From NCBI GenBank assembly GCA_021850325.1, contig JAJZMF010000024.1, forward strand, positions 124,001 to 188,000: a stretch of 64,000 nt of DNA. The letters run 5' to 3'. Each line of letters starts with the position of its first letter. The stretch's first letter is position 1. The notes under the pieces were generated by a model. That model did no database searches. It saw only the letters and a list, made by a program, of their open reading frames with translations, and was not told the DNA's origin. This stretch comes from Actinomycetes bacterium. GTDB lineage: Bacteria > Actinomycetota > Acidimicrobiia > Acidimicrobiales > Palsa-688. The position numbers and the translations under genes are program-made. Below are positions 1 to 64,000 of the stretch, piece after piece.

Positions 1-133
1 AGGAGACAGGCCTCAACCAGGCACGCAGGCTCCACAGGTTCCAGATGGTGGTACCGGCGACCACTGCGAGGGGGAGCGACCGGGCCCAACCAGGGGGCCT
101 CAGTTGGGAGCCGGCCCTGGCCGTCGGTGCCAC
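1..133 (-). CDS. Partial membrane protein (N-terminus only)
   Basis: The left edge cuts a leftward reading frame of which about 44 codons are visible. From a GTG at 133 it reads as a short Pro/Arg-rich N-terminus followed by a hydrophobic stretch (LPLAVVAGTTIWNLWSL) that looks like a first membrane helix. Third codon positions are almost all G or C, as expected for a real gene here. A -10-like TAGAGT (147-142) lies eight bases before the GTG, the same leaderless layout seen at other genes in this window. The family cannot be recognised from so little sequence. It lies downstream of satP on the same strand, so an acetate-related transporter is possible, but this is only a guess. Confidence 0.4.
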   Translation of the reverse strand, partial: MAPTARAGSQLRPPGWARSLPLAVVAGTTIWNLWSLRAWLRPVS

Positions 134-482
134 GGCAGGCGACTCTATGGCCTGGGCACTGCTCACAGCCCACCGCCGGCCCCGGTCCAGGGAGCCGGCG
201 GTGCGGGCCGTGCGGTGCGGGTCCTACGGGCCGGGAGCTGCCCGCGCCCTCCGGTGGAGGGCGACAACCCGCTGGGGCCATGGCCCAGTGGCTTAACTAC
301 GTTCCCGAACATACCCCGGGCCGGCTGCGACGGCAACCGGTCGGGGCAAGGCACGGAAAAGTACGAGGACCGGGAGGGGTGGGCCGTTGTGGCCACCGGG
401 GCCCCGCGGGAGGCCGGGCCGTACCCGCGGGGCCCCGGTGCACCCTCGAGCGGGTGGGAACGGGGGCAGCACCAGGCAGGGC
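134..482. other. Intergenic stretch, no gene recognised
   Basis: This 349-base gap separates the 3' end of satP from the partial leftward gene. The reading frames on both strands lack family signatures. The only element I can name is the TAGAGT hexamer at 142-147 that may serve the leftward gene. GC-rich inverted repeats near 470-500 (AGGGCCTAGGCCT core) could end satP transcription, but there is no T tract. Confidence 0.4.
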
Positions 483-1163
483 CTAGGCCTGCCCGTAGCC
501 CGGCCTCACCCGGGTGCCCATACGTACCGAGCGGCCGGAGGGGCTCCACAGGGGGGAGCCGACCTTCAGCACGGGGTGGTCGCTCATGCTGTTCACCACT
601 CCGGCGGCCGAGGCGTACCAGGCACAGGCGGCGGTGAGGACGCCGATGTAACCCGACCAGTGCACCAGGTCGGTGCCCAGGCGGGCGTGAGCCGCACCGA
701 GGAGGAACTGGCCCACGAAGAAGACGATCAGCGTGGCTTCCAAGGTGGCGAACACCGCGAACACCGCCTTGTTGACCAACGAGCTCCACATGAGCATGTA
801 GGTGTTGAATATGGCGAATGCGGCGATGAACCAACCCAACGCGTCGTTGACATTGAGGGTCTTCGGCACCACGCCGGCGAGGTCCATGAGGATGAAGGCG
901 GCGAGCGACATCCAGAAGGCGCCGTAACTTGTGAAAGCAGTGGCTCCGAACGTGTTCCGGTTACGGAACTCGTGCTGGCCGGCCATGAACTGGGCCAAGC
1001 CGCCGTAGAAGAGGGCCAGTCCCACCCAGATGAGGTCCGGTGCCCAGTTCGCATTGTGCACGGAGAGCACGAAGGTCGTGAGGGCGAAGCCACCGAGGCC
1101 CAGGGGTGCCGGGTCGGCGATGGCCGGGGGTGAGGACTGTACAGCAGTGGGCTGCTCGGGCAC
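483..1163 (-). CDS. satP: Acetate/succinate transporter, GPR1/FUN34/SatP (YaaH) family
   Basis: This 226-residue integral membrane protein belongs to the AceTr family, which moves acetate (and succinate) with protons across the inner membrane. The family signature NPAPLGL appears here as DPAPLGL at residues 17-23, at the start of the first of about six membrane helices. FMAGQHEFRNRNTFGATAF and the AAFAIFNTYMLM segment are also typical. The GTG start has an AAAGGAG seven bases upstream. The gene lies 93 bases downstream of acs on the same strand, so uptake and activation of acetate are probably co-expressed. The C-terminal 30 residues after the last helix are basic and probably cytosolic. Confidence 0.9.
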   Translation of the reverse strand: MPEQPTAVQSSPPAIADPAPLGLGGFALTTFVLSVHNANWAPDLIWVGLALFYGGLAQFMAGQHEFRNRNTFGATAFTSYGAFWMSLAAFILMDLAGVVPKTLNVNDALGWFIAAFAIFNTYMLMWSSLVNKAVFAVFATLEATLIVFFVGQFLLGAAHARLGTDLVHWSGYIGVLTAACAWYASAAGVVNSMSDHPVLKVGSPLWSPSGRSVRMGTRVRPGYGQA

Positions 1164-1256
1164 GCGTGTGCTCCTTTGCTACGGGCACGCAACGAGCGTG
1201 CCCAGCATGGTATTTACGGTTGTTGGCCGGCACCGGTGGCGCCGGCCGCCCAGGCC

Positions 1257-3377
<2,121 letters not shown>

Positions 3378-3441
3378 TGGACCACCTCCCCTTTGTCCTG
3401 GTGACGAGCTCTCAGGCTGATACTACACATCGGTCCCAGCT

Positions 3442-4686
3442 ATGGCACGCAACTACCGCACCCGGCCCTTTCCCACTGCCACACGCTCCGCCGGAGAGGC
3501 CTACAGGGTCACCGTCGAGACCACGGCGATGGCCATCGGAGGGGCAGCAGTGGCGCGTGGCGCCGACGGCCGGGTCGTCTTCGTCGAGGGCGCCCTGCCG
3601 GGGGAGACGGTCACCGTCGCCGTGGACGAGGAGCGACCGAGGTTCGTGCGGGGAGCGGTGGTGGAGGTGCTCGGCGCGAGCAGCGCCAGGGTGGTGCCGC
3701 CCTGCCCCCATGTCGCCGAGGGCTGCGGGGGCTGCGGGTGGCAGCACGTGGCCCCCGACGAACAGGTGCGCCTCAAGGTGGCCATGGTCGGCGAGGCCCT
3801 GGTCCGCCTGGGCCGCCAGGACGCCCCGGTGGTCCGGGCCGGTGAGGGCACCGGGCCGTTCGGCTACCGCACCACGGTCCGGGTCGGTGTGCTGCCCGGT
3901 CCGGGCGGGGGGCGGGCGGGGTTCCGGGCTTCCCGTTCCCACCGGTTGGTGGACGCCGGTGGGTGCCTGACCGCCCACCCCCGCCTCGCCCGCGCCCTGG
4001 GTAGTTCCGACCTCGGCCGCGCCGAGCGTGCTGTACTGCGCGTGGGTGCCCGCACGGGTGAGGGCGTGGCCCTGCTCGGCCCCTCGGCACGCGGTGCCCT
4101 CGTCACCGAGGGCCTGGTGACGGTGGGCGAGGACGAGCTCGGCAAGGGCCCGGGGCCGGCCTACCACGAGGTGGTCGCGGGCCGGCGGCTCCGGATCTCG
4201 GCCCGTTCCTTCTTCCAGGCCAGCCCGCAGGGCGCGGAAGCCCTGGTGCGGGCGGTGGGCAGGGCGCTGACCGGGGCCGGCCAGGGTGCTCTGGTGGACG
4301 CCTACGCCGGCGTTGGCCTCTTCGCTTCGGCCCTCGGCTGGGAGGGCGAGGTGGTGGCCGTGGAGTCGTCGCCCTCGTCGGCTGCCGATGCCCGGGCCAA
4401 CCTGGCCGGGGCCGAGGTCGTGGACTGCCGGGTGGAGCACTGGGCACCCCGGCCTGCGGTGGCCGTCGTGGCCGACCCGCCACGCTCCGGGCTGGGGAGG
4501 GCGGGCGTGGAGGTCCTTGCCGCCACCGGTGCCCCCTGCCTGGTCCTGGTGTCCTGTGACGCGGCCTCGTTGGGCAGGGACGCCGCGCTCGCCCAGGCAG
4601 CCGGGTTCAGGCTGGAAGAGTCCGTGGTCATGGACATGTTCCCCGGGACGCCGCACGTCGAGGTGGTCAGCCGCTTCACCCGGTGA
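3442..4686 (+). CDS. Class I SAM-dependent RNA (uracil-5-)methyltransferase, TrmA/RlmC/RlmD family
   Basis: The 414-residue protein has the layout of the TRAM-domain rRNA/tRNA m5U methyltransferases. An N-terminal TRAM beta-barrel (residues ~15-75) is followed by a likely [4Fe-4S] motif C-x6-C-x2-C (CPHVAEGCGGC, ~88-98) with a fourth Cys in DAGGC (~175). The C-terminal half is a Rossmann methyltransferase with the SAM loop DAYAGVGLFA, the DPPRSG motif and the catalytic Cys in LVSCDAASLGRD. Whether it acts on 23S rRNA or tRNA cannot be told. It is divergent from acs; the 64-base gap holds a GATACT element near 3419. No strong ribosome site precedes the ATG, so the exact start is uncertain. Confidence 0.88.
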   Translation: MARNYRTRPFPTATRSAGEAYRVTVETTAMAIGGAAVARGADGRVVFVEGALPGETVTVAVDEERPRFVRGAVVEVLGASSARVVPPCPHVAEGCGGCGWQHVAPDEQVRLKVAMVGEALVRLGRQDAPVVRAGEGTGPFGYRTTVRVGVLPGPGGGRAGFRASRSHRLVDAGGCLTAHPRLARALGSSDLGRAERAVLRVGARTGEGVALLGPSARGALVTEGLVTVGEDELGKGPGPAYHEVVAGRRLRISARSFFQASPQGAEALVRAVGRALTGAGQGALVDAYAGVGLFASALGWEGEVVAVESSPSSAADARANLAGAEVVDCRVEHWAPRPAVAVVADPPRSGLGRAGVEVLAATGAPCLVLVSCDAASLGRDAALAQAAGFRLEESVVMDMFPGTPHVEVVSRFTR

Positions 4687-4738
4687 GGCACTGCAGCGTG
4701 GCGGTAGCCTTGGCCAGGGACGACTCTAGGAGCCAGCG

Positions 4739-5083
4739 GTGCTGATATCGACCATGAACGACGTGCCCGGCCACGAGGTGACCGAGGTCCTGGGTGAGGT
4801 GTTCGGCCTCACGGTCCGCAGCCGGAACATCGGCTCACAGGTGGGCGCGGGCCTCAAGTCACTGGTGGGGGGTGAGCTCAAGGGGATGACCAAGAACCTG
4901 GTCGACAGCCGTAGGGAGGTCATCGAGAGGATGGTGGAGGAGGCCCGGGCCAAGGGGGCGAACGCCGTGCTTGCCATGCGCTTCGACACCTCGGAGATGG
5001 GCGGCAACTGGACCGAGATCTGTGCCTACGGCACGGCTGTACGCGTTGCCGGGCTGCCCGAGGGAGCCACCTGGCAGCCCTGA
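4739..5083 (+). CDS. YbjQ / UPF0145 family protein
   Basis: This is a 114-residue protein with the compact YbjQ fold (DUF74). Recognisable segments are the opening STMNDVPGHEVTEVLGEVFGLTVRSRN, the GGELKGMTKNLVDSRREVIERM helix and the AMRFDTSEMG strand. The family forms pentamers of unknown function and is often labelled heavy-metal-binding, although no metal site is obvious here. The GTG start has AGGAG six bases upstream. It follows the RNA methyltransferase by 52 bases and converges on ahcY. A TAGCCT near 4707 could be its -10 element. Confidence 0.85.
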   Translation: MLISTMNDVPGHEVTEVLGEVFGLTVRSRNIGSQVGAGLKSLVGGELKGMTKNLVDSRREVIERMVEEARAKGANAVLAMRFDTSEMGGNWTEICAYGTAVRVAGLPEGATWQP

Positions 5084-5141
5084 GGCGCTCCGACCGGGCA
5101 GGCCCGCTCCCCCCGGTGCCCGAGGAGAGCGGGCCTCGAGG

Positions 5142-6584
<1,443 letters not shown>

Positions 6585-6672
6585 AGTGGCACTCCTTGTC
6601 GCGTGGGCACGTGTCTCCACGTACCGTCGGTCTGTTTGGGAGGCCGGGGCCATCGAGCCCTTCCCCAGCGGG

Positions 6673-7725
6673 TCAGCCCACCGGGATCCTATAGGGGGGA
6701 GGGCAGTGCCCGGCCGGGCAGCTCTCGGGCCACGGGCCGTCCGCGCCCAGGGCCGGACGGGGTGCCGTTGGCTCGAGCCGTTCGCGGACGAGCCCTACCA
6801 CCATCTCGGTGAAGCTGTCGCTGGCGCTGACCCCCTCGGCGCGCTGGAAGACCATGCCCCGACGGGCAGCCGCGGCCGCCGCCTCCACGTCGAGGTCGTG
6901 GGTCACCTCCAGGTTCTCGCACACAAAGCCGACCGGCACGACGGTTACCGCCGGTGCGGGCGACGACTCCACGACCTCGCAGATGTCCGGCCCCAGCCAG
7001 GGTGTGCCCGGGCTGCCCGAACGGCTCTGCCACGCCAGTTGCCAGCGTTCGAACCCCGCCTGTCCTGCGACCAGGCGGGCGGTCTCGGTGACGTGGGCCA
7101 CGTAGGGGCTCGTGCGGGCTGCCGCCTCCGGGATGCTGTGGGCCGTGAAGACCACCTCCACCTCGCTCTCCCCGCCACCCGGGCCCTCCTCGCCGTCCGG
7201 CCCGGGTGGGCGCCGGGACAGGGCGGACAGGGCGGCACGGTGCGCCCGGGCGGCGCTCGTGGCCCAGGGGCCGACCCAGCCCGGGTGGTTGTAGAACAGG
7301 CGGAGCTTGTCGACCGCCGGCGCCCCCGGGCCCACTTTGGCCTGGGCGGCGGTTATGTCGTCCAGGTACTGCCGGCAACTGCTGTAGCCGCCGTAAGCCG
7401 AGGTGACAAAGGCCAGCGCGCGCTGGACGCCGTCCGAACGCATGGTGGCCAGGGTGTCCTCGAGGAGAGGGTGCCAATTGCGGTTGCCCCAGTAGCAGGG
7501 GAGGCCGAGCGCAGCCAGCGGCGCCTCGAGCCGCCCGAGAAGGTGACGGCAGCTGTCGTTGATGGGGCTCCGCCCACCAACTGCCTGGTAGTGCCCGGCC
7601 ACCTCGGCCAGTCGCTCCTCGGGGACGTTGCGCCCCCTGGTGACCCGGCGCAGGAAGGGCCAGACGTCCTCCGGCCCCTCAGGCCCGCCGAAGGACACGA
7701 GCAGGAAGGCGTCGTAGTTCTGCAC
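6673..7725 (-). CDS. cpfC: Ferrochelatase, actinobacterial (coproporphyrin) type
   Basis: The 350-residue protein inserts iron into a porphyrin in haem synthesis. In Actinobacteria this enzyme usually works on coproporphyrin III. It opens with [21 protein letters not shown], contains the catalytic His in FTAHSIP and the conserved Glu in [11 protein letters not shown], and has [12 protein letters not shown] in the middle. A C-terminal Cys-x4-Cys plus the Cys in YSSC could take part in the [2Fe-2S] cluster known from related enzymes, though a full set of four ligands is not certain. A TAGGGT hexamer ends seven bases before the GTG, so the mRNA may be leaderless. Neighbours upstream and downstream are on the same strand. 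Confidence 0.92.
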
Positions 7726-7770
7726 CTGTGGGACCCTACCAACGCGCAGCGGGAGGGAACGGGAAGGTGG

Positions 7771-9462
7771 TCAGCCGCCCACGCGGTAGACGGCCCTGTA
7801 CTGCACCCCCCAGTTGATGCAGTCGGAATAGGTCGGTTCCCAGATGTCGAGGTGGTGCCCGATGATCGCCCCTCCGGTGTCGTCGGCGGTACGGAGCCCG
7901 ACACCGTCGATGTATAGCTCGGTGCCCAGCGGCACGACGCCCGGGTCGACCGCCACGCTCTCCGGCCCCACATAGGAGCCGGAAGCCGTGATCCCGCTGA
8001 GGTCGTAGCAGGTGACCATGAACGTGCCGAGGTACGTGGCCGCCGGGGCAGCAGCGGCAGCCACCACGGAGCGGGCGTGCCCGGGGGCCCCTGCGACGGG
8101 CCGTGCCTGGGCGCCGGGTGAAGCGGTGGCAACCACGTAGCCCATGCCGTCACGGGTTGCGGCCAGTGTGCGGGCATCGGCACGGCCCGACACCACGGGC
8201 GACCCCAGCATCGCCGCCGCACCGAACGCGTGCATGGTGCCGTGGGCGGTGAGCAGCCAGTAGCCCTGGGCGCGCGGAGATGCCGCGATGGACGTGACCT
8301 TGACTTCTTGGTCGCCCAGGGAGCCGAAGAAGCGGGCGTCACCGAAGCTGTAGACATCACCCCGGGACGTCGCCAGCCAGTAGCCCCGTCCGTCGGGTGT
8401 GGGTGCCAGGCCGACCACGTGCCCCGGCACGCGCCTGTCGCCGAGCGACCCGAAGTAGTGGGCGTCACCGAAGGTGTAGGTGCCCCCGGACGCCGTGGCG
8501 AGCCAGTAGCCGCCGCCGTCGGGCGTGGAGGCGATGGAGACCACGGGTGAGCGGACGCCGGCACGGCCCAGGGAACCGAAGAAGTGGGCGTCACCGAAGG
8601 AGAACACGCCGCCTGCCCGGGTCGCCACCCAGTAGCCGCGACCGGCGGGGGTGGCGGAGATGGAAGTGACCGGTGCCCCTCGCCTGCGCCCGGGGGACCC
8701 GTAGTCGTGCGCGGCACCATAGGTGAGGACGGAGCCTCCCGCCGTTGCCGCCCAGTAGCCACCTCCGGAGCTCATCGAGATGCCGACCAGGTCGCGGCCC
8801 ACCGGCCCGGGTGCACCTGCGAACCGGGCATCGCCGAACGTGGCCACGGCGCCCGGAGCGCTGACCGGGGCGTCGACGGGGTGAACGAGCCGGGCCGTGG
8901 GCCGGGCCGCGGCTTGGGGCCCGGCGGCCGGGCGGAGGGGCCGGACCAGGCCGGCAAGCCGTGGCGGCCCGCCGATGGGCAGCGGGGCCGGTTGGAAGAG
9001 CCCCGGGGGTACCGTTCCGCCGACCGGTCGGGGCCGGGGGCCGGTGACCGGCTCGGCGAGCCCCCTGTGGCCGGCGGGGGCCGCTGCGGGCGGCTGCCCG
9101 CTGAGCCTGGCCCCCAGAGGCGCGGACCAGGCGGTCGGCATGCCCGTGACGGTGACTGCGGCGACGGGGAAGGCCAGGGCGGCCACACGCCCGAGCTTGG
9201 CCGAGGCGCGCCGGGCCGGGGGGCGCACCGGGACCAGGCCGGCTGGGGCCAGGCCGGCCGGGGGGAGCGCGGGCAGGGGCGTGCAGGGGCCGGGTGCACG
9301 CACGGGCCCAGCGGTGGCCGGAGTACCGGGCGGGCGGAAGTGGAGGCCCTGGTAGGGGCGGCCGAACTGCCGGCCCCTGGCGCGCCAGAGCGTTCCGGAA
9401 GGCGACGCAGGCGTCGCCCGGACAGCAGCGCACGAATGCGCGCTTGGTTTACTACCTACCAA
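7771..9462 (-). CDS. Exported 3D-domain protein with acidimicrobial GYWLAT/FGDA repeats
   Basis: This protein has a Pro/Ala-rich N-terminus with a hydrophobic export signal (residues ~85-105, AALAFPVAAVTVTG). About five to six repeats of roughly 47 residues follow (residues ~210-430), with the pattern GYWLAT...GG.Y.FGDA.FFGSLG, probably forming a beta-propeller. A 3D domain closes the protein (~475-563) with YLGTFMVTCYDLSG, PLGTELYIDGVG and ADDTGGAIIGHHLDIW; the three Asp give the domain its name. 3D domains occur in cell-wall lytic enzymes and resuscitation factors, so cell-wall turnover is likely. The TTG at 9462 has a perfect AAGGAG eight bases upstream. An alternative GTG at 9228 sits just before the signal sequence but lacks a ribosome site. 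Confidence 0.75.
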   Translation of the reverse strand: MVGSKPSAHSCAAVRATPASPSGTLWRARGRQFGRPYQGLHFRPPGTPATAGPVRAPGPCTPLPALPPAGLAPAGLVPVRPPARRASAKLGRVAALAFPVAAVTVTGMPTAWSAPLGARLSGQPPAAAPAGHRGLAEPVTGPRPRPVGGTVPPGLFQPAPLPIGGPPRLAGLVRPLRPAAGPQAAARPTARLVHPVDAPVSAPGAVATFGDARFAGAPGPVGRDLVGISMSSGGGYWAATAGGSVLTYGAAHDYGSPGRRRGAPVTSISATPAGRGYWVATRAGGVFSFGDAHFFGSLGRAGVRSPVVSIASTPDGGGYWLATASGGTYTFGDAHYFGSLGDRRVPGHVVGLAPTPDGRGYWLATSRGDVYSFGDARFFGSLGDQEVKVTSIAASPRAQGYWLLTAHGTMHAFGAAAMLGSPVVSGRADARTLAATRDGMGYVVATASPGAQARPVAGAPGHARSVVAAAAAPAATYLGTFMVTCYDLSGITASGSYVGPESVAVDPGVVPLGTELYIDGVGLRTADDTGGAIIGHHLDIWEPTYSDCINWGVQYRAVYRVGG

Positions 9463-9736
9463 CCGGGTATCTCCTTAGGTCGCGCGCTAACCGCTGGCTG
9501 TGCGCCGCATTGCGGCACGTGCGGTCACCAGCTAGTTTGCGCGTGGCCCCGCGGGCCCAACACTCGTGGGACGGGACTGTACTGCCCACACGCAGGGCCA
9601 CAACTCGGGGTTACCACCCGGCCTGACCAGGGCCTCGACCTCGCGACGAGACTGCTCCCTGCAACTGGTTGCCTTACCGGGGAATTAGATTAGGCGACCG
9701 AAAGGGCCTCGTCAAGCACGGGAGACAATTCACGTG
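9463..9736 (-). other. Long structured 5' leader of the 3D-domain gene (riboswitch candidate)
   Basis: About 270 bases lie between the predicted start of transcription (~9736) and the TTG start. The segment is visibly less GC-rich than the genes. Its 5' and 3' ends can pair: GGTCGC at 9699-9694 with GCGACC at 9483-9478, which would close a ~220-base domain immediately before the AAGGAG ribosome site. Another hairpin, AGCACG/CGTGCT (9715-9720 with 9733-9738), stands at the 5' end. Such leaders before 3D-domain genes in Actinobacteria are often c-di-AMP (ydaO) riboswitches. The 5' CGCCTAATCT fits that class, but the diagnostic 3' core is not clearly present, so I do not assign it. Confidence 0.4.
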
Positions 9737-9742
9737 CTGACC

Positions 9743-9771
9743 AGCATAAATGTGGTGCGCAAAGCGGCCAA
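9743..9771 (-). promoter_or_regulatory. Sigma70-type promoter for the 3D-domain gene
   Basis: On the minus strand TTGGCC (9771-9766) and TATGCT (9748-9743) are separated by 17 bases, a good housekeeping-type promoter. The inferred start of transcription at about 9736 gives the long leader described separately. Confidence 0.5.
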
Positions 9772-10065
9772 ATCGGCTGCTCGGCACGCTCGGGAGGTGG
9801 ATTAGGGCGCGCAATGTGGTCCTGGGGCACGAGCGGGCCAGCGCGTGGTTGGAAGGCCTGGTCAGCAGCTCGGCGGACCAGGTCGGAGGCCCGTGGCTCC
9901 GCAGGTGGCCACGAGGTGGCTCGGCAGCACCTGGGGACAGGTGCCTGGTGGGCGGTACCCGCTCCCGTCTGGGCCGCTCTGGGACGGTCAGTGGGCAAGT
10001 GGCGACGCTGGGTGGCCCGAGCGGGCGGGGAGTGCGTGGGGCGGGGCTACGTCCCGGCCCTGGCC
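9772..10065. other. Intergenic stretch, nothing recognised
   Basis: This 294-base GC-rich stretch lies between the leftward 3D-gene promoter and the rightward -10 hexamer at 10066. I see no coding signature on either strand and no RNA motif. The 3' half may hold upstream promoter sequence for the rightward gene. Confidence 0.35.
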
Positions 10066-10071
10066 TATGAT
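10066..10071 (+). promoter_or_regulatory. -10 hexamer of a leaderless promoter
   Basis: TATGAT is followed by exactly six bases and then the ATG at 10078, so transcription should start at or next to the start codon. No ribosome binding site is present, which agrees with leaderless translation. Confidence 0.55.
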
Positions 10072-10077
10072 CGTTAC

Positions 10078-10383
10078 ATGACTGAAGCCAGTGGTGAGGT
10101 GGAGGACATGGTGGTCGGTGAGGCGCCCGCCGTCGAAGGTCCAGGCGCGGCCGACGGCTCACCGAGCGCGGTGGAGGTCGCCGAGACCTGGTTGGCTCAG
10201 TTGTCGGACAGGATCGCCGTGCCTGCCTCCGACGTACAGGACCATCTGCTGGACCTGTGGGGGGCGTTGGACGAGGGCCCGGCCCGGGCGGAGGTCGAGC
10301 GGTGGCTGACCGAGACCCTGAGGCGCAACCTCTACTCGGTCTCGGACATCAACGAGAGGCTGGAGAGCCTGCTCCCCGGGTAG
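10078..10383 (+). CDS. Small acidic protein of unknown function
   Basis: The 101-residue protein is acidic and helical. Residues 1-35 look disordered (Glu/Ala/Pro/Gly), and residues 36-101 form a likely helical domain (VAETWLAQLSDRIAVPASDVQDHLLDLWG ending NERLESLLPG). No catalytic or metal-binding pattern, signal peptide or membrane helix is visible. The ATG is placed six bases after a TATGAT hexamer, which supports this start over longer upstream extensions. It converges on the ABC ATPase gene nine bases away. I do not recognise the family. Confidence 0.6.
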   Translation: MTEASGEVEDMVVGEAPAVEGPGAADGSPSAVEVAETWLAQLSDRIAVPASDVQDHLLDLWGALDEGPARAEVERWLTETLRRNLYSVSDINERLESLLPG

Positions 10384-10392
10384 TCCCCGCCG

Positions 10393-11196
10393 TCAGCTTG
10401 CGGCGCGGCTCCACCAGCGGCCCTTGTCCTGGTGGACCTCGAGCGGCACGCCGAAGCAGTCGCTCAGCACGGCACTGGTGAGGGTTGTCCCGAGGGGCCC
10501 GGCGGCCAGGACGCGGCCCGAGCGCATGACCATGGCGTGGGTGAACCCGGGCGGTACCTCCTCGGTGTGGTGGGTCACCATGACCACCGCCGGGGCCGTC
10601 GGCCCGGTGGGGAGGCGGCCCAGGCTCTGCAGCAGTCGTTCCCTGCCCCCCATGTCCAGGCCGGCGCAGGGCTCGTCGAGGAGGATGAGCTCGGGCTCGG
10701 CCATGAGCGCCCGGGCCAGCAGGACCTGCTGGCGTTCTCCCTCCGACAGAAGGGCGAACTCCCGGTCGGCGACGTGGCTGAAGCCCGCGTCGGCCAGGAG
10801 GCGCTGGGCCTTGTCCTGCTCCTCGGCGCTGTAGGAGTCCCACCAGGGCTCGAGCGCGCCCCGGGCGGCCGCCACCACCAGCTCACGGGCGGTGAGCCTG
10901 GGCACCACCATGCGGGTGATGCTCGCCGAGACGACAGCGATGTGCCGGCGAAGGGCGCGGACGTCGGTACGCCCGAGGCGCCTGCCCAGCACCACGACCC
11001 GGCCGGAGGTGGGGTGCAGGTAACCCGATGCCAGGCGGACCAGGGTGGTCTTGCCGCAACCGTTGGGGCCGAGGACGACCCACCGCTCCCCGGGGCCCAC
11101 CGTCCAGTCGACGCCCGAGAGGACGTGGACCTCGTCACGCCACAGGTGCACGTCCTGCATCTCGAGAGCGTTGCTCGTGTCACTGTGCTCTGGCAC
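10393..11196 (-). CDS. Orphan ABC-type ATPase
   Basis: This 267-residue single ATP-binding cassette has the Walker A GPNGCGKTT (~44-52), the signature-like LSEGERQQVLLARAL, the Walker B ELILLDEP and the switch His in VMVTHHTEE. It resembles the ModF/iron-complex type of cassettes. No permease or binding protein is adjacent, so its partner is unknown, or it may work as a soluble regulator. The GTG start has no clear ribosome site; a TAACGT hexamer lies nine bases upstream, in an inverted repeat (CGCTAACGTGAGCG). Confidence 0.85.
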   Translation of the reverse strand: MPEHSDTSNALEMQDVHLWRDEVHVLSGVDWTVGPGERWVVLGPNGCGKTTLVRLASGYLHPTSGRVVVLGRRLGRTDVRALRRHIAVVSASITRMVVPRLTARELVVAAARGALEPWWDSYSAEEQDKAQRLLADAGFSHVADREFALLSEGERQQVLLARALMAEPELILLDEPCAGLDMGGRERLLQSLGRLPTGPTAPAVVMVTHHTEEVPPGFTHAMVMRSGRVLAAGPLGTTLTSAVLSDCFGVPLEVHQDKGRWWSRAAS

Positions 11197-11302
11197 AGTC
11201 CGCTCACGTTAGCGGCAAGCCGCTACGAGCTGCACCGGGCGGGCTGGGGCCCAGGGGGCGGACCGGCTGGCCTCGTCCGGCCCGAGGCGCCACCATGGTT
11301 GG

Positions 11303-13057
11303 ATGCCCGGCCTGGTCCCTCTCGTAGAAGCCGCCTTCGCCCCCCTGTTCGACCAGCTCCGCCCTGGGGCCCCGGCGCTGGTGAGGGTGTCCCAGCGGGC
11401 GGACTACCAGGTGGACGGAGCGCTTCCCCTCGCCAAGGCGCTGGGCCGGCCGCCCAGGGAGGTTGCCGAGGAGGTGCTGGCCAAGGCGTGGGAAGGCGAC
11501 CTGGCAGCTCTGTGCGAGAAGGCGGAGGTGGCCGGGCCGGGTTTCATCAACCTGACGGTCTCGGCGGAGGCGATGGCTGCACAGCTGGCCGTCCTGCGCC
11601 CGGGCGCCTCAGGTCTTGGCGCACCGCGGCCTGACCGGACGCTGCGGGTGGTCGTGGACTACGGCGGGCCCAACGCGGCCAAGCAGATGCACGTCGGCCA
11701 CCTGCGTTCGTCCATCATCGGTGACGCCATCGTCCGCATGCTCGAAGCGGTCGGCCACGAGGTGGTGCGGGAGAACCACATAGGTGACTGGGGGGCCAAC
11801 TTCGGGATGCTGGTGGAGCACCTCGTGGACCTGGGTGAGGACCGGGCCGCGCACGAGCTGGCGATGGGGGACCTGGAGGGCTTCTACCAGGCGGCGAGGG
11901 CTGCCTACGAGGCCGACCCGGGCTTCGCCGAGCGTGCTCGGGCGAGGGTCGTGATGCTGCAGTCGGGGGAGCCCGGGACCATGGCCCTGTGGCGCTCGTT
12001 GGTCGATGCCAGCGTCAACCACTTCGACCAGGACTTCCACCGCCTCGGCGTGAAGCTGTCCCGGGACGACGTGGTGGGCGAGAGCTACTACAACCCCATG
12101 CTGGACCGGGTGGTGAGCGAGCTGTCCGAGGCGGGCCTGCTGGTGGAGAGCGACGGTGCCCTGTGTGTTTTCCCCCCAGGGTTCGCCAACCGGGACGGCG
12201 CTCCGCTGCCCTTGATCGTGCGCAATTCGGCCGGGGGTTACACCTACGCGGCCACGGACCTGGCGGCGGTAAGGGACCGCACGGAGCGCCTGCGGGCGGA
12301 CCTCGTGGTCTATGTGGTGGGCCTGCCCCAGTCCCAGCACCTGGCAATGGTGTTCGAGGTGGCCCGGATGGCCGGGTGGCTCACACGGGGTGAGCAACTG
12401 GTCCACGTGGGCTTCGGCAACGTCCTGGGCCCCGACGGCAAGATGTTCCGCACCCGTCAGGGAGGGACCGTGAAGCTGTCCGAGCTCCTGGCGGAGGCGG
12501 AGGAGAGGGCCCGTTCGGTTGTAGTGGGGAGAACAGGCGGGACGGCCCAGGACCTCGCCGGGGATGTGGACGAAGTCGTGCGCGCCGTCGGGACCGGGGC
12601 CATAAAGTACGCCGACCTGTCCACGGACCGGGTGCGTGACTACCGTTTCGACTGGGACCGCATGCTGTCCCTGGACGGCAACACTGCGCCGTACATCCAG
12701 TACGCGCACGCCCGCGTGCTGAGCATATTCCGCCGTGCCGGGGAAGCGACGCGGTTGGCGGAGCGGTCCGGCGACTTCCTGCCCCCGGCCGACCCGGAGG
12801 AGCGCGAGCTGGCAAAGGCGCTCCTCAGCTTTGGGGAGGCCTTTGCCGACGCAGTCGACGGCTTCGCCCCCCACAAGCTGTGCGGTTACCTCTTCGACCT
12901 CGCCTCGCAGTTCACCCGGTTCTACGAGAAGTGCCCGGTCCTCAACGCGCCTGCGGCGGACCTCGTCCGGTCCCGTTTGGCCTTGTGCGCGGCGACTGGT
13001 GCGGTACTGGCAACGGGCCTCGACCTGCTCGGTATTCAGGCCCCGGAACGTATGTGA
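11303..13057 (+). CDS. argS: Arginyl-tRNA synthetase
   Basis: This class I synthetase charges tRNA-Arg. It is 584 residues, usual for the bacterial enzyme. The N-terminal Add-1 domain ([20 protein letters not shown], residues ~30-55) precedes the HIGH-type motif [13 protein letters not shown] and the [15 protein letters not shown] block. [15 protein letters not shown] stands at the KMSKS position, as is common for ArgRS lacking a canonical lysine motif. The DALR anticodon-binding domain ends in [11 protein letters not shown] strong stem-loop follows six bases after the stop. Confidence 0.96.
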
Positions 13058-13062
13058 GGCAA

Positions 13063-13093
13063 CTCGGAGCGCGTGCTATTTTCGCGCTCCGAG
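13063..13093 (+). terminator. Strong stem-loop after argS
   Basis: CTCGGAGCGCG (13063-13073) pairs perfectly with CGCGCTCCGAG (13083-13093) around the loop TGCTATTTT. Its place just after the argS stop suggests a terminator, although the T run is in the loop rather than after the stem. Confidence 0.6.
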
Positions 13094-13196
13094 GGCGCGG
13101 CAACCTGCGTGCGCGCGGTTACGAGCCGGTGCAGGCCGCAAACCCCTAGGGCAATATGCCACCAGGCCCGGGGTGGCCGGGACAGGAGGGACGCAC

Positions 13197-13412
13197 ATGG
13201 CAAGAGGGACGGTCAAGTGGTTCAGCTCCGAAAAGGGTTACGGGTTTATCTCCCAGGAGAGCGGGCCTGACGTCTTCGTGCACTGGAAGGCGGTCCAGGG
13301 TGAGGGCTTCCGGGCCCTGGAGGAGAACGAGCTCGTCGAGTTCGAGGTGCAGGAGGGCGCCAAGGGCCTGCAGGCGCTCAACGTCGTCCGCCTGGGGCCA
13401 AGGGCGGACTGA
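13197..13412 (+). CDS. Cold-shock domain protein
   Basis: The 71-residue CspA-type protein binds single-stranded nucleic acid and acts as an RNA chaperone. It opens with [18 protein letters not shown], containing RNP-1 (KGYGFI), and has RNP-2 in DVFVHWKAV. The usual RNP-2 form is VFVHF/Y, so the Trp is a mild variation. AGGAGG stands about seven bases before the ATG. A CAATAT near 13153 is a possible -10 element, giving a short leader. A GC-rich hairpin follows the stop. Confidence 0.93.
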
Positions 13413-13417
13413 GACCG

Positions 13418-13436
13418 ACCGCCCGCGGAGGGCGGT
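13418..13436 (+). terminator. Hairpin after the cold-shock gene
   Basis: ACCGCCC (13418-13424) pairs with GGGCGGT (13430-13436) around a five-base loop, six bases after the stop. There is no T tract, which is common in this very GC-rich DNA. Confidence 0.5.
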
Positions 13437-13486
13437 AGCCGAGCGCCCCGCACCCCGGCAGCGTCTTTTCGCGCTCTTCCCCTGGG

Positions 13487-13523
13487 CTCAAGGGAACGCC
13501 CGGTCAGCCCGATCTTCCTTGAG
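13487..13523 (+). other. Inverted repeat before the exported-protein/cyclase pair
   Basis: CTCAAGG (13487-13493) and CCTTGAG (13517-13523) form a 7-bp stem in the leader of the following gene pair. I looked for c-di-GMP riboswitch motifs here and found none. The element could be a regulatory hairpin or an operator. Confidence 0.3.
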
Positions 13524-13547
13524 AACGGCTCGGGAGCGCCGTGAAAG

Positions 13548-14300
13548 ATGCGGGAGGGGCCTACGGCGTCACGTCAGCGCGAACGCAGGGCCCGTCGTCC
13601 GGTCCTGGCTGCGGCTTTGGCCGTGCTATGCCTGAGCGGGACGGCGGGGGCTGCATCGGCGAGCCCTGAACAGGCCTCGTGGCCTGTTGCAGCGGTGACC
13701 GTCACCGGCCACCATGCGCGCGACCCCCGCGCCGCTGCGCCCGGAGCAGGGCTGCCCTGCGCCCCCATCGGCCCAGCCCACCAGCCGGGCCGCTCCGTGC
13801 GCCCGACCGGGGCCGCCGGGCCCGGGCTGCCGGGGACCGGGGTGGCCGCTGCGGTGCCGGCCAGGCCTTTGGCCACGGCCAATGGCACCGGTGGGCACCG
13901 GGGCGTGGGGGCCGTGGGCTGTAGCGGTGCCGGCGCTACGGGCTCGGGGGAGGCTGTGCCGGGGCCAACGGTCGCCGCGGGCACCACCTGGGCCCTCACC
14001 GGGGCTTCGGTGGGGCCGGGCCGGCGGGCCAGCGGTGCTGACGGTACGGCGGTCGTAGGGCACCCCGGGGGCACGACGGGGTCCCTTGCGGGTGAGCGGC
14101 TGGTCGCCGGGCCCGCTGTTGCGCCCACGGCCGGGGTGACCGGGGGGCCGCTGCAGACCAGCACACTGCTGAGCGCCCCCCTGGCGCTGGGAGGCCTCAT
14201 CGTGTTGTACATGGTGGTCCAGCGCCTGCTCGGCCGGCGTGACCCGAAGATCGTGGATGCCCCGGTGAGCAGGGATGATGACTCGGTCGGCTTCGAGTAG
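13548..14300 (+). CDS. Exported Pro/Gly/Ala-rich protein with C-terminal membrane anchor
   Basis: The 250-residue protein starts with a basic region and a clear Sec signal (RRPVLAAALAVLCLSGTAGAASA, residues ~16-38). A ~165-residue low-complexity extracytoplasmic region rich in Gly, Ala, Pro, Thr and Val with only two or three Cys follows. One membrane helix (APLALGGLIVLYMVVQRLLG, ~210-229) and a short acidic cytosolic tail (IVDAPVSRDDDSVGFE) end it. I do not recognise the family. Its last 26 bases overlap the diguanylate cyclase gene, so the two are translated from one mRNA. It could present a cell-surface stalk or sense an external cue for the cyclase, but this is inference. Confidence 0.6.
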   Translation: MREGPTASRQRERRARRPVLAAALAVLCLSGTAGAASASPEQASWPVAAVTVTGHHARDPRAAAPGAGLPCAPIGPAHQPGRSVRPTGAAGPGLPGTGVAAAVPARPLATANGTGGHRGVGAVGCSGAGATGSGEAVPGPTVAAGTTWALTGASVGPGRRASGADGTAVVGHPGGTTGSLAGERLVAGPAVAPTAGVTGGPLQTSTLLSAPLALGGLIVLYMVVQRLLGRRDPKIVDAPVSRDDDSVGFE

Positions 14301-16041
14301 CGGCCAGCGGGCGTTGGCCGAGCCCGGGCCCGGCCCGGGCGGGCTCGCCGCGCCCGAGCACACGAGCCTGGACCAGCGTCTCGGTGCACTGCAGTTGGTG
14401 CGGGCCGCCGTCGTGGTCCTGGTGCTGGCCGCGTCGGCGGTTGCCCCCGCCCAACTTGGCCTCACTCTCGGACAGGTACTGCCGCTGAGCCTGGCCTACC
14501 TGGCTGCGTGCGCGGTCGGCCAGGTGGTCGACGTCGTGCGCCTGGGCGCCGGGCAGGAGGAAGGGCCCCGTCGGCGGGCTTCCTCGTTCCGCCAGATGCT
14601 CCTCCCGGTGGACTCGTTCTACCTGGGTGCGCTGACCGTGCCCTCAGGAGGCGCGCAGAGCGACTTCATCTGGCTGTTCGCCGTGCAACTGATCGCGGTG
14701 ACGCTCCTCGCCAGCCCACGCACCGGCGTGCGCCTGGCCATGTGCGACACGGCCCTGTTGCTGGCCATCACGGCGCTGCGTCTCGGGGCACCTCTGGGCA
14801 GGCTGTTGGGCGCGTCGCAGGTCTACATCCCGTCCGTGGGCGAGATAGTGGTCCGGACTGCGGGCTTCTGGGCCGTTGTCGGTTGCACCGCCTACTTCTC
14901 GGCCCTCTCGGAGCGTGAACTGCGCCGCTCGAACGGCCAGTTGGACGCCCTCAGTGCCATGGCGTCCGAGATGGAGGTGGCCATGGAGGCCGGGTGCGGG
15001 GCCGACGGGGTGGAGGCGGTCCTGCTGCGCCGCGTCCTGGCCCCCTTCGGGTTCAGGCGGGCCGTGGTCCTGTGGGGAGGTAGGTCACGAGTGGTCGTCG
15101 CCCGGGCGGCGCTGGGCGACGTGCCCACGGCCCCGGCCGGCGCTGACCCTGGCGCCGACCGGCGTTCGCCGGCTGCCCAGCCCGAGGCTGACGGCCCGGG
15201 GCCCAGGGCCGAGGTCCTCCGGGCGGAGGCCCAGGTACTGGAGTGCCCCCTGGCCCGGCGCGCCCTGGGGGCGAACCAACCCCTCCTGCTCAAGGGCTTG
15301 TCCGGGCCGGGCGACGCCGCTCTGGGGACGCTGCTCCCCGGGGCCACCAACGTCGTGGTGGTCCCTCTGCGAGCCGGCCACGAGCGCCAGGGCCTGTTGC
15401 TGGCCGAGTCGGGGCCACCGCTGCGCCGCCGGGTCAGCCGTCGGTCGTTGGAGATGCTCACCCGGTTCGCTGCCCACACGGCGCTGGCCCTCAGCAATGC
15501 GGACCTGCGCAAGGAGGTTGACAAGCTCGCGGCGTCCGACAGCCTGACCGGGCTCGCCAACCGCCGGGCGCTGATGACGGCCCTGTCGCGCGAGGTGGCG
15601 CGCAGCGCCCGGACCGGTGAGCCGGTCTCCCTGGCCGTCATGGACATCGACTTCTTCAAGCGGGTCAACGACACGCTGGGCCACCTGGCGGGGGACGAGG
15701 TCCTGAAGGAGGTCGCGGCCGCCATGTCGGCCAGCGTGCGCGAGTTCGACGTGGTGGCCCGTTACGGCGGCGAGGAGTTCGCCGTGGTCCTGCCCAACTG
15801 CCCGGCCGAGAACGCCCTGGCCGTGGTGGAGAGGGTGCGGGCCGCCGCGTCGTCAGGCCAGAGCGCCACCCGGGTCACCTTGAGCGCGGGCATCGCCACG
15901 GCCGCCGGGCCCGGTACCGACGGCGAGCGCCTCCTGGCCGCGGCCGACGCCGCTCTCTACGCCTCCAAGGAGGCCGGGCGCGACCGGGCCACCCTGGCGC
16001 CGGCCGTGGTGGTGCGCCCGAGGCCCGTGGTCACCGCGTGA
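14275..16041 (+). CDS. Membrane diguanylate cyclase (GAF-GGDEF)
   Basis: The 588-residue protein makes cyclic di-GMP from two GTP. Residues ~35-215 hold about five to six membrane helices, followed by a helical linker (ERELRRSNGQLDALSAMASEMEVAMEA). A GAF-like sensor region occupies ~230-415, and a GGDEF domain fills ~420-588 with YGGEEF at ~495-500. The allosteric I-site RxxD is intact (REFD, five residues before GGEEF), so product inhibition is expected. The ATG lies inside the 3' end of the exported-protein gene. Its stop overlaps the convergent HIT gene by 11 bases. Confidence 0.9.
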   Translation: MMTRSASSSGQRALAEPGPGPGGLAAPEHTSLDQRLGALQLVRAAVVVLVLAASAVAPAQLGLTLGQVLPLSLAYLAACAVGQVVDVVRLGAGQEEGPRRRASSFRQMLLPVDSFYLGALTVPSGGAQSDFIWLFAVQLIAVTLLASPRTGVRLAMCDTALLLAITALRLGAPLGRLLGASQVYIPSVGEIVVRTAGFWAVVGCTAYFSALSERELRRSNGQLDALSAMASEMEVAMEAGCGADGVEAVLLRRVLAPFGFRRAVVLWGGRSRVVVARAALGDVPTAPAGADPGADRRSPAAQPEADGPGPRAEVLRAEAQVLECPLARRALGANQPLLLKGLSGPGDAALGTLLPGATNVVVVPLRAGHERQGLLLAESGPPLRRRVSRRSLEMLTRFAAHTALALSNADLRKEVDKLAASDSLTGLANRRALMTALSREVARSARTGEPVSLAVMDIDFFKRVNDTLGHLAGDEVLKEVAAAMSASVREFDVVARYGGEEFAVVLPNCPAENALAVVERVRAAASSGQSATRVTLSAGIATAAGPGTDGERLLAAADAALYASKEAGRDRATLAPAVVVRPRPVVTA

Positions 16042-16456
16042 GCTCGCTCTCCCCGCTCGCCAGGGCGCCGCGCAGGGCCCGGGCGACGGCCGACGCAGCG
16101 GCGTCGTCGGCGTAGCTGTGGCGGGGCCACAGGAAGCCGCGTAGCCCGTCGCCCTGGCGGCGCGGCACCACGTGGAGGTGGACGTGGGGGACGCTCTGGC
16201 TCACCACCTCGTTCAGGGCGAAGAAGTTGCCCTGGGCGCCCAGGGCCTCTCTTTGTGCGGCGGCGACCCTGCGGCCGGCGGCCATGAGGGGGGCCAGGAG
16301 GTCCGGCGGGGTCTCTGCCAGAGTGCCGTAGTGCAGACGAGGCACGACCAGGGTGTGGCCGTCGAAGACGGGGTAGACATCGAGGAAGGCAACCACCTCG
16401 GGCTCCTCGAGGACGAGGTGCGCCGGTACGGCTCCCTCGATGATGTCGTCGAACAC
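16031..16456 (-). CDS. HIT family nucleotide hydrolase
   Basis: The 141-residue protein has the histidine triad HVHLHVV (~95-101), whose middle His attacks the alpha-phosphate of nucleotide conjugates such as Ap4A, AMP-lysine or AMP-amidates. FDDIIEGAVPAHLVLEEPEVVAFLDVYP is the usual HIT N-terminal half; the common CxxC before it is reduced to a single Cys upstream of the GTG. It shares a 38-base divergent spacer with the DUF3151 gene and converges on the cyclase gene with an 11-base overlap. Confidence 0.9.
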   Translation of the reverse strand: MFDDIIEGAVPAHLVLEEPEVVAFLDVYPVFDGHTLVVPRLHYGTLAETPPDLLAPLMAAGRRVAAAQREALGAQGNFFALNEVVSQSVPHVHLHVVPRRQGDGLRGFLWPRHSYADDAAASAVARALRGALASGESELTR

Positions 16457-16494
16457 GCACCTTGTCGTAGGGCCGAGGTTACGCTGTCGGGGTC

Positions 16495-16938
16495 ATGTCA
16501 CAAGTGCACCTGGGCGGCGCACCGCCCGAGACGGTGCTGCCGGGCGCCGGCGCCGAGCAGAGCGCGGCCCTGGCGGCGGCCAGTGGGGACCGGCGTGCCG
16601 TGTCCGAGGTGGCGTCACGCTGGCCGCGTTACCTGGACGCCTGGGCCGAGCTGGCCGAGCTGGCAGAGCAGCGGGAGGTTGTGACCGCCTACGCCTGTGC
16701 CAGGACGGGCTACCACCGGGGCCTCGACGCCCTGCGGGCGGCCGGCTGGCGGGGCAGTGGCTACGTCCGTTGGGCACACGAGGAGAACCGGGGCTTCCTG
16801 CGCTGCCTCGACGCCCTGCGCCGCCTGGCTGGTGCCATCGGCGAGACCGACGAGGAGGAGCGCTGCGGGGTCTTCCTGCGCCAGCTCGACCCGGACTGGG
16901 ACCGGCGCCAGGTCCCCGGGCCGGTGCAGGACGCCTGA
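16495..16938 (+). CDS. DUF3151 family protein
   Basis: The 147-residue protein matches the actinobacterial DUF3151 family: AWAELAELAEQREVVTAYACARTGYHRGLDALRAAGW, then HEENRGFLRCLDALRRLA and a final Cys-containing VFLRQLDPDW. Its function is unknown. A TACGCT hexamer ends nine bases before the ATG, so the leader is at most a few bases. The stop TGA overlaps the start of the flavin reductase-like gene (TGATG), which implies coupled translation. Confidence 0.85.
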   Translation: MSQVHLGGAPPETVLPGAGAEQSAALAAASGDRRAVSEVASRWPRYLDAWAELAELAEQREVVTAYACARTGYHRGLDALRAAGWRGSGYVRWAHEENRGFLRCLDALRRLAGAIGETDEEERCGVFLRQLDPDWDRRQVPGPVQDA

Positions 16939-17468
16939 TGGCCGAGCCGATCGGGCCCTTCCCCGCCGGTGCCGACCCGGAGCAGTACGACAGGCTCAGG
17001 CGCCGGGCTCTGTGGCGGATGCCCTCAGGCCTCTACCTGCTGGGCACCGCCGCCGGTGGGCGGCGCAACCTCATGACCCACAGCTGGGCGATGCAGGTCG
17101 CAATGGAGCCCAAGTTGCTGGCGGTGTCCGTGCGGGTGGACGCCGTGAGCCACGCCCTGCTGGAGGCGGGCAGAGTGTTCAGCCTGAGCCTCGTCAGGCG
17201 TGAGGACCGGGCTCTGGTGAGGTCCTTCACCAAGCCGGTGGCCGAGGGGCCCGGCCCTGACGAGCTGGGGGGCCAGCGGGTGCGTTACGGGGCAACCGGC
17301 GCTCCCGTACCGGAGTCGGCGCCGGTCTGGTTCGAGTGCGAGGTCCGCTCGAGCCTGCCCACCGGTGACCACACCGTGTTCGTCGGCGAGGTCGTCGACT
17401 GCGCCGTGCCGGACGAGGAGGTGCCGCTACTGCGGATGGAGGACACCAGGCTCAATTACGGGGGTTGA
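16938..17468 (+). CDS. Flavin reductase-like (FMN-binding split barrel) protein
   Basis: The 176-residue protein has the split-barrel pattern of flavin reductases: RRALWRMPSGLYLLGT, then NLMTHSWAMQVAMEPKLLAVSV and a strand with HTVFVGEVVDCAV. Members bind FMN and either reduce it with NAD(P)H or act as flavoproteins. The partner monooxygenase, if any, is not adjacent. The ATG overlaps the DUF3151 stop, so both proteins are probably made together. Confidence 0.85.
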   Translation: MAEPIGPFPAGADPEQYDRLRRRALWRMPSGLYLLGTAAGGRRNLMTHSWAMQVAMEPKLLAVSVRVDAVSHALLEAGRVFSLSLVRREDRALVRSFTKPVAEGPGPDELGGQRVRYGATGAPVPESAPVWFECEVRSSLPTGDHTVFVGEVVDCAVPDEEVPLLRMEDTRLNYGG

Positions 17469-17546
17469 CCAGGTGGGCAAGGGTGTGCGGTCCTCCGCCC
17501 GTCAACTCCCGGCGGGTTCCCCGGCGCTCGCCGGTAAGCTCGGTGT

Positions 17547-18332
17547 GTGGCACCTGCGGCGCTTCGCATGTCCGGGGCCCTGGCTGCGACCGACAGGCGC
17601 CAGGCCGCCCGCCAGGCCCTCTCGTGTTACCGGGAGACCGGTGACCAGGCTGCCCTCGAGGCGGTGGTGGAGGCTCACCAGGGCTTGGCCCTCTCGCTGG
17701 CCGGGCGTTTCGCCCAGAGAGGTGAGGAGCTCGATGACCTCAACCAGGTCGCCCTGCTCGGGCTGCTCAAAGCGGTTGAGCGCTTCGACCCCGCCCGCGG
17801 CACGGAGCTCACCACCTTCGCCACGGCCACCATCCTGGGCGAGCTCAAGCGCCACCTGCGTGACCGGGCGTGGTCGGTACGCCCGCCCCGTCGCGTCCAT
17901 GACCTGTACATAGCGGCCCAGCAGGCCATCGATGAGCTGAGCCAGTTGCTCGGGCGGTCGCCCACGGTCCACGAGGTGGCGTGCCACCTCGATGCGGAGG
18001 CGGGCGCCGTGCTCGAGGCGCTCGAGGCAGGTGGCCTGCGCAACAGCGCCCCGTTGGACGCCATGGTCTCGGGGGGTGACGAAGCCCATCTGGGCCCTTC
18101 CTCGGCCAGGGGCGACGACCCCCTGGCACAGGTCGAGGGCCGGCTGGTGCTCAAGCCGTTGTTGGCCCGCCTGTCCGAGCGGGACCGTACCGTGCTCCAA
18201 CTGCGCTTCGGCGTCGGCTTGTCCCAGACCCAGATCGCCGAGCTTATCGGGGCCACCCAGATGCAGGTCTCGCGTGCCCTCGCCCGGTGCCTGGCCCAGC
18301 TGCGGGCGTGGTCGCAGCCCGAGAGCCGCTAG
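17547..18332 (+). CDS. RNA polymerase sigma factor, SigB/SigF/SigG type
   Basis: The 261-residue sigma70-family factor contains region 2 (LDDLNQVALLGLLKAVERFDP and TFATATILGELKRHLRDRAWSVRPPRR), region 3 (SQLLGRSPTVHEVACHL) and region 4 with a helix-turn-helix (LSQTQIAELIGATQMQVSRALARCL). The GELKRHLRDR pattern is typical of the general-stress/sporulation group, which is often held by anti-sigma factors; none is adjacent. The GTG follows a TAAGCT hexamer by exactly six bases, so it is probably leaderless. The stop TAG overlaps the RNase D start (TAGTG). Confidence 0.93.
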   Translation: MAPAALRMSGALAATDRRQAARQALSCYRETGDQAALEAVVEAHQGLALSLAGRFAQRGEELDDLNQVALLGLLKAVERFDPARGTELTTFATATILGELKRHLRDRAWSVRPPRRVHDLYIAAQQAIDELSQLLGRSPTVHEVACHLDAEAGAVLEALEAGGLRNSAPLDAMVSGGDEAHLGPSSARGDDPLAQVEGRLVLKPLLARLSERDRTVLQLRFGVGLSQTQIAELIGATQMQVSRALARCLAQLRAWSQPESR

Positions 18333-19549
18333 TGGGGCCCGGGCCGGCGGCAAGCTGGGCAGAGCCACCCCAGCCTGTGCTGGTGGAGGACGAGGAGGGC
18401 CTGCGGCGCCTGGTCGAGGAGCTCCTGGCGGTGGACCGCTATGCCCTCGACACCGAGTTCCACCGGGAGCGCACGTATTGGCCGCGTCTGGCGCTCGTCC
18501 AGGTCGCCTGGCAGCCACCCGGGGCCCAGCGGCCCCGGGTGGCGCTGGTGGACCCGCTGGCCGTGAGCCCCGAGCCCCTGGCCAAGGTGCTGACCGGAGG
18601 GGGGCTCATGGTGGCCCACGCCGCCAGCCAGGACCTCCAGGTCCTCCAACGCGCCTGTCGGGCCCTGCCTGTGCACCTGCTCGACACGCAGGTGGCAGCG
18701 GGCTTCCTGGGCTACGGGTCGGCGTCACTGGCCTCCCTGGTCGACCGCTTCCTCCAGGTGCGCCTGGCCAAGGGCGACCGTCTCACAGACTGGAGCCGCC
18801 GGCCGCTCAGCCCTTCCCAGGTCAGCTACGCCGCCTCGGACGTCGCCCACCTGTTGGCGCTGGCTGACGAGATCTCGGCGGGACTGGCAGGCCGGGGACG
18901 CCTCGCCTGGGCGGAGGAGGAGTGCGCGGTGATGCTGCGCCGGCCCATCGGGCCAGCCGACCCGGCCCAGGCCTGGTGGAAGCTGCGCGACAACCGCCAC
19001 TTCCAGGGTGTGTCGCGGGGTATCGCTCAGGAGGTGGCTGCGTGGCGGGAGCTGCGGGCCCGGGAGCTCGACCTGCCCCCACGCATGGTGCTGCCCGACC
19101 TGGCCCTGCTCTCGATCGCCCACTCGCCGCCGTCGAGCATCACCGAGCTGTACGAGGTCCGGGGGATGGAGCCCCGGCACCTGCGGGGCGGCGTGGGCGC
19201 CGAGGTCATGGAGGCCGTGGCCAGGGGGCGTTCCCTGCCACCCGGCCGCCTCGAAGTGGCGCAGGGCGAGCAGGTCACCAAGGAGCTGCGCCCGGCCGTG
19301 GCCTTGGCCTCGGCGTGGGTCGCCCAGCTGGGCAGGGACGAGGAGCTCGACGCATCACTGCTGGCCACCAGGAGCGACATCGTCGACTTCCTGAGCGGCC
19401 GGGCCGGCGCCCGCCTGGCGGAGGGCTGGAGAGCCGAGCTCGTCGGGGCGCCGCTGCGACGCCTGACCGATGGGCAGGCCTCGCTGGCTTTCGACGGCCG
19501 GGGGCGACTGGTCCTGGAGGACCGCCCGGCCCGCGCCCCCGGTCACTGA
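18332..19549 (+). CDS. rnd: Ribonuclease D
   Basis: The 405-residue exonuclease trims 3' ends of tRNA and other stable RNAs. The DEDDy catalytic set is visible: DTEFHRE near the N-terminus, HAASQDLQVL in the middle and YAASDVAHLL. Two HRDC-like helical regions follow (WWKLRDNRHFQG..., then MEPRHLRGGVGAEVMEAVA). The GTG at 18332 is chosen because it overlaps the sigma gene stop by one base, a typical coupled start. The C-terminal ~70 residues are less conserved. Confidence 0.9.
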   Translation: MGPGPAASWAEPPQPVLVEDEEGLRRLVEELLAVDRYALDTEFHRERTYWPRLALVQVAWQPPGAQRPRVALVDPLAVSPEPLAKVLTGGGLMVAHAASQDLQVLQRACRALPVHLLDTQVAAGFLGYGSASLASLVDRFLQVRLAKGDRLTDWSRRPLSPSQVSYAASDVAHLLALADEISAGLAGRGRLAWAEEECAVMLRRPIGPADPAQAWWKLRDNRHFQGVSRGIAQEVAAWRELRARELDLPPRMVLPDLALLSIAHSPPSSITELYEVRGMEPRHLRGGVGAEVMEAVARGRSLPPGRLEVAQGEQVTKELRPAVALASAWVAQLGRDEELDASLLATRSDIVDFLSGRAGARLAEGWRAELVGAPLRRLTDGQASLAFDGRGRLVLEDRPARAPGH

Positions 19550-19600
19550 CGAGGCCCACCGCCCCGTAGCAGCCCCCCGGGACGCTCGAAGGGCCCGCTC

Positions 19601-19843
19601 TCAGGCCGGTGGTGCCGGCTTGTCGGGCTGAGGGCGAAGGTCGACCTTCAGGGTCAGGACGCCGTCGTCGAGGCTGGCAGAGGCATCACCGATCATGGCG
19701 TAGTCCATGTAGTCGATGCGGGCCTGGTCCATGAAACGCTTGCGCTCGGCGCCCTCCACGGGGGGCAGACCCCGTTGGCGGACCGCCCGGGCGCGTTCCC
19801 GGAAGCGCTGCAGCATCGCCTGTACGTCCAGCTCCTGGGCCAT
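19601..19843 (-). CDS. Small conserved protein of unknown function
   Basis: The 80-residue protein is mostly helical and charged: VQAMLQRFRERARAVRQRGLPP, then FMDQARIDYMDYAMIGDASASLDDGVLTLKVDLRP. The layout of a long basic helix followed by a short beta hairpin is reminiscent of small actinobacterial proteins of unknown role. A TAACAT hexamer lies exactly six bases before the ATG, supporting both the start and leaderless expression. Confidence 0.65.
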   Translation of the reverse strand: MAQELDVQAMLQRFRERARAVRQRGLPPVEGAERKRFMDQARIDYMDYAMIGDASASLDDGVLTLKVDLRPQPDKPAPPA

Positions 19844-19941
19844 GCGCCTATGTTACCCAGGGGCCGGAGCAGCTCTTGCTACCTGTGGCGGGCGCAGCGG
19901 CGGTAAGCTTACGGAGTCCTTCACGTCTCGGTTCGGGAGTC

Positions 19942-20136
19942 ATGGTGAAAAAGGGACGGCATCGGCGCTTCGAAGAGGCGCGTGACCTGAAGCGTGCTGT
20001 TAGCACACCGGAGACCGAGGCTGAGCCTTGCCCCGAGTGCGGTGCCGAGCCTGGCAAGGAGCACGCGTCGTGGTGCCTGGCCATGGAGGACGAGTACGAC
20101 GACGAGGACGAGCTCGACCGTAACGGCTCTCTCTGA
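19942..20136 (+). CDS. Small zinc-ribbon-like protein
   Basis: The 64-residue protein has a basic N-terminus (MVKKGRHRRFEEARDLKRAV), a C-x2-C...C cluster (CPECGAEPGKEHASWC) that could bind zinc, and a very acidic tail (EDEYDDEDELD). The split between a basic and an acidic half suggests binding to nucleic acid or a ribosomal partner. A TAAGCT near 19904 may be the -10. It precedes ileS by 113 bases on the same strand. The family is not recognised. Confidence 0.6.
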   Translation: MVKKGRHRRFEEARDLKRAVSTPETEAEPCPECGAEPGKEHASWCLAMEDEYDDEDELDRNGSL

Positions 20137-20249
20137 GCCGTCCGCCTGAGGCGGCGCCGTACCGCACTCCCCGGGGCGGGCCCTTACCCGACGTCCCCGG
20201 GAAACCCCGTGGGGCGGGCGCCCGCGGAGCCTTCCCCTAGCATGGTCGG

Positions 20250-23200
20250 GTGCCCAGTTCGTCTGCTGACCGTCCCGAGGACCGACGCCACGAGGCTCCC
20301 TACCCCCACGTAGAGGACCGTCCCGACTTCCCCTCGCTGGAGCGGGAGGTGCTCGCCTACTGGGCGAACGACCGTACCTTCGAGGCCTCGGTGAAGGCCA
20401 GGGAGGGCGGCCCCGAGTTCGTCTTCTACGACGGCCCGCCGTTTGCGAACGGGCTTCCCCACTACGGCCATCTCCTGACCGGTTACGTCAAGGACGCCGT
20501 GCCCCGCTACAAGACGATGCGGGGCTGGAGGGTGGAGCGGAGGTTCGGCTGGGACTGTCACGGGCTGCCGGCCGAGATGGAGGCGGTGCGCGAGCTGGAG
20601 CTGCCGGGCCGGGTCGACATCGAGCGCTACGGCGTCGGCCGCTTCAACGACTACTGCCGCACGTCGGTGCTGCGCTACCGCAACGAGTGGGAGCGCTACG
20701 TCAACCGCCAGGCCCGCTGGGTCGACTTCAGCAACGACTACAAGACGATGGACATGTCCTACATGGAGAGCGTCATGTGGGCCTTCCGCCGCCTGTGGGA
20801 CAGGGGCCTGCTCTACGAGGGCCAGCGGGTGCTCCCGTACTGCTGGGAGTGCGAGACGCCCCTTTCGAACTTCGAGACGCGCATGGACAACGCCTACCGT
20901 GAGCGCCAGGACCCCGCCGTGACGGTGTGGTTCGAGCTCACCGGGCTGCCCGGGGACCACGCACTCGCCCGTCTGGCGGGCGGCCGGCCCGTACGGCTGC
21001 TCGTGTGGACCACCACCCCCTGGACCCTCCCCTCCAACCTGGCACTTGCCGTGGGGAGCGAGGTCACCTACAGCGTACTGGCGGGGGAGGGGGCCGTGTA
21101 CCTGCTGGCCCGGGACCGCAGCGAGGCCCTGGCACCTGTGCTGGAGGACGCCCTGCCCGGTCTGGCCGAGGTGGGCACGGTCGCCGGCCGGGAACTGGCG
21201 GGGTTGCGGTACCGCCCCATCTTCGACTTCTTCTCCGGGCAGCCCAATGCCTTCGTGGTCCTGACTGCGGACTTTGTGTCCACCGAGGAGGGCACCGGGG
21301 TCGTCCACCTGGCGCCGGGCTTCGGGGAGGACGACCAGCGTGCCTGTGAGCAGGCCGGCATCGGCGTCGTCTGCCCGGTCGACTCGCGCGCCCGCTTCAC
21401 TGCCGAGGTGCCCACCTACGAGGGCCTGCAGGTCTTCGAGGCCAACCGGCCTGTCATCAACCACCTGCGTGAGCAGGGCCACCTGGTGCGCCACGACAGC
21501 TACGAGCACTCCTACCCCCATTGCTGGCGGACCGACACGCCGCTCATCTACCGGGCGGTCAGCTCGTGGTTCGTGAAGGTGACCGCCGTCAAGGAGGAGA
21601 TGCTGGCCCTCAACCGCCAGGTCGAATGGACGCCGGCGAACGTACGGGACGGGGCGTTCGGCAAGTGGTTGGAAGGGGCGCGCGACTGGTCGATCACGAG
21701 GAACCGCTTCTGGGGCGCTCCTGTGCCGGTCTGGAAGAGCGACGACCCCCGCTACCCCAGGATGGACGTCTACGGCAGCCTGGAGCAGATCGAGGCGGAC
21801 TTCGGGGTGCGACCTGCCGACCTGCACCGGCCGGCGGTCGACGAGCTGGTCCGTCCCAACCCGGACGACCCGACCGGGCAGTCCATGATGCGACGTGTCG
21901 AAGACGTCCTGGACTGCTGGTTCGAGTCGGGCTCCATGCCCTTCGCCCAGGTCCACTACCCGTTCGAGAACGCGGCCTGGTTCGACGAGCACTTCCCGGC
22001 GGACTTCATCGTCGAGTACGTCGGCCAGACCAGGGGCTGGTTCTACACCCTGCACGTGCTGGGCACGGCTCTGTTCGGCAAGCCGGCGTTCAGCAATTGT
22101 GTCGCCCATGGGGTGGTGCTCGGGAACGACAAGCAGAAGCTCTCGAAGCGGCTGCGCAACTACCCTGACCCCGACGAGATGTTCGACGTATATGGCGCCG
22201 ACGCCATGCGCTGGTTCCTTCTCTCGTCACCGGTCATGCGCGGCGGGGACCTGGTGGTGGACCGCAAGGGCCCCGCCGATGCCGTGCGGTCCGTGCTCAG
22301 CCCTCTGTGGAACGCGTGGAAGTTCTTCGCACTGTACGCGAACGCCGACGGCTACCGCGCCCGCTGGTGGGCCGACGCCCCCCGGGCCGAGGGGGCGGCG
22401 GGGGTCATGGACCTGTACGTCCTGGCCAAGACGAGGTCCCTGGTAGAGGAGGTCACCGCGGCCTTCGAGCGCTACGACCTGTACTCGGCCTGCGGGGCCG
22501 TGACCTCGTACCTGGAGGCGCTGAACAACTGGTACATCAGGCGCAGCCGGGACAGGTTCTGGAGCCGTTCGGGCACCAGCGCGGGCTCGGACGCCAGCAA
22601 GCAGGCGGCCTACGACACCCTCTACAGCGCCCTGCGTACCCTGTGCCTGGTAGTGGCCCCGCTGGCCCCGATGGTGAGCGAGACCGTCTACCGGGGGCTC
22701 ACCGGTGAGCGCAGTGCCCACCTGGCGGACTGGCCACGGCCCGAGAGCCTGCCTTCGGCACCCGGGCTCGTGGGTGAGATGGACAGGGTACGCGAGGTCT
22801 GCTCCGCCGGTCACTCGGTGCGCAAGGCGACGGACCGACGGGCCCGCCTCCCTCTGCAGAGCGTGACCGTCGCCGGCCCCGGTGCCCCGGCCCTCCGCCC
22901 CTACGCCGACCTGGTCGCCGACGAGCTCAACGTGAAGCACGTCCACCTGGTCCCCGACACCGCGGGCGTGGCCGACATGGTGCTTGCGGTCAACCCGGCG
23001 GTGCTGGGCCCTCGGCTCGGGCCGGCGACCCAGGCAGTGATAGGAGCCGTCCGGCGCGGTGAGTGGCAGCGGCTGGAGGGAGGCGCCATCCGGGCTGCGG
23101 GCGAGGAGCTGGGAGAGGGCGAGTACCGCCTGTCCCTGGTGCCCCGTGACGCCGTCTCGGCCAGGGCCCTACCGGGCAACGAGCTGGTGGTGAGCCTGGA

Positions 23201-23492
23201 CATCGAGCTCAGCCCGGAGCTCGAGCGCGAGGGCCTGGCCCGCGACCTCGTACGCCAGGTGCAGGAGGCTCGTAAGCGGGCGGCGCTGGACGTGTCGGAC
23301 CGCATCCGCCTGGTGCTGGAGCTCTCCCACGTACCCGAGCTGCGGCAGGCCCTGGACGAGCACCGGGCCATGGTGGCGGGCGAGACCCTGGCGGAAGAGG
23401 TGGTGGTGGCGGAGGCACCGCTGCGGGACGCCGAACGGGCGACACTGGCCGACGGGCGGGCGTTCCACCTGCGCGTGGCACGCTCGGCGTAG
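20250..23492 (+). CDS. ileS: Isoleucyl-tRNA synthetase, eukaryote-like (class 2) type
   Basis: The 1080-residue class I synthetase charges tRNA-Ile and edits mischarged Val. It has FANGLPHYGHLL with the HIGH-type motif, the GWDCHGLPAE block, the CP1 editing domain with TTPWTLPSNLAL, and KLSKR in place of KMSKS (~residue 631). Its length and the FGWDCHGLPAEM pattern fit the eukaryote-like type usual in Actinobacteria, which is typically less sensitive to mupirocin. The C-terminal zinc-finger region of the E. coli type is absent. The GTG lies six bases after TAGCAT, so the mRNA is probably leaderless. Confidence 0.96.
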   Translation: MPSSSADRPEDRRHEAPYPHVEDRPDFPSLEREVLAYWANDRTFEASVKAREGGPEFVFYDGPPFANGLPHYGHLLTGYVKDAVPRYKTMRGWRVERRFGWDCHGLPAEMEAVRELELPGRVDIERYGVGRFNDYCRTSVLRYRNEWERYVNRQARWVDFSNDYKTMDMSYMESVMWAFRRLWDRGLLYEGQRVLPYCWECETPLSNFETRMDNAYRERQDPAVTVWFELTGLPGDHALARLAGGRPVRLLVWTTTPWTLPSNLALAVGSEVTYSVLAGEGAVYLLARDRSEALAPVLEDALPGLAEVGTVAGRELAGLRYRPIFDFFSGQPNAFVVLTADFVSTEEGTGVVHLAPGFGEDDQRACEQAGIGVVCPVDSRARFTAEVPTYEGLQVFEANRPVINHLREQGHLVRHDSYEHSYPHCWRTDTPLIYRAVSSWFVKVTAVKEEMLALNRQVEWTPANVRDGAFGKWLEGARDWSITRNRFWGAPVPVWKSDDPRYPRMDVYGSLEQIEADFGVRPADLHRPAVDELVRPNPDDPTGQSMMRRVEDVLDCWFESGSMPFAQVHYPFENAAWFDEHFPADFIVEYVGQTRGWFYTLHVLGTALFGKPAFSNCVAHGVVLGNDKQKLSKRLRNYPDPDEMFDVYGADAMRWFLLSSPVMRGGDLVVDRKGPADAVRSVLSPLWNAWKFFALYANADGYRARWWADAPRAEGAAGVMDLYVLAKTRSLVEEVTAAFERYDLYSACGAVTSYLEALNNWYIRRSRDRFWSRSGTSAGSDASKQAAYDTLYSALRTLCLVVAPLAPMVSETVYRGLTGERSAHLADWPRPESLPSAPGLVGEMDRVREVCSAGHSVRKATDRRARLPLQSVTVAGPGAPALRPYADLVADELNVKHVHLVPDTAGVADMVLAVNPAVLGPRLGPATQAVIGAVRRGEWQRLEGGAIRAAGEELGEGEYRLSLVPRDAVSARALPGNELVVSLDIELSPELEREGLARDLVRQVQEARKRAALDVSDRIRLVLELSHVPELRQALDEHRAMVAGETLAEEVVVAEAPLRDAERATLADGRAFHLRVARSA

Positions 23493-23547
23493 AGCCAGGG
23501 GCCGGGGGCCGGGGTGGCCGGTCCTTGCCGGCGCAGCGGGCGGTGGG

Positions 23548-24483
23548 TCAGCCCTGTCCGGGGGGCTTGCTCATGCCCGGGCGGGAGGCCAGAAGCACCA
23601 CCGTGCCCGCGATCGAGATGACCATGCCCCCGAAGAGCAGGACGCCGGAGAAGCCCCCGGGCACCTTCTCCCCGTAGAGGGCGAAGCCGGCTGCGATCAG
23701 GCCCAGTGAGGCCACAGAGGCGTTGGCCGCCGACACGCTGGCTGCGTTGGCCAACCGGAAAGCCTGCTGGATGAGGCTCTGCGCCCAGACCGTGAGGGCC
23801 AGCATGAGCCAGGGGCTGCCGCTGGCGACCACGGCGGTGAAGCCCGACGGGCCGTGCACAGCGAAGGTGTCGCCGATCTCCTTGGTGTACACGCCTGTGG
23901 CAGCGAAGAGCAGCCCGACCGCGGTGCCGGTGACCACGCCGGCGACGTTGGCCCGCCTCGAGCGCCCGTCCGAGGCCGGCGCGTGGCCCCTCCTCCAGGG
24001 CCTGCCGTGCACCGCGACCCGTGACGACAGACGCGACACGATGAGCGCCGCCAGCGCGCACAGAGCCGCCACCCACAGCTCGGTCAGGTTGGAGAGGGGC
24101 TTGCGGACGACGTCGCTGTTGGCCGAGCCGAGCGCGGTTATGGCACCGCCCACCCCGGCCAGGACGACGCCTCCAACCTCGAGGGGCGTGAAGCTCTCGT
24201 CGAGCCAACGGGCGCCACCCACCACGAGCATGCCCCGCCCGGCATTGCGCAGGGTGGCCACCACGGGCACCGGCGCCGTGGCGAGGGCGGCCGCCTCGCT
24301 CAGCCAGGCGAAGCCGCTCAGGACGATGGCCAGGGCCCACAGCGGCCTCCGGGCCAGCGCGCCCAGCAGGCGCAGGCCCCGGTGGCCGGTGGCGGTGCGC
24401 ATGCCCTCCCGCTTCTCGAGCGCCGCCGCTGCCGCATTGAGCATGCCCGAGAGCAGTGCGAGTAGGCTACCCAGGACCAACAT
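23548..24483 (-). CDS. DMT-family (EamA/NIPA-like) permease
   Basis: The 311-residue protein has nine to ten hydrophobic helices in two halves. The first is MLVLGSLLALLSGMLNAAAAALEKREG, and KVPGGFSGVLLFGGMVISIAGTVVLLA is the last. The LEKREG loop after helix 1 resembles the NIPA/magnesium-transporter branch of the drug/metabolite superfamily. The substrate is unknown. It ends 56 bases from ileS (convergent) and is divergent from the glycosyltransferase gene. Confidence 0.82.
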   Translation of the reverse strand: MLVLGSLLALLSGMLNAAAAALEKREGMRTATGHRGLRLLGALARRPLWALAIVLSGFAWLSEAAALATAPVPVVATLRNAGRGMLVVGGARWLDESFTPLEVGGVVLAGVGGAITALGSANSDVVRKPLSNLTELWVAALCALAALIVSRLSSRVAVHGRPWRRGHAPASDGRSRRANVAGVVTGTAVGLLFAATGVYTKEIGDTFAVHGPSGFTAVVASGSPWLMLALTVWAQSLIQQAFRLANAASVSAANASVASLGLIAAGFALYGEKVPGGFSGVLLFGGMVISIAGTVVLLASRPGMSKPPGQG

Positions 24484-24536
24484 GAGCTAGGCGCTGGCAG
24501 CCGTCAGTGGCGTGGACAAGGAGTGCATGGGCGCGG

Positions 24537-25715
24537 ATGACGGGTGTAGACGATAACGTGCCCCAGCGTGTCCTGATCATCTCCGCCGAGATGGGCGAGG
24601 GCCACAATGCAGCTGCGACGGCGTTGACCGAGGCCATCGAGGAGGTCTGGCCCCAGTGCAAGGTCGAGCGCCTGGACACGATCGAACTGCGCGGGGTGCG
24701 CTTCGCCCGTGCCGCCCGCTGGGCCTACGGCTTCCAGCTGTCCGCTCTGCCGTGGACCTATTCGATCTTCTACGCCTGGCTCTCCCGCTCGGAACGCTTC
24801 GCCCGAGCGTCACGACGATGGGTGGGCGAGTTCTTCGGTCCCCGCCTGGCCAAGGTGCTCGATGGCCGCAGCCCCGACCTGGTCATCTCCACGTACCCCT
24901 TCGGGTCGGCAGCCCTCGACTGGATGAGGCGCACGCGTGGCTACACGACGCCTACAGTCACCTACATACCGGCCTTCCATGTGCACCCGCTGTGGGCGTA
25001 CGAGGGCATCGACCTGCACTTCGTGATGTACGACACGGCGGCCGAGCATGCGTTGCTACCGGGTTTCGAGCGCTCTGTGAGGGTGGGCGCCCCGCCCGTG
25101 CGCAAGGGCTTCGGCGACTACGCCAGGCGCCCTGCCCGCGAGGCACTGGGCGTGCCCCAGGACGAGTTCGTAGTGCTCATGACGGGAGGGGCTTGGGGCC
25201 TGGGTGACATCCGCCCCGGAGTGGAGGCCCTGGTCAAGCTGGAGCCGCCGGTGCACGTGGTGGCGGTCTGCGGCAAGAACGCCGGCCTGGAGGCGGAGAT
25301 GCGTGCCCTGGCCGCGGCCCGCCCCGGTCGGCTGACCGTCTTCGGCTATGCGAACACCATGCCCGAGCTGATGGCCGCCTCGAACGTCGTGGTCACCAAT
25401 GGTGCCGGGGTGACCGTGCTGGAGGCCCTGCGCACTCCTCGGCCGGTGGTCGCCTTTGCACCGCTGGCGGGGCACGGGACGGCATCGACCGCCGAGATGG
25501 TCCGGCGCAAGCTGGCCGTCGAGGCCCGTGACGTGCCCGGCCTGGTGGAGCAGATCCGCCGGCTGCGTACCGACCAGGAGCTCATGGCGACCATGGAACA
25601 GGCGGGCGAGAAGTGGGTCGAGGGCCGTGACCTGCGCCGCAGCATCGGCGAGATCGAGGAGTTCTACCGGGCACGCAGGTCCAGTACCAGCGACGGGGGG
25701 ACGGGGGGGCGCTGA
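24537..25715 (+). CDS. MGDG-synthase-like glycosyltransferase (GT28 fold)
   Basis: The ~392-residue protein has an N-terminal MGDG_synth domain (RVLIISAEMGEGHNAAATALTEAIEE) and a C-terminal MurG-like domain (VVVTNGAGVTVLEALRTPRPVVAFAPLAGHGTASTAEMV). Family members transfer a hexose to diacylglycerol, making membrane glycolipids, or to other lipid acceptors. No membrane helix is present; surface attachment is likely. The start is uncertain: ATG 24537 has AAGGAG 13 bases upstream, and GTG 24558 immediately follows a nine-codon ORF (24527-24556). The 3' end overlaps the convergent hypothetical gene by 52 bases. Confidence 0.85.
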   Translation: MTGVDDNVPQRVLIISAEMGEGHNAAATALTEAIEEVWPQCKVERLDTIELRGVRFARAARWAYGFQLSALPWTYSIFYAWLSRSERFARASRRWVGEFFGPRLAKVLDGRSPDLVISTYPFGSAALDWMRRTRGYTTPTVTYIPAFHVHPLWAYEGIDLHFVMYDTAAEHALLPGFERSVRVGAPPVRKGFGDYARRPAREALGVPQDEFVVLMTGGAWGLGDIRPGVEALVKLEPPVHVVAVCGKNAGLEAEMRALAAARPGRLTVFGYANTMPELMAASNVVVTNGAGVTVLEALRTPRPVVAFAPLAGHGTASTAEMVRRKLAVEARDVPGLVEQIRRLRTDQELMATMEQAGEKWVEGRDLRRSIGEIEEFYRARRSSTSDGGTGGR

Positions 25716-26425
25716 GCCTGCAGGCCCGAGGCCTGCACGAACCCGTCCCCTTCCACGAAGCTCTGGGTATTGTCGCAGCCGCCTTGGGCGCGCTCCTGGT
25801 AGGTGGGCCGTGCGGCCAGGACGGGGTGCTCGGTGCCGTCCTGGGTCACGACGACTGCGCCCGACCAGCGGGCCCGCACCGGCGGGTCGTCGCAGTCGGC
25901 GAACACCTCCGACCACACGACCGGGCCTACCAGGCCGGTAGCGGCCACGTACAGGTCCCGGACGGTCGAGGGCAGGCCCGTCACCAGGTCGGTCACCTCC
26001 GAGCGCCAGGTCCCCGGAGCGGGGGAGAAGACGCGCAAGCGGTAGGGCCGTGCCGGTGCCCAGGCGTAGTGCCGGGTGTTGGGGCCATCCGCTTCGGGTA
26101 GCCCTGTCGTCGACCCGTCCAGCAGCTCGCCCCCGGGGCCGTAGCCACCCCAGTTGACGGCACCGGCCGGTGCCGCCGGGTGCCATTGGAGCCCGGTATG
26201 GGCGGCACCCAGGTCGCGTCCCAGGTCGGAGAAGCCCACCTGCAGCGCCCAGAAGTAGAGACGGGGCACAGCGGGCGCTGTCTGGACCTCCAGCACGACC
26301 GATACCTCGCGGTAGGGCCCCGCAGTAGGTGGCGACCACCACAGGTGGAACGAGGAGGCCCCGTTGGGCGAGGGCGGTGGACCTGCGAGCCTGGGCCGGG
26401 CGTGCCGGCCGTGCAGCCAGGGCAT
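25664..26425 (-). CDS. Hypothetical beta-rich protein
   Basis: The 253-residue protein lacks a signal peptide and membrane helices. It is rich in Trp, Tyr, Gly and beta-forming segments: YFWALQVGFSDLGRDLGAAHTGLQWHP, NWGGYGPGGELLDG, YRLRVFSPAPGTWRSEVTDL, ending in GGCDNTQSFVEGDGFVQ. The order of an aromatic GLQ strand, an EGTG-like loop and a YRLRV strand weakly recalls DUF3472-type beta-sandwich proteins. I would not assign a role. The ATG is preceded by TAGACA six bases upstream. The 3' end overlaps the glycosyltransferase gene for 52 bases. Confidence 0.6.
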   Translation of the reverse strand: MPWLHGRHARPRLAGPPPSPNGASSFHLWWSPPTAGPYREVSVVLEVQTAPAVPRLYFWALQVGFSDLGRDLGAAHTGLQWHPAAPAGAVNWGGYGPGGELLDGSTTGLPEADGPNTRHYAWAPARPYRLRVFSPAPGTWRSEVTDLVTGLPSTVRDLYVAATGLVGPVVWSEVFADCDDPPVRARWSGAVVVTQDGTEHPVLAARPTYQERAQGGCDNTQSFVEGDGFVQASGLQAQRPPVPPSLVLDLRAR

Positions 26426-26703
26426 GCCTGTTGTCTAGTCGAGGCGGCGGGCGACGTCGCGCACGGGGATAGCGGCTCGGCTCACCGGGTGCCCGGGGCA
26501 GCGCCCGCCCCGGTCAGCCGCCACCCACCACCTCGGCGGCACCCCGGGCCGCTCGGGGAGCGGGCCGGGGTGCCGCACGAACGTGGCCCCCCCTGGGGTT
26601 GCCCACGCCGTCAGCCGTGGCTCGGCTGAGCGTAGCGCGGCCGGTCCCGCCTGGGGTCGCGGCCGGCCCCAGGTGGCCCGAGCGCCGGCCGGGCGCTGCC
26701 GTT

Positions 26704-28482
26704 TCAGTGCTCCGCCCGGGCCCCGGCGTCCCGGCGGGCCCGCCGCCCGGGTGCCTGGCGCTCGAGGCGCTTCCAGGCCAGCGGCCAGCGACGCCCCAGG
26801 TCCACCTGCTCCCTGCGCACGGCTGCCAGGAGCAGCCCGGCGACCACGGGGGCCGGTGTCGGGGGGCCGTCAGGGACAGCCTCCTCCGCCTGGCCGGGCG
26901 CACCGTCGCCGGGCGGCGGGCCGGGAGCCTCGGCCGGAGCGGCCCCGGCGGGGCAGCGTGCCGCCGCCCTGGCCAGCCACCCGGACATGACCTGTGAGTC
27001 GTGCAGCTCGCCCAGGAGGTCCTGCAGGTCCGTGGCCAGTAGCGCCGTCTCCTGGGCGTGGCGCCTGTCCTTGCGCCGGTCCAGGGTTGTCCCCGCCAGC
27101 TCGGCCAGGTAGCGCAACTGCTTGGTCTTTATGCGTGCCCGGTGCAGCTGCTGGTCCGTCGTGCCCTGCGCCGCAGCGCGCAGGGCACGACGGACCGAGC
27201 GCCATTGCGAGGCGACGAGCACGGCAGCCACCGTCCGGGCGGGCTGGGCCCCCAGTGGACCGGCCAGGCCCCCCGCCTCGGGGCTCTCGGCCACGGCGGC
27301 CAGGGCCTGGACGGCCCCCAGGTAGCGCTCCGAGTGAAGGGCCAGGACCAGGTCGGCCCGGGCCGCCTGGTGGTCGGCACGGGCCAGGGCGACCAGTTCC
27401 TCCGCCCCCTCGGAGTCCTCCGGGCGCAGCGAGGCCCGTAGCCGTTCGAGCGAGCCCAGGCGTACCTCGGCGTCGCGTGCCCGGCCCAGGACCTGTCCGA
27501 GCCACTGCAGCTCCTCAACCAGTTGCCCCTCGGCCCCGGCCCCGTGGGCTGCCCCGGAGCTCGTGGCCGTGGCCTGCCCCCTCGCCGCCCCGGCCCTGGC
27601 CAGGGCCCGCAGGACGGCCCTGGTGCGCCTGGTGGCCACCCGGGCCTTGTGCACGTGCTCGGGGCCCGGGTCGCCCAACTTGATGTACGGCTCGGTCTGC
27701 GCCAGCACGGACAGGCAGTCGCCGGCCTGCCGTCGGACGAGCTCCCGGGCCCGGCCGCCCGGTGCGCCGTCCGGGGCCTGGCCGGGGGAAAGGCCCGGCC
27801 CGGCGCGCCCACTGCTGTCCGTGCGCTCCAGGACGGTCCCCACCTTGCTGTGCCGGTCGCTCCGCCTGGCCCCGGCGGCCATCAGGCGCTCCACTATGGC
27901 CGTCGCCGTTTCGAGCGCCGCTCCGGGGGCGAGCTCCACCTCGACCTCGCAGAAGGTGACCGTGGCGGCCGGATGCCCTCGGGCGGCGAGCAAGAGGTTC
28001 GTCCCGGTCACCGAGTCGTGGTCGACCTCCGCCAGCAGCCGGCCGTCCGAGGTGGTGACCCGGCGGCGTTCGCGTACCGTGCTCAGGTGCGCCACAGGGT
28101 GCAGGTGGTGCCCCAGGGTTGCCGCGGTCACCAGACCCGAGATGTCGGCCGGCACCCCGGGCGGGACCTCCTCCGGCGTGCTGAGCGGTCCCTCGGGCAC
28201 CTCCCGGTTCACCTCGGTGCGGGCCTCGACCTCCCCTGAGGCAGGAGCAGGGAGCTTGAGCGTCCACTGCCGCACGGGCTCGCCCCCGCCAACGCGCTCG
28301 CTGCGCAACCTGAGCGTCATGCGGTGCCTGCCCAGGGCAGCGTCGTCCGTGTCGTAGTACACGGCATCGAGCTGCAGCACCTCCGGTCGGCCGACCGAGC
28401 TACCGGGGAGCACCCCTTCCAGGTCCGGCACGTGCCAACCGGGGCCCGTGTCCAACTTGACCTCTTGCTCGAGTGCGTGCAC
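26704..28482 (-). CDS. CYTH-CHAD domain protein
   Basis: The 592-residue protein combines a CYTH triphosphate-tunnel domain (residues ~1-215; ExExK appears as EQEVK at 5-9, then arginine-rich strands such as MTLRLRSER and the SKVGTVLER end) with a helical CHAD domain (~245-590; HVHKARVATRRTRAVLRALAR and HRARIKTKQLRYLAELAG). CYTH domains hydrolyse or bind triphosphates, and CHAD domains bind polyphosphate, so polyphosphate-linked metabolism is likely. A proline- and glycine-rich insert lies near the C-terminus (AAPAEAPGPPPGDGAPGQ). AGGAGG stands only three bases before the GTG. Confidence 0.9.
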   Translation of the reverse strand: MHALEQEVKLDTGPGWHVPDLEGVLPGSSVGRPEVLQLDAVYYDTDDAALGRHRMTLRLRSERVGGGEPVRQWTLKLPAPASGEVEARTEVNREVPEGPLSTPEEVPPGVPADISGLVTAATLGHHLHPVAHLSTVRERRRVTTSDGRLLAEVDHDSVTGTNLLLAARGHPAATVTFCEVEVELAPGAALETATAIVERLMAAGARRSDRHSKVGTVLERTDSSGRAGPGLSPGQAPDGAPGGRARELVRRQAGDCLSVLAQTEPYIKLGDPGPEHVHKARVATRRTRAVLRALARAGAARGQATATSSGAAHGAGAEGQLVEELQWLGQVLGRARDAEVRLGSLERLRASLRPEDSEGAEELVALARADHQAARADLVLALHSERYLGAVQALAAVAESPEAGGLAGPLGAQPARTVAAVLVASQWRSVRRALRAAAQGTTDQQLHRARIKTKQLRYLAELAGTTLDRRKDRRHAQETALLATDLQDLLGELHDSQVMSGWLARAAARCPAGAAPAEAPGPPPGDGAPGQAEEAVPDGPPTPAPVVAGLLLAAVRREQVDLGRRWPLAWKRLERQAPGRRARRDAGARAEH

Positions 28483-28560
28483 GTCCCTCCTGACCGAGCA
28501 GCGCCGGCAGCTACCGACCTAGTTCACGATATTGCGGTGCGGCTGGTCCCCGGGGCTGCC

Positions 28561-28623
28561 GGCCGGGCCGGGCACGGAGCCGCCCGGGCCGGGCACGGAG
28601 CCGGCCGGGCCGGGCACGGAGCC
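28561..28623 (+). repeat. Three tandem 21-bp repeats before murB
   Basis: Three copies of a 21-base unit (GCCGGGCACGGAGCC core) run head to tail, differing at one or two positions. They lie between the CYTH-CHAD start and murB. Read in the murB frame the unit would encode GRAGHGA, but this is probably non-coding. Confidence 0.8.
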
Positions 28624-28692
28624 GGCCGGCCGGTAGGATGCGCCCTCACGTCGCCCTCATCCTTCCCCCGCCCCACCGCCGACGAGCAGCCT

Positions 28693-29724
28693 TTGCACGG
28701 CACCCCACTGGCGGCCTGGACGACGCTCGGCGTGGGGGGCGAGGCGGCCGAGCTCCTCGTGGCCCGGGAGCGGGACCAGTTGTGCGAGGCGGTGGCCAGG
28801 GCGGACGCCCAGGGTCGTCCCGTGCTGCTACTTGGCGGTGGGAGCAACGTGGTGGTGGGCGACGGAGGCTTCGACGGCCTGGTGGTCCGGGTGGGGGTGG
28901 AGGGGGAGCGGGAGCAGGAGGACGGCGACGGTTCGGTGCTGGTGCGGGTGGGTGCCGGTGTGAGCTGGGACGACTTCGTCAGGCGCTGCCTGGCTGAGGG
29001 ACTGGCCGGTGTCGAGTGCCTGGTGGGGGTGCCCGGCCTGGTGGGCGCCACCCCGGTGCAGAACGTCGGCGCCTACGGGCAGGAAGTGGCCGAGGTGGTC
29101 GAAGCTGTGCAGGCCTGGGACCGGGCACGCGGCCAGTTGGTGGTGCTCCAGGCTCGGGAGTGCGCGTTCGGGTACCGCGACAGCCTGTTCAAGCGGAGCG
29201 ACCGGTACGTCGTGACCGAGGTGGTCTTCCGCCTGACCAGGTCCGGGACGGCGAAGCCCCTGCGCTACCCCGAGCTGGCCCAGGCCCTGGGCGCGGTGGT
29301 GGGCGACCGGCCGCCCTGTTCCGAGGTGGCCGCTGCGGTCCTTGCACTGCGCCGTTCCAAGGGCATGGTCATCGGCCCCGGGGAGCAGGCCTCCCGCAGC
29401 GTGGGTTCGTTCTTCGTCAACCCGGTCCTGGGAGAAGCAGAGGTGAGGCTTCTCGACCGCCGCTTCCCCGGGGCGCCCCGGTTCCCGGCGCCCGGAGGGA
29501 CCAAGGTGCCGGCGGCCTGGCTGGTCGAGGCCTGCGGCTTCCACAAGGGCTACCGCCGGGGGAGGGCGGCTGTCTCCTCCCGGCACGCCCTGGCCCTGGT
29601 GGCGTTGGACGGTGCCCGGGCGGCCGACGTGGTCGACCTGGCCCGTGAGGTACGGGACGGGGTCGCGGGACGCACCGGCGTGGTCTTGCAGCCCGAGCCG
29701 CGGCTCGTGGGCTGCCAGCTGTAA
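28693..29724 (+). CDS. murB: UDP-N-acetylenolpyruvoylglucosamine reductase
   Basis: This flavoenzyme completes UDP-N-acetylmuramic acid by reducing the MurA product with NADPH. It shows TTLGVGG, the FAD loop LLLGGGSNVVVGDGGFDG, the GVPGLVGATPVQNVGAYGQEV block with the usual Tyr region, the catalytic Ser in RSVGSFFVNP and a C-terminal Glu region (LQPEPRLVG). The frame is open far upstream without ATG or GTG. I take the TTG at 28693, which gives 343 residues and a standard N-terminus. A TAGGAT at 28634 could be the -10. No good ribosome site is seen, so the start is uncertain. Confidence 0.85.
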   Translation: MHGTPLAAWTTLGVGGEAAELLVARERDQLCEAVARADAQGRPVLLLGGGSNVVVGDGGFDGLVVRVGVEGEREQEDGDGSVLVRVGAGVSWDDFVRRCLAEGLAGVECLVGVPGLVGATPVQNVGAYGQEVAEVVEAVQAWDRARGQLVVLQARECAFGYRDSLFKRSDRYVVTEVVFRLTRSGTAKPLRYPELAQALGAVVGDRPPCSEVAAAVLALRRSKGMVIGPGEQASRSVGSFFVNPVLGEAEVRLLDRRFPGAPRFPAPGGTKVPAAWLVEACGFHKGYRRGRAAVSSRHALALVALDGARAADVVDLAREVRDGVAGRTGVVLQPEPRLVGCQL

Positions 29725-29865
29725 GCCGGCAGTACAGGTCCGGCACCGCGCCGGTCCCCGGAAGGCCGAGGCAGAGGGCCGGGGCCGCCCGCCCGGGGGC
29801 AGGGCTATCTTGTCCAACGATGTGAGAAGTGACTATTAGCTATCACTCTGATGTCGTGGCAGGTG

Positions 29866-29871
29866 TAATAT
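29866..29871 (+). promoter_or_regulatory. -10 hexamer of 6C-like RNA copy A
   Basis: TAATAT is preceded by G-T-G and lies about seven bases before the inferred RNA start. The equivalent TAGCAT stands at the same distance from the hairpins in copy B. Confidence 0.45.
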
Positions 29872-29877
29872 GACTGT

Positions 29878-29992
29878 GTCCTCCCGGTGGCCTTGCCTCC
29901 GGAGCAGGGCCCGAGCTCGGGGCGGTTCCCCCCCTTCCACCCCTTGAGCCGTTGTACAGAAGGACCGGCGTCCCCCCGCCGGTCCTTCTGGC
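29878..29992 (+). ncRNA. 6C-like small RNA, copy A
   Basis: Two stem-loops with C-rich loops match the design of the actinobacterial 6C RNA. Hairpin 1 has GCTC-GGGG (29915-29922) pairing with CCCC-TT-GAGC (29940-29949) around a loop with seven C. Hairpin 2 has AGAAGGACCGGCG (29958-29970) pairing perfectly with CGCCGGTCCTTCT (29977-29989) around TCCCCC. The second hairpin probably also ends transcription, though no T run follows. It lies between the converging murB and murA genes. In mycobacteria the C loops of 6C RNA pair with G-rich sites in mRNAs. Confidence 0.7.
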
Positions 29993-30107
29993 TTAACCGG
30001 TTCACCCTGGTCCCACAGCCTACGACCGGCCCCCGGGCGTGGTCGCGCCCCGAAGGCCTGCCGTAGGGGCGGGCCGGCCGGTGGTGGCTCCCGCCGCCGG
30101 GGGCCTC

Positions 30108-31430
30108 TCAGCCGGCGGTGTGGGCCGGCGCCGAGCGGGCCTCGAGCAGCAGCCCGAGCGAGCGCAGCTGGTCTGCCGGACGGTGGTAGCCCCGCTCCAG
30201 GTGGCGTACGCCATGGATGACAGTGGGCCCGGAAGCGGCCGCAGCAGCGATCACGCTGGAGAAGCCGGCCCGCACGTCAGGGACGTCCACCTCGGTGCCC
30301 TGGAGCTTGGACGGCCCTCGCACCACGGCGGAGTGCAGGTAGCTCGTGTCGTGGAACCGGCACGCCGGCCCGCCCAGGCAGGTGGCAAAGAGGCCTATCT
30401 CGCCCCCCATCGCCTTGAGCGCCGGCACGTAGACGAAGCGGTCCTCGTACACCGTCTCGTGCAGCACGGACATCCCCTCGGCCTGTGTGAACAGCACCAT
30501 CAGGGGGGTCTGCCAATCGGTCATGAAACCGGGGTGGACGTCGGTCGAGACGGCGGCTGCGTGGAGGCCGTCGGGTGCGAAGGCGCTGATGCCGTGCTCG
30601 TCGATGGTGACCTGGGCGCCCATCCTCAGCAGGGTGGTGATGGCGGTCACCAGGCGGTCCTGGGCACAGCCGATGACCCTGACCGCCCCTTTGGTGATGA
30701 GCCCGGCCACCAGGTACGAGAACGCCTCGTTGCGGTCGCCCTGGAGGTGGGTGTGGGCACCCCGCAGGGAGGGCACGCCCTCGATGACCACCCGCCGGTC
30801 CGGCGAGAGCTCTATGCGGGCGCCCATACGCTGCAGGAACAGGGCCAGCTCCAGCACCTCGGGCTCGGTGGCCGCGTTCCGGACCACGGTCCGGCCCTCG
30901 GCCACGGCTCCCGAGAGCAGGGCCGATTCGGTGGCGCCCACGCTCGGGTAGGGGAGCTCGATGATCGCCCCTCTGAGCCGCCGGCACTTGGCGCGGATCC
31001 CCTCGGAGGTCACCTCGACCTCGGCGCCGAGCGACCGCAGGGCCTGCACGTGGAAGTTCACCGGCCGGCCTCCGATCCGGTCCCCGCCCACCATCGGCAC
31101 GAAGGCCTCACCGGTCAGGTGCAGCAGCGGGCCGAGCAGGAGGACCGGGATCCGGTTGAGGCCGCTGAACGACAGCGGCACCTCGGGCTTGACCTCCTCG
31201 GGAGGGGTCACCTCGAGCACTCCGTCCTTGTGCTCCACGCCGGCCCCGATGGCGCGCAGGATGTCAGCCGTGATCTGGACGTCGCCGACCTCGGGCACGT
31301 TGGAGATGGTGCTGGGGCCCTCGCCGAGGATGGCGGCGACCATGTGCTTGGTGACTGCGTTCTTGGACCCTCGGACCTCTACGTCGCCTACGAGGGGGCC
31401 GTTGGGCTGTATGAACCATTCGTCTGACAC
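30108..31430 (-). CDS. murA: UDP-N-acetylglucosamine 1-carboxyvinyltransferase
   Basis: MurA starts peptidoglycan synthesis by moving enolpyruvate from PEP to UDP-GlcNAc. From the GTG at 31430 it has 440 residues, the usual size. The EPSP-synthase fold is clear: GPLVGDVEVRGSKNAVTKHMVAA at the N-terminus, ALRSLGAEVEVTSEG, DVHPGFMTDWQTPLMVLFTQAEG and ETVYEDRFVY. At the catalytic loop, where fosfomycin acts on a Cys in sensitive species, I read PVNFHVQALRSLGAEV; the usual Cys-bearing GCAIGARPVD loop is not evident. If confirmed, that change would suggest natural fosfomycin resistance. Upstream starts were rejected because that region holds the second 6C-like RNA. Confidence 0.93.
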   Translation of the reverse strand: MSDEWFIQPNGPLVGDVEVRGSKNAVTKHMVAAILGEGPSTISNVPEVGDVQITADILRAIGAGVEHKDGVLEVTPPEEVKPEVPLSFSGLNRIPVLLLGPLLHLTGEAFVPMVGGDRIGGRPVNFHVQALRSLGAEVEVTSEGIRAKCRRLRGAIIELPYPSVGATESALLSGAVAEGRTVVRNAATEPEVLELALFLQRMGARIELSPDRRVVIEGVPSLRGAHTHLQGDRNEAFSYLVAGLITKGAVRVIGCAQDRLVTAITTLLRMGAQVTIDEHGISAFAPDGLHAAAVSTDVHPGFMTDWQTPLMVLFTQAEGMSVLHETVYEDRFVYVPALKAMGGEIGLFATCLGGPACRFHDTSYLHSAVVRGPSKLQGTEVDVPDVRAGFSSVIAAAAASGPTVIHGVRHLERGYHRPADQLRSLGLLLEARSAPAHTAG

Positions 31431-31604
31431 GGGAGCGATCTTCGCAGATGCCCGTGGCGGTGGCGCAGACTCCCTGATGGGGACCGTTCCCCAACCAGCG
31501 GGACCTGCCATGCCCCCGTGAGCACGGACGCCCCGAGGCACCGCGATCGCAAACAGCGATACGACACTTTCGGCACAGCTATGCCGGTGATGCCAGCTCC
31601 CGGG

Positions 31605-31610
31605 TAGCAT
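31605..31610 (+). promoter_or_regulatory. -10 hexamer of 6C-like RNA copy B
   Basis: TAGCAT lies in the same position relative to the hairpins as TAATAT in copy A (about 136 bases from -10 to the shared ACCGGTTCA end in both). Confidence 0.45.
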
Positions 31611-31616
31611 GGTGTT

Positions 31617-31730
31617 CGTCCGGAGGGCGCCCCCCGCCCGAAGGCGCACAGCTCGGGCCAGGTACCCCCCTTCCCGGCCCTTGAGCGAAGCATCGAAGGA
31701 CCGGCGTCCCCCCGCCGGTCCTTCACATTT
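31617..31730 (+). ncRNA. 6C-like small RNA, copy B
   Basis: Hairpin 1 pairs GCTC-GGGCC (31651-31659) with GGCCC-TT-GAGC (31676-31686) around a loop with six C. Hairpin 2 pairs GAAGGACCGGCG (31695-31706) with CGCCGGTCCTTC (31713-31724) around TCCCCC. The length, the TT bulge in hairpin 1, hairpin 2 and the ACCGGTTCA tail match copy A, while the 5' part has diverged. It is on the strand opposite murA and lies between the thioredoxin-like gene and the murA start. The 331-base spacer 31431-31760 holds this RNA and the murA upstream region. Confidence 0.7.
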
Positions 31731-31760
31731 AAACCGGTTCAGGAGGGGCGCCCGTGGTGT

Positions 31761-32204
31761 TCAGGCCTGGGAGGTCGTGCCCGGGCGATCGCCCTGCGCG
31801 AACCAGCGGGCGAGGAGCCCCCGCAGTTCTCCCGGGCTTGTGATGCTGGCGTGGCCGAGGGCCCGGCCCGGCTCCTCCCAGGGGGGTGGGGCACCGGGTG
31901 CCCAGGCGGCGAGGACGAACGTGCCGGCCTGGCCCACTCCGTAGGCGAACCAGGTCGACGACGACATGTGAAGGCGTACGCCGGCAGGGACCAGAGCCTC
32001 CGCCGCGGCCCGGTCCTCAAGGGCGGGGCTCGGCGTCACCACGACGAGCCGGGCCCCGTACCCGGCGACCAGGTCGTCGTGGGCGAGGGCCTGCCAGAAG
32101 GGGCCGCAGACCGAGCAGCTCGTGGTGAGGAACGCCAGCAGCACCGGTCCCGGCGGTCCTCCTGGTACGGTCACTGGGAGTGACCGTAGTTCGCATGGTG
32201 ACAT
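31761..32204 (-). CDS. Thioredoxin-fold protein
   Basis: The 147-residue protein has a thioredoxin-like fold with the redox motif CSVC in LLAFLTTSCSVCGPFWQAL (~residues 28-35), followed by alternating strands (ARLVVVTPSPALEDR, VRLHMSSSTWFAYGV, GTFVLAAWAPG). No signal peptide or membrane anchor is seen, so it is probably cytosolic. The usual cis-Pro region is weakly conserved. The ATG is only 22 bases from the divergent npdG start, so the promoters must overlap coding DNA. The link to F420 and mycothiol genes suggests a redox role. Confidence 0.75.
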   Translation of the reverse strand: MSPCELRSLPVTVPGGPPGPVLLAFLTTSCSVCGPFWQALAHDDLVAGYGARLVVVTPSPALEDRAAAEALVPAGVRLHMSSSTWFAYGVGQAGTFVLAAWAPGAPPPWEEPGRALGHASITSPGELRGLLARWFAQGDRPGTTSQA

Positions 32205-32226
32205 GCGCGCGTGGGAGGCTCCAGCC

Positions 32227-32880
32227 GTGAAGATCGGGGTACTAGGAGGAACAGGCCCGGCTGGTACGGCGGTGGCCGTCCGGCTGGCGTCCGTGGGCAA
32301 CGAGGTCGTGATCGGGTCCCGGTCCGCCTCACGGGCGTCCGGTGTCGTCGACGAGCTGCTCGGGCGATGGGCCGGGCGCGACCTGGCCATCGTTGCCGGG
32401 GACAACCGGGAGGCGGCCCGGGCCGACCTCGTGGTGCTGGCCACGCCCTGGGAGGGTGCTGTGAGCACGGCCCGGGAGCTGAGCGACGAGCTGGACGGCA
32501 AGATCCTGGTGAGCATGGTCAACGCCATGGCCCGCTGGGGCGACCGGTTCGTACCCCTCCTGCCGCCCACGGGCTCGGTGGCCATGGCGGTGGCGGGGGC
32601 CGTGCCACGCAGCCGCGTGGTGGGCGCCTTCCATCATCTGCCGGCCGGGCCCCTGGGCGACCTGGACAGGCTGCTGGAGGCGGACGTGATGGTCTTCTCC
32701 GACGACCGTGAGGCGGGGGACCTGGTGATAGGTCTGGTGGACAAGGTCCCCGGGCTGCGCGGGGTGGCGGTCGGGGGGCTGTGGTCGGCCATGGCCGTCG
32801 AGGCGCTCACGGCTGCGCTGGTCGAGGTCAACCGCCGGTACAAGGCACACGCCGCCCTGCGGGTCACGGGCATCGCGTAG
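32227..32880 (+). CDS. npdG: NADPH:F420 oxidoreductase
   Basis: The 217-residue enzyme moves hydride between F420 and NADP. The N-terminal Rossmann motif KIGVLGGTGPAGTAVAVRLASVG is followed by IGSRSASRA, whose Ser-Arg-Ser loop binds the 2'-phosphate of NADP. VVLATPWEGA, VSMVNAMARWG and VVGAFHHLPAGPL match family members. The GTG at 32227 gives the standard N-terminus. It supplies F420H2 in Actinobacteria and sits upstream of mshC and the Ddn-ThrRS gene, both tied to redox metabolism. Confidence 0.93.
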   Translation: MKIGVLGGTGPAGTAVAVRLASVGNEVVIGSRSASRASGVVDELLGRWAGRDLAIVAGDNREAARADLVVLATPWEGAVSTARELSDELDGKILVSMVNAMARWGDRFVPLLPPTGSVAMAVAGAVPRSRVVGAFHHLPAGPLGDLDRLLEADVMVFSDDREAGDLVIGLVDKVPGLRGVAVGGLWSAMAVEALTAALVEVNRRYKAHAALRVTGIA

Positions 32881-32890
32881 AGGCAGCGCC

Positions 32891-34024
32891 GTGCAGCTCT
32901 ACGACACATCACGCCAGGCCGTGGTGCCCTTCGAGCCGGCCGGTGGGCCGGGTTCCACGGTGACCATGTACACGTGCGGGATCACGCCCTACGACGCCGC
33001 CCACCTGGGCCATGCCGCGACCTACATGGCCTATGACGTCCTCCAACGGCGCCTGGCCGACCTGGGGTACCGCCCGCGCTTGGTGCGCAACGTGACCGAC
33101 GTCGACGACGACATCCTGCGCAAGGCCAGGGAGCTCGGGGTGCACTACCTGGACCTGGCCGCCGAGGAGATGGCCCGCTTCGGGGCCGACATGGGCGCCC
33201 TGGGCCTGCTGCCCGCGGCCAGCGAGCCTCGGGCCACCTCGGCAATCGCAGACATCCTGGCCCGCGTGGGCACCCTGCTGGAGCGGGGCCACGCCTACCG
33301 CAGCGGGGGCGCTGTCTACTTCGACGTCTCCTCGTGGCCGGGTTTCGGCGAGGTGAGCCACTACGACCGGGCCCTCATGCTCGAGCTGGCGCGCGAGCGC
33401 GGTGGCAACCCGGACGACCCCGACAAGCGCGACCCGCTCGACTTCGTGCTCTGGCAACCCTCGGCACCCGACGAACCGTCGTGGGCCTCGTTGTGGGGCC
33501 CGGGCCGCCCGGGCTGGCACATCGAGTGCTCGGCCCTGGTCACCCGCGAGCTGGGCACGACCATCGACCTGCACGGCGGTGGCTCCGACCTGGTCTTCCC
33601 CCACCACGAGTGCGAGTCGGCACTTTCGGTGGCCGCCACCGGCCAGCCGTTCGTGCGCCATTGGGCCCATACCGGGATGGTGCTCTACGAGGGCACCAAG
33701 ATGTCCAAGTCGCTCGGCAACCTGGTCTTCGTCCGGGACCTGCTGAAGGAGCACGAGCCGGCGGTGGTACGCCTGGTCCTGCTGGCCAACCACTACCGCT
33801 CCGACTGGTCCTTCGACGCCACCCTGCTCGACCTGGCCGAGGAGCGCCTGGCGCGTTGGCGGTCGGCGGCGGGGCAGGGGGGTGGCGAGGTGGTGGACCA
33901 GGTACGAGCTGCACTGGACGACGACCTGGACGCCCCGGGCGCCTTGAAGGCCATCGATGCTGCGGTGGACGGCGGTGGGGGTGCGGTGGCCGAGGCCGCT
34001 GCGCTGCTGGGGGTCGTCCTGTAG
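32891..34024 (+). CDS. mshC: Mycothiol cysteine ligase
   Basis: MshC joins cysteine to GlcN-inositol with ATP in mycothiol synthesis. The 377-residue protein is shorter than CysRS (~460) and ends in LLGVVL, as MshC does in LLGVDL. It has MYTCGITPYDAAHLGHAATYMAYD with the zinc Cys and HIGH motif, RNVTDVDDDIL, GPGRPGWHIECSALV, GGGSDLVFPHHECE and KMSKSLGNLV. The GGNPDDPDKRDPLDFVLWQPS segment is characteristic of MshC. AGAGG lies seven bases before the GTG, which is ten bases after npdG. A perfect stem-loop follows. Confidence 0.9.
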   Translation: MQLYDTSRQAVVPFEPAGGPGSTVTMYTCGITPYDAAHLGHAATYMAYDVLQRRLADLGYRPRLVRNVTDVDDDILRKARELGVHYLDLAAEEMARFGADMGALGLLPAASEPRATSAIADILARVGTLLERGHAYRSGGAVYFDVSSWPGFGEVSHYDRALMLELARERGGNPDDPDKRDPLDFVLWQPSAPDEPSWASLWGPGRPGWHIECSALVTRELGTTIDLHGGGSDLVFPHHECESALSVAATGQPFVRHWAHTGMVLYEGTKMSKSLGNLVFVRDLLKEHEPAVVRLVLLANHYRSDWSFDATLLDLAEERLARWRSAAGQGGGEVVDQVRAALDDDLDAPGALKAIDAAVDGGGGAVAEAAALLGVVL

Positions 34025-34030
34025 CACCGG

Positions 34031-34052
34031 CGCCGGGCAGGGGTGCCCGGCG
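34031..34052 (+). terminator. Perfect GC hairpin after mshC
   Basis: CGCCGGGCA (34031-34039) pairs with TGCCCGGCG (34044-34052) around GGGG, seven bases after the mshC stop. No T run follows. Confidence 0.6.
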
Positions 34053-34066
34053 CGGCCCGCTCGCCC

Positions 34067-34072
34067 TAGCAT
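34067..34072 (+). promoter_or_regulatory. -10 hexamer of a leaderless promoter for ddn-thrS
   Basis: TAGCAT is followed by exactly six bases and the ATG at 34079. The position after a terminator hairpin supports an independent leaderless transcript that starts at the Ddn part, not at the ThrRS part. Confidence 0.55.
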
Positions 34073-34078
34073 GCGGCC

Positions 34079-36562
34079 ATGCCGTTGGAAGGTGAGTACG
34101 AGCCGAGCCCGGCCCAGTGGGTGCGCGAACAGGTCGAGGAGTACGAGCGTTCCGGTGGGCAGCGGGCCAACACGCTGCGCGACACCGGTCTGCCCGTGGT
34201 CATCGTCACCACGCGGGGCCACCGCACGGGGAAGATCCGCAAGTTCGCCCTGATGAGGGTGGAGCACGGGGGACAGTACGCTCTCGTGGCCTCCAAGGGC
34301 GGTGCCCCCGAGCACCCGGAGTGGTACCACAACCTCAAGGCTGGCCCAACGGCGGTCATGGTGCAGGACGGCCCGCAGGCGCACGACTTCGTGGTGCGGG
34401 AGGTGACGGGGGAGGAACGCGACCTGTGGTGGGAGCGGGCCGTGGCCGCGTACCCGCCCTATGCCGAGTACCAGCAGAGGACGAGCCGGGTGATCCCGGT
34501 CCTGGTGGCAACCCGCACCGGGGCAGCCGCCCCGGGTGGCGCCCGGATCTCGGTGACGCTGCCCGACGGGTCCGTCCGGGAGCTGCCGGCCGGCGCCACC
34601 GGTGCCGACCTGGCCGCCTCGGTGGGGCCACGTCTGGCCAAGGCGGCACTGGCCGTGTCGGTGGACGGGGCGGAGCGGGACCTGGGCGCCCCCCTGCCGG
34701 ACGGGGCCCGGGTCAGCGTGCTCACCGCGGCGAGCGAGGAGGGCCGGGCCGTACTGCGCCATTCGACGGCGCACGTGATGGCCCAGGCGGTGACCCGGCT
34801 CTGGCCCGGTGCCCGCTACGCCATCGGGCCGGCCATCGAGGACGGGTTCTACTACGACTTCGACCTCCCCGGGGGTGCCCACTTCGGTGACGACGACCTG
34901 GCCCGGATCGAGGCCACGATGCGGGAGATAATCGCCGAGGACCAGCCCTTCGTCCGTGAGGAGCACAGCCTGGACGAGGGCCTCGGGCTGTTCGCCGACC
35001 AGCCCTACAAGCTCGAGATCATCGAGGGCGTGGGGGCGGCGGAGCGTGAGGCTGCGCAGGAAGGTGCGGGTAGCGGCGGGGTGAGCACATATCGCAACCC
35101 CAACGCGCAGGGAGCACCGGTCGCGGCCGGGGCCGACGGCGGCTTCGTGGACCTGTGCCGGGGCCCGCACGTGCCGTCGACGGGCCGCCTCGGCTACTTC
35201 AAGCTGACCAAGTTGGCGGCCGCGTACTGGAGGGGCGACGAGCACCGTCCTCAGCTGCAGCGTGTGTACGGTACGGCCTGGGAGTCCCAGCAGGCGCTGG
35301 ACGAGCACCTGGCCCGGGTGGCCGAAGCGGAGCGGCGGGACCACCGTCGCCTCGGGGCGGAGCTCGACCTCTTCCACTTCCCGCCCGAGATAGGCAGTGG
35401 CTTGGCTGTTTTCCACCCCAAGGGCGGCCTGGTGCGCCGTCTGATGGAGGACTATTCGCGTGCGGAGCACGAAGCCGGGGGCTACGAGTTCGTCTACACG
35501 CCCCACATAACCAAGTCCACGCTGTTCGAGACCTCGGGGCACCTGGGCTGGTACGCCGACGGGATGTACCCGCCCATGGAGATGGAGGGTGCCAGCTACT
35601 ACCCCAAGCCCATGAACTGCCCCATGCACATCCTGATCTACAACAGCCGTCAGCGTTCCTACCGGGAGCTGCCGCTGCGGATGTTCGAGTTCGGCACGGT
35701 GTACCGCTTCGAGCGTTCAGGGGTGCTCAACGGCCTGCTCCGGGCACGTGGGTTCACCCAGGACGACAGCCACATCTTCTGCGCCCGCGACCAGTTGGAG
35801 GGCGAACTGGCCAGCTTGTTGGCCTTCGTGCTCAGGCTCCTGCGCCGCTTCGGGCTCACGGACTTCGAGGCCGAGCTCTCCACCAGGCCGGAGAAGTACA
35901 TCGGGACCCTGGAGGAGTGGGAGCGGGCCACCGAGGCGCTCCGTCTGGCCCTGGAGACGGCGGGCATCGCCTATACCGTCTCCGAGGGTGGCGGTGCCTT
36001 CTACGCCCCCAAGATCGACGTCCACGTCCGGGACGCCATCGGCCGCAAGTGGCAGGTGTCCACCATCCAGGTGGACTTCCAGATGCCCCAGCGCTTCGAC
36101 ATGTCCTACGTCGGGGCCGACAACGGCCGCCACCGGCCGTACATGGTCCACCGGGCGTTGTTCGGCTCGCTGGAGCGGTTCTTCGCCATCCTGGTCGAGC
36201 ACTACGCCGGGGCCTTCCCTCTCTGGCTGGCCCCCGTGCAGGTGCAGGTACTACCCGTGCGCGACGACCACCATGGCTATGCCACCTCGGTGGCGGCCAG
36301 CCTGGCAGGAGCGGGCCTGCGGGCCACGACCGTGGCAGCCGAGGAACCCCTCGGGGCGAGGGTGCGGCGGGCGAAGCTGGAGAAGGTCCCCTACGTCCTC
36401 GTGGTGGGCGACGACGATGTGGCGGCCGGCACGGTCGGCGTCAACACCAGAGGCTCGGAACGCCCCGAGCGGGGCGTCCTGCTGGCCGAGCTCATCGAGC
36501 GCCTGCGGGCCGAGGTGCGCCAGGACGAGCCCGGGCCGGGTGGCGCCGGCAAGGTGGCCTGA
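34079..36562 (+). CDS. thrS: Fusion of F420-dependent (Ddn-type) reductase domain and threonyl-tRNA synthetase
   Basis: One 827-codon frame encodes two proteins that are normally separate. Residues ~1-143 are a full-length deazaflavin-dependent nitroreductase (Ddn) domain: RGHRTGKIRKFALMRVEHGG, VASKGGAPEHPEWYHNL and the Tyr-rich YPPYAEYQQRTSRVIPVLV, where Ddn has its catalytic tyrosines. From ~156 a complete class II ThrRS follows: TGS domain (ISVTLPDGSVRELP), the editing-like second domain with HSTAHVMAQAV, then the catalytic core with PMNCPMH (zinc Cys), RARGFTQDDSH and VDFQMPQRFD, and the anticodon-binding domain. No stop codon lies between them, and the -10 hexamer is upstream of the Ddn part. 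An internal GTG at 34490 with AGAGGA eight bases upstream could also give ThrRS alone. Confidence 0.9.
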   Translation: MPLEGEYEPSPAQWVREQVEEYERSGGQRANTLRDTGLPVVIVTTRGHRTGKIRKFALMRVEHGGQYALVASKGGAPEHPEWYHNLKAGPTAVMVQDGPQAHDFVVREVTGEERDLWWERAVAAYPPYAEYQQRTSRVIPVLVATRTGAAAPGGARISVTLPDGSVRELPAGATGADLAASVGPRLAKAALAVSVDGAERDLGAPLPDGARVSVLTAASEEGRAVLRHSTAHVMAQAVTRLWPGARYAIGPAIEDGFYYDFDLPGGAHFGDDDLARIEATMREIIAEDQPFVREEHSLDEGLGLFADQPYKLEIIEGVGAAEREAAQEGAGSGGVSTYRNPNAQGAPVAAGADGGFVDLCRGPHVPSTGRLGYFKLTKLAAAYWRGDEHRPQLQRVYGTAWESQQALDEHLARVAEAERRDHRRLGAELDLFHFPPEIGSGLAVFHPKGGLVRRLMEDYSRAEHEAGGYEFVYTPHITKSTLFETSGHLGWYADGMYPPMEMEGASYYPKPMNCPMHILIYNSRQRSYRELPLRMFEFGTVYRFERSGVLNGLLRARGFTQDDSHIFCARDQLEGELASLLAFVLRLLRRFGLTDFEAELSTRPEKYIGTLEEWERATEALRLALETAGIAYTVSEGGGAFYAPKIDVHVRDAIGRKWQVSTIQVDFQMPQRFDMSYVGADNGRHRPYMVHRALFGSLERFFAILVEHYAGAFPLWLAPVQVQVLPVRDDHHGYATSVAASLAGAGLRATTVAAEEPLGARVRRAKLEKVPYVLVVGDDDVAAGTVGVNTRGSERPERGVLLAELIERLRAEVRQDEPGPGGAGKVA

Positions 36563-37096
36563 GTGGGCCACCTGGACCACCTCTGGGCGGGCTGGCGGTC
36601 TGAGTTCGTCACCGGGGCCGCGGCGGCCGGCCGTCCCCCGGGCGACCGGCCGCCGGTCGGCGGGTGCGTGTTCTGCGACATCCTGGCGAGCGGCCTGGGG
36701 GACCAGGAGACCAACATTGTCTGGCGTCACCCGGAGGGACGCGTGGTCGTCCTGCTCAACGCCTACCCGTACACCAGTGGCCACCTGATGGTGGTGCCGG
36801 TGCGCCATGTGGCGGAACTGGAGGACCTGACCGGTGCGGAGTCGGCGGAACTGTGGGCCGCCGTCACCGACGGTGTACGTGCCATCAAGTCCGCCTACCG
36901 GCCCGGGGGAGTGAACGTCGGGGCCAACCTGGGACAGGCCGCCGGGGCCGGGGTGCCCGGGCACTTCCACATGCACGCCCTCCCGCGTTGGGCGGGGGAC
37001 ACCAACTTCATGACCTCGGTGGCTGACGCCCGGGTCCTGCCCGAGCCGCTCGCCGAGAGCGCGGCCAAGCTGCGCGCCTGCTGGCCCAGCTGCTAG
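36563..37096 (+). CDS. HIT family protein, Ap4A phosphorylase/hydrolase type
   Basis: The 177-residue protein has an N-terminal extension (HLDHLWAGWRSEFV), the CVFCDI motif, LLNAYPYTSGHLMVVP and the triad HFHMHALPRW. This layout fits the mycobacterial Ap4A phosphorylase that lies next to thrS. ThrRS and other synthetases make Ap4A as a by-product, so the neighbour would remove it. The GTG follows directly on the ddn-thrS stop (TGAGTG), which implies coupled translation. Confidence 0.88.
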   Translation: MGHLDHLWAGWRSEFVTGAAAAGRPPGDRPPVGGCVFCDILASGLGDQETNIVWRHPEGRVVVLLNAYPYTSGHLMVVPVRHVAELEDLTGAESAELWAAVTDGVRAIKSAYRPGGVNVGANLGQAAGAGVPGHFHMHALPRWAGDTNFMTSVADARVLPEPLAESAAKLRACWPSC

Positions 37097-37097
37097 G

Positions 37098-37135
37098 GCG
37101 CACCCGGCCCGGGTGCCCGCTCGGCCCGGGTGCGC
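37098..37135 (+). terminator. Hairpin after the HIT gene
   Basis: GCGCACCCGG (37098-37107) pairs perfectly with CCGGGTGCGC (37126-37135). Shorter repeats of CCCGGGTGC inside allow alternative pairing. It stands just after the HIT stop. Confidence 0.55.
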
Positions 37136-37218
37136 GCTCGGCCCGGTGCCGGCCCGGCCAGGCGACAGTGGGGCGCACCGCGATAGCTTGGCGTTGAGAG
37201 GTTGGACGGAGGTACCTG

Positions 37219-38943
37219 TTGCGCGCCAGCACCCAAGTTGTCGGCCAGCCCGTGGGGGGCGAGGGCACTGGCCGGTCCGAGCGCTACAAGTGGGTCGTGC
37301 TCGCCAACACGACGTTCGGTGTGGTGATGGCCACCATCGACTCCTCGATCATGCTGATCGCCCTGCCCGACATCTTCCAGGGTGTCCGCTTGGACCCGCT
37401 CACGCCGGCCAACAGCTTCTACCTGTTGTGGATGATCCTGTCCTTCCTCGTCGTGAGCAGCGTTCTCGTGGTGTCACTGGGCCGGCTGGGCGACATGTAC
37501 GGGCGGGTCAAGATGTACAACCTGGGCTTTGCCGTCTACACGCTCAGCTCCCTGGTGCTCACGGTGGACTGGATGCAGGGCCAGGCCGGTGCCATGTACC
37601 TGGTCATCGGCCGCATATTCCAAGGGGTCGGGGCAGCGTTCCTGGTGGCCAACTCGAGCGCCATCCTGACCGATGCCTTCCCCGAGCACCAGAGGGGCCT
37701 GGCTCTGGGGATAAACAACGTGGCAGGGATCAGCGGGTCGTTCCTGGGGCTCGTGCTGGGCGGCGTACTGGGCCCCATCGACTGGCGGCTCGTCTTCTTG
37801 GTGTCGGTACCGTTCGGCCTGGCAGGCACGCTGTGGGCCTACTTCAAGCTGCAGGAGACGGCATCACGCCGCCCGGCCGCGGTGGACTGGCCGGGCAACC
37901 TCACCTTCGCTGCCGGGCTGGTGGCGCTCATGGTGGGCATCACCTACGGCATCCAGCCCTATGGCGGCCACAGCATGGGCTGGACCAACCCCACGGTGCT
38001 GGGTGAACTGGCCGTCGGGCTGGTCCTGGTGGTGGGGTTCGTGGCCTGGGAGCGCCGCAGCGCCGAGCCCATGTTCCGGCTGCGGTTGTTCCGGATAAGG
38101 GCCTTCACCGCAGGCGTGCTCTCGAGCTTCCTCGCCGCCGTGGCCCGGGGAGGCCTGATGTTCATGATGATCATCTGGCTGCAGGGCATCTGGCTGCCCG
38201 AGCACGGCTACAGCTTCACGAGCACCCCGTTGTGGGCCGGCATCTACATGCTCCCCCTGACGGCGGGCTTCCTCCTGGCCGGGCCCGTGTCGGGCATCCT
38301 CTCCGACCGGTTCGGTGCCCGTCCCTTCGCCACCGGCGGGATGCTTGGGGCCACGGCCAGTTTCGTGCTCCTGGAGGCGCTGCCCATCGACTTCCCCTAC
38401 TGGGCCTTCGCCCTGCTGATCCTGCTGAACGGGCTGGCCATGGGGGCTTTTGCCAGTCCCAACCGGGCCGGGATAATGAACAGCCTCCCTCCCGAGCACC
38501 GGGGTGCAGGCTCAGGCATGAACGCAACGTTCCAGAACTCCGCCCAGGTGCTGTCCATCGGTGTGTTCTTCACCCTCGTGATAATCGGGTTGTCCTCTGC
38601 GCTGCCGGCCTCGATGGCCCACGGCCTCCTCTCGGAGGGCGTGGGAGCCCGGGAGGCCTCGAGGGTGGCACACCTGCCGCCGGTGTCGACCCTTTTCGCC
38701 GCTTTCCTCGGCTACAACCCGATGGCGCACCTCCTGCCCGCCCACGTGCTGCACCACCTCTCACAGCGCCAGGTGGCGGTACTGCTCGGGCGCTCGTTCT
38801 TCCCCCGCCTCATCGCCCGGCCCTTCGGCCTCGGCCTGCGCACTGCGTTCGACTTCGCCGCCGCCGGGTGCCTGGTGGCGGCCGTTGCCTCCTGGGCCCG
38901 GGGCGGGCGCCCCGCTCTGGCGGGGAGCGCCCCCGGCCGTTAG
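37219..38943 (+). CDS. MFS multidrug exporter, DHA2 (14-TM) family
   Basis: The 574-residue membrane protein has about 14 helices and the DHA2 pattern: NTTFGVVMATIDSSIMLIALPDIF in helix 1, LGRLGDMYGRVKMYNLGF as motif A, RIFQGVGAAFLVANSSAI and GINNVAGISGSFLGLVLGGVLGPIDWRLVF as motif C. Such proteins export drugs or metabolites using protons. GGAGG seven to eight bases upstream supports the TTG start. A TAGCTT at 37184 may be its -10. The long periplasmic loop near the C-terminus (VAHLPPVSTLFAAFLGYNPM) is typical. The substrate is unknown. Confidence 0.9.
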   Translation: MRASTQVVGQPVGGEGTGRSERYKWVVLANTTFGVVMATIDSSIMLIALPDIFQGVRLDPLTPANSFYLLWMILSFLVVSSVLVVSLGRLGDMYGRVKMYNLGFAVYTLSSLVLTVDWMQGQAGAMYLVIGRIFQGVGAAFLVANSSAILTDAFPEHQRGLALGINNVAGISGSFLGLVLGGVLGPIDWRLVFLVSVPFGLAGTLWAYFKLQETASRRPAAVDWPGNLTFAAGLVALMVGITYGIQPYGGHSMGWTNPTVLGELAVGLVLVVGFVAWERRSAEPMFRLRLFRIRAFTAGVLSSFLAAVARGGLMFMMIIWLQGIWLPEHGYSFTSTPLWAGIYMLPLTAGFLLAGPVSGILSDRFGARPFATGGMLGATASFVLLEALPIDFPYWAFALLILLNGLAMGAFASPNRAGIMNSLPPEHRGAGSGMNATFQNSAQVLSIGVFFTLVIIGLSSALPASMAHGLLSEGVGAREASRVAHLPPVSTLFAAFLGYNPMAHLLPAHVLHHLSQRQVAVLLGRSFFPRLIARPFGLGLRTAFDFAAAGCLVAAVASWARGGRPALAGSAPGR

Positions 38944-38958
38944 GCGCCGGCCGGTGCC

Positions 38959-39000
38959 GGTCCCCGGGCCCGTGGCTGTGCCACCCCGGGCCCGGGGACC
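38959..39000 (+). terminator. Long perfect stem-loop before gltB
   Basis: GGTCCCCGGGCCC (38959-38971) pairs perfectly with GGGCCCGGGGACC (38988-39000). The loop holds a second small hairpin, GTGGC-TGT-GCCAC. It starts 16 bases after the exporter stop and separates it from the gltB promoter. Confidence 0.7.
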
Positions 39001-39023
39001 GTTCGGGCTGGCCACGCCCCGTG

Positions 39024-39029
39024 TAATAT
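39024..39029 (+). promoter_or_regulatory. -10 hexamer of the gltBD promoter
   Basis: TAATAT lies about 80 bases before gltB, just after the strong terminator, in a locally AT-richer patch. No clear -35 is seen. Transcription from here would give a leader of about 75 bases. Confidence 0.45.
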
Positions 39030-39113
39030 GGACCAGCAGGTTGATGCCGGGTGGGCCAGCGTCGTCCCGATTCGGACCGGTAGGCAAGAGTTACTGGGAG
39101 GATGGTCGAGACG

Positions 39114-42100
39114 ATGGCTCACGTAGTGGGTGGCTCACACCTGGGCACGCCCTGGCCCGATGGGCGCCGGGGCTTGTACCGGCCCGAGCTGGAGCACGAT
39201 GCCTGCGGCGTGGCGTTCGTCGCCGACATGCACGGCCGTGCCAGTCATTCCATGGTGCAGATGGGCCTCATCAGCCTCTGTCACCTGGAGCACAGGGGGG
39301 CCAAAGGAGCTGACCCCGGCACCGGCGACGGGGCGGGCGTCCTGGTACAGGTGCCGGACCGCTTCCTGCGGTCGGCCCTCGGTGACGCCCTGCCGCCCCG
39401 GGGCACCTACGTGACGGGCATGGCCTTCCTGCCGCGCGCCGCGGGAGAGGCCGACAAGGCCTGTGGCCGGGTGGACGCCCTGGCGGCTGAGGAGGGCTTC
39501 AGGGTGGTCGCCTGGCGCGACGTGCCTGTTGCCGACCGCCTACCGGGTGAGGGGGCCCGCAGTGTCATGCCCACCTTCCGTCAGGTGGTGCTGGCGGGGG
39601 CGGGGGGGCAGAGCGGCCTCGCCCTGGAGCGGATGGCCTTCATCCTGCGCAAGAGGGTGGAGCACGAGGTGGAAGGGGTGTACTTCGCCTCGCTGTCCGG
39701 GCGGACCATGGTCTACAAGGGGATGCTCACGGCGCCCCAGCTGCCCGAGTTCTTCCACGACCTGTCGGACCCGTTGTTCGAGTCGGGCCTGGTGCTGGCC
39801 CACGCCCGGTTCTCCACCAACACCTTCCCGAGCTGGCCGTTGGCCCATCCCTACCGTTATGTGGCCCACAACGGCGAGTTCAACACCGTGCAGGGCAACC
39901 GCAACTGGATGCGGGCGCGCGAGGCCATGTTGGCCAGTGAGCTGTTCCCGGGGGACCTCTCGCGGGCCTTCCCCGTGGTGACGCCGGGCGGCAGCGACTC
40001 GATGAGCTTCGACGAGGTCCTCGAGCTGCTGCACCTCGGAGGTCGCTCCCTGCCTCACGCCGTGCTGATGATGGTGCCGGAGGCCTGGGAGAACAAAGCG
40101 GACCTGCCCCCTGGCCTGCGAGCCTTCTACGAGTACCACTCGTGCCTGATGGAGCCCTGGGACGGCCCGGCCGCCGTCGTGTTCACCGATGGGACGCTGA
40201 TCGGTGCGCAGCTCGACCGCAACGGTTTCCGCCCCCTGCGCTACTGGGTCACCGACGACGACCTGGTCGTCATGGCCTCGGAGGTGGGGGTGCTGGACAT
40301 CCCCCCGTCAAAGGTGGTGCTGAAGGGGCGGCTGCAGCCGGGGCGCATGTTCCTGGTCGACACCGCCGCCGGTCGGCTCGTGGACGACGAGGAGGTCAAG
40401 GGTGCACTGGCCGGCGAGCACCCCTACGGCCGCTGGCTCGAGGAGCACCGCGTCACCCTGGAGGACCTGCCCCTGCGACGTGCCCTCACCCCGCAGTACT
40501 CACGCCTGGTCAGCTTCCAGCGCCAGTTCGGCTACAGCGAGGAGGAGGTCCGTCTGGTGCTGGGCCCGATGGCCGCTACGGGCGCCGAGCCCGTGGGGTC
40601 GATGGGCGACGACACCCCCTTGGCGGTGCTCTCCAGGCGGCCCCGGCTGCTCTACGACTACTTCCGTCAGATGTTCGCCCAGGTGACCAACCCTCCTCTG
40701 GACGCCATCCGCGAGGAGCTGGTCACCTCCCTGGGGGCGTCTGTCGGCCCCGAGGCCAACCTGCTCGAACCGAGCCCGGAGTCGTGCCACCAGATCCGGC
40801 TGCCCAAGCCCGTGCTCACCAACGACGAACTGGCGACGCTGCTCTACGTGGACGAGGACGGCCTGGTGCCCGGTTGGCGCACCTTCGCCATCGACGGCTT
40901 GTTCGAGGCCCGGGGCGAGCTGAGCCCGGGGGAGCGCCTGAGGCTGGCGCTGGAGCGCACATGTGCCGAGGTCGAGCAGGCCGTGACCGATGGCGCCAGC
41001 GTGGTCGTCCTCTCCGACCGCCACGCCAATGCCAGCTCCGTGCCCATACCTTCGCTCCTGCTCGTCTCCGCGGTGCACCACTTCCTGGTGGACAAGAAGC
41101 TGCGCACCAAGGTGGGCCTGGTCGTGGAGACCGGTGAGGCCAGGACCGTCCACCACATGGCCTGCCTGGTCGGCTACGGAGCTGCTGCCGTCAACCCCTA
41201 CCTGGCCTTCGACACCATCTCCGACCAGGTGCGCCGCGGTGCCATCCAGGGTGTCTCGGCCCGCCGTGCCCTGCAGAACTACGTGAGAGCAGTGGCCAAG
41301 GGCGTGCTGAAGACCATGTCCAAGATGGGGATCTCGACGGCGGCGTCGTACACCGGGGCCCAGGTCTTCGAAGCGGTCGGGCTTTCGAGCGAGGTGGTCG
41401 ACAGCTACTTCACAGGTACTGTCACCCAGCTCGAGGGGATCGGGCTGGAGACCATCGCAACCGAGGCGTTGGCCAGGCACGCCACCGGCTGGCCGGCCCG
41501 GCCGACCGAGCTCGCCCACCGGGACCTGGAGCCGGGCGGTGACTGGCAGTGGCGGCGGGAAGGGGAGTACCACCTCTTCAACCCGGACACCGTCTTCAAG
41601 CTCCAGCACTCGACCCGCGCCAAGAGCTACAAGATCTTCAAGGAGTACACCCGGGCGGTGGACGACCAGTCCGGGCACCTGGCCACCATCCGGGGGATGC
41701 TGCGCCCGCGCCCGGCCGCCGAGACGGGGCGGCTGGCGGTGCCGCTGGACGAGGTGGAGCCGGTCTCCTCGATAGTCAAGCGCTTCCACACCGGCGCCAT
41801 GTCCTATGGCGCCATCTCCCAGGAAGCCCATGAGACCCTCGCCATAGCCATGAACCGGCTCGGGGCGCGCAGCAACAGTGGCGAGGGAGGTGAGGACCCC
41901 GAGCGCAACCAGCCCGACGACAAGGGTGACAACCGGCGCAGTGCCATCAGGCAGGTGGCGGCGGGCCGTTTCGGGGTCACCAGCGATTACCTGGTCAACG
42001 CCACGGACCTGCAGATAAAGATGGCCCAGGGGGCCAAGCCGGGCGAAGGCGGCCAGCTCCCGGGCAAAAAGGTCTACCCCTGGATAGCCCGGACGCGCCA

Positions 42101-43697
42101 TTCGACCCCGGGGGTCGGCCTGATCTCACCTCCCCCCCATCACGACATCTATTCCATCGAGGACCTGGCCCAGCTCATCTACGACCTGAAGAACGCCAAC
42201 CCCGAGGCCCGGGTCAACGTGAAGTTGGTGGCTGAGAGCGGGGTGGGCACGGTCGCGGCAGGCGTGGCCAAGGCCCACGCCGACGTGATCCTGGTCTCCG
42301 GCCACGACGGCGGGACGGGGGCCTCGCCCATGAGCTCGACCAAGCACGCCGGCGGGCCATGGGAGCTCGGCCTGGCCGAGACCCAGCAGACGCTGCTGCG
42401 CAACGGCCTGCGCGACCGGGTCGTGCTGCAGGTGGACGGGTCGATGAAGACCGGTCGCGACGTGGTCGTGGCGGCGCTGCTGGGGGCGGAGGAGTACGGT
42501 TTCTCCACGGCACCATTGGTGGTGGAGGGTTGCATCATGATGCGGGTCTGCCACCTGGACACCTGTCCGGTGGGCGTCGCCACCCAGGACCCTGAGCTCC
42601 GCAAGCGCTTCACGGGCACGCCGGACATGGTGGTGAGCTTCTTCGAGTTCATAGCCGAGGAGGTCCGCGAGCACCTGGCCGAGCTGGGCTTCCGCACCGT
42701 CGAGGAGGCCGTCGGGAGAGCCGACGTCCTGGAGGCGGTCGCGCCCGCCGGCCATGAGAAGGCGGCCAGCCTGGACCTTTCACCGTTGCTGCTGCCTCCG
42801 CCCGAGGGAGCGAGCCTCACCTGCAAGGTGGACCAGGACCACGAACTGGAGCGGGCACTGGACGCCCAGCTTGTGGGAGCGTGCCGCGACGCCCTGGAGA
42901 ACGGCCGGCCCGTGCGGTCGTCGTGGGCGGTGGTCAACAGCAACCGGGCCGTCGGCACCATGCTGGGGTCCCTGGTCACCCGGCGGTACGGCTCCGGCGG
43001 CCTGCCCGAGGGGACCATCGAGCTCGAGCTCACCGGTAGCGCCGGTCAGAGCTTCGGGGCCTTCCTGCCCCGTGGTGTCACACTGCGGCTTTTCGGGGAC
43101 TGCAACGACTACCTGGCCAAGGGACTGTCGGGTGGGCGGGTCGTGGTGAGGCCGGCACTTGACTGCCCGCCGGGTTATGCCGCAGAGGAGAACATCATCG
43201 CCGGCAACACGATCGCCTACGGGGCCACCAGTGGTGAGCTGTTCGTGAGGGGAGTCGTAGGAGAGCGGTTCTGTGTGAGGAACTCGGGCGCTCTGGCGGT
43301 GGTCGAGGGCACCGGCGACCACGGGTGCGAGTACATGACAGGAGGGCGGGTGGTGGTCCTGGGCCCTACAGGGCGCAACTTTGCCGCCGGCATGTCAGGC
43401 GGGACGGCGTTCGTCTACGACCCGCACAACAGCTTCGCTGGTCGCGTCAACCCGGAGATGGTCGAGCTCGAGGCACCGGACGATGATGACGCGGCCTGGC
43501 TGCGCTCGGTGCTCGCCGCCCACCACAGCGAGACGGGCTCGACGGTGGCCGAGCGGCTCCTCTCGGACCTGGGCCAGCACCTCGGCCACTTCGTCAAGGT
43601 GGTGCCCACCGAGTACCGCCGTGCCCTGGAGGCGGAGCGGGCGGCTGGCGCGCCGGTCACCGGCTCGGCGAGCGTGATGGCAGGTGCACGTGGCTGA
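39114..43697 (+). CDS. gltB: Glutamate synthase (NADPH) large subunit
   Basis: GltB makes glutamate from glutamine and 2-oxoglutarate. The ~1527-residue protein has the class II amidotransferase domain with the nucleophile Cys in [16 protein letters not shown], a central domain, the FMN domain ([29 protein letters not shown]-type strand and [11 protein letters not shown]), the 3Fe-4S Cys cluster in [16 protein letters not shown], and the C-terminal GXGXG beta-helix. ATG 39114 fits better than ATG 39102, because GGAGG touches the latter without any spacing and lies 12 bases before the former. The gene overlaps gltD. Confidence 0.95.
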
Positions 43698-45123
43698 CCC
43701 CCAGGGTTTCATGAAGCACAGCCGCCGGGAGGCCCAGCACCGGCCGGTGCACCTGCGGGTGCGCGACTGGGCCGAGATGTACGAACCGGTGGACCTCGAC
43801 GCCCTCCGGGTGCAGGCCTCGCGCTGCATGGACTGCGGGGTACCTTTTTGCAACAGCCTCCACGGCTGCCCGTTGGGGAACCTCATCCCCGATTGGAACG
43901 ACCTCGTCTACCGGGACCGCTGGCGTGACGCCATCGACCGTCTGCACGCCACGAACAACTTCCCCGAGCTGACGGGCAGGATGTGCCCTGCTCCCTGCGA
44001 GAGCGCCTGCGTGCTCGGGATCAACGATGAGGCCGTCACCATCAAGCAGGTGGAGAAGGAGATCATCGACTACGCCTGGGAGCACGGCTGGGTGACACCG
44101 GTACGAGCTGCCGTGCACACGGGCAGGAGGGTGGCAGTCGTCGGGTCCGGGCCGGCCGGTATGGCGGCTGCCCAGCAACTGACCCGGGCAGGCCACCAGG
44201 TGGTGGTCTACGAACGCGACGACCGTCCGGGTGGGCTGGTGCGCTACGGCATCCCGGACTTCAAGATGGACAAGTCCCTGCTCGACCGCCGTCTGGCCCA
44301 GATGGAGGAGGAGGGCACGGTGTTCGAGTGCGAAGTCGAGGTGGGCGTCGACCTCTCGGTCGAGGAGCTGCGCTCGGCTCACGACGCCGTCGTGCTGGCC
44401 ACCGGCGCCCTCTGGCAGCGGGACCTGGAGATCCCTGGTCGGCACCTGGCAGGGGTGCACCTGGCCATGGACTACCTGGTGCCCTCCAACCGGGTGCAGG
44501 CGGGGTTGTTGGCGGCGCCTCCGGTCGATGCGGCAGGCAAACGGGTGGTGATCATCGGCGGGGGCGACACGGGAGCGGACTGCCTGGGCACCGCGCACCG
44601 CCAGGGTGCTGCGTCGGTGCACCAGTTCGACATCCACGAGAGGCCACCTCAGGCCAGGGACAGCTCCAACCCGTGGCCGCTCTGGCCGTTGGTGCTGCGG
44701 GACTCGCTGGCCCACGAGGAAGGTGGCCAGCGCGAGTTCGCGGTCCAGACGGACGCCTTCGTGGACGACGGCGCCGGGCGTGTGCGCGCCCTGCAGGCAC
44801 ACCGCGTGCGCGAGGTGTCGCGGCGGGTCTACGAGGACGTCCCCGGGAGCGGCTTCGAGCTCGGCGTGGACCTGGTGCTCCTGGCCATCGGCTTCCGGGG
44901 CCCGGAGAGGCCCCTGCTGGAGGCCTTGGGGGTCGAGGTAGACGGGCGGGGTGCCATCGCCCACGGTGGGGACTGGGCCACGAACGTACCGGGGGTGTTC
45001 GCGTGCGGCGACGCCACCCGGGGGGCGAGCCTGATCGTCTGGGCGATCTCGGAGGGCCGTGCCGCCGCTGCCGCGGTCGACCGGTACCTGGTGGGCGAGA
45101 CACTGCTGCCGACCGCCCTGTGA
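43684..45123 (+). CDS. gltD: Glutamate synthase small subunit
   Basis: The 479-residue flavoprotein passes electrons from NADPH to GltB. It has Fe-S cysteines at the N-terminus ([19 protein letters not shown] and [14 protein letters not shown]), the FAD motif [17 protein letters not shown], the NADPH motif [13 protein letters not shown] and the C-terminal [20 protein letters not shown] 43684 or 43690 both overlap gltB (14 or 8 bases), so the two subunits are coupled. Confidence 0.95.
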
Positions 45124-45176
45124 CCGGGAGGCGGCACCTGGCCCGGTCCGCCCGGAGCCGTCGGTAACCTCACCTG

Positions 45177-46202
45177 ATGCAAGTCGTCCACTACCCGGCG
45201 GACCTGGGGCCGGGCGGCGCCTGGCCGTCCGGCCTGCAGCTGGCGCGGGGCACCGTCGTCACCATCGGCGCCTTCGACGGGGTCCACCTGGGCCATCGGC
45301 GCCTCATCGAGCGCGCCCGGACGGTCGCCGGGGAGATGGACGCCTTGACGGCCGTCGTCACCTTCGACCGTCACCCGGCCAGCGTGGTGCGCCCCGAGTC
45401 GGCGCCACGCCTGCTCACCGACGTGGCCTACCGCCTCACGCTGCTGGAGGAGGCGGGGGCGGACCTGGTGCTGGTCATCAGCTTCGACGAGGGCCGTGCG
45501 CACGAGCCGGCGGCTGAGTTCGTGGAGGAGGTCCTGGTCAAGACGCTGAGAGCCCGGGCCGTCGTGGTCGGTCACGACTTCCACTTTGGTCGGGGCAGGG
45601 AGGGTGACGTGGCCCTGCTGCAGCGTATGGGAGCTCAACTGGGCTTCGACGTCACCGGTATGAGGCTGTGGCCGGTGCTGGCGGGCAGCGACGGGGGGGC
45701 AGGCCAGCTACCTGTTTCCTCGACCCGGGTACGCCAGCTGCTGGCCGAGGGTGATGTGGCCGGGGCAGCCGCCCTCCTGGGACGCTGGCACCGGCTCTCG
45801 GGCGTGGTGTGCCACGGCGACAAGCGGGGGCGGGAGCTGGGCTTCCCGACGGCCAACCTCGCCGTGCCGGGCGAGATGCAGCTGTGCGCCGACGGGGTCT
45901 ACGCGGGTTGGTACCTGAGGCCCGACGGGACCAGGCACCAGACTGCGCTCTCGGTGGGACGACAGCCCACCTTCTACAGCGACCGGCAGTCCTCACTGGT
46001 GGAGGCCTACCTGCTCGACTTCCAAGGGGACCTCTACGACGAGGTGGGCACGGTCGAGCTCGTGGCCCGGCTGCGGGGCCAGGTCAAGTTCGGTTCCGTT
46101 GAGTCCCTGGTGGACCAGATGAGCAGTGACGTTGCCCGCACCCGGGAGGCACTGGCCGAGGCCGGCCAGCGAGCCGATGGCCCGGGCAGGCGGCGTGGTT
46201 GA
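45177..46202 (+). CDS. ribF: Bifunctional riboflavin kinase / FAD synthetase
   Basis: RibF makes FMN and then FAD. The 341-residue protein has the N-terminal adenylyltransferase with TIGAFDGVHLGHRRLI, VVVGHDFHFGRGREG and SSTRVRQLL, and the C-terminal kinase with GDKRGRELGFPTANLAVP and VYAGW. TAACCT ends exactly six bases before the ATG, so it is probably a leaderless gene separate from gltBD. The FAD and FMN made are used by GltBD next door. Confidence 0.95.
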   Translation: MQVVHYPADLGPGGAWPSGLQLARGTVVTIGAFDGVHLGHRRLIERARTVAGEMDALTAVVTFDRHPASVVRPESAPRLLTDVAYRLTLLEEAGADLVLVISFDEGRAHEPAAEFVEEVLVKTLRARAVVVGHDFHFGRGREGDVALLQRMGAQLGFDVTGMRLWPVLAGSDGGAGQLPVSSTRVRQLLAEGDVAGAAALLGRWHRLSGVVCHGDKRGRELGFPTANLAVPGEMQLCADGVYAGWYLRPDGTRHQTALSVGRQPTFYSDRQSSLVEAYLLDFQGDLYDEVGTVELVARLRGQVKFGSVESLVDQMSSDVARTREALAEAGQRADGPGRRRG

Positions 46203-46388
46203 GGCCCCGAGCAGCAGGTTGGCGCGTCTGGGGGCCCGTGGCTGCTAACATGTCGACGGCGTTGTGCCGATGCAGGCTGCTCGGGACCGCAGGGCCTGGG
46301 CCTACCTGCCCTGGCGTACCGAGCTCACGCAAGGCTTACGCCCTCTGTTCTATTGCACGCCAGCCCAGACCAAGGACCGATTAGAGCA
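46203..46388 (+). other. rpsO leader region
   Basis: A TAACAT hexamer at 46246-46251 is a likely -10, giving a leader of about 130 bases before rpsO. CCCGAGCAGC (46206-46215) and GCTGCTCGGG (46276-46285) form a perfect 10-bp inverted repeat that spans the promoter. S15 represses its own mRNA in several bacteria through a leader structure, but I cannot match a known form here. Confidence 0.4.
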
Positions 46389-46646
46389 ATGGCCGACAAA
46401 GTAGCCACGATCGAGGCTTACCGCCTTCACGAGACCGATACGGGCTCGCCGGAGGTCCAGGTGGCGCTGTTGAGCGAGCGTATCGCCCACCTGACGGAGC
46501 ACCTGAAGCTCAACAAGCACGACCACCACTCGAGGCGTGGGCTCATGGTCCTGATCGGCCGTCGCCGTCGCTTGCTGGACTATGTCCGGCGCAACAACGT
46601 CGAGCGCTACCGCGAGCTGATCGGTCGGCTCGGGCTGCGCCGCTGA
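46389..46646 (+). CDS. rpsO: Ribosomal protein S15
   Basis: The 85-residue protein binds 16S rRNA early in 30S assembly. The match to the family is clear: [47 protein letters not shown] and a C-terminal [12 protein letters not shown]. It lies upstream of pnp, as in most bacteria, where PNPase and RNase processing of the intergenic region couple their expression. Confidence 0.97.
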
Positions 46647-46873
46647 GCTGTGCCCGCGGGGCAGGCCGTGGTCAGCTGCCAGTGGAGGGCTCCCCTGGCC
46701 GCCCGTGGGGCGGCACCCGAGGCCCCCGAGGGCCGCGGGGACAGGGAGGTCGTCTACTGACAACTGGCCAGGCTCCGCTCCCGGGCCCCGATGGGCCCCC
46801 CGGAGGGTGGGCCCTCCCTATGTGGCCGCCGGTACGCACCGGTGACCACTGCCGAAAGGAGATAACCACCTAA
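46647..46873 (+). other. rpsO-pnp intergenic leader
   Basis: This 227-base spacer holds several GC-rich inverted repeats (for example GGCCGCCCGTGGGGCGGC-like pairing near 46700 and GGGCCCC pairs near 46785) and an AAAGGAG 13 bases before the pnp ATG. In many bacteria hairpins here are cut to control pnp. No promoter is clear. Confidence 0.4.
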
Positions 46874-49273
46874 ATGGGGGAGCCTTTTTCTGTTTCCGCC
46901 CCGGTTTCTGGCACGTCCAAGACCATAACCTTCGAGACCGGCCTGCTGGCCCAGCAGTCCCAGGGTGCCGTAGTGGGCCGGGTGGGCGACACCGTCGTCC
47001 TGGCCACGGCCAATGCAGCAGCCAATGCACCCGAGGGCATCGACTTCTTCCCTCTGACCGTCGACGTCGAGGAGCGCATGTACGCCGCGGGCAAGATCCC
47101 CGGCTCGTTCTTCAGGCGTGAGGGCCGCCCGACCGAGAGCGCCATCCTCACCGCCCGGCTCATCGACCGGCCGCTGCGGCCGTCCTTCGCCGAGGGCTAC
47201 CGCAACGAGACCCAGGTGGTGTGCACGATCCTGGGAGCCGACCAGGTCAACCCCCACGACGTGATCGCCATGAACGCAGCGAGCGCCGCCCTGGTGGTCT
47301 CGGGCCTGCCCTTTGAGGGCCCCATCGGCGCCGTGCGGGTCGCCTACTCCCAGCAGGGCGCCTGGATCCCGTACCCCACCTACGAGGAGGGTGACGAGTC
47401 GACCTTCGAGCTCGTCGTGGCCGGGCGGGTGCTGCCCGACGGTGACGTGGCGATAATGATGGTCGAGGCCGGTGGCTCCGAGCGGGCCTGGTCCTACTAC
47501 CAGGCCGGCGCGCCCAAGGTCACCGAGGAGGTCATCGCCCAGGGCCTGGAGGCGGCCAAGGTGTGGGTCAAGGAGTCGGTTGAGCTGCAGTTGCGGCTCC
47601 GCCAGGAGGCCGGTTCACGCCCGCCTCTCGTCTACCAGCCCCGTCGGGACTACGGTCCGGACGTTTTCGAGCGGGTCGAGGCGGTGGGGGCGGAGCGCAT
47701 CTCGCACATCACCACCATCTCCCTGAAGGCGGAGCGCGAGGCGGCGCTGTCGGAGGTCACGGCCTCGGTCCTCGCCGCTCTGGGCGAGGAGTTCCCCGGC
47801 CGGGAGAAGGAGATCTCCAATGCCGTGCGTTCCCTCACCAAGGCCCTCGTACGCAAGCGCATCGTGGAGCAGGGCGTCCGCATCGACGGGCGCGGCACCC
47901 GCGACATCCGCCCCCTGTCGGCCCGTGTCGGCCTGATCCCCACCGCTCACGGCTCCGGCCTGTTCCAGCGGGGCGAGACCCAGGTGCTGAACGTCACCAC
48001 CCTGGGCATGCCCCGGATGGACCAGCTCCTGGACACCATCGGCACGGACGACAAGAAGCGGTACATGCACCACTACAACATGCCCCCCTACGCCAACGGC
48101 GAGGTCGGGCGGGTGGGAAGCCCCAAGCGCCGGGAGATCGGCCACGGCCTGTTGGCCGAGCGTGCGCTGCTGCCGGTGGTGCCCTCCTTCGAGGAGTTCC
48201 CCTACGCCCTGCGCCTGGTGTCGGAGGTCCTCTCCTCCAACGGTTCGACCTCGATGGCCTCGGTCTGTTCCTCGACCCTGTCGCTCATGGACGCCGGGGT
48301 GCCCATCAAGGCGCCCGTGGCCGGTATAGCCATGGGCCTGGTCAAGCACGGTGACAGCTACGTCACCTTGACCGACATCCTGGGGGCCGAGGACGCGTTC
48401 GGAGACATGGACTTCAAGGTGGCGGGCCCAGCGGACTTCGTCACTGCCCTCCAGCTGGACACCAAGATCGACGGGTTGCCGGCCACAGTGCTGGCCGACG
48501 CCCTGCGCCAGGCCAGGGAGGCACGCCTCACCATCCTCGAGGTCATGGACAAGGCGATCAGCGCTCCCCGGGCCGAGGTCCGGGACACGGCCCCCAAGAT
48601 CGTGACCATCGAGATCCCGATGGACAAGATCGGGGAGGTCATCGGGCCCAAGGGCAAGATGATCAACTCCATCCAGCAGGAGACGGGTGCCGATATCAGC
48701 GTCGACGACAACGGTGTCGTGGGCACGGTGACCATCGGGGCCAGGGAGGGCGGCGCGGTCAAGGAGGCCCTCCGGCGTATCGAGCTGATACTCGACCCGC
48801 CCAAGGCCGAGCTCGGCGCCACCTACCGGGGCAAGGTCGTCAACATCACCAAGTTCGGCGCCTTCGTGAACATCCTCCCCGGCCGGGACGGCCTCGTGCA
48901 CATCTCCAAGCTCTCCAAGCTCGCCCAGGGCAAGCGGGTGGAGCGGGTCGAGGACGTGCTGAGCCTGGGCGACGAGTTCGACGTCCATGTGGACGAGATC
49001 GACCCGGTGGGCAAGATCTCGCTCTCGCTGGAGGCAGGGGAGCCCGCAGGCGAGGCTGCACCGGTCGCGGAGAGCAGCAGCGCCCCCAAGGCCGACTACG
49101 AGACGGTCTCCTTCGAGGACACCTGGGAGGAGGAGGCCCGCTCCACCTTCGGTGACCTCGGCCCGGCCGGAGCGGCCGAAGCCCCGGCCGCCGGCCAGCG
49201 CGCCCCGCGCGACCGCGGTGGCGAAGGCCCCGGTGGGCAGGGGCCTCGCCGCAACCCCCGCCGTCGCCGCTGA
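46874..49273 (+). CDS. pnp: Polyribonucleotide nucleotidyltransferase (PNPase)
   Basis: The 799-residue 3'-5' phosphorolytic exonuclease has two RNase PH domains (residues ~10-230 and ~330-560), a KH domain (KIVTIEIPMDKIGEVIGPKGKMI, ~575-640) and an S1 domain (GATYRGKVVNITKFGAFVNILPGRDGLVHIS, ~650-720). GRADMG-type catalytic residues are covered by DILGAEDAFGDMDFKVAG. The tail of ~70 residues is rich in Ala, Pro, Glu and Arg and ends in RRNPRRRR, probably disordered and RNA-binding. In some actinobacteria this enzyme also makes ppGpp-related products. Confidence 0.96.
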   Translation: MGEPFSVSAPVSGTSKTITFETGLLAQQSQGAVVGRVGDTVVLATANAAANAPEGIDFFPLTVDVEERMYAAGKIPGSFFRREGRPTESAILTARLIDRPLRPSFAEGYRNETQVVCTILGADQVNPHDVIAMNAASAALVVSGLPFEGPIGAVRVAYSQQGAWIPYPTYEEGDESTFELVVAGRVLPDGDVAIMMVEAGGSERAWSYYQAGAPKVTEEVIAQGLEAAKVWVKESVELQLRLRQEAGSRPPLVYQPRRDYGPDVFERVEAVGAERISHITTISLKAEREAALSEVTASVLAALGEEFPGREKEISNAVRSLTKALVRKRIVEQGVRIDGRGTRDIRPLSARVGLIPTAHGSGLFQRGETQVLNVTTLGMPRMDQLLDTIGTDDKKRYMHHYNMPPYANGEVGRVGSPKRREIGHGLLAERALLPVVPSFEEFPYALRLVSEVLSSNGSTSMASVCSSTLSLMDAGVPIKAPVAGIAMGLVKHGDSYVTLTDILGAEDAFGDMDFKVAGPADFVTALQLDTKIDGLPATVLADALRQAREARLTILEVMDKAISAPRAEVRDTAPKIVTIEIPMDKIGEVIGPKGKMINSIQQETGADISVDDNGVVGTVTIGAREGGAVKEALRRIELILDPPKAELGATYRGKVVNITKFGAFVNILPGRDGLVHISKLSKLAQGKRVERVEDVLSLGDEFDVHVDEIDPVGKISLSLEAGEPAGEAAPVAESSSAPKADYETVSFEDTWEEEARSTFGDLGPAGAAEAPAAGQRAPRDRGGEGPGGQGPRRNPRRRR

Positions 49274-49281
49274 GCGACCGT

Positions 49282-50607
49282 ATGCCTGAGCCTGCCAACG
49301 ACGCTGGGGCAGCCCAGCGCAGGGGCGACAACGTGCAGACCACCGTCGTCGACGGTGGTCTCACCGTTGTCACCGAGGAGATGCCCGAGGTCCTGTCCGT
49401 GAGCCTGGGCTTCTGGGTGGGCACGGGCTCGGTCGACGAGCCGGAGGAGCTGGCCGGGGCCTCGCACTTCCTCGAGCACCTCCTGTTCAAGGGGACCCGG
49501 AGCCGCAGTGCCCGTGAGATAGCCGAGCAGGTGGACGAGGTGGGCGGCGACCTCAACGCCTTCACCACCAAGGAGCACACGGCCTTCTACGTCCGGCTCC
49601 TGGCGGGCTCCGCCGACCTGGGCTTGGACATCCTCTCGGAGATCATCTGGGGCCCCGCCCTGCGCCCGGACGAGGTGGAGGCCGAGCGCCAGGTGATCCT
49701 GGAGGAGATCCTGATGCACGGCGACGAACCGGCTGACGCCGTGCACGATTCGTACGACGCGGCCATGTACCCCGCCCACCCGCTGGGCCGGGACGTGCTG
49801 GGCCTGGAGGCCACGGTCAAGGCCGCCACCCGGGACGACATTGCCCGCTTCCACCGTCACCACTACAAGACGGCCAACGTGGTGGTGACCGCAGCCGGTC
49901 GGCTCAACCACGAGCAGGTTGTCGAAGGTGTCCTGTCCCGCCTGGGCACGGCGGTGGAGGAACTGGGCCGGGAGGCGCTCCTGGGCGGTGGCCCGCCCCC
50001 GCGCCGGGTGCCGGCTGCGGCCCGCATGCGGCGCCTGGTGGTGAGCCGGCCGACCGAGCAGGCCCACATCATGGTGGGCATGCCCGGGTTCGAGCGCGAC
50101 CACCCCGACCGCCAGGTGCTCAACGTCCTCGACCACATCCTGGGCGGCGGCATGTCGAGCCGGCTCTTCCAACAGGTGCGGGAGGAACGGGGCCTGGCCT
50201 ACAACGTCTACTCCTACCGATCGGGCTACCAGGGCGCCGGCGACCTTGCGGTCTATGCAGGCACGGCACCCTCTCGTGCCGGTGAGGTCGTGCGGGTCGT
50301 GACCGCAGAGCTGGACAAGTTGGCTGAGCACGGGCCGACCACGGCGGAGCTCGAGGCGGCCAAGACGCACATAAGAGGGGCAACGGCGCTGGGGCTGGAG
50401 GACTCGGGGGCACGCATGAGCCGTCTGGGCAGAGCACAGTTGGCCCACGGCCGGGTGCCGAGCCTGGCCGAGCTCGAGGCCCAGGTGGCTGCCGTGACAG
50501 TGGACGACCTGGCCCGGGTGGCGTCACAGGTCCTCGGGGCGCCCCGGACGCTCGTGGTCATGGGCCCTTTCGATGAGGACGCCTTCGCCGAATGGGAGCA
50601 GGGCTGA
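49282..50607 (+). CDS. M16 family zinc peptidase
   Basis: The 441-residue protein has the inverted zinc motif HxxEH in ASHFLEHLLFKGT (~residues 60-73) with the further Glu in AERQVILEEILM, and a second M16 domain without the motif. It resembles the processing peptidase placed between pnp and dapB in Actinobacteria (PepR-type). It starts eight bases after pnp and overlaps dapB, so it is part of this operon. The substrate is unknown. Confidence 0.92.
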   Translation: MPEPANDAGAAQRRGDNVQTTVVDGGLTVVTEEMPEVLSVSLGFWVGTGSVDEPEELAGASHFLEHLLFKGTRSRSAREIAEQVDEVGGDLNAFTTKEHTAFYVRLLAGSADLGLDILSEIIWGPALRPDEVEAERQVILEEILMHGDEPADAVHDSYDAAMYPAHPLGRDVLGLEATVKAATRDDIARFHRHHYKTANVVVTAAGRLNHEQVVEGVLSRLGTAVEELGREALLGGGPPPRRVPAAARMRRLVVSRPTEQAHIMVGMPGFERDHPDRQVLNVLDHILGGGMSSRLFQQVREERGLAYNVYSYRSGYQGAGDLAVYAGTAPSRAGEVVRVVTAELDKLAEHGPTTAELEAAKTHIRGATALGLEDSGARMSRLGRAQLAHGRVPSLAELEAQVAAVTVDDLARVASQVLGAPRTLVVMGPFDEDAFAEWEQG

Positions 50608-51431
50608 GCGTGCCCGCCGGAGCACTAAGGGTGGCCGTACTGGGGGCGCTGGGCCGGATGGGCCGCCAGGTGTGCCAGGCAGTGGCGGCCGACGCCACCC
50701 TGGAGCTCGTGGCCGCGGTCGACCCGCTGGCCCCGGTGGGCCCGCTGCCCCCGGTGGGCCTGTCCGGCCCGCCGGTACAGCCCGAGCGGGAGGCGGCGGC
50801 CGAGGCGGGAGCCGAGGTCGTGGTGGACTTCACCGTGCCCTCGGCCGCCTTGGGCAACGCGCTGTGGTGTGCTGCCCGGGGGCTGCACTGCGTGGTGGGC
50901 ACCACCGGTCTGGACAGCCAGGACCTGGGCCGGCTGCGCGACGCCTTTGCCGCCGGGCCGGCGAACTGCCTGGTGGCACCGAACTTTGCCATCGGCGCCG
51001 TGCTCATGATGCGCTTCGCCGAGCTGGCTGCTCCCTGGTTCGAGGGCGTCGAGGTGGTCGAACTGCACCACGCAGGCAAGCTCGATGCCCCCTCGGGCAC
51101 GGCCAGGCTCACCGCCGAGCGGGTTGCTGCGGCCCGGGAGGACGCCGGGCAGGTGGCGGGCCCGGAGCGTGCAGCCCGTACCCCGGCCGAGGGAGCGTTC
51201 CCGGTGGCCAGGGGCGAGGAGGTGGCCCCCGGGGTGCGGGTGCACTCGGTCAGGCTGCCCGGTCTGGTCGCGCACCAGGAGGTCATTTTTGGTACGGCAG
51301 GTGAGGTGCTCACCCTGCGCCACGATTCGCTCGACCGCGCCAGCTTCATGCCCGGGGCCCTGCTCGCTGTCAAGCGTGTGGGGGAGCTGAGAGGCCTGAC
51401 AGTGGGCCTGGACAGCCTGCTCGGCCTCTGA
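50592..51431 (+). CDS. dapB: 4-hydroxy-tetrahydrodipicolinate reductase
   Basis: DapB reduces the product of DapA with NAD(P)H in lysine and diaminopimelate synthesis. It has the Rossmann motif VAVLGALGRMGRQV, VVDFTVP, CVVGTTGL, APNFAIGAVLMM and the active-site VELHHAGKLDAPSGTA. The start may be ATG 50592 (279 residues, overlaps the peptidase by 16 bases), GTG 50610 or GTG 50631; the last gives the shortest classical N-terminus. It precedes dapA. Confidence 0.95.
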   Translation: MGAGLSVPAGALRVAVLGALGRMGRQVCQAVAADATLELVAAVDPLAPVGPLPPVGLSGPPVQPEREAAAEAGAEVVVDFTVPSAALGNALWCAARGLHCVVGTTGLDSQDLGRLRDAFAAGPANCLVAPNFAIGAVLMMRFAELAAPWFEGVEVVELHHAGKLDAPSGTARLTAERVAAAREDAGQVAGPERAARTPAEGAFPVARGEEVAPGVRVHSVRLPGLVAHQEVIFGTAGEVLTLRHDSLDRASFMPGALLAVKRVGELRGLTVGLDSLLGL

Positions 51432-51483
51432 GCTCTCGCCACGCAGGCGGGCCCCGGTCCTGGCGTCGCCTAGGCTGGCTGCC

Positions 51484-51522
51484 ATGGCTTCGAGCGTGTG
51501 GCTTGGCCCGGGAGCGCAGTGA
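51484..51522 (+). CDS. 12-residue leader ORF overlapping dapA
   Basis: TAGGCT (51471-51476) is followed by seven bases and an ATG at 51484. This opens a 12-codon frame (MASSVWLGPGAQ) whose TGA overlaps the dapA ATG as TGATG. A leaderless transcript would translate this peptide first and could pass ribosomes to dapA by coupling. It contains no run of Lys or DAP-related codons, so classical attenuation is not indicated. Confidence 0.4.
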   Translation: MASSVWLGPGAQ

Positions 51523-52430
51523 TGGCTGCGCCCGGTCGTTTTGGTGCGGTGCTCTGTGCCATGGCGACACCCTTCGACCGTGAGGGCCGCCTCGACCTGG
51601 ACGGCGCCGCACGCCTGGCCCGGTGGCTGGTCGACAACGGTAACGACGGCCTGGTGGTGACGGGCACGACGGGAGAGGGGTCGGCGCTCAGCGACGAGGA
51701 GAAGCTCGCGCTGTGGCGTGCCGTCCGGTCGGCGGTGAGCGTACCGGTCATAGCTGGCACCGGGGCGGCGAGCACCGAGCACACTGTGGCCCTGAGCAGG
51801 ACCGCGGCGGGCGCGGGGGTCGACGCGGTGCTGGTGGTCACGCCCTATTACGTGCGGCCTTCCCAGAGCGGCCTGGCCGCCCACTTCCGGGCCGTGGCCG
51901 CGGCGAGCAGCGTGCCTGTCCTGGCCTACGACATCCCCAAGCGCACCGGGCGGGAGCTGGCTGCCACGACTATGCTCGAGCTCGCCCGGGAGGGCGTGCT
52001 GGTGGGTGTCAAGGACGCCGCCGGGTCGCCTGCCGCCACCGCTGCCCTGATCTCGCGGGCACCGGCGGGCTTCGAGGTCTACAGCGGTGACGACTCGTGC
52101 ACCTTGCCCCTGCTGGCCGTGGGCGCGGTCGGCGTGATCAGCGTGGCTTCGCACTGGGCGGGGGCCCCGATGAGCGAGATGACGGCGGCGTTCGCCAAGG
52201 GCGACGTCGAGGCGGCGGCTGCGCTGAACGCCCGCCTGGTGCCGTCCTGGGAGTACGAGACGAGCGAGGAGGCTCCTAACCCTGTGCCGACCAAAGCCAT
52301 GTTGAGGGTGCTCGGGCTGCCGGCGGGAGAGTGCCGGCCGCCCATGGGGCCGACGCCCCCCGGGTTGGAGGACAGGGCCGCCCAGGTCTGGTCGCAGCTG
52401 CACGGGCGCCCGGTCGCCCCCGTAGCGTGA
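51522..52430 (+). CDS. dapA: 4-hydroxy-tetrahydrodipicolinate synthase
   Basis: DapA condenses pyruvate and aspartate semialdehyde. The 302-residue TIM barrel shows ALCAMATPFDREGRLD, the GTTGEGSALSDEEK motif, VTPYYVRPSQSGL with the catalytic Tyr, YDIPKRTGREL and the Schiff-base Lys in LVGVKDAAGSP. ATG 51522 overlaps the stop of a 12-codon ORF. Its own TGA overlaps the RNase J start (TGATG), so translation is coupled. Confidence 0.95.
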   Translation: MAAPGRFGAVLCAMATPFDREGRLDLDGAARLARWLVDNGNDGLVVTGTTGEGSALSDEEKLALWRAVRSAVSVPVIAGTGAASTEHTVALSRTAAGAGVDAVLVVTPYYVRPSQSGLAAHFRAVAAASSVPVLAYDIPKRTGRELAATTMLELAREGVLVGVKDAAGSPAATAALISRAPAGFEVYSGDDSCTLPLLAVGAVGVISVASHWAGAPMSEMTAAFAKGDVEAAAALNARLVPSWEYETSEEAPNPVPTKAMLRVLGLPAGECRPPMGPTPPGLEDRAAQVWSQLHGRPVAPVA

Positions 52431-54127
52431 TGGCCGGTGCCCCGCCGGGCCCGGCACTGCGCATCGCCTTCCTGGGAGGGCTGGGGGAGATAGGCCGCAA
52501 CTGCGCCTGGTTCGAGATGGACGGCGACGCCGTGCTCGTGGACTGCGGGCTCATGTTCCCCGAGCCCGAGATGCCCGGGGTCGACCTGGTACTGCCTGAC
52601 TTCAGCCACATCCGGGCCAACCGGGAGCGGCTGGTCGGCTGCCTGCTCACCCATGGCCACGAGGACCACACGGGTGCCCTGTCCTACCTGCTGGCCGACC
52701 CCAGCTTCGAACAGGCCCCGCTGCCCATCTACGGTTCCGGGCTGACGCTCGGCCTGGCCCGTAACCGGGTCGAGGAGGCAGGCCTGCTGGACCGGGCGGA
52801 GTGGGTCGTCGTCCGGGACGGCGAGCGGCGCCGGATCGGGCAGTTCGACGTGGAGTTCATACCGGTCACCCACTCGGTGCCCGACGGGTTCGCCCTGGCC
52901 TTCCACACCCGCCACGGGGTCGTGCTGCACACGGGCGACTTCAAGCTCGACCTCAACCCGGTGGACGGGCGGCGGACCGACCTGGCGCGCATCGGCGCCC
53001 TGGGCGAGGGCGAGGGCGTGCGTCTGCTGCTGTCGGACAGCACCAATGCGGAAGAGGAGGGGCACACTCCCTCCGAGACCGCAGTGGGGCGCGCCCTGAG
53101 GTCGCTCTTCGACGCCCACCCGGACAAGAGGGTGGTCGTGGCCTGTTTCGCCAGCCACATGCACCGCGTGCAGCAGGTGGCCGACGCTGCCATCGCCTCC
53201 GGGCGCACGATCGCCACGCTGGGGCGTTCAATGGGCCGCAACGTGGCCTTCGCCCGCCAGACCGGGGCGCTCAGCCTGCCCGAGGACCGCTTGGTGGACA
53301 TTGAGAAGATCGGTTCCCTGCCGCCGGAGAAGGTCTGCATCATCTGCACCGGCTCGCAGGGCGAGCCCATGTCCGCCCTGGCCCTCATGGCCGCCGGGGA
53401 GAACAAGTGGGTGAAGGTGGGCGAGGGCGACCTCGTGGTCCTGTCGTCCCATGCCATCCCGGGCAACGAGACCAATGTGGGCAAGGTCATAGACGGGCTC
53501 TGCCGGACCGGGGCCGAGGTGGTCCACTCCGGCCTGGCGCCCGTGCACGCCTCGGGCCATGCCATGCGCGAGGAGCTCAAACTGATGCTCTCGGTAGCCG
53601 GGCCCCGGGGCTTCATCCCCATCCACGGGGAGTTCCGTCATCTCCTGCACCACAGCCGCCTGGCCGTGGAGATGGGCGTGCCCGAGGGCTCGGTGCTCCT
53701 GGCGGAGGACGGCGACGTGGTGGAGCTGTCGGGTGACAGCCTGGACTTCGTGGGTGAGGTCCCTGCTGGCTACCTGTACGTGGACGGGATCGTGGGTGAC
53801 GTGGGCCGCGGGGTGCTGCGGGACCGCCAGATCCTGGCCGAGGAGGGCGTGGTCGTGGTGATCGTGACGGTCGACTCCCGCACCGGCACCGTCCTCACCG
53901 GCCCGGAGATCATCACCAGGGGCTGGGTGTACGCCCCGGAGGCGGAGAAGCTCCTCGACGAGGCGCGCGAGGTCGTGCTGGCCGCCATCGAGGAAGGGTC
54001 GGGGACCGACTCGGCGGTGCCCGACTTCGAGACCCTCAAGCGCCGGGCCCGCCAGGCCCTGGGCCGTTTCGTCAACGAGCGCACCCGGCGGCGGCCGATG
54101 ATCGTGCCTGTGGTGATGGAGGTCTGA
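52430..54127 (+). CDS. rnj: Ribonuclease J
   Basis: The 565-residue metallo-beta-lactamase/beta-CASP nuclease has GGLGEIGRNCAWFE at the N-terminus, the zinc motif LTHGHEDHTGAL, HTGDFKLD, the beta-CASP region with CTGSQGEPMSAL and SSHAIPGNE, and HASGHA. It degrades and matures RNA with both endo- and 5' exonuclease activity. The pnp-dap-rnj grouping brings two main RNA-decay enzymes together. A GC-rich hairpin follows. Confidence 0.96.
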   Translation: MAGAPPGPALRIAFLGGLGEIGRNCAWFEMDGDAVLVDCGLMFPEPEMPGVDLVLPDFSHIRANRERLVGCLLTHGHEDHTGALSYLLADPSFEQAPLPIYGSGLTLGLARNRVEEAGLLDRAEWVVVRDGERRRIGQFDVEFIPVTHSVPDGFALAFHTRHGVVLHTGDFKLDLNPVDGRRTDLARIGALGEGEGVRLLLSDSTNAEEEGHTPSETAVGRALRSLFDAHPDKRVVVACFASHMHRVQQVADAAIASGRTIATLGRSMGRNVAFARQTGALSLPEDRLVDIEKIGSLPPEKVCIICTGSQGEPMSALALMAAGENKWVKVGEGDLVVLSSHAIPGNETNVGKVIDGLCRTGAEVVHSGLAPVHASGHAMREELKLMLSVAGPRGFIPIHGEFRHLLHHSRLAVEMGVPEGSVLLAEDGDVVELSGDSLDFVGEVPAGYLYVDGIVGDVGRGVLRDRQILAEEGVVVVIVTVDSRTGTVLTGPEIITRGWVYAPEAEKLLDEAREVVLAAIEEGSGTDSAVPDFETLKRRARQALGRFVNERTRRRPMIVPVVMEV

Positions 54128-54172
54128 GGGGGCCGGGTGGCCCGCCACCGGCCCGGGCCGCCCGGGGCCCCC
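54128..54172 (+). terminator. GC-rich stem-loop after rnj
   Basis: GGGGGCC (54128-54134) pairs with GGCCCCC (54166-54172); shorter internal pairs are possible. It begins directly after the rnj stop. No T run follows. Confidence 0.5.
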
Positions 54173-54209
54173 AGGGTCACGGGTTGTCCATGGGCCTGGT
54201 GTTAGCTTT

Positions 54210-56948
<2,739 letters not shown>

Positions 56949-56960
56949 CCTGGGCCCGCT

Positions 56961-57824
56961 ATGCGTCGCACCGCCAGGGCCCCCGCATCCTCTGCCAACC
57001 TGGGGCCCGGTTTCGACGCCCTCGCCGTCGCCCTGGGCCTCTACGTGGAGGTCTCTGTGGCCCCCAGGCGCGAGGGCCTGCTGGTCACGGCAGAGGGTGA
57101 CGGCGCCGAGCTGGCCCGGGGCCCGGAGCACCTGGCGGCGCGGGTGGCCACCTCCGTCCTGGGCCACGACCGCGTCCATGTGCACGTGCGCTCCGAGGTG
57201 CCTGTGGCCCGGGGCCTGGGGTCGTCCGCAGCCCTGGCCGTGGCTGCGGCCGCTGCGGCCGGGTCGAGCGGGCCCCTGGTGGCCGGAGCGGCGGTGGACG
57301 GCCACCCGGAGAACGCAGCCGCCTCCGCCTTGGGCGGCCTGGTGGCGGCGGCAGTGGTGGAGGGTGTGCCTGTTGCCCGCCACCTGGCCCTCGACCCGTC
57401 CCTCCGCTTCGTGGTCATGGTCCCCGACCGCCACCTCTCGACAGCGGCCGCCCGTCAGGCCCTGCCTCTCCAGGTGCCCCACGCCGACGCCGCCTTCAAC
57501 CTGGGCCGTATGGGCCTGCTGGTGGCGGGCCTGGCCGACGCCCGGCTCCTGGTGGGCGCGGCCGGCGAGGACCGCCTGCACCAGGACCAGCGCAGCGCCC
57601 TGTTCCCCGAGGCGCCCCGGCTGCTGGCTGCCCTGCGCGACGCCGGCGCCCTGGTCTCGTGCTGGTCGGGGGCCGGGCCGAGCCTGGTCGGGATCTGTAC
57701 GGCAGGGGTGGCCGACCGGGTCGCTCTCGCCGCCCAGGCGGCCATGGACCGGGCCGGCGTAGCCGGGCGTGCCCTGGTCCTGGAGGCGGACCGTCACGGG
57801 GTAAGGGTGACCGAGGAAGCCTGA
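56961..57824 (+). CDS. thrB: Homoserine kinase
   Basis: The 287-residue GHMP kinase phosphorylates homoserine on the way to threonine. It has the N-terminal APASSANLGPGFDALAVALGL and the ATP loop VPVARGLGSSAALAVAAAAA, and a C-terminal GAGPSLVGIC segment. Identification over other GHMP kinases rests on the N-terminal pattern and size. TAACCT ends nine bases before the ATG and overlaps the ftsK stop. thrA and thrC are not present. Confidence 0.9.
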   Translation: MRRTARAPASSANLGPGFDALAVALGLYVEVSVAPRREGLLVTAEGDGAELARGPEHLAARVATSVLGHDRVHVHVRSEVPVARGLGSSAALAVAAAAAAGSSGPLVAGAAVDGHPENAAASALGGLVAAAVVEGVPVARHLALDPSLRFVVMVPDRHLSTAAARQALPLQVPHADAAFNLGRMGLLVAGLADARLLVGAAGEDRLHQDQRSALFPEAPRLLAALRDAGALVSCWSGAGPSLVGICTAGVADRVALAAQAAMDRAGVAGRALVLEADRHGVRVTEEA

Positions 57825-57870
57825 GCACGCTGGCGGGCCCGGCCCGGGGCTGGCCTGTACGCTTGCCTGG

Positions 57871-59283
57871 ATGGCAGGTCGCTACTGGCTCGAGACGCTC
57901 GGGTGCCCCAAGAACCAGGTGGACTCGGACAAGCTCGAGGGCCTGCTGGTCTCGGAGGGTTACGAGCCTGCCCCGGGGCCCGGGGCGGCCGACCTGGTGG
58001 TGGTGAACACCTGCGCCTTCATAGAGGCGGCCCGTGAGGAGTCGATCGGTACGGTGCTGGACATGGCGCAGCGCAAGCGGGAAGGCGCCCGCCTGGTCGT
58101 GACCGGTTGCCTGGCCGAACGTTACGGGCCCGAACTGGCGGACGCGCTGCCCGAGGTCGACCGGGTCGCAGGCTTCGGGGTGGCCCTGACGGCTGGCCCT
58201 GCGCCCGCCGGCGGGGCACGCGGCCCGGTGCCGGTCGAGCTGCGCCGCCGTCCCCGCTCGGTGGAGGGGGCGAGAGGCCCGGGGCGACAGCGCCCTGCTG
58301 AAGCCCCGGTACGTGCCGGCCTCACCGGTCTTGCCGGGCTGCCCTCGTTCGACCTGCTGAACCTCCCCCGGCCGGCGGGCCGGCGCCCGTGGGCCTACGT
58401 GAAGGTGGCCGAGGGGTGCGACCGCAACTGCGGCTTCTGTGCCATCCCGTCCTTCCGGGGGGTGCAGCGGTCCCGGGACGCGGCCTCGGTGCTGGCCGAG
58501 GTGGAGGCGGTCGGCGCACGGGAGGTGGTACTGGTGGCCCAGGACCTGGTGTCGTGGGGCCGCGACGCCTCCACCCGGGCGGAGCGGCGCAACGCGGCGG
58601 CCGACGGACCGAACCTGGCCTGGCTGGTGAGAGAGGTCCGCCGGCGCGTGGACCGCGTGCGCCTCCTGTACATCTACCCCTCGGGGCTCACCGACGAACT
58701 GGTCGAGGTCATCGGTGAGAGCGGTTGCCCCTACTACGACCTCTCGTTGCAGCACGTCTCGGAGCCGCTCCTGCGGCGCATGCGCCGGCCGGGCAGTGCC
58801 GAGCGCTTCGCCGAGAAGGTGGCGTCGGTCCGGCGGCGTTACCCAGATGCCGTCCTACGCTCGTCGTTCATAGTGGGCTACCCGGGCGAGACCGAGGAAG
58901 ACCATGACCAGTTGTTGGCTTTCCTGCGCGCCGCTGAGCTGGACTGGGTCGGCTTCTTCCCCTACTCGCGTGAAGAGGGGACCCATGCCGCCGGCCTCCC
59001 GGGGCAGGTGCCGGCCCCACTGGTGGCCGAACGGCTGAGGGAGTGCTCGGAGCTGCAGGACGGGATCACGGCAGCCCGGCGCTCGGCTCTGGTCGGAGGC
59101 CGGTGCACGGTGCTGGTGGACGCCCCGGGCCAGGGCCGCAGCCACAGGGAGGCGCCGGAGGTCGACGGTGTGGTCCAGCTGCCCGCTGACGTGCCCAGCG
59201 GCGGGTGGGTGCAGGTGGAGGTGGTGGACAGCGTCGGCCCCGACCTGGTCGGCCTGCCCCTCGGCCCCGTGAGGCAACCGTGA
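57871..59283 (+). CDS. rimO: Ribosomal protein S12 methylthiotransferase
   Basis: RimO adds a methylthio group to Asp of ribosomal protein S12. The LGCPKNQVDSDKLEGLL N-terminus and EESIGTVLDM mark it as RimO rather than MiaB. The first Fe-S domain uses the N-terminal Cys plus those in VVNTCAFIEAA and VTGCLAERYG. The radical-SAM motif is CDRNCGFCAIPSFRG. The C-terminal TRAM domain ends in VDSVGPDLVGLPL. An extra ~50-residue Pro/Arg/Gly-rich stretch lies between the two halves (~residues 110-165). TACGCT ends seven bases before the ATG. The stop overlaps pgsA. Confidence 0.95.
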   Translation: MAGRYWLETLGCPKNQVDSDKLEGLLVSEGYEPAPGPGAADLVVVNTCAFIEAAREESIGTVLDMAQRKREGARLVVTGCLAERYGPELADALPEVDRVAGFGVALTAGPAPAGGARGPVPVELRRRPRSVEGARGPGRQRPAEAPVRAGLTGLAGLPSFDLLNLPRPAGRRPWAYVKVAEGCDRNCGFCAIPSFRGVQRSRDAASVLAEVEAVGAREVVLVAQDLVSWGRDASTRAERRNAAADGPNLAWLVREVRRRVDRVRLLYIYPSGLTDELVEVIGESGCPYYDLSLQHVSEPLLRRMRRPGSAERFAEKVASVRRRYPDAVLRSSFIVGYPGETEEDHDQLLAFLRAAELDWVGFFPYSREEGTHAAGLPGQVPAPLVAERLRECSELQDGITAARRSALVGGRCTVLVDAPGQGRSHREAPEVDGVVQLPADVPSGGWVQVEVVDSVGPDLVGLPLGPVRQP

Positions 59284-59888
59284 GCGAGGAGGCCACGGCG
59301 GCAACGGCGCTCGGCAGGGTGGCGGGCAAGGACCTGGTGCCCTCGCCCTGGCGCCTGCGCACGGCTGCCAACGGGGTCACGGCCCTGCGCATGGCTGCCA
59401 CCCCGTTGTTGGTGCTCGTGGTCCTGGCTGCCACGCCGTCCTGGGGCGCCCTGGCCCTCTGGGCGGCCCTGGCGCTGAGCGACGGCGCCGACGGCTGGCT
59501 GGCCCGGCGGCGGGGCACGAGCGCATCAGGCGCCTTCCTCGACCCTCTTGCCGACAAGGTACTGGTCCTCGGCGCGTTGTGCGCCCTGGCTGCGCTGGGC
59601 CGCTTCTCCTGGGTGCCCGTGGCCCTCCTGGGGACCAGGGAGCTGCTCATGACCGCCTACAGGGTGGTCGTGGCCCGCCAGGGGATCAGCGTCCCGGCTC
59701 GCTACCTGGCAAAGTTCAAGACGGTCGTCGAGCTGGGGGCAGTGGCCTGGGTGCTGGCCCCCGGTGTGCCCGCCCGTTCGGGCGTGTCCCAGGTGGTCCT
59801 GTGGCTGGCCGTGGTGCTGGCCTGGGCCAGTGGGGCTCAGTACGTAGCCGGTGCCCGCTCGGCGGGCCGTGCCACCGCGGGAGCGTGA
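59280..59888 (+). CDS. pgsA: CDP-diacylglycerol-glycerol-3-phosphate phosphatidyltransferase
   Basis: The 202-residue membrane enzyme makes phosphatidylglycerol phosphate. The CDP-alcohol motif is complete: DGADGWLARRRGTSASGAFL followed by D-x3-D (DPLAD). About six helices are predicted. The N-terminal RLRTAANGVTALRMAATPLLV is typical of PgsA. The GTG at 59280 overlaps the rimO stop by four bases (GTGA), so it is translated together with rimO. A related activity could be inositol phosphate synthesis, but sequence and the cinA neighbour favour PgsA. Confidence 0.92.
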   Translation: MSEEATAATALGRVAGKDLVPSPWRLRTAANGVTALRMAATPLLVLVVLAATPSWGALALWAALALSDGADGWLARRRGTSASGAFLDPLADKVLVLGALCALAALGRFSWVPVALLGTRELLMTAYRVVVARQGISVPARYLAKFKTVVELGAVAWVLAPGVPARSGVSQVVLWLAVVLAWASGAQYVAGARSAGRATAGA

Positions 59889-59889
59889 C

Positions 59890-61146
59890 TTGGCGTTCAA
59901 CTGTGAAGTCCTCGCCATCGGTAGCGAGCTGCTGCTCGGGCAGGTGGTCGACACGAACTCGTCCTGGATAGGGGCGCGCCTGGCCGAGGCCGGGATCGAC
60001 TGCTACTACCAGGCCAAGGTCGGAGACAACCAGGCCCGTATCGTGGCCGCAGTCCGCCAGGGCCTGGACCGGGCCGACGCCGTCATCTGCTGCGGAGGCC
60101 TCGGGCCGACCCAGGACGACATCACCCGTGAGGCTCTGGCCGAGGTGATGGGAGTGCCGCTCCGGCGGGACGCTGCGCTGGAGGCTGGGCTGCGGGAGCG
60201 CTTCAAGGGCCGCGAGGTGCCCGAGACCAACTACCGCCAGGCCGACGTGCCCGAGGGTGCCCGGCCCATAACCGCCCTGACCGGCACCGCCCCGGGCCTC
60301 GTGTGCCCGGTGGGGGCCAAGGTCGTGTACGCCGTGCCCGGCGTCCCGGCGGAGATGCGTGAGATGGTGGGCGGTCCCGTCGTGGACGACCTGGTCGGCC
60401 GGTCGGGTGAGAAGGCCACCGTGCGCAGCCGCTTCCTGCGGGTGTGGGGCATGCCCGAGTCCAAGGTGGCCGAGGTGGTCGCCCCCCGGGTGACAGCCCT
60501 GGAGGGAACGGCCACCACGATCGCCTTCCTGGCCAACATCAGCGAAGGCGTGAGGGTGCGCATCACGACCCGCGCTACCGGGCCGGAGGCCGGGGCCTTG
60601 GCGCTGGCCGCACTGGACGCCGAGGAGGCCGAGCTGCGGGCGCTCCTGGGAGGCTTCGTCGGCGGCGTGGACGATGAGGGCCTCGAAGTGGTCGTGGGCC
60701 GTCTCCTCCAACGTTCCGGGTTGCGCCTGGGCCTCGCTGAGTCCCTCACGGGAGGGATGGTGGCCGCCCGGTTGACCTCGGTCCCCGGCGCCAGCCGCTG
60801 GTTCACGGGCGCCGTCGTCTCCTACAGCGATGCTGTGAAGCGTGACCGGCTGGGTGTCGGGCCGGGGCCGGTGGTGAGCGAGGACGCTGCCCGCCGGATG
60901 GCCGCGGGGGCGCTCGAGGCTCTGGGCGCCGACATAGCCCTCTCGCTCACGGGCGTCGCCGGTCCCGAGCTGCAGGACGGCCAGCCGGTAGGCACCGTGT
61001 ACTTCGGTTTGGCCACCAAGGACGGGCCCGAGCCCGAGGTGCACCACGCACTGCTCAGCGGTGGTAACCGCCAGCTGGTGCGGGAGAGGGCGGCCACCCA
61101 GGGCCTCGACCTGGTGCGCCGCCTCCTCACCGAGAGGCTGTCCTGA
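59890..61146 (+). CDS. cinA: CinA family protein with nicotinamide-nucleotide amidohydrolase domain
   Basis: The 418-residue protein has an N-terminal molybdopterin-binding-like/ADP-ribose pyrophosphatase domain (CEVLAIGSELLLGQVVDTNSSWI, CCGGLGPTQDDITREAL) and a C-terminal PncC domain (GLAESLTGGMVAARLTSVPGAS, SLTGVAGP). It takes part in NAD recycling, and is often co-transcribed with recA in other bacteria. The TTG at 59890 is preferred because GGGAG stands six bases upstream, while the GTG at 59851 would overlap pgsA by 38 bases. It converges on the GyrA-like and recA genes. Confidence 0.9.
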   Translation: MAFNCEVLAIGSELLLGQVVDTNSSWIGARLAEAGIDCYYQAKVGDNQARIVAAVRQGLDRADAVICCGGLGPTQDDITREALAEVMGVPLRRDAALEAGLRERFKGREVPETNYRQADVPEGARPITALTGTAPGLVCPVGAKVVYAVPGVPAEMREMVGGPVVDDLVGRSGEKATVRSRFLRVWGMPESKVAEVVAPRVTALEGTATTIAFLANISEGVRVRITTRATGPEAGALALAALDAEEAELRALLGGFVGGVDDEGLEVVVGRLLQRSGLRLGLAESLTGGMVAARLTSVPGASRWFTGAVVSYSDAVKRDRLGVGPGPVVSEDAARRMAAGALEALGADIALSLTGVAGPELQDGQPVGTVYFGLATKDGPEPEVHHALLSGGNRQLVRERAATQGLDLVRRLLTERLS

Positions 61147-61203
61147 CCTCCGGGAGTGCCCTGTCCTGACCGGCCGAGGGCCTGGGTGGGCAACGGCCCG
61201 GGC

Positions 61204-61578
61204 TCAGCCGAACCAGTGCAGTGCCAGGATCTCGGCCACCTGCTCCCGCAGCCCGGCCCGTCGACTGGCGAGCTCCGCCCTCTCCTGGCGGAGGGCATCC
61301 CCGATCTCAGCCGCTTGCCAGCTCATCGGCATGTCGAGCACGGCCTGGGCCTGGCACCGGCTGTAGCCGAAGGGCTCCTGCTGCAGGGCCAGTAGCGCTG
61401 AACGCGGGTCAGTGCAGAACCTGATCACCTCGTTGACCTCTTCGAGGCGGCCGTGGGCGTCGATCAGGCCTGTGAGCACCTGGATGCGCTCGTCGATCTC
61501 GGCCAGCTCGCTGGAGAGCTGAGGACTGGTCAGGTCCAGCACTGCACCGACCTCCCCCCCAAGACCAAAAGTCGCCAT
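61204..61578 (-). CDS. GyrA coiled-coil mini-protein
   Basis: The 124-residue protein resembles only the C-gate coiled-coil part of DNA gyrase/topoisomerase IV subunit A: LEEVNEVIRFCTDPRSALLALQQEPFGYSRCQAQAVLDMPMSWQ and a long helix ERAELASRRAGLREQVAEIL. In GyrA the corresponding text is FGLSERQAQAILDMRL. It lacks the catalytic Tyr, the winged helix and the beta-pinwheel, so it cannot break DNA. It could bind gyrase or act independently. AGGAGG stands six bases before the ATG. It lies 331 bases after recA on the same strand, where recX often stands. Confidence 0.7.
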   Translation of the reverse strand: MATFGLGGEVGAVLDLTSPQLSSELAEIDERIQVLTGLIDAHGRLEEVNEVIRFCTDPRSALLALQQEPFGYSRCQAQAVLDMPMSWQAAEIGDALRQERAELASRRAGLREQVAEILALHWFG

Positions 61579-61638
61579 CGGGGACCTCCTCTCGAGGACT
61601 GGCTGGGTGACCCGCAGAGGCGTGGTGCAAGCAACCGA

Positions 61639-61668
61639 TGTAAACGTTCCTTTACAAGTATTGCGCAA
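61639..61668 (-). promoter_or_regulatory. Promoter with inverted-repeat operator for the GyrA-like gene
   Basis: TGTAAA-N6-TTTACA (61639-61656) is a perfect inverted repeat in an AT-rich island. On the minus strand TTGCGC (61668-61663) and TTTACA (61644-61639) are separated by 18 bases, forming a promoter whose -10 lies in the repeat. A repressor bound there would block transcription. The regulator is unknown. Confidence 0.4.
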
Positions 61669-61909
61669 ACGGCTCGCTCAGCTCTACCCCCCGGCCCACT
61701 TTTTGTTGTACCCGTGCGCTTCTGGCGAAGAACGTGGGCCCGGTCGGGCTGTGGGCCCCGGGTCGCCGACGACCTCGTCGCGGTGCGCCAGCGGAGGCTG
61801 GCACAGGGCGTAGGAGAAGAGGACCGGTGCCGGCCCGGCGCGGAGAACGGCACGCACCGCTGGGCCTGTGCCGCTCGCGGGCGCGTGCCGTCCTGTGGTC
61901 GCGGGCTGT

Positions 61910-62947
<1,038 letters not shown>

Positions 62948-63131
62948 CGGGGGACCGTCCTCTCGCTGTGTCGTCGCTGCTGGCAGACCAGCAACCTATG
63001 AAGGGAGTGTGACCGTTACGACCTCGTAGGCCGGGCAGGGCCGCCGGGTCGTCGGGCACCAGCGCCACTCCAGGTGTTGCCAGGTGCCTGTTGTGCCGTC
63101 GGTCCCTGATGGTGCACGCGCTAATGCCAGT

Positions 63132-63171
63132 ACTGTAACTACACCCGAGCGTAATTGCAAACATGTGTTCG
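63132..63171 (-). promoter_or_regulatory. recA promoter with LexA (SOS) box
   Basis: On the minus strand TTGCAA (63160-63155) and TACAGT (63137-63132) are 17 bases apart, a strong sigma70-type promoter. CGAACACATGTTTG (63171-63158) overlaps the -35 and differs from the actinobacterial SOS consensus CGAAC-N4-GTTCG at one base of the right half (read GTTTG). The inferred start near 63125 gives a ~178-base leader (62948-63125) in which I see no further element. Confidence 0.65.
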
Positions 63172-63203
63172 GTGGTGGACGCCGACGGCCACCGTGGGGC
63201 GGG

Positions 63204-63265
63204 TGGGCCGTCGGGCGGGCGGACCGGGAGGCGGCTGGGCCGTCGGGCGGGCGGACCGGGAGGCG
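63204..63265 (+). repeat. Two tandem 32-bp direct repeats
   Basis: A 32-base unit containing GGGCCGTCGGGCGGGCGGAC occurs twice head to tail (63204-63235 and 63236-63265, the second copy two bases short). It lies between the recA promoter and the end of thpR. The region 62948-63289 holds this repeat and the recA promoter and leader. Confidence 0.85.
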
Positions 63266-63289
63266 TGCCGTCGGCCCGGCTCCGCCTCC

Positions 63290-63871
63290 TCAGGGTGCCA
63301 GGCCCACCTGGACGAGGGTGGTGTAGGTGGCACCGGCCGGGGCGAGCCTGCTGCGGACGAGGGCGATGGAGGTCACCGCCCATGTGGCGTCGAGGGGCGA
63401 CAGCAGGTGGTGCTGGCGGCGGAGGTCGTAGCCCCGGCGGGCGCGGGCCAGGGTTATGTGCCCGAGGAAGGGGCGGGTGGGCGGCTCGCCCGTGCCCCGG
63501 GTTGCCTCGGCCACGGCAGCGGCCAGTTCGGCCAGGCCTTCGACCGGCCAGATGAGCAGGCCCTCCCCGAGGAAGCGGGTGGCAGGGCCGCCCCGGGCCA
63601 CCACGCCCCCGGGCCAGGGGCGCGCTGCCAGCCTGGCTGCCAGTGCGGCCACGTCGCCCACCGGGACGTCGCCCAGGAAGCGCAGCGTGACGTGCCACTG
63701 CTCCGGCTCCGACCAGCGCGCCCGGGCCAGAGGTGGCCTCGGGGCACGGGCCAGCGCGTCGCAGATCTCGGGTGGGGGCCAGGTGGCGACGAAACAACGC
63801 CATGTCCGGGCCCCGTCTGCACCCGGTGGGGCGCTGGGTGGGGCCAGGCCCGGGCGCTGGACCTCGGTCAC
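63290..63871 (-). CDS. thpR: RNA 2',3'-cyclic phosphodiesterase, LigT-like 2H family
   Basis: The 193-residue protein has the two catalytic HxT motifs of 2H phosphoesterases: WHVTLRFLGDVP (~60-71) and LGHITLARARR (~137-147). It opens 2',3'-cyclic phosphates on RNA ends and can join tRNA halves. GGGAGG about seven bases before the GTG supports the start. The N-terminal 20 residues are Pro/Ala/Gly-rich and less conserved. The remaining 129 bases to the right edge show no gene I can support. Confidence 0.88.
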   Translation of the reverse strand: MTEVQRPGLAPPSAPPGADGARTWRCFVATWPPPEICDALARAPRPPLARARWSEPEQWHVTLRFLGDVPVGDVAALAARLAARPWPGGVVARGGPATRFLGEGLLIWPVEGLAELAAAVAEATRGTGEPPTRPFLGHITLARARRGYDLRRQHHLLSPLDATWAVTSIALVRSRLAPAGATYTTLVQVGLAP

Positions 63872-64000
63872 GGCCTCACCTCCCTGGGCATGCCGGTAGC
63901 GGCCGTCGGCCCTCGGGGTGGCGCGACCGGGCCGCGCGAGCGAGGCTACCCCGGCCCGGGAGGCTGCTCCAGGACCTCGCAGCGCCGGCCGGACCGGGCG

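Follow-up and report, generated by a model that had tools for sequence, protein, structure and literature searches.

Two 6C-like small RNA candidates flanking murA belong to a conserved RNA family of Acidimicrobiales with a putative LysR-type operator

The 6C RNA is among the best-known small RNAs (sRNAs) of Actinomycetota. Its representatives, such as mycobacterial B11 and cgb_03605 of C. glutamicum, measure about 100–120 nt, carry two successive hairpins with a run of C in the loop, frequently have a 5′ extension and place the last hairpin near a T-run, and the two elements described here share this layout. Control of sRNAs by LysR-type regulators is known from E. coli, where GcvA/GcvB and OxyR/OxyS are established regulator–sRNA pairs and the genes of GcvA/GcvB are divergent. 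For B11 of M. abscessus, compensatory mutations have shown that the RNA represses eccB4 with its C loops, which act on a G6 tract within the 5′ UTR (PMC10470900). Extra 6C copies also occur in some mycobacteria (PMC9569102), and for C. glutamicum the 6C RNA has been assigned to the network of the regulator GlxR, which acts in carbon metabolism (PMC4046766).

We analyzed a stretch of 64,000 nucleotides from an Acidimicrobiales genome (hereafter the window), in which two elements, A and B, lie on the + strand, one past each end of murA (30108..31430, − strand; TIGR01072, 416.7 bits, over the cut-off), as the original prediction had placed them. The taxonomic placement is derived from relatives of murA, the nearest being those of unclassified Actinomycetes MAGs and of Acidiferrimicrobium (class Acidimicrobiia, order Acidimicrobiales). 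A is situated in the gap between murA and the convergent murB ORF (28324..29724, + strand; TIGR00179, 188.1 bits, over the cut-off), the true start of which lies downstream of 28324. B is found beyond the 5′ end of murA with its transcription pointing away from that gene, and no upstream + strand gene is able to read into it. The predicted transcripts span 29878..29997 (A) and 31618..31734 (B), both with estimated ends, and the genes that follow next after A and B in the window are on the opposite strand. Upstream of A, a LysR-type box ATCTTGTCCAACGAT (ATC-N9-GAT; 29807..29821), centered at about −64 from the predicted start, precedes a conserved promoter stretch AGCTATCACTCTGATG (29838..29853), the counterpart of AACTGTTGGACAGAT in relatives, and a putative −10 box TAATAT (29866..29871). 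B has the box ATCGCAAACAGCGAT (31546..31560), to which the same box statistics apply, the promoter stretch AGCTATGCCGGTGATG (31577..31592), recognized by comparison with relatives, and a putative −10 box TAGCAT (31605..31610). The −10 hexamer, predicted to be shared, is thus similar in both elements and not identical, and both −35 boxes are poor.

The transcribed parts largely correspond to what had been predicted. The first shared hairpin (29915..29949 in A, matched by our covariance models R1 and R2 and supported by covariation; 31651..31686 in B, supported by covariation) has a C7 loop in A and a C6 loop in B, with a UU bulge (TT in the DNA) before GAGC in both. The last hairpin, terminator-like and with a C-rich loop (29957..29990 in A; 31695..31724 in B, supported by covariation), has a core of 30 nt, GAAGGACCGGCGTCCCCCCGCCGGTCCTTC, that is identical in the two elements. 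Both end in the common tail AACCGGTTCA, and the T-tract 3′ of the last hairpin is weak. The 5′ parts have diverged, as a comparison of A, B and their relatives confirms: each element carries one additional, more diverged hairpin 5′ of the shared pair, at 29889..29911 in A (loop CUCCGGA, where relatives have UCUCCCU) and at 31625..31639 in B (C5 loop, from the fold and the comparison with relatives). Both elements fold much more stably than shuffled sequence (z-scores of −5.3 for A and −3.6 for B), with none of the shuffles equally stable. Nonetheless, hairpins with a C5 loop and a stem of at least 8 are not rarer in shuffled DNA (7 in the window versus a mean of 11 in shuffles). C-loop hairpins alone are unremarkable in this GC-rich DNA, so the argument rests on the repeat and its conservation. 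Within the last hairpin, a 24-nt core has exactly two occurrences genome-wide, with no others even when up to 3 mismatches are allowed. A possible third genomic copy (G000:C37:284-356, 28 bits) was dropped as it does not adopt a fold with two C-loop hairpins.

A DNA-level search revealed relatives in 27 of 99 genomes, most genomes of the same family among them. R1, a covariance model built from 25 copies, matches 27 of the 32 genomes of the taxonomic family, including all 12 of good quality, and 68 of the 298 genomes of the order. In the unfitted alignment of 25 sequences, 98.5% of the cells are paired and seven pairs covary. In an alignment of 62 sequences that was fitted to the model, 21 out of 22 pairs covary with 231 compensatory cells (0 of 500 shuffles), a signal that is abolished by sliding the partners or by shuffling. 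The C-run loops persist across the aligned copies while the stem sequences vary. The promoter stretch is conserved among relatives as well, and so is the position of the −10 box, 12–13 nt before the GTCC 5′ end. At the level of sequence comparison, this establishes A and B as conserved, structured putative RNAs with two C-loop hairpins and a conserved promoter.

The original prediction had read the pair as a duplicated 6C RNA. The duplication of an sRNA with 6C-type architecture stands: two consecutive hairpins, each with a loop run of about six C, are present in A and B and covary in relatives. The direct assignment to 6C (RF01066) does not: neither copy is matched by the Rfam 6C covariance model even at E ≤ 10, which the prediction itself had named as one half of the outcome speaking against it, and the copies are connected to 6C by way of intermediate relatives. 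Rfam searches returned nothing credible, either for the window at gathering scores or for the region with a limit of E ≤ 10. Across the phylum, the 6C model matches 10 of 149 genomes and, at its gathering score of 47 bits, misses A, B and every scanned relative. Below this cut-off, it does align over its full length to three distant relatives, L094, L097 and L107 (scores, highest first, 41.0, 40.9 and 36.8 bits), with the same position and strand, and our broad model R2 finds four out of ten true 6C genes in place. At the phylum level, R2 matches below approximately 40 bits were excluded, as terminator-like or tRNA-adjacent hairpins are among them.

These cross-matches argue against the main alternative, an independent family of C-loop sRNAs that would be 6C-like in action without descending from 6C, its C loops having arisen separately in GC-rich Actinomycetota. 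Such an origin would fit the scores of A, B and all scanned relatives below the curated 6C cut-off, the true 6C loci, which have no LysR neighbor within the 3 kb read, and the HAD gene to which true 6C is divergent, the best match of which does not lie beside these RNAs in several Acidimicrobiales genomes. We regard it as a serious alternative, though less likely than not. HAD synteny was also considered as a sign of 6C orthology and was rejected: the RNA has the opposite orientation, in the f1, f50 and f32 genomes searched, the 6C-side HAD finds its best match at another locus with no 6C-like RNA beside it, and the HAD adjoining the 6C-like RNAs is a HAD-acyltransferase, a paralogue with 33–34% identity. 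Because A and B are unmatched by the Rfam 6C model, the links run only via below-cut-off intermediates and the HAD is paralogous, we do not file the family as a member of 6C. By analogy it would work like 6C, of which it is probably a distant relative: a widespread and previously unmodeled lineage that appears 6C-like, with strict 6C membership unproven. Separately, locus L220 (~1501-1576, − strand) of a large-genome actinomycete holds a probable 6C-like RNA (Rfam 6C 40.8 bits, below the curated cut-off; R2 43.7).

The upstream box offers a candidate regulator. ATC-N9-GAT has been described as a LysR-type motif (PMC10100970), and it is present in 47 of 60 regions upstream of the RNA, those of A and B included, compared to 1.2 expected. 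No other spacer with a length of 2 to 15 occurs in more than seven of these regions, and 3.4% of the control windows contain ATC-N9-GAT. The box lies upstream of the predicted start by about 64 nt. Relative to the RNA core its offset is about −74, but about −105 in murA-type copies, a shift equal to the length of the extra 5′ hairpin. In the order-level loci, a LysR gene is positioned divergently and immediately upstream of the RNA in 18 out of 19 cases, with its coding match 73–169 nt from the RNA core, and the box is found in all 19. In several of these loci the LysR start codon coincides in part with the ATC half of the box, which therefore does not count as independent evidence there, whereas in the window's family LysR is located elsewhere, so start-codon overlap cannot explain the box in that family. 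The Pfam domains of the regulator confirm a LysR protein. At least one boxed RNA is present in 20 of 20 family genomes with LysR and in 0 of 7 without (hypergeometric 1.1e-6), a comparison of 11 versus 4 genera in which the statistic ignores shared ancestry and some genomes are incomplete. The window's genome has one clear ortholog (G000:C22:77565-78446), on another contig next to aconitase and unlinked to A and B. In sum, the comparison establishes a putative LysR-type box near −64, the presence of which tracks one LysR gene, and it points to control of A and B by a LysR-type regulator. A DNA-damage (PafBC) promoter, considered in view of the 6C literature, was rejected, as the box, with its fixed ATC-N9-GAT form, agrees with LysR rather than with PafBC. 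Further sequence features were observed. Two-hairpin copies in front of malic enzyme (L037, L038, L039, L040, L041, L043, L047, L048 and L050) share a conserved TGTGACnnAnGTCnCTTG at or just upstream of −35, which resembles a CRP/GlxR-type half-palindrome and is also present in copies without a LysR box (L042, L051 and L126). The family's two-hairpin copies also include a TGTGACnnAnGTCnC stretch similar to a CRP/GlxR-type site.

A copy in the murB-murA gap, as for A, occurs in four genera (g1, g3, g9 and g16). These copies carry an extra 5′ hairpin (GUCC...UCUCCCU...GGAC) that has diverged in A and B. B, the second copy, is present in each of the three genomes that represent the window's genus and was seen in no other genome. 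The 5′ half of B is closest by identity to the b copy of genome G001 (0.71), and its last hairpin and tail are closer to the a copies (0.76–0.78), with which it has the TTAAACCGGTTCAG tail in common, than to the b copies (0.71–0.72), a weak sign of possible gene conversion between the two elements. Other genera of the family have the RNA either 50–460 nt ahead of a malic enzyme gene on the same strand or in the vicinity of a gene for aldose epimerase. As copies elsewhere adjoin malic enzyme, aldose epimerase or LysR/HAD loci, murA is a local address and not the partner of the family. Near the aldose epimerase gene, many genomes of the family have a second, more diverged paralogue of the CGCTTCGGCCGGTA type (L112-L119, L128 and L130). 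In family f19 of the order-level set (L093, L094, L095, L097, L100, L106 and L107), an additional hairpin-like region on the 5′ side, itself bearing a C-run, brings the number of C loops to up to three per RNA. Tandem CCTGGT repeats immediately follow the RNA tail in L007 (G002:C35), and similar GCCCTGGTAGCCAGT repeats lie upstream of the RNA in L008.

The many same-strand copies ahead of malic enzyme, and others that precede genes for aldose epimerase or HAD-acyltransferase, could also suggest a cis-acting leader that controls the downstream gene. The opposite orientation of the genes after A and B, the widely varying RNA–gene distances and the T-rich end that follows the last hairpin in several relatives make this unlikely. 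It is more improbable still that the hairpins are mere terminators or a repeated element, with A ending the convergent transcription of murB and murA: A does lie between convergent genes and its last hairpin is a perfect GC-rich palindrome that scores weakly on the other strand too, but B does not lie 3′ of any gene on the + strand, conservation extends from the last hairpin to the first hairpin, the promoter and the LysR box, the C loops are kept while the stems change, and most relatives are upstream of genes.

The account we favor, and consider likely, is that A and B are two separately transcribed 6C-like sRNAs that are activated in trans by the LysR-type regulator and block G-rich ribosome sites with their C loops. 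The LysR protein (G000:C22:77565-78446) would bind the ATC-N9-GAT boxes and activate both RNAs from its distant locus; LysR-type proteins can also repress. By analogy to 6C/B11, the exposed C5–C7 loops may pair with several mRNAs at G-rich ribosome binding sites and prevent their translation, and the last hairpin may also terminate transcription. The A/B pair presumably arose by duplication around murA in the window's genus, and the diverged 5′ hairpin may give A and B partly different targets. Sites complementary to the C6UU loop show a mild excess near start codons in three genomes (57 versus 31 in the control). Among the AAGGGGGG sites before start codons, few of the loci read open a plausible gene and none is convincing. 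A role for murA, or for the cell-wall genes that had been suggested as possible targets, is unsupported, as most relatives sit elsewhere and the target search yielded no convincing gene. The gene context points, weakly, to central carbon metabolism as the most likely setting, since aconitase or citrate synthase genes neighbor the LysR gene, and malic enzyme and aldose epimerase genes neighbor other copies of the RNA.

On a broader scale, we lean towards an Acidimicrobiales-wide module of a LysR regulator and a 6C-like sRNA, ancestrally a divergent pair. In the window's family, the sRNA would have left its regulator, spread and been duplicated around murA while keeping its operator, such that one regulator drives several sRNAs in trans. 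This would add a divergent 6C-like lineage, missed by current models, with a specific candidate transcription factor, and suggests a route by which an sRNA can leave the locus of its regulator and multiply while the operator is kept.

Three groups of known systems can be compared to A and B. The alphaproteobacterial ar14/ar7 and CCUCCUCCC-loop sRNAs also have C-rich loops thought to face ribosome sites, and ar14/ar7-type Rfam models give weak matches to A, B and relatives, all below gathering scores. The ar14/ar7 sRNAs differ by CCUCCUCCC loops rather than plain C runs and belong to another phylum. GcvA/GcvB and OxyR/OxyS likewise combine a LysR-type regulator with an sRNA, and the divergence of GcvA/GcvB is matched in 18 of the 19 order-level loci. 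On the contrary, their RNAs are unrelated and lack C-run hairpin loops of the 6C-like kind, and, compared to GcvA/GcvB, the RNA in the window's family is away from the LysR gene and duplicated. Finally, A and B depart from 6C itself by being unmatched by the Rfam model, by other stems and by an extra 5′ hairpin with a CU-rich loop, and their family does so by the LysR box, the LysR neighbor within the order and another genomic setting.
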